A DNA stretch of 20,260 nucleotides from a virus, in IMG/VR virus record IMGVR_UViG_3300028284_000038, positions 1 to 20,260 of that record. The stretch is one strand, 5' to 3'. Below are positions 1 through 20,260 of the stretch, piece after piece. Every line of letters begins with the position of its first letter. The first letter of the stretch is position 1. A program made the position numbers and the translations under genes. The notes beneath the pieces are model-generated. The model saw only the letters and a list, made by a program, of their open reading frames with translations. It was not told the origin of the DNA and searched no databases.

Positions 1-308
1 ACGATGTCTACGAACTTAGGTAGAATAGGAACGGGTGTCCAATCCAGGTTTAGATATGACAAGTCACCATCAACGGCTAGTTCATTTTTATACTTAGCAA
101 CTGATTGCTCTCCTCTTGCGTATAAACGCAGCCTATGGAAGTCTCTCCATTGGTCATAATATCTACATCCGTTCCCATCTTTCTTAAACCACTCGTATTG
201 AATAGCCTGTCCGATCTGTAATCCGAATTCATCTGTTGCTTTCTCAGCATCAGATACAAACTGACTTGGAAACCCTGCAGATGATATGTCAATTTTTACG
301 TCTCTCAT
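1..308 (-). CDS. Portal protein, N-terminal part (runs off the left edge)
   Basis: An open frame starts with ATG at 308 and stays open to base 1, giving 102 codons with no stop. The ATG overlaps the terL stop as ATGA, the usual coupling for adjacent phage genes. The translation begins MRDVKIDISSAGFPSQF and contains the stretches YARGEQSVAKYK and NLDWTPVPILPKFVDIV, which I recognise from portal proteins of Bacteroidetes phages, including crAss-like ones. Portals form the dodecameric ring at the capsid vertex through which DNA is packaged and ejected, and terL followed directly by portal is the standard order. The rest of the protein, and presumably the capsid genes, lie beyond the left edge. 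The family call rests on remembered sequence similarity plus position; the reading frame itself is secure. Confidence 0.78.
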   Translation of the reverse strand, partial: MRDVKIDISSAGFPSQFVSDAEKATDEFGLQIGQAIQYEWFKKDGNGCRYYDQWRDFHRLRLYARGEQSVAKYKNELAVDGDLSYLNLDWTPVPILPKFVDI

Positions 309-2566
309 CTAATAATTTCGCTTATTGTACCCTTGTTACTATACCTTGCAAAGTTAATCTTTATTTTTGAAACATTTTGCTTAGGTACATACAGGTGTCT
401 TTGTGTTGCCATTATAGCTAACCCTGATGAAATAGTTGCATCAAAGTTAGTTCTGTTACTAATATCAAACTTTGCCCAATCCTCTAGAGTTCTAGTAAAT
501 ATACACTCTCCCATCTCTTCTGCAGATTTCATACCTATATGATTATCGATATAAGACTCTATAGCAGAAGCGTGTGATTGTTTTACATCTTCACTTGAGT
601 TAGGAATACCCCCTAATTCTTTTTCAGTTTTAGACAATTTATTGTAATGCTTATCAGGTCTGTTCATACAGAAACCTCTATATCCTCTATTCTTAAAATG
701 ATACAATAATCTTGGCTTATTATTTTCTATTAAAATTGGCATACCATAAAACACACAAGCCATTAAAACATCTTCAAAAAATATCTCTGCCGTTTGTGGT
801 CTTGCTATGTATTCTAAAAAGAATGTATTCGTAGGTGCGTTGTCCATATGAAACATAGTCTTGCCGTGGAGTGCACCGTTAGATCCACCTCCCCCAACTA
901 CTCCTGATATATCATAACTATCACAACCAAATGCACCTATATGATCGTTGCCAGGAAACTTGACTCCATTTTTTACTAATACTCTATTCTGTAATGCTTT
1001 TTCAGGAGTCCATCCTATATAAAACCTTCCTCTATCGTTAGGAGTAAAAATAACTTCACTATCCTTTATACCATTCTTCCAGGACATACTTCCTCTTGTG
1101 AGGTGGTGTGCCATTATAAGAGAATCATTATAGTCTATTTGCTGATATATCTTTGTAAGATTAAATATAGACTGCTTACTTTCATCTCTAAATGCGTGAG
1201 ACTCAGTTCTTGGAAATTGACGGTAATATTCATTTAAAGCATCGGCATCATTCTTTAAAGAATCTACTTCGTTTTGCCAATAGTTTAGTGCACCCTGTTC
1301 AATCATTTCCCCATCAATACCCAATACGGGTAATTCAGGTGTTTCAAAAACAGGCATTCCATAACGATCAATGAATCCTTCCATATTCCATTCCATAGGA
1401 ACGAAAAGTGAATATAGTCCGCTTTTAGTTTGACCATTTGAGTTTCTTTCAATTACATTAGAGTCGCTATATAAGTTTTTAAAATTACCACCCCCCTTGC
1501 TTAATGCATTTGAAGTTGATCCCATCATACATTTTCCTATAATCTTACTACCTAATCGCAAACAAGTTTTAGTAACACGCCAATTGTTTAAAATATTATT
1601 AGGCTTGATCCATTTTCCACTTTCATCGTGAACTAAAAGTAGTAGCTTTTCACCATCATAACTGTTGTCGTCTGTGTTCTTCCAATCTATTGTGGTATCT
1701 AGTCCATATAACTCATCGTCATTGGAATCAAACATATTTTTTTTTGTAATCTTAGATGCAGGAATCCTAAAAGCTAATTCAGTTTTAGGTTTATCCATAC
1801 CATCCATAATGGGCTTAAAGAAAAAAGGTAGTCTACTATTAATAGGAACTACTTTATCTGTAAACATTTTCTTAGCATCACTACCTGTCTTTGATAAGAT
1901 ACCAACCCTGGAATCTTTAGCTAAAGTACCTGTGTTAACACATTCAGATGATGACATAAAAGAAAAACCTGAACGTCTGATCTTTAGGTAAATCATTCCA
2001 AAGCTTCTTTTATCCGCCTTACAGGCTTCCCAAAAAATAAATAACAAACGATTAGCTTCCCTGAAGTCGGGATATCCAACATCAATACTAGTCCATTGAA
2101 GATACATATAATGAGATCCTGTTATATATGTAGGTTTTCCGTTAGACATAAACCAATGCCCATCATCTCTTCTATCAAATTCAGTTTCAACATAGTCCAC
2201 CCAACGCTGCTTAAATTCTGTAGCCATTTCATTCCATTTGAATATAGACTGAATTTTATCTAAAGCTTTAGGTATTTCTTGACGTTCCCAATATTGTTCT
2301 GTTGCCTTCTTGTGTCTTTGAACACAATGTTTTGGTGCTAAGGGTAAAGCAATACGAAGCCCTTGAATTATTATAACCTCACCTATCTCACCTGTTTTAG
2401 ATATAACAATAAAGTCGTACTTAGAGTCGTAGCCATATGCCCAGGTCTTAGCCTTATTCTTGTTAGTTAAGACTGACTTGGGTACAACATCTTTTAGTGT
2501 TGTAAATAAACTACTGTGCTCTACGTTCTGCAAATCCTTGTTTTGTATCTGTTTTACTTGGACCAT
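305..2566 (-). CDS. terL: Terminase large subunit (ATPase and nuclease)
   Basis: 753 aa DNA-packaging motor. In order: a deviant Walker A at about residues 195-202 (KIRRSGFS), with the basic residues ahead of the usual lysine place much as in lambda-type terminases; Walker B at 308-315 (LLLLVHDE, D314 E315); a probable coupling motif at 349-352 (GSTS); then an RNase-H-like nuclease domain with candidate metal ligands D549 (GAFGCDSYD), E614 (ILIENN) and an acidic residue near D674 (SYIDN). The length is usual for TerL. The start at 2566 gives a 56-bp out-of-frame overlap with the upstream gene; the next Met is residue 113, inside a conserved-looking region, so the first ATG is preferred. The stop overlaps the portal ATG. 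The sequence recalls terminases of crAss-like and other Bacteroidetes phages. Catalytic residues are inferred by motif, not by alignment. Confidence 0.93.
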   Translation of the reverse strand: MVQVKQIQNKDLQNVEHSSLFTTLKDVVPKSVLTNKNKAKTWAYGYDSKYDFIVISKTGEIGEVIIIQGLRIALPLAPKHCVQRHKKATEQYWERQEIPKALDKIQSIFKWNEMATEFKQRWVDYVETEFDRRDDGHWFMSNGKPTYITGSHYMYLQWTSIDVGYPDFREANRLLFIFWEACKADKRSFGMIYLKIRRSGFSFMSSSECVNTGTLAKDSRVGILSKTGSDAKKMFTDKVVPINSRLPFFFKPIMDGMDKPKTELAFRIPASKITKKNMFDSNDDELYGLDTTIDWKNTDDNSYDGEKLLLLVHDESGKWIKPNNILNNWRVTKTCLRLGSKIIGKCMMGSTSNALSKGGGNFKNLYSDSNVIERNSNGQTKSGLYSLFVPMEWNMEGFIDRYGMPVFETPELPVLGIDGEMIEQGALNYWQNEVDSLKNDADALNEYYRQFPRTESHAFRDESKQSIFNLTKIYQQIDYNDSLIMAHHLTRGSMSWKNGIKDSEVIFTPNDRGRFYIGWTPEKALQNRVLVKNGVKFPGNDHIGAFGCDSYDISGVVGGGGSNGALHGKTMFHMDNAPTNTFFLEYIARPQTAEIFFEDVLMACVFYGMPILIENNKPRLLYHFKNRGYRGFCMNRPDKHYNKLSKTEKELGGIPNSSEDVKQSHASAIESYIDNHIGMKSAEEMGECIFTRTLEDWAKFDISNRTNFDATISSGLAIMATQRHLYVPKQNVSKIKINFARYSNKGTISEIIR

Positions 2567-2792
2567 TGTCCAAACTATTTATAGCTTCTCTTTCTGATTC
2601 TATTCTGCTTAGTATTTCAAACGCATCGAATATCGCTAACTTCTTAGTAGCAGCAGCATTCTTTAATCTGTCTGCAGAGATGTCATCTTCGGGATCGTGT
2701 TTAATAATCTGCTCCTTCGCTACCTTGATCAGTTGCCTGACCGCCTCGTGACCTGCCTTGATTATTTCTAATTTTATTTCTTTTGTGTTCAT
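2511..2792 (-). CDS. Small helical protein upstream of terL; possible small terminase
   Basis: 93 aa, rich in charged residues and probably all helical, with the stretches EIIKAGHEAVRQLIKVAKEQ and KNAAATKKLAIFDAFEIL. I recognise this type as a conserved small protein of Bacteroidetes phages but know no proven function. It sits directly before terL, where the small terminase subunit (DNA recognition) usually lies, and its size is at the low end for TerS. Its last 18 codons overlap the terL start out of frame, which suggests translational coupling. The TerS role is inferred from position only; no helix-turn-helix motif is clear. Confidence 0.7.
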   Translation of the reverse strand: MNTKEIKLEIIKAGHEAVRQLIKVAKEQIIKHDPEDDISADRLKNAAATKKLAIFDAFEILSRIESEREAINSLDNGPSKTDTKQGFAERRAQ

Positions 2793-2871
2793 TCTTAATA
2801 CGTTTTACTTTTTTTATTGGATAGTTCTCTTCATTTAACTCATCCATAAAATCCCATTCACGACTATTCAT
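2701..2871 (-). CDS. Small hypothetical protein, 56 aa, overlapping the next gene
   Basis: The ATG at 2871 overlaps the TAG stop of the oxygenase gene by 8 bp (ATGAATAG), and the frame runs to TAA at 2701. The first 26 codons fill what would otherwise be an empty gap (MNSREWDFMDELNEENYPIK, acidic); the last 30 codons overlap the following 93-aa gene in another frame and are basic and low in hydrophobic residues. The N-terminal part looks like a real protein and the start/stop overlap is typical here. The long out-of-frame overlap is a reason for caution. Function unknown. Confidence 0.45.
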   Translation of the reverse strand: MNSREWDFMDELNEENYPIKKVKRIKNEHKRNKIRNNQGRSRGGQATDQGSEGADY

Positions 2872-3343
2872 CACTTATATTTTTTTTTAAAAAAACAACT
2901 TGAATCAATCTAGCATTAGTGTGGTGTCCGTAATTATCATATATATTTCTTGAATGGTATAAGTTTGAATTAAAAACAATAAGCCTATTAAACTTAGCTT
3001 TTAATATACAACTCTTATCACCTTCATAATAAAGTGTAGTTCCATCCTCTTCAGGAGGTTTTTCATTTAGAAACAATATGGCAGTTAAGTCACCCATCAT
3101 TTCATCCGTATGAATAAAATTAGGTTCTTCTTGAAGCCAAGGTGAACATCTAACAAAGTTTAAGTCGGGTGTATAGTTAGGATACTTTTCAAATAAAAAC
3201 TCTACTAACTCGTCTACACCCCTAGCCTTTACATTTTGGAATAAATCTTCACCAATTAAAATATCTTCAAAACCTTCTTTTAAGATATCTTCTTTATAGG
3301 ACTTTACATCTACAATAACATTTTCATATAATCCTATATTCAT
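2864..3343 (-). CDS. 2-oxoglutarate/Fe(II)-dependent oxygenase (prolyl-hydroxylase-like)
   Basis: 159 aa, about the size of a minimal double-stranded beta-helix oxygenase. The metal-binding triad is visible: H78 and D80 in FIHTDEMMGDLTAILFLN, and H130 in FNSNLYHSRN, with R145 (NARLIQVVF) in the place of the arginine that binds the 2-oxoglutarate carboxylate. The stretch DGTTLYYEGD between them matches the usual pattern of prolyl-4-hydroxylase-like enzymes. Such enzymes use O2 and 2-oxoglutarate to hydroxylate a substrate, often a protein side chain. The start overlaps the stop of the upstream GroES-like gene by 4 bp (ATGA), so the two are probably translationally coupled. The substrate cannot be read from the sequence; a virion or host protein is possible. 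No signal peptide is seen, so it should be cytoplasmic. Confidence 0.82.
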   Translation of the reverse strand: MNIGLYENVIVDVKSYKEDILKEGFEDILIGEDLFQNVKARGVDELVEFLFEKYPNYTPDLNFVRCSPWLQEEPNFIHTDEMMGDLTAILFLNEKPPEEDGTTLYYEGDKSCILKAKFNRLIVFNSNLYHSRNIYDNYGHHTNARLIQVVFLKKNISDE

Positions 3344-3903
3344 AGCTTTATAGTTATTTGATGATCAAACATTCTATATATTTTTTCGCCATCTACTTCA
3401 AACTCATATTCACTACCAGGTTTAAAGGTAATCTTATCACCCGCTCTTACGCCTTTTGAAGTTAGGAAATCATTTGGATACTTCATTATACCAACTAATG
3501 GCTCTTCGCTAATTGGTTTATAAATATAAGAATCCTCTACATCTACAGGCAATACAAAACAATACCTGTCGTGTGAGTTCCATCCGTTTTTATTTTTATA
3601 CAAATAAAATTGATCGTCCTCAACAAAAAACAAGTCGTCCTTAAAAAAGCTTTTACCGCTCCTTTGCTTACCTTTTATGTCGTTGTAATATTTGAAAACA
3701 TTGTGGTGTACTAGAAGCGTATCACCAATACCAATGGGACCTTTGTAGTCTATTGGAAGTTGTATAACCTCAGCCTCTCTATTTGAGAACCTAAAGTCTT
3801 CTTGCGAGGTGCTAATAATTAAATCAATTCCTGCAACTTTTTTTGTGTTGTTATATCGCCTCCCCTTTAATGGTTTAACAATAAAACAGAATGGTGATTT
3901 CAT
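3340..3903 (-). CDS. Tandem GroES-like (co-chaperonin-fold) protein
   Basis: 187 aa. The N-terminal half follows the GroES pattern: FIVKPL at 7-12, a loop followed by GIDLIIS, then AEVIQLP, then IGIGDTLLVHHNVFKYY (compare VKVGDIVIF in GroES). After a linker with KSFFKDDLFFVEDD, the C-terminal half repeats the pattern with GIMKYPNDFL, GVRAGDKITFKPGSEYEF and VDGEKIYRMF. I infer two GroES-type beta-barrels in one chain, a protein type I recall as GroES-like in marine phages. It is distinct from the short GroES next to groEL near 17.6 kb. It lies in the fibre/packaging operon and overlaps the oxygenase gene by 4 bp. It may cap a chaperonin, or be a virion-assembly factor using the same fold; the sequence does not decide. 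Confidence 0.6.
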   Translation of the reverse strand: MKSPFCFIVKPLKGRRYNNTKKVAGIDLIISTSQEDFRFSNREAEVIQLPIDYKGPIGIGDTLLVHHNVFKYYNDIKGKQRSGKSFFKDDLFFVEDDQFYLYKNKNGWNSHDRYCFVLPVDVEDSYIYKPISEEPLVGIMKYPNDFLTSKGVRAGDKITFKPGSEYEFEVDGEKIYRMFDHQITIKL

Positions 3904-3911
3904 AATTTAAT

Positions 3912-4094
3912 TTACGAGCCACAACCAATACAGTCAATAGATGAGTCTGTAGGTTTTACTCCATTTAATTTCATTTGAATATTATGAATTTCATCAGCAA
4001 TTGTCATTTGCTCTATGAAATCATCAGTATTTTTTTTATTCTGCTCAAGCAATATAATCTTCTCATTAAGAGTACTTCTTTCTCCTTCAGACAT
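3912..4094 (-). CDS. Small hypothetical protein with a C-terminal CxxC
   Basis: 60 aa. A charged, probably coiled-coil N-terminal half (about residues 3-45) is followed by a tail ending SSIDCIGCGS, with a CxxC pair at the very end. It is spaced 3 bp from the 74-aa gene upstream and 8 bp from the GroES-like gene downstream, so it is part of the same operon. The tail could bind a metal or form a disulfide. Function unknown. Confidence 0.65.
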   Translation of the reverse strand: MSEGERSTLNEKIILLEQNKKNTDDFIEQMTIADEIHNIQMKLNGVKPTDSSIDCIGCGS

Positions 4095-4097
4095 TTT

Positions 4098-4322
4098 TTA
4101 AAAATTTATGTTGTACTCTATAGAGATTGGCATTGTTGCGGTAAATTCTTTCCACAATAATATTTCATTACTTTTCTCAATATAAATAAGTACTGAGTTT
4201 CTTTCGTAATCGTGTTTTATTAAATGTATAATGTAACTACCACCCAAGATCTCTTGTCCTACAAGATAATGCATTGCACTTGACTTATAGTCAGGACCTA
4301 TCGAAATCTTTCTGATATCCAT
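4098..4322 (-). CDS. Conserved small hypothetical phage protein
   Basis: 74 aa starting MDIRKISIGPDYKSSAMHYL. It appears to be a small soluble beta-rich domain, with IIHLI, VLIYIE and ILLWKEF as likely strands and no membrane segment or signal peptide. I recall similar short proteins in Bacteroidetes phage structural regions, without a known role. It is 2 bp from the 600-aa fibre-like gene and 3 bp from the next gene, so it is co-transcribed with both. Confidence 0.68.
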   Translation of the reverse strand: MDIRKISIGPDYKSSAMHYLVGQEILGGSYIIHLIKHDYERNSVLIYIEKSNEILLWKEFTATMPISIEYNINF

Positions 4323-4324
4323 AG

Positions 4325-6127
4325 TTATGCTTTAGTCCATATTTTTATTGAGAACATCCCATCGTCTATATCTGAAGATGAATCTGCACCCGTAGCTATA
4401 TCAACAGTAGACAGTACTATTTTGTTAGCATTGTCAAATGATTCATAGAAGACTTGTGTTTTTGCACCTTTATCTCCACCGTTACCATTACAAAATATTA
4501 AAACGTCAGGAACTCCTATACTTGGGGTCATTGATATATCTATGGTTCCATTAACAACATCTCTTTGCCAAGAGAAGTTTCTTCCTGTAGTGTTTTCTAA
4601 TACGTTTACATTTACAGTATTTGATATTGTTGAATATCTAGCCTCATAAAATGTGTAATTAATAGCACTTCCTGAACTAGGTAGCGTTACTGTTTTAACA
4701 TTTACTGAAGTTGGATGCCCCGTTGCATCTTGCGTAACAGAATCTACTACTGTAAAAGTGCCACCTGCTGCAGGTGATACTGCAGAAACGGTATCTAATC
4801 TTACTGTGTTGTCGTGATTAATATCTAATTGTATGTCAGTTCCAACAAGTGCTACGCTTGTACTTATCTTATCTAGACCTCTAAACTGAACTTCTACTCC
4901 GTCTGTTACAGGTTCAATACCTGTACCATCACCAATTGTCCAACTAGACATTCCTAGGCTTGGGAAAAAAGTTAATACTCCTAAACCATTTATATACTGA
5001 CCTGCTACTCCTTGAAAGTCTAATTCTAATCTAGGGGTAGTAGTAGAGTCAAATACTCTAAGAGATATTGCATCAGTAATTCCACCATTAACTACGGCTG
5101 AAAAGTCAGTAACTGTACCTCCTCCTCCTGGAATAGTAGCCCAGGAGTTATCGCCTCTTAAATATGTGGTAGCACTTGGCGTTCCTATAGCATTTAATGA
5201 AAAACTCAAGTCCCCTGTTGTGGTTATTGGGCTAGTCCCTGTTGCTGAAATAAATGATGTATTTGAAGAAGTTATTTCTTCCACAGTACCTGATGTAGTT
5301 GCGGGAAATGCTAGAAGAGTTCCATCTCCTCTTACATATTGTGACTTATCTCCTGTGAATGCAAAATTTAAAACCCCATTTGAGGTAATAGGTCCACCTG
5401 TGATTGTAATAGCATCACCGTTTATACCTGCATTTACGCTTGTTACACTTCCACCACCACCTACTGCGTAGTTTGGTATGTTTAATACACCACCCGTTAA
5501 TGTGGCAGCACCTTGATTACCTGTTGTTGTTAGTGAGTTTACTGAACCCCCAACTCCTGCGACATCAAGAAAAATTGAATTCCCAACTTCAGTAACAACC
5601 AATCCTCCTTTGCCTTGCAAATCAACAGAGCCTGTTACACTATTTACATCAGAAACACCACTTACGCCACCTGCATAATTAGGAATATTTAATACCCCAC
5701 CTGTTAATGTGGCAGCACCTGAAGATCCTACAGTAGTTAATGAGTTAAAGTTTCCTGAGTTAGTTGTATCAAGAAAAATTGTACCTCCAATTTCAGTAAC
5801 AACCAATCCTCCTTTGCCTTGTAAGTCAACAGAGCCTGTTATACTATTTATATCAGTAACCCCTGAACTTCCAACCGTGGAAGTATCTAAGAAAATATTG
5901 TTTCCAACTTGTGTAACAACAAGACCCCCTGTACCTGAAAGGGTAATAGCGGGTCCTGTTGCGGTATTAATAGAAGAAATCCCAACACCACCGCCACCAG
6001 GAACCAACGAAATAATATCGCCAATAGTATAGTTCATTGTAACATCTACGTTATCAACGTCTGTACCAATTAGTTTATCATTTACCGTAGGAGTCCCATC
6101 GATTGCGTATGTTGAAATTCTGCTCAT
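4325..6127 (-). CDS. Repeat-rich fibre or adhesin-like structural protein, 600 aa
   Basis: Low-complexity G/S/T/V-rich protein typical of phage fibres. The N-terminus (SRISTYAIDGTPTVNDKLIG followed by TDVDNVDV) closely matches that of the 246-aa gene at 13353-14093 and is probably a shared virion-attachment module. Residues about 70-220 hold two copies of a roughly 69-aa unit with DLQGKGGLVVTE, IFLD and AATLTGGVLNIPNYA, plus a partial first copy. The middle has SQYVRGDGTLLAFP, PSATTYLRGDNSWATI and GQYINGLGVLTFFP, spacer motifs also seen in the other fibre genes. The C-terminal ~100 residues differ and are probably the distal tip. It abuts the 91-aa gene with no gap. A role in host binding is inferred from composition and modular layout. 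Confidence 0.75.
   Translation of the reverse strand: MSRISTYAIDGTPTVNDKLIGTDVDNVDVTMNYTIGDIISLVPGGGGVGISSINTATGPAITLSGTGGLVVTQVGNNIFLDTSTVGSSGVTDINSITGSVDLQGKGGLVVTEIGGTIFLDTTNSGNFNSLTTVGSSGAATLTGGVLNIPNYAGGVSGVSDVNSVTGSVDLQGKGGLVVTEVGNSIFLDVAGVGGSVNSLTTTGNQGAATLTGGVLNIPNYAVGGGGSVTSVNAGINGDAITITGGPITSNGVLNFAFTGDKSQYVRGDGTLLAFPATTSGTVEEITSSNTSFISATGTSPITTTGDLSFSLNAIGTPSATTYLRGDNSWATIPGGGGTVTDFSAVVNGGITDAISLRVFDSTTTPRLELDFQGVAGQYINGLGVLTFFPSLGMSSWTIGDGTGIEPVTDGVEVQFRGLDKISTSVALVGTDIQLDINHDNTVRLDTVSAVSPAAGGTFTVVDSVTQDATGHPTSVNVKTVTLPSSGSAINYTFYEARYSTISNTVNVNVLENTTGRNFSWQRDVVNGTIDISMTPSIGVPDVLIFCNGNGGDKGAKTQVFYESFDNANKIVLSTVDIATGADSSSDIDDGMFSIKIWTKA
5472..5890 (-). repeat. Two tandem units of about 208 bp inside the 600-aa fibre gene
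   Basis: The stretches beginning near 5472 and 5681 repeat at nearly the same period, each encoding AATLTGGVLNIPNYA and then DLQGKGGLVVTE and IFLD. The 5590-5637 and 5795-5842 blocks differ at only a few bases. Recent duplication or unequal exchange is likely. Confidence 0.75.
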
Positions 6128-6403
6128 TTATTCTGTTTTTTCTTCTTTGTCAATCTTTACAATACTACCCGTAGCAAGATCTATTTGAGAGTCATCTCCG
6201 TATTTTTCACTTAACTCTTTTTCAACTGCCTGATAGTCAGCTTTGACTTTATTGATTTGATCAATAATAGAACCTTTAGAAAGTTCAAGATCACCAAGCT
6301 GCATCTTTAATTGATTAAAAGCATTTAGCATAGATTGAATTGACTTCAATTCGTTCTCTGTAATTTTAGGGTTTTCCACTTCTGTGTTTTTTACTTTTTT
6401 CAT
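6128..6403 (-). CDS. Small coiled-coil protein, first gene of the packaging-side operon
   Basis: 91 aa, with a long helical coiled-coil segment at about residues 15-70 (MLNAFNQLKMQLGDLELSKG onward) and charged ends. No enzyme motif or membrane segment is seen. Its start lies 35 bp downstream of a TATCTTTG promoter element, so it is probably the first gene of the transcript that continues through the 600-aa protein towards terL. Such small coiled-coil proteins are common in Bacteroidetes phages; a structural or chaperone role for the fibre is a guess. Confidence 0.68.
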   Translation of the reverse strand: MKKVKNTEVENPKITENELKSIQSMLNAFNQLKMQLGDLELSKGSIIDQINKVKADYQAVEKELSEKYGDDSQIDLATGSIVKIDKEEKTE

Positions 6404-6438
6404 TTTGATAAAATATTAGATTAAATTATATTGTTTAG

Positions 6439-6446
6439 CAAAGATA
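6439..6446 (-). promoter_or_regulatory. Bacteroidetes-type promoter -7 element (TATCTTTG) for the 91-aa gene
   Basis: Minus-strand TATCTTTG, matching the TAnnTTTG consensus of Bacteroidetes housekeeping promoters, lies in the 60-bp gap between two genes and 35 bp before the ATG at 6403. A clear -33 TTTG at the usual spacing was not found. Confidence 0.65.
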
Positions 6447-6463
6447 AACAAATCTTTTTGATA

Positions 6464-6934
6464 CTAGCCGAAGCAAGGTCCTAATGAAGTCCAAGCTGAT
6501 CCACTCCATATTCCCCAACTCTGATCGTTTGCATAAGCACCTGCGGGTGCGGCTTTTACACATTCTGATCCTATTTGATAAATAGAACTACTAAATGGAT
6601 TTTTAGAATCACCTGCTACTTGAACATATTCTGCAAAACAAGCCTCTGATCCTGATCTATATTTTGCCGTATATTTCAGTTCGAACTCGTCACAAGTAGG
6701 AGCGGGTGTGCAGTCTTGATCATAGCCATACCACTCATTAAATGAATGTGGCGTTGATGTATTTGGATATGGGAGGCATTGAGTATTTAATGCAGGGAAG
6801 TTATTTGCTCCTCCACCATTAATTAAGTCGGTCATAAGAATCGAAAAACTTATAGTTCCCGACCCGTATGTTCCATACTTTCTTTCTTGTGCTAACCCTA
6901 GCATCGTTAATGTGCCGCTACCTGGAACCGCCAT
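6464..6934 (-). CDS. Cysteine-containing tail or fibre-associated protein, 156 aa
   Basis: The N-terminal module (GSGTLTMLGLAQERKYGTYG, then PNTSTPHSFNEWYGYDQDC at about residues 57-75) is a pattern I recognise at the front of many Bacteroidetes phage tail-associated proteins. The rest is a short C-terminal domain. Six cysteines are present (TQC, QDC, PTC, EAC, SEC, GPC), unusual for a cytoplasmic phage protein and suggestive of disulfides in the mature virion. It begins 1 bp after the 1456-aa fibre gene ends and is the last gene before the promoter at 6446. It may be a fibre tip or adhesin partner; function inferred. Confidence 0.66.
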   Translation of the reverse strand: MAVPGSGTLTMLGLAQERKYGTYGSGTISFSILMTDLINGGGANNFPALNTQCLPYPNTSTPHSFNEWYGYDQDCTPAPTCDEFELKYTAKYRSGSEACFAEYVQVAGDSKNPFSSSIYQIGSECVKAAPAGAYANDQSWGIWSGSAWTSLGPCFG

Positions 6935-6935
6935 A

Positions 6936-7199
6936 TTACTTAATTTGTTTTTTTAAATCCTCTACCTCTTTAGTAAGTTCTTTAATAGCTTCAATTAAGA
7001 CTCCTACCATATTGCCATAAGCAACTGACTTGTACTCTTCACCATCTAATACAAGTTCAGGTAGAACTTTCTCAACTTCCTGTGCGATGACTCCTAAGCC
7101 ACGTTCACCGTCCTTGTCAAAGCTAACACCTCTAAGAGCATTAACCTTCTCTAAAGCGTTAGGAATAGTCTCTACGTTTGATTTAAGCCTTTCATCAGA
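6936..7199 (-). other. Peptidase S74 chaperone domain of the long fibre
   Basis: Residues 1370-1456. The S-x4-K dyad (S1370, K1375 in SDERLK) is intact, as are the ERGLGVIAQEVEKVLPELV core and the EAIKELTKEVEDLKKQIK coiled coil. Cleavage before S1370 is predicted from the known family. Confidence 0.88.
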
Positions 7200-10100
7200 G
7201 TATGCAGTTAAGTTTCCTGTTGCAGTAAAGCTTCCTGTATAAGACCCCGACATAGAAACAGTAACACTACCCGATGCTCCTCCTCCTGTTAACCCATTGC
7301 CTGCAGTTACACCTGTAATATCTCCCGTGTTGGTTGTGTATCCTGCCCCGTTTGCAATAGTCTTGTTATCTAACGCAATGTTAGCTGAACCATCAAAGGA
7401 AACGCCTGCAATAGTTCTAGCAGTCTGTAATCGAGTTGCAGTTCCTGCATTACCGCTAACAGTTGTTTGCACAACATTAGGAGAGGTATTGCTAAATACA
7501 GTTCCTGTTAATGCTAATCCCGATCCTGCGGTATAGGTTGTGTTATTATCTGTTGTTTTGTAACCACTATCATTAGTCCATTGGCTAATATTTCCACCTT
7601 TATTTGTAAAGGTCTGACTATTGGAAGCAGTTGTTGTACCTGTATTAGTTGTGTAACCTCTTCCGTTAGATATTTGATTGTTGTTGGTTACGTTTGTTGC
7701 ACCGTCAGCTACATTTAGTGCTAATCTTGCTGCTGCTGCAGTATAAGAACGACCATAACTATCACTTCCATTTGTACCCGTAAATAATTTCATTCCTGAA
7801 GCTATACCTGAAGTACTAAATGTCCCTGAACCATTGAAATATGATGCGTGTAAATAACCGTTTGAGGTTCTTTGTGCTATTGTGTTACTACTCTCGGATG
7901 CTGATACTGTACCTGTAACAGTTCCTGTGTTGGATGTGTATCCCGCACCGTTTGTAATGTTAGCGTTGTTCAATGCAATGTTAGCAGTACCATCAAAGGA
8001 AACGCCTGCAATAGTTCTTGCATTTTGTAATTTAGTTGCTGAACCTGCATTGCCGCTTACTGTTGTTTGCACAACATTAGGTGCTGCATTACTAAAGACT
8101 GTGCCTGTTAATGTTATACCCGAACCCGCAGAATAAGTTGTGTTGTTGTCTGTTGTCTTGTAACCACTATCATTAGTCCATTGAGAAATGTTACCCGACT
8201 TATTAGTAAATGTTTGAGTATTACTTGGAGTAGTAGTTCCTGTATTAGTGGTATATCCTGCACCATTAAGAAGCTGCTTATTGTCTGTAATTATATTCGT
8301 ATTACTAAAGACCGTACCTGTTAAAGCCAACCCTGCTCCTGCACTATACGTTGTATTAACGTATGAGGTTATATAACCCGCACCATTGGTAATATTTTTA
8401 TTGTCTAAAGATATATTGGCAGAGCCATCAAAAGAAACGCCCGCTATTGTTCTTGCGTTTTGTAAGACCGTTGCACTCCCTGCATTTCCTGTAATTGTAG
8501 TCTGAACAATATTAGGTGCAGCATTACTAAAGACCGTTCCTGTTAAAGTTATACCCGACCCTGCAGAATAAGTTGTATCAACATATGAGGTTATATACTT
8601 AGAATCATTAGTCCATTGGCTAATATTTCCGCCTTTGTTTGTAAACGTCTGTGCGTTGCTTGCAGTAGTTGTACCTGTATTAGTTGTATAACCTGCACCA
8701 TTAGTTATGTTGCTATTGTTTAGCGTAATATTAGCAGTACCATTAAAAGATACTCCTGAAATTGTTCTAGCATTTAATAGCTTAGTTGCAGATCCTGCAT
8801 TACCCGTTATTGTAGTCTGAACAATATTAGGTGCAGCATTACTAAAGACTGTACCTGTCAACGTTATACCTGATCCCGCAGAATAAGTTGTATCAACATA
8901 TGAGGTTATATACTTAGAATCATTAGTCCATTGAGATATAGCACCACTTTTATTTGTAAAAGTCTCTGTGCTACTTGGAGTTGTAGTTCCTTGTGGTATA
9001 CTAAATGATGTAGTTAAAGTACCACCATCTTGTTGTGTTAATGTTAAAGTCTTTGTTGAAGATCCACTATCAGAAAATCCTGTAATCATATTGTCATATG
9101 CAGAATTAGATTCTGTTGATCCACCACCACTCCAGGTTACTGCACCACCAACAGTTAAAGCATTTGTACTGCCATTAAATGTTAATCCTGCATCACTTGT
9201 TACATTAGTTGATCCATTCCAATATGCTACTCTTCCTGATGAACCACTACCTGTTACGTTTCCTACTTGAGTGTTATCTATTTTCTGCCAAGCATCTGTA
9301 GCCAGGTCAGAGAATACTGCCCAATCACCTACTGCCCAATCAGTAATACCATCTAAGTTTGTAGAACCTGCAGTAGAAACAATATAGTATTCACCTGGAG
9401 TTCCTTTAGCACTAGCCAACGCAGGTACGTTAGTAGCTGCATTCCAGGTTCCTATATATTTCAATACACCTGTTACCGCAGAATTAATTGCAGTTTGTAT
9501 TTGAGCACCTGTAGCTAAATTAGCAGAAGAGGAATTTACCGCTCCTGTAATTGCGTTTACTGTTGGTGTCGCACCTGCCGTAACAGAAATTCTATTTGCA
9601 GTACCGCTTACACTTGTAACAGTTCCCGTTGTGCTTGAAGTACCTGCACCAATAAGGGTTCTTACTTCTGCAGCAGAGATGCCTGAGTTTAAAGATGGTG
9701 TTGTTCCGTTAGATAATATTGCAGGCGTACCTGTGTCAGTTACTTTTTTAGTATTATCAACAATAGCAGTTGCCTGAGCACCCGTTATAGTTGTTGTGTT
9801 ACCCGCCATTGCGGTTGATGCCGTTGTGCCTATAGCAAGACTAGAAGTGCCTGCACCAATAAGGGTTCTTACTTCTGCAGCACTAATACCTGTATTTAAA
9901 CTAGGCACGGTTCCGTTTGATAACATCGCAGGCGTACCTGTATCTGAAACCTTAGCCGTGTTGTTTGTAATTGCAGTTGCCTGAGCACCTGTGATCGTTG
10001 TTGTATTACCCGCCATTGCGGTTGATGCCGTTGTGCCTATTGCGAGACTTGTATATCCCGCAGGGTTGGTGGCATTGTAAGGAGTAAATCCTAACCCCCC

Positions 10101-11306
10101 TGTTACGTCTGCACTTGTTAGTGCTAATTTACCCCCAAGAGTAAGATTTCCTGTAGAAGTAACTGTACCGCTTAACGATATTCCGCTTATGGTTCCTGTA
10201 CCTCCAACGCTTGTAACTCCTGCACTACTTGAAGTCCCCGCACCGATAAGTGTTCTAACCTCGGCTGCACTAATTCCTGCATTTAACGATGGTGTTGTGC
10301 CATTCGATAGTATTGCAGGTGTACCTGTGTCTGAAACCTTAGCGTTATTTGTAGTAATATTAGAGGCTTGTGTTGTAGTAATCCCAACCTTAGCCGTGTT
10401 AGCCGTTATAGCACTTGCCTGTGCTGAGGTTATTGTTGTTATGTTACCTGCCTTCGCAGTTGTTGCCGTTGTGCCTATAGCTAAAGTAGTATACCCTGAA
10501 TCATTAGTCCATTGAGATATAGCACCCGACTTGTTTGTAAATGTTTGTGTACCTGATAAAGTTGCTACAGTAGCATCTATAGTAATGTTGTCAGCATTTG
10601 CAGTAATACCTGTTCCGCCAATAACATTTAAAGTAACCGCTCCACTTGTTCCTCCTCCCGTCATTCCTGTTCCCGCAACAACACTTGTTATATCCCCTTG
10701 AGGAATAGAAGGAAAGGCAATTAGGTTACCAAGACCATTAACATATTGTGCTGCAGTTCCTGCCATTGTAATAGCAAGAGTCCCTGAAGCAGTAACCGCA
10801 CTCCCTGCGGTAAATGCATTGCCTGCGTGAGATATCCCAACACTTGTTACTGTACCTGTATTAGTAGTATACCCTGCACCATTGGTAATATTTTTATTGT
10901 CTAAAGATATATTAGCACTTCCATCAAAGGAAACACCCGCTATATTCCTGGCGGTTTGAAGTACCGTTGCACTCCCTGCGTTACCGCTAACAGTTGTCTG
11001 CACAACATTAGGAGCAGTATTACTAAATACAGTACCCGTTAATGCTAAACCCGACCCTGCGGTATAGGTTGTATTTACATATGAAGTTATATACTTCGAA
11101 TCATTAGTCCATTGAGATATATTCCCCGACTTATTAGTTAAGGTATTAGTCGATGAAGATGTAATATACCCCGCACCATTTGTCAACGTATTGTTGTTGG
11201 TTGGAATAGTTGTATCTGTAAAAGCATTAAGTCCTAACTCTACGCCATCCACCTTAATGGTGGAGGCGACAGAGATGGGTTGCTTGAATTGAATAAATTC
11301 AGCCAT
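6936..11306 (-). CDS. Long tail fibre/adhesin with peptidase S74 intramolecular chaperone
   Basis: 1456 aa. The unique N-terminus (MAEFIQFKQPISVASTIKVD) is followed by two families of repeats. Family A occurs near both ends, with SQWTNDS six times, GVSF(D/N)G(S/T)ANI five times and NGxGY eight times. Family B in the middle has GISAAEVRTLIGAGTSS three times. Between them is a non-repeated domain (GVLKYIGTWNAATNVPALAS, DAWQKIDN). The last 87 residues are an S74 chaperone: SDERLK puts the autocleavage serine at S1370 and its partner lysine at K1375, followed by GVIAQEVEKVLPE and a C-terminal coiled coil. S74 domains trimerise the fibre and then cut themselves off. The repeats suggest a long shaft that binds host-surface polysaccharide or protein. 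It is co-directional with three other fibre-like genes. Confidence 0.88.
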   Translation of the reverse strand: MAEFIQFKQPISVASTIKVDGVELGLNAFTDTTIPTNNNTLTNGAGYITSSSTNTLTNKSGNISQWTNDSKYITSYVNTTYTAGSGLALTGTVFSNTAPNVVQTTVSGNAGSATVLQTARNIAGVSFDGSANISLDNKNITNGAGYTTNTGTVTSVGISHAGNAFTAGSAVTASGTLAITMAGTAAQYVNGLGNLIAFPSIPQGDITSVVAGTGMTGGGTSGAVTLNVIGGTGITANADNITIDATVATLSGTQTFTNKSGAISQWTNDSGYTTLAIGTTATTAKAGNITTITSAQASAITANTAKVGITTTQASNITTNNAKVSDTGTPAILSNGTTPSLNAGISAAEVRTLIGAGTSSSAGVTSVGGTGTISGISLSGTVTSTGNLTLGGKLALTSADVTGGLGFTPYNATNPAGYTSLAIGTTASTAMAGNTTTITGAQATAITNNTAKVSDTGTPAMLSNGTVPSLNTGISAAEVRTLIGAGTSSLAIGTTASTAMAGNTTTITGAQATAIVDNTKKVTDTGTPAILSNGTTPSLNSGISAAEVRTLIGAGTSSTTGTVTSVSGTANRISVTAGATPTVNAITGAVNSSSANLATGAQIQTAINSAVTGVLKYIGTWNAATNVPALASAKGTPGEYYIVSTAGSTNLDGITDWAVGDWAVFSDLATDAWQKIDNTQVGNVTGSGSSGRVAYWNGSTNVTSDAGLTFNGSTNALTVGGAVTWSGGGSTESNSAYDNMITGFSDSGSSTKTLTLTQQDGGTLTTSFSIPQGTTTPSSTETFTNKSGAISQWTNDSKYITSYVDTTYSAGSGITLTGTVFSNAAPNIVQTTITGNAGSATKLLNARTISGVSFNGTANITLNNSNITNGAGYTTNTGTTTASNAQTFTNKGGNISQWTNDSKYITSYVDTTYSAGSGITLTGTVFSNAAPNIVQTTITGNAGSATVLQNARTIAGVSFDGSANISLDNKNITNGAGYITSYVNTTYSAGAGLALTGTVFSNTNIITDNKQLLNGAGYTTNTGTTTPSNTQTFTNKSGNISQWTNDSGYKTTDNNTTYSAGSGITLTGTVFSNAAPNVVQTTVSGNAGSATKLQNARTIAGVSFDGTANIALNNANITNGAGYTSNTGTVTGTVSASESSNTIAQRTSNGYLHASYFNGSGTFSTSGIASGMKLFTGTNGSDSYGRSYTAAAARLALNVADGATNVTNNNQISNGRGYTTNTGTTTASNSQTFTNKGGNISQWTNDSGYKTTDNNTTYTAGSGLALTGTVFSNTSPNVVQTTVSGNAGTATRLQTARTIAGVSFDGSANIALDNKTIANGAGYTTNTGDITGVTAGNGLTGGGASGSVTVSMSGSYTGSFTATGNLTAYSDERLKSNVETIPNALEKVNALRGVSFDKDGERGLGVIAQEVEKVLPELVLDGEEYKSVAYGNMVGVLIEAIKELTKEVEDLKKQIK
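7320..8960 (-). repeat. Family A fibre repeats, C-terminal block
   Basis: The plus-strand string cattagtccattg recurs near 7571, 8171, 8605 and 8921 (and again near 10501 and 11101 in the N-terminal block), each inside a longer near-identical unit. The blocks 8512-8630 and 8821-8940 are almost the same over about 120 bp and lie 309 bp apart. In protein the units read SQWTNDS, YSAGSGITLTGTVFSN, VQTT, NAGSAT, ARTI and GVSFDG. Confidence 0.85.
9640..10345 (-). repeat. Family B fibre repeats, three copies
   Basis: Copies near 9640-9746, 9848-9953 and 10237-10342 encode DTGTPA(I/M)LSNGT, PSLN and GISAAEVRTLIGAGTSS. They are separated by SLAIGTTASTAMAG- and TITGAQATAI-type linkers. Confidence 0.82.
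10500..11170 (-). repeat. Family A fibre repeats, N-terminal block
   Basis: Two further SQWTNDS units (near 10501 and 11101) flank one copy of the GVSFDGSANISLDNK segment. The same unit therefore brackets the family B block, giving an A-B-A layout. Confidence 0.75.
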
Positions 11307-11332
11307 AATTTAGAGTTAGATTTTTTTAAATA

Positions 11333-13330
11333 TTAAACCTTTACTATCATATAATTTAAAGCACTAGCACCTGGATCAACTGCAACTGAAATAATTACTG
11401 TGTCCTTGTCCTTGCGTGATGTGAAAACTTGTACTGTTTCAAAAGGTGATACATTAGAGTAAACCTGGATCATAACATTAAAAGTATTTAAGTTATGAGC
11501 AATAGTCCAAGAGGTTGCATTACCAATTGTCCCTGTTGCACTTCTTGCATCTACACAAGACTCTACCTCAGCACAGAAGTTAGTAACCTGGCTTGCTGCA
11601 ATTGCAATGTCAGTTGCGGTTGCCGCAGAAACACGACCCTTAGAATCAGTTGTGATTGCTAAAGACTTGGATGCACTACCTACAGAACCTGGAGTTCCTA
11701 CACTCGGCATACTTACTGCTCCTGCTGAAACGCTAAGTCCACCTGCAGTTGGGAAGTTTGCAATACCTAGAACTGTTGCCGTTGCAACGTCAATGTTCTT
11801 GTTAATCTCAGTCCAATCTGCTGCAGTTTTTGGAGTATCAATGTTAGCGATAACTAAATCACCAACCTCTAATGTAGGACTCCAAAATCCTGCAGGAACA
11901 CCTGAACCTGCTACTGTTACTGCATATGTCCAACCTGCCAATACACCTACTGATGGTGCTGCCGTTGTTGCATCGTATCCACCTTGGTAGATTAACGCTC
12001 CTGAACCTGCGAATGTTGTATCTACATAGTTCTTAGTTGCCGCATCTTGTGCTGAAGTTGGATTAACAACATTAGTAAGTTTGTGTCCAATCGACAAATT
12101 CCCTGTAGGTGCTCCCAACTCACTAAGAGAAAGGTCCTTAATAAGTGATTTGTTTTGGTCTGCTCCTTTATCAAATAATCCAACAAAGTAATCTGTTGCA
12201 CCGTCAATTGCTGCAGTTCTTACAGGAAGTTCACTAAGATCAAGAGTTGCAGTAAGAGTATCTGTAGCACTTGCTGCAGTTACAATACCTTCACCACCTA
12301 AGATTGAAAGTTTGTTTCCGTTTGTAATCACCTGGTCTGTACCGCTATCACCACCAACATCAAAAGATGTCATAGTTCCTGAACCACCTGCACTTGCTGC
12401 CGTAATACGACCTTGTGCATCTACAGTAATGTCAGCACTTGCGTAACTACCTGCAGTTACTCCTGAATTACCTAGTGTAATACCTACAGTAGAAGTCGTT
12501 CCTACGGTAGAGATAGAAGTAGCAATACCTCCTGCACCTGTAAATAAGATATCATCTTTACTATCAATAACTGCGGCAGTTCCTGAATCAGCACTTATTC
12601 CAAAGTTTGCAAATCCTGCAGCAATAGTTGCCCAAGAATTGTCACCTCTTAAATAAGTAGTTGCACTTGGCGTTCCTGATGCACTAAGATCATAAGTTAG
12701 TGTACCTGAACCTGTAATAGCTGCACTTGAACTACTAATAAATGTTCCGTTAGCAGGACCTACAGATGTTACTGTACCTGTGTTGTTTGTTGCAGTAGTA
12801 CTAATAGTTACTGTTGTACCCGATACTGCAGTAGAGATAAGACCCGCTCCTGTGTAAGTAAACGTTCCTGAACCTGTAATAGCAGTTCCTGTTCCTGTGT
12901 CTGCAGCATTAGTAATGCTTGTTACCGTACCTGTGTTAGCAGTAAAAGGTAAGTCAGCTATAGAAGCATAACTTACATTGTTTGCTGCATCGCTAAACGG
13001 AAATACCGATTTTATGTCTACAGGAGAACCGCTTAGGTTTATTCCTTCTAGAACATAATTACTTAATCCTACTAAGTTTAAGTTTACCGCTACATTACCT
13101 GTTGCTGAACTAACGAGAGTACCTACACCATCTACTAGTGATGTTACCCCGCCTTGTCCGTCTAGAGATACCCAAGAGGTTCCGTTCCAATACTTGAAAA
13201 TCTTTGATGTACTATCAAAGAAAAATTGACCCTCACCTAAAGCGGTTGGGTTTCCTGCAACATTCTGAGCAAGTACGTTTTGTACTTCTAATCCCGTCAG
13301 GTCTATCGCATCTAAAAATTTAATTGCCAT
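11333..13330 (-). CDS. Fibre-like structural protein, 665 aa
   Basis: The N-terminal module (AIKFLDAIDLTGLEVQNVLA, then FFFDSTSKIFKYWNGTSWV) is of a kind I recall at the start of Bacteroidetes phage fibres. It is followed by low-complexity G/S/T/A repeats. PSATTYLRGDNSWATI near residue 225 is shared word for word with the 600-aa protein. SAQDAATKNYVDTT in the middle resembles the fibre motif DAANKxYVD of T4-like tails. Next comes a domain (GALIYQGGYDATTAAPSVGV, PTLEVGDLVIANID) matching the corresponding domain of the 1456-aa fibre. The C-terminal ~70 residues (SWTIAHNLNTFNVMIQVY) match the C-terminus of the 246-aa protein. It is probably a receptor-binding or collar fibre. Confidence 0.78.
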   Translation of the reverse strand: MAIKFLDAIDLTGLEVQNVLAQNVAGNPTALGEGQFFFDSTSKIFKYWNGTSWVSLDGQGGVTSLVDGVGTLVSSATGNVAVNLNLVGLSNYVLEGINLSGSPVDIKSVFPFSDAANNVSYASIADLPFTANTGTVTSITNAADTGTGTAITGSGTFTYTGAGLISTAVSGTTVTISTTATNNTGTVTSVGPANGTFISSSSAAITGSGTLTYDLSASGTPSATTYLRGDNSWATIAAGFANFGISADSGTAAVIDSKDDILFTGAGGIATSISTVGTTSTVGITLGNSGVTAGSYASADITVDAQGRITAASAGGSGTMTSFDVGGDSGTDQVITNGNKLSILGGEGIVTAASATDTLTATLDLSELPVRTAAIDGATDYFVGLFDKGADQNKSLIKDLSLSELGAPTGNLSIGHKLTNVVNPTSAQDAATKNYVDTTFAGSGALIYQGGYDATTAAPSVGVLAGWTYAVTVAGSGVPAGFWSPTLEVGDLVIANIDTPKTAADWTEINKNIDVATATVLGIANFPTAGGLSVSAGAVSMPSVGTPGSVGSASKSLAITTDSKGRVSAATATDIAIAASQVTNFCAEVESCVDARSATGTIGNATSWTIAHNLNTFNVMIQVYSNVSPFETVQVFTSRKDKDTVIISVAVDPGASALNYMIVKV

Positions 13331-13352
13331 AATTGTTTTGTTTTATTTGTTG

Positions 13353-14093
13353 TTAATTAAGAAATGCCTGACCTGAAAAGGGAGCACTAAAGGTTACTGT
13401 TAAATTATTATCGTCTATATAATCTATGGTTCCGTTCACCACCCGCTTTGCAGAATCAACTATAGAGACGGAAGGGAAGTTTCCAAGATTATGTGGTATC
13501 GTCCAAGTAGTAGCAGGTACACCCTGTGTAAACACATAGGTTGGTTGCTTACCGCCACCACCACCTGATAGTGTTAGTAGGGATATAAAATACTCTTGAT
13601 TTTCTTCAAGACTACCTGTGCTGCTAACGTGAGTTAGTCCTATATTGTAAAATTGTTTTTCTGTTAAATCAACAGTTGAAGAAGTCCAAGTATACACCGC
13701 CCACTTACTAATGTCTTTTGTATTAGTAACTAAAACTTGAGAGCCTATTAATGGACTTGTATAAAAAGATGATATGTCATTTGCCGCACCTTGGCTAACA
13801 TACTTCTTTGAATACTGACTAAGCAACCAGGTTGTAACGGATGAAAAAGGAACTGATGATCCAAGTTGTGGCTCAAAAGAAATTGTTCCTGGTTCACGAA
13901 CATCCCCTGGGTTTAAGTATTGAAACTTATACCTTAGCGTTTGTGAATCAATCGAAGATGAAACATTTAGGTACTCTGCTACATTTGCAACTGTAAAGTT
14001 TTTAGTAGCATTGCTTTTGTCAACGTCTGTTCCAATCCATTTATCACCCCCGCTTATTTTAGTATCAATTGGGTATGTTGAAATTCTTGCCAT
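13353..14093 (-). CDS. Short fibre-like protein with shared attachment and tip modules, 246 aa
   Basis: The N-terminus (ARISTYPIDTKISGGDKWIG then TDVDKSNATKNFT) matches the 600-aa protein. The C-terminus (TTWTIPHNLGNFPSVSIVDS, IDYIDDNNLTVTF) matches the 665-aa protein. The middle ~110 residues are unique and not repetitive. A GGGGGKQP linker separates the body from the tip domain. It is the first gene after the TATCTTTG promoter at 14122, so it begins the fibre operon. The two-ended similarity makes it look like a compact attachment-plus-tip fibre without the shaft. Confidence 0.72.
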   Translation of the reverse strand: MARISTYPIDTKISGGDKWIGTDVDKSNATKNFTVANVAEYLNVSSSIDSQTLRYKFQYLNPGDVREPGTISFEPQLGSSVPFSSVTTWLLSQYSKKYVSQGAANDISSFYTSPLIGSQVLVTNTKDISKWAVYTWTSSTVDLTEKQFYNIGLTHVSSTGSLEENQEYFISLLTLSGGGGGKQPTYVFTQGVPATTWTIPHNLGNFPSVSIVDSAKRVVNGTIDYIDDNNLTVTFSAPFSGQAFLN

Positions 14094-14114
14094 TCCTATT
14101 ATCTATTTATGTTA

Positions 14115-14122
14115 CAAAGATA
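14115..14122 (-). promoter_or_regulatory. Bacteroidetes-type promoter -7 element (TATCTTTG) for the fibre operon
   Basis: Minus-strand TATCTTTG lies in the 46-bp gap between the lysis gene and the 246-aa fibre gene, 21 bp before the ATG at 14093. No convincing -33 element is seen. Confidence 0.65.
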
Positions 14123-14139
14123 ATAAAAATAAACGGGTC

Positions 14140-14535
14140 TTATTTTTTTGTGATCGTGACCTTGTCTGCAATCTTTTCAGCACTACGACCGACTACATAT
14201 CCACCTATACCTATCTTTAAGAGTTCCCAAAATTCTATTTCTAATTCAGGGATTGGTAAACCAAACAATGGTGCTGCGAACTTAACGTATATAACAATGA
14301 AGCCAAATGATAACATAAGAATTGGTCTCCAACTTCTTTGGAGAAAGTTTCCTTTTGCTTCAGCTACAATAATTTCCGTTTGCATTCTTTGTAACTCTAA
14401 CTGTTTCTCAATAAGAATTTGTTTGATTACATTTTCTGCTTTAATTTTTTCTTCTTTAGAAGTGAATAAGTTATCAAGACCTGATAACAAATCTTTAATT
14501 ACACTACCACCAAACCAATCAACAATTTTTTTCAT
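14140..14535 (-). CDS. Holin of the 3TM type (GTA-holin-like)
   Basis: 131 aa from the ATG at 14535 (MKKIVDWFGGSVIKDLLSGL). A longer frame exists to 14637 but would lie over the amidase coding sequence, so the internal Met is preferred. An amphipathic, charged helix (about residues 20-60) leads into NFLQRSWRPILMLSFGFIVI, the RxWRP-plus-hydrophobic pattern of the 3TM holin family, and then a second hydrophobic segment near WELLKIGIGGYVVG. Holins form lesions in the inner membrane that start lysis. It overlaps the amidase stop by 17 bp and ends the lysis group just before the fibre promoter. Confidence 0.75.
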   Translation of the reverse strand: MKKIVDWFGGSVIKDLLSGLDNLFTSKEEKIKAENVIKQILIEKQLELQRMQTEIIVAEAKGNFLQRSWRPILMLSFGFIVIYVKFAAPLFGLPIPELEIEFWELLKIGIGGYVVGRSAEKIADKVTITKK

Positions 14536-14968
14536 TCTCAGGATTAAATAGGTTACTGATGTCGTCAAATTCTTTGGTCGCATCAAAACTTGGACAGGCT
14601 TTTGCAGAAAAATCCCTATGTCCGTGTATTTTTGCACCTGGATACATAGCTTTTAGGCTATAAAGTAGTGCTTCTAGGCTATCTGCCTGACTGCAAGTTC
14701 GTGTATCTTTTGGTGTTTTTCCGTCTAATTCAACCCCTCCGATGTAACAAATCCCTAAACTTTCTTGATTTTCGCCCTTTGTGTGAGCACCTGCTACAGA
14801 ATGTAGTCTTCCTTGGCTAATGGTTCCGTCTATATGCACCAGGTAATGGTATCCTATATCTGACCACCCTCTTCCTTTAACGTGCCAATCTCTTATAGTT
14901 TCTAGATCAATAGCTTGACCCTCTCTAGTAGCAGAACAATGAATTATGATTTTATTTATCTTCCTCAT
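14519..14968 (-). CDS. Endolysin: N-acetylmuramoyl-L-alanine amidase (Amidase_2, T7-lysozyme-like)
   Basis: 149 aa, the size of T7 lysozyme. Zinc ligands are visible by spacing: H10 in IIIHCSAT, H117 in IHGHRDF and C125 in SAKACPSFD. K123, two residues before the cysteine, and Y40 in DIGYHYLV take the places of the catalytic lysine and tyrosine of T7 lysozyme. The enzyme cleaves the amide bond between N-acetylmuramic acid and L-alanine in peptidoglycan at host lysis. There is no signal peptide, so it depends on a holin for export. The gene overlaps a small membrane protein upstream (17 bp) and the 3TM holin downstream (17 bp), making a compact lysis cassette. Confidence 0.92.
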   Translation of the reverse strand: MRKINKIIIHCSATREGQAIDLETIRDWHVKGRGWSDIGYHYLVHIDGTISQGRLHSVAGAHTKGENQESLGICYIGGVELDGKTPKDTRTCSQADSLEALLYSLKAMYPGAKIHGHRDFSAKACPSFDATKEFDDISNLFNPENEKNC

Positions 14969-15131
14969 TTTTTTTGTTTCTTCTTTCTTTATCTAGAAGA
15001 TACCAACGTTGAGCGGTGTAGCCAATCGATACGGCTAGAAGTAATAATTTTAGCACCATATCTATATTAGTCATAGACAAGGTCAACACCGAAGCGTTTA
15101 AGAAATACATTTTTAGGTCAGCCATATCCAT
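14952..15131 (-). CDS. Small single-membrane-segment protein, likely lysis-associated
   Basis: 59 aa from the ATG at 15131 to TAA at 14952. Residues about 25-46 form one hydrophobic segment (MVLKLLLLAVSIGYTAQRWY) followed by a strongly basic/charged tail (DKERRNKKNEEDK). The stop overlaps the amidase start by 17 bp, so translation is likely coupled. Small phage proteins with one membrane segment and a charged tail next to an endolysin are commonly holins, antiholins or pinholins, and I recall similar ones in Bacteroidetes phages. The role is inferred from topology and position. Confidence 0.7.
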   Translation of the reverse strand: MDMADLKMYFLNASVLTLSMTNIDMVLKLLLLAVSIGYTAQRWYLLDKERRNKKNEEDK

Positions 15132-15177
15132 TTAACCGAGTTTTAAATTGCGATTACAATTCCAATTATTAATCTCT

Positions 15178-15672
15178 TTACCATAACGCTATAATTGAAC
15201 TAGCGGTTGTACCTGTTCCGTAAATCTTTTTTACTTGTACGGGAAAAAATCCGATTGGGACTGCCTTAAATGTTACCGTGCTTCCTGCAATGGTATCCAC
15301 TTTTAGATCTCCTGATCCACCTACATATAAAACACATCCATTGTTTGCATCTTGCAAATTCAAATAAGATGATGCCTGATAAATTACATAGTCTTGACTA
15401 GCTGCTTGACCTGAAGCGTTATTAAGTAAAAGTTCTGTATCACTAATTACATCAAGAACTGTAGCTGCAGAAGCTGCAAAATATACAATGTCCCCTGCAT
15501 ATACTTTATTGGTAGTTTCAAACCCGCCAACTGCATCTTCCATTGTGTTTACAACGGGAGCAGCAACTGCATTTGTTTGACCTGCTTTCAATAATGCAGG
15601 ATAAGGAATATTTGCCTGGTCAGCAGGAAGAGCCTCTAGTGCTAAGTAACCTTGTAATTTTTCGTAAGCCAT
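15178..15672 (-). CDS. Candidate head-spike base or capsid decoration protein
   Basis: 164 aa, beta-rich and without cysteine clusters or membrane segments. The C-terminal part (LYVGGSGDLKVDTIAGSTVT, then VPIGFFPVQVKKIYGTGTTA, ending SSIIALW) resembles the phage spike base protein family named from Rcc01079 of the Rhodobacter gene transfer agent, where the pattern GdlxvxtxxGxxvxfxnvpaG...RVxaTGTTAxxIxAL is typical. In that system the protein sits on the capsid and carries head spikes. The N-terminal ~95 residues are not recognised. It lies between small structural-type genes and the lysis group. The similarity is from memory of the motif and needs a profile search. Confidence 0.55.
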   Translation of the reverse strand: MAYEKLQGYLALEALPADQANIPYPALLKAGQTNAVAAPVVNTMEDAVGGFETTNKVYAGDIVYFAASAATVLDVISDTELLLNNASGQAASQDYVIYQASSYLNLQDANNGCVLYVGGSGDLKVDTIAGSTVTFKAVPIGFFPVQVKKIYGTGTTASSIIALW

Positions 15673-15677
15673 ATTTT

Positions 15678-15833
15678 CTATTTGTTATAAGGGACCGCTT
15701 TATTAAGAGCCTCTTTTCTTTTACCACATCCGCAAGGTGTTTTTGTAACCTCGCTTATTTTTTCAACTACTGCTTTTATTCCTGTAGCTTTTGTGAACTT
15801 CTCAATTGTGTCTCCTAGTCCTTTTGATTCCAT
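15678..15833 (-). CDS. Small conserved phage protein with a CGC motif, 51 aa
   Basis: ATG at 15833, TAG at 15678, five bases before the start of the spike-base-like gene. The N-terminal helix (MESKGLGDTIEKFTKATGIK) leads to TPCGCGKRKEALNKAVPY. I recognise the layout, a GLGDTxEKxTKATGIKxxV helix followed by a CGC and a basic tail, as a recurrent small protein of Bacteroidetes phages. The cysteine pair could hold a metal. Function unknown. Confidence 0.72.
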   Translation of the reverse strand: MESKGLGDTIEKFTKATGIKAVVEKISEVTKTPCGCGKRKEALNKAVPYNK

Positions 15834-15844
15834 TTGATTTGATT

Positions 15845-15985
15845 TTATTTTTTACAAGTGCACATCTTATTTGGACAAGACCCTACGTTGAACATTAAAG
15901 CCAACATCCACTTGTTCCATTTACATTGCATTGCACACCATAATGCAATTATTTTATTTCCTAACCAAACTAATCCTTTGCCCAT
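15845..15985 (-). CDS. Small cysteine- and tryptophan-rich protein, 46 aa
   Basis: ATG at 15985, TAA at 15845, fitting exactly between its neighbours. The protein has five cysteines (LWCAMQC, GSCPNKMCTC) and four tryptophans in 46 residues, plus a partly hydrophobic stretch (LVWLGNKIIALWCAMQCKW). The C-terminal CPNKMCTC could bind zinc or iron. A TATATTTG element lies 24 bp before the ATG. Function unknown. Confidence 0.66.
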   Translation of the reverse strand: MGKGLVWLGNKIIALWCAMQCKWNKWMLALMFNVGSCPNKMCTCKK

Positions 15986-16009
15986 TAAAATAGATCTTTA
16001 TATATTCTA

Positions 16010-16017
16010 CAAATATA
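16010..16017 (-). promoter_or_regulatory. Possible promoter -7 element (TATATTTG) for the 46-aa gene
   Basis: The minus-strand TAnnTTTG variant sits in a 38-bp A/T-rich gap, 24 bp upstream of the ATG at 15985, the same spacing as the stronger sites in this window. One base differs from the recurrent TATCTTTG form, and A/T-rich sequence makes chance matches likelier. Confidence 0.4.
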
Positions 16018-16023
16018 CTAATA

Positions 16024-16278
16024 TTATTTTTTAGATTTCGCTCCTGAACACTTCCACCTTTTGCGAGATAGATTGTTTGGAGTATTAGGATCGTTCTGTT
16101 TTTTCTTAGACAATCTTTTCTTTATTCCTAAGCTTCTAGCACAATAACTATCACCCTTAGATGTACCTGGCTTAACCCTTGGTCCACCACCTTTAGCTTT
16201 GCCCGCCTGCCCGTAGCTAACCTTTTTACCTGATGAGGTAACTTTTACTTTAGCTTTACCTTTCCTGGGGGTTGCCAT
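16024..16278 (-). CDS. Small highly basic phage protein, 84 aa
   Basis: Very rich in lysine, glycine and serine, with no hydrophobic core in the first half (MATPRKGKAKVKVTSSGKK). A conserved-looking C-terminal part reads YCARSLGIKKR, then DPNTPNNLSRKRWKC. I have seen the YCARS ... DPNTPNxLSRKxWxC pattern in small proteins of marine phages, but I know no established function. The charge suggests nucleic-acid binding, perhaps within the virion. It lies 3 bp from the 41-aa gene upstream. Confidence 0.75.
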   Translation of the reverse strand: MATPRKGKAKVKVTSSGKKVSYGQAGKAKGGGPRVKPGTSKGDSYCARSLGIKKRLSKKKQNDPNTPNNLSRKRWKCSGAKSKK

Positions 16279-16281
16279 TGA

Positions 16282-16407
16282 TTATTTTTTACCGCACTTA
16301 GCGTAAACACTATTTTTAATTTGTTCGTCTGACGGTAAACCGAGTTTCTCAACCTTACCTTTCATCTTTGCACTTAGTGCAGTACCATATGGTCTTAACG
16401 TTTTCAT
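16282..16407 (-). CDS. Small hypothetical protein, 41 aa
   Basis: ATG at 16407 overlaps the TGA stop of the 110-aa gene (ATGA), and TAA at 16282 lies 3 bp from the next gene. The short basic protein (MKTLRPYGTALSAKMKGKVE, ending YAKCGKK) fills the only gap between two credible genes. Both junctions are the tight type seen through this operon, which is the main evidence that it is real. Function unknown. Confidence 0.6.
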   Translation of the reverse strand: MKTLRPYGTALSAKMKGKVEKLGLPSDEQIKNSVYAKCGKK

Positions 16408-16736
16408 AATTTATTTTCTATTCTTTTTATTTTTCTTGCAGCAGCTTTAGGAGTTATACTTCTTTGTGTAGAACGTCCGTTTCTTATTTTGCTCACCGTG
16501 TTGGTTTCAGCATTAATAATTTTTGTCTTGCCTGTGCTATTCCCATTATTAATAGAACCTTTTGTAATGGATGCCTCAACAGGGGTGGAGTCGTTATATG
16601 TCACACTTCTCTTCTGCACCTTAAAAGAGCCTTTGCTTTTTTGATTGTTTAAACTTCCTGTAGACGTAGCCTTAGAACTAACTTTAGTAATCCTATCAAT
16701 GTCTCTGTTCGAAAATGGAATTTTATCGTAGTCCAT
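16404..16736 (-). CDS. Hypothetical hydrophilic basic protein, 110 aa
   Basis: Low in hydrophobic residues and rich in S, T, N, K and R; probably disordered through most of its length. The C-terminus (RSTQRSITPKAAARKIKRIE) is a basic helix. It begins 5 bp after the 105-aa gene ends and overlaps the 41-aa gene by 4 bp. No family recognised. Because it lies with other small basic proteins upstream of a spike-base-like gene, a virion-internal or nucleic-acid-associated role is possible but not shown. Confidence 0.62.
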   Translation of the reverse strand: MDYDKIPFSNRDIDRITKVSSKATSTGSLNNQKSKGSFKVQKRSVTYNDSTPVEASITKGSINNGNSTGKTKIINAETNTVSKIRNGRSTQRSITPKAAARKIKRIENKL

Positions 16737-16741
16737 ATTTG

Positions 16742-17059
16742 TTATCTTCTTGAGTCTGTTTTCTTTGTTGCAACCCTACTTGGTCGTCTTGAAAGCTTAG
16801 TTCCTTTTCCTAGAGAACTCCCACCATATGATAGGTTGGCTCCTGCTGAAGATACTAGTGGTTCAGACTTAGTCTTTGTCCACTTCATTACATCCTTGTT
16901 CTGAAAATTTTCAGCATTAAGATCCAAATTACCTTTTGCCATCTCCTCTTGAAGCTTGGTTGTCCATTCAGCTTTGAGTTTCTCTCTTTCTTCTTTTGTT
17001 GCTCCTACCTTTCTTTGTGAATTATCTAGGGCTGCGGTTTTTTTTGGTTCGTCAGGCAT
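16742..17059 (-). CDS. Hypothetical charged protein, first gene of the accessory/lysis operon
   Basis: 105 aa from the ATG at 17059 (MPDEPKKTAALDNSQRKVGA). The frame stays open to an ATG at 17113, but that start would lie upstream of the TATCTTTG element at 17093-17086, so the downstream Met is chosen. A charged helix (about residues 20-45, EEREKLKAEWTTKLQEEMAK) is followed by a Gly/Ser-rich section and a very basic tail (SRRPSRVATKKTDSRR). No family recognised. It is divergent from the winged-helix gene and shares its promoter palindrome. Confidence 0.62.
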   Translation of the reverse strand: MPDEPKKTAALDNSQRKVGATKEEREKLKAEWTTKLQEEMAKGNLDLNAENFQNKDVMKWTKTKSEPLVSSAGANLSYGGSSLGKGTKLSRRPSRVATKKTDSRR

Positions 17060-17074
17060 AATGAATATATTAAG

Positions 17075-17093
17075 TATCTTTGCTACAAAGATA
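17075..17093. promoter_or_regulatory. Palindromic divergent promoter: two facing TATCTTTG elements
   Basis: TATCTTTG (17075-17082), a 3-bp spacer CTA, then CAAAGATA (17086-17093) form a perfect 8+8 inverted repeat. Each arm is a Bacteroidetes -7 element. The plus-strand copy is 25 bp before the ATG at 17108 and the minus-strand copy 26 bp before the ATG at 17059. For the minus-strand copy a TTG lies 17 bp upstream, an acceptable -33 position. The palindrome could also be an operator for the neighbouring winged-helix protein. Confidence 0.65.
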
Positions 17094-17107
17094 TTAAATT
17101 TAATTGA

Positions 17108-17539
17108 ATGCAAGATTACCTGAAATATTGGAGGGTAATACGGTACTTTATCAAAGCAAAGTACGGACTTACGACATCTGACCTAGACATATTACTATTC
17201 CTACAATCTGAAAAATATTTTTCTAAAGATGACTTCGATGAGTTCAACGAACTTATTAGTTGGGATAAGAACAGGTTTAATACCTTACTAAAAGATAAGT
17301 GGATTGAAGTGTTTAGAAAAAACACATCCAAGTCTAAGGCAGTATACCAACTATCATATAAGTCTACTAGAGTATTGGTATCCCTTTATAAAAAACTAAA
17401 TGGAGAAGAGATTCCTGAGAGTCCCTCCTCCAATCCTTTGTTTTTAAAGAATGTTTCATACACCGATAAGGTATACAGAAACTATATAAAAGAAATGAAT
17501 TCCTTTATTCGACAACAACGACATCTCTCTCAGAAATAA
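17108..17539 (+). CDS. Winged-helix (MarR-like) DNA-binding protein, putative regulator
   Basis: 143 aa, and the only protein gene read on the plus strand. The stretch YWRVIRYFIKAKYGLTTSDL, then DILLFLQSE, DDFDEFNELISWDKNRF, LLKDKWIEVFRK and KAVYQLSYKSTRVLVSLY follows the helix-helix-recognition helix-wing order of MarR-type winged helices. I recall close relatives in Bacteroidetes phages. The C-terminal part (NVSYTDKVYRNYIKEMNSFI) is helical. It starts 25 bp after a TATCTTTG element in the palindrome shared with the divergent operon, which makes autoregulation plausible. Its 3' end overlaps groES convergently by 35 bp. The regulator role is inferred from fold and position. Confidence 0.7.
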   Translation: MQDYLKYWRVIRYFIKAKYGLTTSDLDILLFLQSEKYFSKDDFDEFNELISWDKNRFNTLLKDKWIEVFRKNTSKSKAVYQLSYKSTRVLVSLYKKLNGEEIPESPSSNPLFLKNVSYTDKVYRNYIKEMNSFIRQQRHLSQK

Positions 17540-17762
17540 TCGTGCATTGTTTAGACTTTATTACCATAGTATATCCCGCTCTTGAGTCGTAATATATAAT
17601 GTCATCTGCTTTAATTACAGTTACATCAGTTCCAGGAACAAGCACCTTGGCTTTTTTGTACCTGATGTCTGCAGCATCGTCTGCTGATAATAAAAGTCCT
17701 GAGTCAGTCTTGATCTCTTCTTTTATTTGGTCTACTAAAATATATTTTCCTATTGGTTTCAT
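17505..17762 (-). CDS. groES: Co-chaperonin GroES (phage-encoded)
   Basis: 85 aa, slightly shorter than the 97 aa of E. coli GroES. The visible order is GroES-like: YILVDQI, a mobile-loop segment KTDSGLLLS (compare the KSAGGIVLT loop that binds GroEL), then KAKVLVPGTDV, IKADDIIYYD and a closing CTIISERDVVVVE strand. It overlaps the groEL stop by 4 bp (ATGA), so it is translated with and after groEL, the reverse of the usual bacterial groES-groEL order. Its 3' end overlaps the convergent winged-helix gene by 35 bp. It should form the lid of a folding chamber with its partner. Confidence 0.85.
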   Translation of the reverse strand: MKPIGKYILVDQIKEEIKTDSGLLLSADDAADIRYKKAKVLVPGTDVTVIKADDIIYYDSRAGYTMVIKSKQCTIISERDVVVVE

Positions 17763-19360
17763 TTGTCTTCGTATGTTCTTGCCATTGTTACAATAGCGTT
17801 AGTTGATAGTAATGTTACCGCAACAGATACTGCGTTTTGAAGTGCAGACCTTGTTACCTTAAATGGATCTATTACTCCCATCTTAAACATATCTCCCCAT
17901 TCTCCTGACTTTATGTTTAACCCTTCATTACCGTTGTCGTACATAAGTTTGGTTTGCTGATCTTCAGATATCTCTATTCCTGCATTGGTATAAATCTGTT
18001 CTAAGGGAGCACGAAGTGCTCTCGCTAACATTTTTCCTGCAACCTGGTAGTTGTCATCCTCTATATATGTTGCGATTTTATATAAGGCTACCCCTCCACC
18101 TGCAACAATACCCTCTTCAAGGGCAGATCTAACTGCACATACTGCATCATCAACACGATCATACAGTTCTTTTTGCTCTAGGTCGGTGTTACCACCTACT
18201 GATATTACGCCAACCCCTCCCGTTAATGATGCGATTCGAGACAGGATAAAGTCTTTATCGGCTTTTTGCTTTGCATTCTGTACGCTTTGCTTCAATTGCT
18301 TAACTCTTTCTTTAACCAATTCCCCTGTCTCTTCCTCGTTTTTAATGATGACGGTCGAATCACGACCAACTATCACCTTGGCAGCGTGACCCAAATCCTC
18401 TAACGTCATCAATGATAAGTCATCCCCTGTTTTCTCAGAGAAATAAGTTGCTCCAACACTAACTGCAATATCCTGCATTAGTTCGTGTTGCTTGTAACCA
18501 AATGACGGTGGTCCTATAGTACACAACTTCAAGCTATTTTTCATAACATTAGCAGCTAGTGTGCTAACAACATTTGCTGAGGTTGGTGCAATAATTAAAA
18601 GCTTTAGTCCTTCCTGGATTACAGGCTTTAAAACATTTTCTATGTTAAGTAGATTTTCAATTGGTGCATCTGATACCAGGATTCTTACATCCTCCATAAC
18701 GCACTCATCTTTCTTTTGATCATTAATAAATAATGGAGACTCATATCCACGATCAATCTTTAATCCGTGAGTGGTTTCAAAATATGTTTCGTTGGATTCA
18801 CTCCGTGCAACGGTAACGATACCATTCTCACCAACCTTCTTATATACGTCTGATATAATCTTACCTATATTACTGTCGTTGTTTGCAGAGATCGTTGCAA
18901 TATCCTTGAGCCGAGAGGCAGATACTTTGCGGCTCATTCGTTTTAGATCCTGGTCAATAATTTGATTGGTATAAGTAACAAGGTCTCTTAATACTTTAGT
19001 CTTATTTGTAGCAGGTGTGATAAGTTCTGCTCCCGCATTAATTAATGCTTCTGTAAGAACAATAGCCGTTGTAGTTCCATCACCTGCCTGAGTAGCCGTT
19101 CGTGATGCAGCCTCTTTCATTATTCGCACCGCAAGGTGCTCTGTGGGATCCAATAGCGAAATTGATTTTGCTACTGTAACTCCATCCTTTGTAACTGTAA
19201 TTCCGTGGGTGTGTTGAGGTGACTCTATTAGCACCGTCTGACCGTGAGGTCCCAAGGTAGACTTAACTGCTTTAGCTAAAGTTTTAATTCCCTTGTAAAG
19301 CTTCTTTCTTCCTTCATCGTCAAATAATAAATTGACAGGCGAGTATCCTAGTTCTGACAT
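17759..19360 (-). CDS. groEL: Type I chaperonin GroEL (phage-encoded, divergent)
   Basis: 533 aa. Equatorial ATP-site motifs are intact: TLGPHGQTVLIE at 35-46, TKDGVTVAK at 57-65 (D59), GDGTTT at 93-98, the catalytic Asp pair in DRVDDAVCAV at about 401-410, and GIVAGGGVAL near 417-426. The apical domain (about 190-370) is divergent: YESPLFIN replaces YLSPYFIN, the acidic IAEDVEGEAL helix of E. coli becomes IAPTSANVVSTL, and the nearly invariant KAPGFG becomes GPPSFG. The C-terminus ends TYEDK without the GGM tail. It should be an active ATPase with altered substrate or co-chaperonin contacts. It is the first gene of a two-gene operon with its own promoter at 19396. Confidence 0.95.
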   Translation of the reverse strand: MSELGYSPVNLLFDDEGRKKLYKGIKTLAKAVKSTLGPHGQTVLIESPQHTHGITVTKDGVTVAKSISLLDPTEHLAVRIMKEAASRTATQAGDGTTTAIVLTEALINAGAELITPATNKTKVLRDLVTYTNQIIDQDLKRMSRKVSASRLKDIATISANNDSNIGKIISDVYKKVGENGIVTVARSESNETYFETTHGLKIDRGYESPLFINDQKKDECVMEDVRILVSDAPIENLLNIENVLKPVIQEGLKLLIIAPTSANVVSTLAANVMKNSLKLCTIGPPSFGYKQHELMQDIAVSVGATYFSEKTGDDLSLMTLEDLGHAAKVIVGRDSTVIIKNEEETGELVKERVKQLKQSVQNAKQKADKDFILSRIASLTGGVGVISVGGNTDLEQKELYDRVDDAVCAVRSALEEGIVAGGGVALYKIATYIEDDNYQVAGKMLARALRAPLEQIYTNAGIEISEDQQTKLMYDNGNEGLNIKSGEWGDMFKMGVIDPFKVTRSALQNAVSVAVTLLSTNAIVTMARTYEDK

Positions 19361-19388
19361 TTGATTTATGATTTAATTATATTTACTG

Positions 19389-19396
19389 CAAAGATA
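19389..19396 (-). promoter_or_regulatory. Bacteroidetes-type promoter -7 element (TATCTTTG) for groEL-groES
   Basis: Minus-strand TATCTTTG, 28 bp before the groEL ATG at 19360, in an otherwise non-coding region. No clear -33 element at 17-23 bp. No CIRCE-like heat-shock inverted repeat was seen between it and the ATG. Confidence 0.66.
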
Positions 19397-19439
19397 CGGA
19401 ATTTATTTATCTTGCTGAGATATTAGCAATGTATAACTT

Positions 19440-19600
19440 ATGTCTAATTCATTATGTCGCTTTTTAAAGTCTCTATAGAGTAGTAGTAGTAGTAGTAGTA
19501 TATTTTTTTATCCCCTAGAAAAAATGAAAAAAAAACGACATTATCGACATCCTATTGATTATCAGTAATTTACTCGACACAAAAACGACACAACAATGTC
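19440..19600. repeat. Gene-free region with repeated CGACA/ATGTC motifs and a (TAG)6 run
   Basis: CGACA occurs at 19536, 19545, 19575 and 19586 on the plus strand. The inverted form TGTCG is at 19455, and further ATGTC copies begin at 19440, 19454 and 19596. Between the two groups lie six TAG units (19481-19498) and an A/T tract. No reading frame here looks coding. The pattern could be iterons, operator sites or chance in biased sequence. Confidence 0.5.
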
Positions 19601-19606
19601 AATAAT

Positions 19607-19680
19607 CTGCCCATAGTTCAGTTGGATAGAACAACTCACTTCTAATGAGTAGGTCCCAGGTTCGAATCCTGGTGGGCAGA
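19607..19680 (+). tRNA. tRNA-Arg (anticodon TCT)
   Basis: A complete cloverleaf can be drawn. The acceptor CTGCCCA pairs with TGGGCAG over 7 bp, the D stem is GTTC/GAAC, the anticodon stem ACTCA/TGAGT encloses CTTCTAA with TCT at 19641-19643, and the T stem CCAGG/CCTGG encloses TTCGAAT. The discriminator is A and CCA is not encoded. It would read AGA/AGG codons, which an A/T-rich phage uses often. It is on the plus strand, opposite to nearly all genes here. Confidence 0.95.
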
Positions 19681-19693
19681 CAAAAGTTTAAAA

Positions 19694-19723
19694 CAAAAAA
19701 AGAGAGGGTAATCACTCCCTCTC
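19694..19723 (-). terminator. Rho-independent terminator for the two small right-end genes
   Basis: A 7-bp stem GAGAGGG (19702-19708) and CCCTCTC (19717-19723) with an 8-base loop is followed on the minus strand by CT7 (T run read from 19700 down to 19694). It lies 27 bp past the stop at 19751. Its minus-strand direction stops transcription before it runs antisense into the tRNA. Confidence 0.82.
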
Positions 19724-19750
19724 CTTACTATCAATCAAAATCAAAATCAA

Positions 19751-19945
19751 CTACATCCTGTAGAAGTTCTTTCTGCCTTCAGCTAACTCAATACCGTCTG
19801 CCATCATATCAACCTTCTTGGCTCTATACATTGCTTTACGGATCCCTGCAGCTTGTGCAATACCTGTAACCCCATCGGGTCTATCATTAATAAGGCGACC
19901 ATCCTTGACAGTCAATCCTCCCATACTTTTAAATTTCATTTTCAT
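19751..19945 (-). CDS. Small hypothetical protein, 64 aa
   Basis: Basic and soluble (MKMKFKSMGGLTVKDGRLIN, then GIAQAAGIRKAMYRAKKVDM, ending EGRKNFYRM), with a likely central helix. The start overlaps the stop of the 49-aa gene by 4 bp (ATGA), and a good terminator follows the stop, so the gene is framed at both ends by expression signals. No family recognised. Confidence 0.62.
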   Translation of the reverse strand: MKMKFKSMGGLTVKDGRLINDRPDGVTGIAQAAGIRKAMYRAKKVDMMADGIELAEGRKNFYRM

Positions 19946-20091
19946 ATTCTTGAATATTTTATGTTTACACTTATAAGTCCTAAATAAACAATGAACTCAC
20001 CGAAACTATATTCTTCGTCTATGCGGAACCACATTACACCTAATGCGAACCCGTTAAATATACGATTTTGTAACTCAATAGTATAGTTCAT
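19942..20091 (-). CDS. Small hypothetical protein, 49 aa
   Basis: ATG at 20091, TGA at 19942, overlapping the next start by 4 bp. The protein is mildly hydrophobic (MNYTIELQNRIFNGFALGVM, WFRIDEEYSFGEFIVYLGLI), with one possible membrane-associated segment near residues 30-42. A TATCTTTG element ends only 6 bp before the ATG, so the mRNA would be leaderless or nearly so. Function unknown. Confidence 0.58.
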   Translation of the reverse strand: MNYTIELQNRIFNGFALGVMWFRIDEEYSFGEFIVYLGLISVNIKYSRI

Positions 20092-20097
20092 TTGGAA

Positions 20098-20105
20098 CAA
20101 AGATA
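20098..20105 (-). promoter_or_regulatory. Bacteroidetes-type promoter -7 element (TATCTTTG) close to a start codon
   Basis: Minus-strand TATCTTTG whose last base is 6 bp from the ATG at 20091. The usual initiation point, a few bases after the element, would fall at or next to the ATG. A/T-rich sequence and a run of nine A lie upstream. Confidence 0.55.
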
Positions 20106-20260
20106 CAAAAAAAAATTATCAGATATCTATAGTGTTTGGGTTATAGAGGATTTTGCGAGCACCTAGCCTGAACCGAAACGAAAAAAAATTTAGAGGGGGG
20201 GGTCAAGATTCCTAATTTCCCTGGATTTATTTTGGCGTTTTCCTGGGGCTACCCCGCCCA
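20106..20260. other. Right-end stretch without a recognisable gene
   Basis: Contains an A9 run, a G8 run (20195-20202) and a short GGGG-CTA-CCCC hairpin near 20244-20254. I see no credible coding frame inside it. It may be the leader of a gene beyond the edge or an inter-module spacer. Confidence 0.4.

What the first reader, a model, noticed from the sequence alone, without database searches (positions are those of the whole stretch)
17505..19396. Phage carries a complete but divergent GroEL/GroES pair in reversed order
GroEL has intact ATP-site motifs but an altered apical domain: the acidic helix replaced by APTSANVV, and GPPSFG where KAPGFG is near invariant. GroES follows groEL instead of preceding it, and the pair has its own TATCTTTG promoter. 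Phages with both partners are uncommon. The altered apical face suggests a dedicated substrate (capsid, terminase or the huge fibres) or refusal of host GroES.
Basis: partly seen in the sequence, partly recalled or inferred. Interest (0 to 1): 0.62.

Follow-up and report, generated by a model that had tools for sequence, protein, structure and literature searches.

The report
Phage chaperonin with two different lids
This bacterial virus carries its own protein-folding chamber (GroEL), a small lid protein (GroES) and, unnoticed at first, a second double-length lid protein like one otherwise known from chloroplasts; the chamber's lid-docking surface is rewritten in the same way in every relative examined, so the virus probably runs a private folding machine for its own proteins.

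Summary
The groEL and groES genes are real, complete and in reversed order. They belong to a large environmental phage clade: 81 relatives' GroELs were examined and hundreds more matched. Reversed order holds in 78/78 relatives; in 77/77 cellular loci groES comes first. The ATP site is intact. Helix I is not lost; only the loop before it changed. A careful tree puts this GroEL in a phage-only group with Elemovirus and Maribacter phage Panino, not among hosts.

Its predicted fold best matches chloroplast Cpn20, a tandem double Cpn10. Its C-half is clearly Cpn10 by sequence, its N-half only weakly. It was found in 29/30 related records.

Most likely this is a private group I chaperonin for morphogenesis proteins with its own lid proteins. 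A mixed Cpn10+Cpn20-type lid is possible but untested. New variant of a known kind.

The parts
17759..19360 (-). groEL: phage group I chaperonin, 533 aa
   Evidence: Pfam PF00118 E 7e-57; PHROG 5725 E 8e-138; AlphaFold2 model pLDDT 83.7, best PDB matches are GroEL, E about 1e-47; omega 0.03-0.22 within the clade
18614..18652 (-). apical helix H of GroEL (residues 237-249), containing E241 = E. coli L234
   Evidence: helix in the model; E in 100% of 81 relatives, L/V/I in 77 cellular GroELs
18536..18577 (-). apical helix I of GroEL (residues 262-275), containing A269, A270 = E. coli V263, V264
   Evidence: helix in the model; A, A in 100% of the clade
17505..17762 (-). groES: short co-chaperonin, 85 aa, mobile loop kept, roof loop short
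   Evidence: Pfam PF00166 E 5e-10; alignment; found in 30/30 related records
3340..3903 (-). cpn10B: second, 187-aa co-chaperonin-like protein, predicted tandem double Cpn10 (Cpn20-like), upstream of the terminase
   Evidence: PHROG 13932 E 1e-21; model pLDDT 78.5; best whole-length fold match 7ekq_R = Cpn20 subunit, VIA Z 9.4 over 156 residues; found in 29/30 related records
19389..19396 (-). TATCTTTG promoter-like word 29 bp before the groEL start
   Evidence: 7 in the window against 1.6 expected, 6 of 7 just upstream of ORFs
305..2566 (-). terminase large subunit, conserved downstream neighbour of cpn10B
   Evidence: PHROG 6681 E 4e-175; same neighbourhood in MW202828, Elemovirus, phi38:1 and Panino
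17108..17539 (+). small convergent gene (PHROG 17028; relative annotated 'repressor protein' in MW202828), 3' end overlapping groES by 35 bp
   Evidence: convergent in 77 relatives, 3' ends overlapping in 73 of them

Best explanation
The window carries a private group I chaperonin system of a roughly 60-kb podovirus, most likely of Bacteroidota. A GroEL ring with a normal ATPase core has a lid-docking and substrate groove rewritten to suit the phage's own co-chaperonins rather than the host's. The phage encodes two such lids: the short GroES next to groEL, and a double-length Cpn20-like protein encoded in the packaging gene cluster. The system probably folds one or a few abundant virion proteins, the major capsid protein being the first candidate by analogy with T4 gp31 and gp23. 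SHOWN by sequence or prediction: the genes, conserved catalytic residues, invariant groove substitutions, conserved reversed order, phage-only phylogeny, purifying selection, and the second co-chaperonin gene with a predicted tandem Cpn10 fold.
For: Catalytic ATP-site residues conserved in all 81 clade GroELs. In E. coli the GroES loop IVL contacts L234, L237 and V264 (PMC3514286); the clade has E, L, A there without exception and the 77 cellular GroELs never have E234 or A264. N265, whose change to Ala blocks GroES binding (PMC3514286), is 100% conserved. Phage GroES keeps the mobile-loop glycine and hydrophobic triplet. The GroEL model folds as GroEL. A careful tree gives the clade 100/100 and its union with Elemovirus and Panino 99/96, apart from all cellular GroELs. 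cpn10B found in 29/30 and short groES in 30/30 records. Among 11 other GroEL-bearing phages PHROG 13932 was found only in Elemovirus, phi38:1 and Panino. Omega is low for all three genes.
Against: No experiment, and no complex was predicted, so docking of either lid is unproven. L234E, V263A and V264A also make the substrate site less hydrophobic, which could mean altered substrate choice rather than lid choice. Elemovirus GroEL keeps L234 although it too has both lids, so L234E is not required for the two-lid arrangement. Co-occurrence of lids and GroEL could reflect shared ancestry of the genomes. The Cpn20-likeness of the N-half rests on a predicted fold; its sequence match to GroES is weak (E 0.0024).
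Confidence: 0.6

Rival explanations
1. The long co-chaperonin-like protein is not a GroEL lid: it uses the GroES fold in packaging or head assembly, or caps another seven-fold ring such as host ClpP, as Cpn11/20/23 do in the Chlamydomonas ClpP complex 7ekq. Only the short GroES serves the phage GroEL.
For: It lies upstream of terminase and portal in every group seen. Its best structural match is a Cpn20 chain solved in a ClpP complex. In the window clade its C-half has only a short loop where a mobile loop should be. It carries an unexplained invariant His-His-Asn.
Against: The N-half keeps a mobile-loop-like GIDLIIS / GIEFIVS segment. In annotated phages examined it was found only with groEL (one search is inconclusive because contigs end early). 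In phi38:1 it is not among the genes labelled structural.
Confidence: 0.25
2. The phage GroEL works largely without a lid, like the phage EL chaperonin, and the groove changes reflect a specialised substrate.
For: Phage EL chaperonin does not work with E. coli GroES and showed no encapsulating state (PMC7185714). Inter-ring residues K105, R452 and V464 are not conserved here. The groove is less hydrophobic.
Against: A GroES with an intact mobile loop is kept in 78 of 80 loci and 30/30 long records. N265 and L237 are invariant. GroEL is 38% identical to E. coli GroEL, far closer than EL (22%, PMC7185714).
Confidence: 0.12
3. Recent capture of a host groEL operon, or an assembly chimera.
For: None found beyond general plausibility.
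Against: Best cellular GroEL about 41% identical; phage-only clade with 100/100 support; same arrangement in 78 independent loci; host order is the opposite.
Confidence: 0.01

Closest known systems
GroEL/GroES of Podoviridae sp. ctfjg026 (MW202828), Flavobacterium Elemovirus and Maribacter phage Panino
   Same: groEL followed by groES; a second, about 180-aa Cpn10 relative upstream of terminase; deletion at E. coli D253. Panino also has E at 234.
   Different: MW202828 is a member of the window's own clade (59.5% GroEL identity). Elemovirus and Panino GroELs are about 37% identical; Elemovirus keeps L234.
Cellulophaga phage phi38:1 (Callevirus) GroEL, Cpn10 and gp089 'co-chaperonin GroES'
   Same: Has groEL, a short Cpn10 and the long co-chaperonin directly before terminase
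   Different: groES precedes groEL; GroEL position in the tree unresolved; long loop in the C-half of gp089
Chloroplast Cpn60 with Cpn10 and Cpn20
   Same: One chaperonin served by both a single and a tandem double co-chaperonin; best whole-length fold match of cpn10B is Chlamydomonas Cpn20
   Different: No close sequence relation; in the window clade the C-half lacks a clear mobile-loop triplet; co-chaperonin activity untested
T4 gp31 co-chaperonin
   Same: Phage-encoded lid with GroES fold and reduced roof loop
   Different: T4 has no GroEL and uses the host's; gp31 has a longer mobile loop, and here the roof is only about four residues shorter than in flavobacterial GroES
Phage EL (gp146) and AR9 chaperonins
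   Same: Phage-encoded Cpn60 relatives
   Different: Far more divergent (AR9 24% identical to the window's GroEL); Pfam Cpn10 was not found in AR9, and EL does not use E. coli GroES (PMC7185714)

Membership tests
Group I chaperonin (Cpn60/GroEL) | Cpn60 family profile over the full length | tested here: met
   PF00118 E 7e-57, positions 1-488 of 490
Group I chaperonin (Cpn60/GroEL) | ATP-binding and catalytic residues (D52, D87, T89-91, D398, D495) | tested here: met
   All present in the window and in 100% of 81 relatives
Group I chaperonin (Cpn60/GroEL) | GroEL subunit fold with apical helices H and I, no built-in lid | tested here: met
   AlphaFold2 model and Foldseek
Group I chaperonin (Cpn60/GroEL) | Hydrophobic GroES/substrate contacts L234, L237, V264 | tested here: not met
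   E, L, A in the whole clade: departs from canonical GroEL, though other group I features are met
Group I chaperonin (Cpn60/GroEL) | Seven-membered double ring with lid-dependent folding | not testable with these tools
   Inter-ring residues vary, but assembly needs experiment
Cpn10/GroES (17505-17762) | Cpn10 profile above the curated cut-off | tested here: met
   39.6 bits against cut-off 21.1
Cpn10/GroES (17505-17762) | Mobile loop with Gly and hydrophobic tripeptide | tested here: met
   G24 100%, L/I-L-L type triplet
Cpn20-type tandem co-chaperonin (3340-3903) | Two Cpn10 domains head to tail in the fold | tested here: met
   Predicted model aligns to Cpn20 7ekq_R over 1-187 (Foldseek E 4e-5; VIA Z 9.4, 156 residues, rmsd 4.8). 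A prediction, not a solved structure.
Cpn20-type tandem co-chaperonin (3340-3903) | Both halves recognisable as Cpn10 by sequence | tested here: inconclusive
   C-half hhalign E 1e-7, and above the Pfam cut-off in phi38:1; N-half E 0.0024 only
Cpn20-type tandem co-chaperonin (3340-3903) | A mobile loop in each half | tested here: inconclusive
   N-half has GIDLIIS; C-half loop is short without a clear triplet in the window clade, longer in phi38:1
Cpn20-type tandem co-chaperonin (3340-3903) | Co-chaperonin activity with a Cpn60 | not testable with these tools
   Needs purified proteins

The most novel reading that the evidence does not exclude
These phages run a chaperonin with a mixed lid: three tandem Cpn20-like subunits plus one single GroES make seven modules, as proposed for algal and plant chloroplasts but arisen separately in a virus lineage, on a GroEL whose docking groove no longer accepts host GroES.
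Probability: 0.22. Interest if true: 0.78.

Novelty: new variant of a known kind. Interest (0 to 1): 0.55.

Why it matters
Phage groEL/groES pairs are known, but in the papers I could search I found no account of a phage with two different co-chaperonins, one of them a tandem Cpn20 type, nor of a natural GroEL whose lid pocket carries a fixed L234E. If it works as proposed, related phages with isolated hosts (Elemovirus, phi38:1, Panino) make three questions testable: why a lid would be doubled, how lid specificity is switched, and which virion proteins need a private folding chamber.

Tried and rejected
Host capture or chimera: rejected by identity, trees and synteny. 'Acidic helix replaced': rejected, helix I is predicted present. 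Roof deletion as a gp31 hallmark: toned down, since flavobacterial GroES roofs are already short. TANNTTTG alone is not enriched (22 against 26 expected); only TATCTTTG is. The long protein against PDB by sequence gave only weak GroES matches, so fold comparison was needed. N-half against C-half of the long protein by profile: no significant match. Starting from the long gene, 5 of 11 contigs hold groEL; the six without end within about 9 kb upstream, while the usual groES-to-cpn10B distance is about 6-17 kb, so this is inconclusive. The quick tree put phi38:1 with the clade (93); the careful tree leaves it unresolved (42/62), so that claim is dropped. First residue table was off by one in numbering and was redone. 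The main survey of viral chaperonins (Marine et al. 2017, doi 10.1038/ismej.2017.102) is not held, so whether it mentions long co-chaperonins could not be checked.

Full report
OBSERVATION. The window is a 20,260-base IMG/VR virus record. On the minus strand, groEL (17759-19360, 533 aa) is followed by groES (17505-17762, 85 aa) with a 4-bp overlap. Both pass curated Pfam cut-offs.

RELATIVES. The closest annotated phage is MW202828 (Podoviridae sp. ctfjg026, 60.85 kb, 59.5% GroEL identity), with the same order, groEL then groES. In IMG/VR 418 stretches matched, the best at 77% identity. Among the 80 kept, groES lies downstream of groEL on the same strand in all 78 where it was found (gap -17 to 3552 bp, median 166), while groES precedes groEL in all 77 cellular loci where GroES was found. 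Elemovirus and Panino share the reversed order; phi38:1, immuto and DAC20 do not. The order is a lineage feature, not a rearrangement of this contig.

PHYLOGENY. In a careful tree the window's clade has 100/100 support, and its union with Elemovirus and Panino 99/96, apart from all cellular GroELs. phi38:1 is unresolved. Long branches are present, so deeper joins are tentative.

APICAL DOMAIN. In E. coli numbering, all 81 relatives have L234E, E238K, V263A, V264A, D283Y, K286H and a deletion at D253; Y203L is at 91%, A258V and A278P at 99%. The 77 cellular GroELs keep Y203, a hydrophobic 234, V/I263 and a hydrophobic 264. In the E. coli complex the GroES loop tripeptide contacts L234, L237 and V264 (PMC3514286). 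L237 and N265 are kept. Inter-ring residues K105, R452 and V464 are not conserved, so ring stacking may differ; this is inference. Panino also has E at 234; Elemovirus keeps L.

SHORT GroES. The mobile-loop glycine and hydrophobic triplet are kept. The roof loop is nine residues shorter than in E. coli but only about four shorter than in flavobacteria, and Tyr71 is replaced. T4 gp31 also lacks the roof loops and makes a larger chamber, which is thought to help fold the capsid protein gp23 (PMC6318259). The parallel is suggestive only.

SECOND CO-CHAPERONIN. Window 3340-3903 encodes 187 aa matching PHROG 13932 'co-chaperonin GroES' (E 1e-21). Its relatives lie upstream of terminase in MW202828, Elemovirus, phi38:1 and Panino. 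It was found in 29 of 30 related records of 42-65 kb, and the short groES in 30 of 30. Of eleven other GroEL-bearing phage genomes, PHROG 13932 was found only in Elemovirus, phi38:1 and Panino. Its model (pLDDT 78.5) best matches chain R of 7ekq over the whole length (Foldseek E 4e-5; VIA Z 9.4, 156 residues, rmsd 4.8). The PDB names that chain 'Cpn20 co-chaperonin subunit'. The C-half is Cpn10 by profile (E 1e-7; above the Pfam cut-off in phi38:1). The N-half is weak by sequence (E 0.0024), but aligns with GroES through the mobile-loop region and the following GD strand. Some public records already name relatives 'co-chaperonin GroES' or 'cpn10', and the Panino paper reports GroEL and GroES homologs (PMC11590407). 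What I did not find in the papers searched is the tandem nature or the two-lid arrangement.

SELECTION. Omega is 0.03-0.22 for groEL, 0.03-0.14 for groES, and 0.05 for the one cpn10B pair measured: all three appear maintained.

PROMOTER. TATCTTTG occurs seven times against 1.6 expected. Six copies lie just before ORF starts on the right strand, one of them groEL's. It resembles the Bacteroidota -7 element (own knowledge), which together with the flavobacterial hosts of the relatives suggests a Bacteroidota host; this is inferred.

MECHANISM. Most likely a private group I chaperonin with its own lids. In chloroplasts Cpn10 and Cpn20 can form mixed lids, probably of seven modules, and some are active only when mixed (PMC5780408, PMC4242682). 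A three-plus-one mixed lid is therefore a natural but untested reading here. The capsid protein is the first candidate substrate by analogy with T4.

VERDICT. A real, conserved, phage-specific chaperonin system of a known kind. The pair itself is not new in kind. The fixed rewriting of the lid pocket and the second, tandem co-chaperonin make it a new variant worth testing.

Noticed in passing
window 3340-3903; also L003, L105, L106: Invariant His-His-Asn (residues 66-68) in the N-half of the long co-chaperonin across four phage groups; reason unknown.
   Followed up: no
window 17505-17539: groES and the small convergent gene overlap at their 3' ends by 35 bp; the overlap is seen in 73 of 77 relatives that have the convergent gene.
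   Followed up: partly
record of L009 (IMGVR_UViG_3300023210_000033, 62,424 bp), 2432-2986 and 61739-62299: Two different copies of the long co-chaperonin gene (74% and 68% identical to the window's) in one record, about 2.6 kb apart if the genome is circular.
   Followed up: no
window 2864-3343: Small protein with a weak 2OG-Fe(II) oxygenase match (below the Pfam cut-off) between the long co-chaperonin and terminase genes; a relative lies at the same place in L084.
   Followed up: no
window 6936-11306: 1456-aa repetitive fibre protein ending in an S74 (chaperone of endosialidase) domain, i.e. with its own built-in folding aid.
   Followed up: no
window 19607-19681: tRNA-Arg (TCT) gene upstream of groEL on the opposite strand; a run of TAG-type triplets lies just before it at about 19480-19500.
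   Followed up: no
L158: A contig filed as Streptomyces griseus (a MAG) carries a GroEL that groups with Bacteroidota, probably a mislabelled metagenome bin.
   Followed up: no
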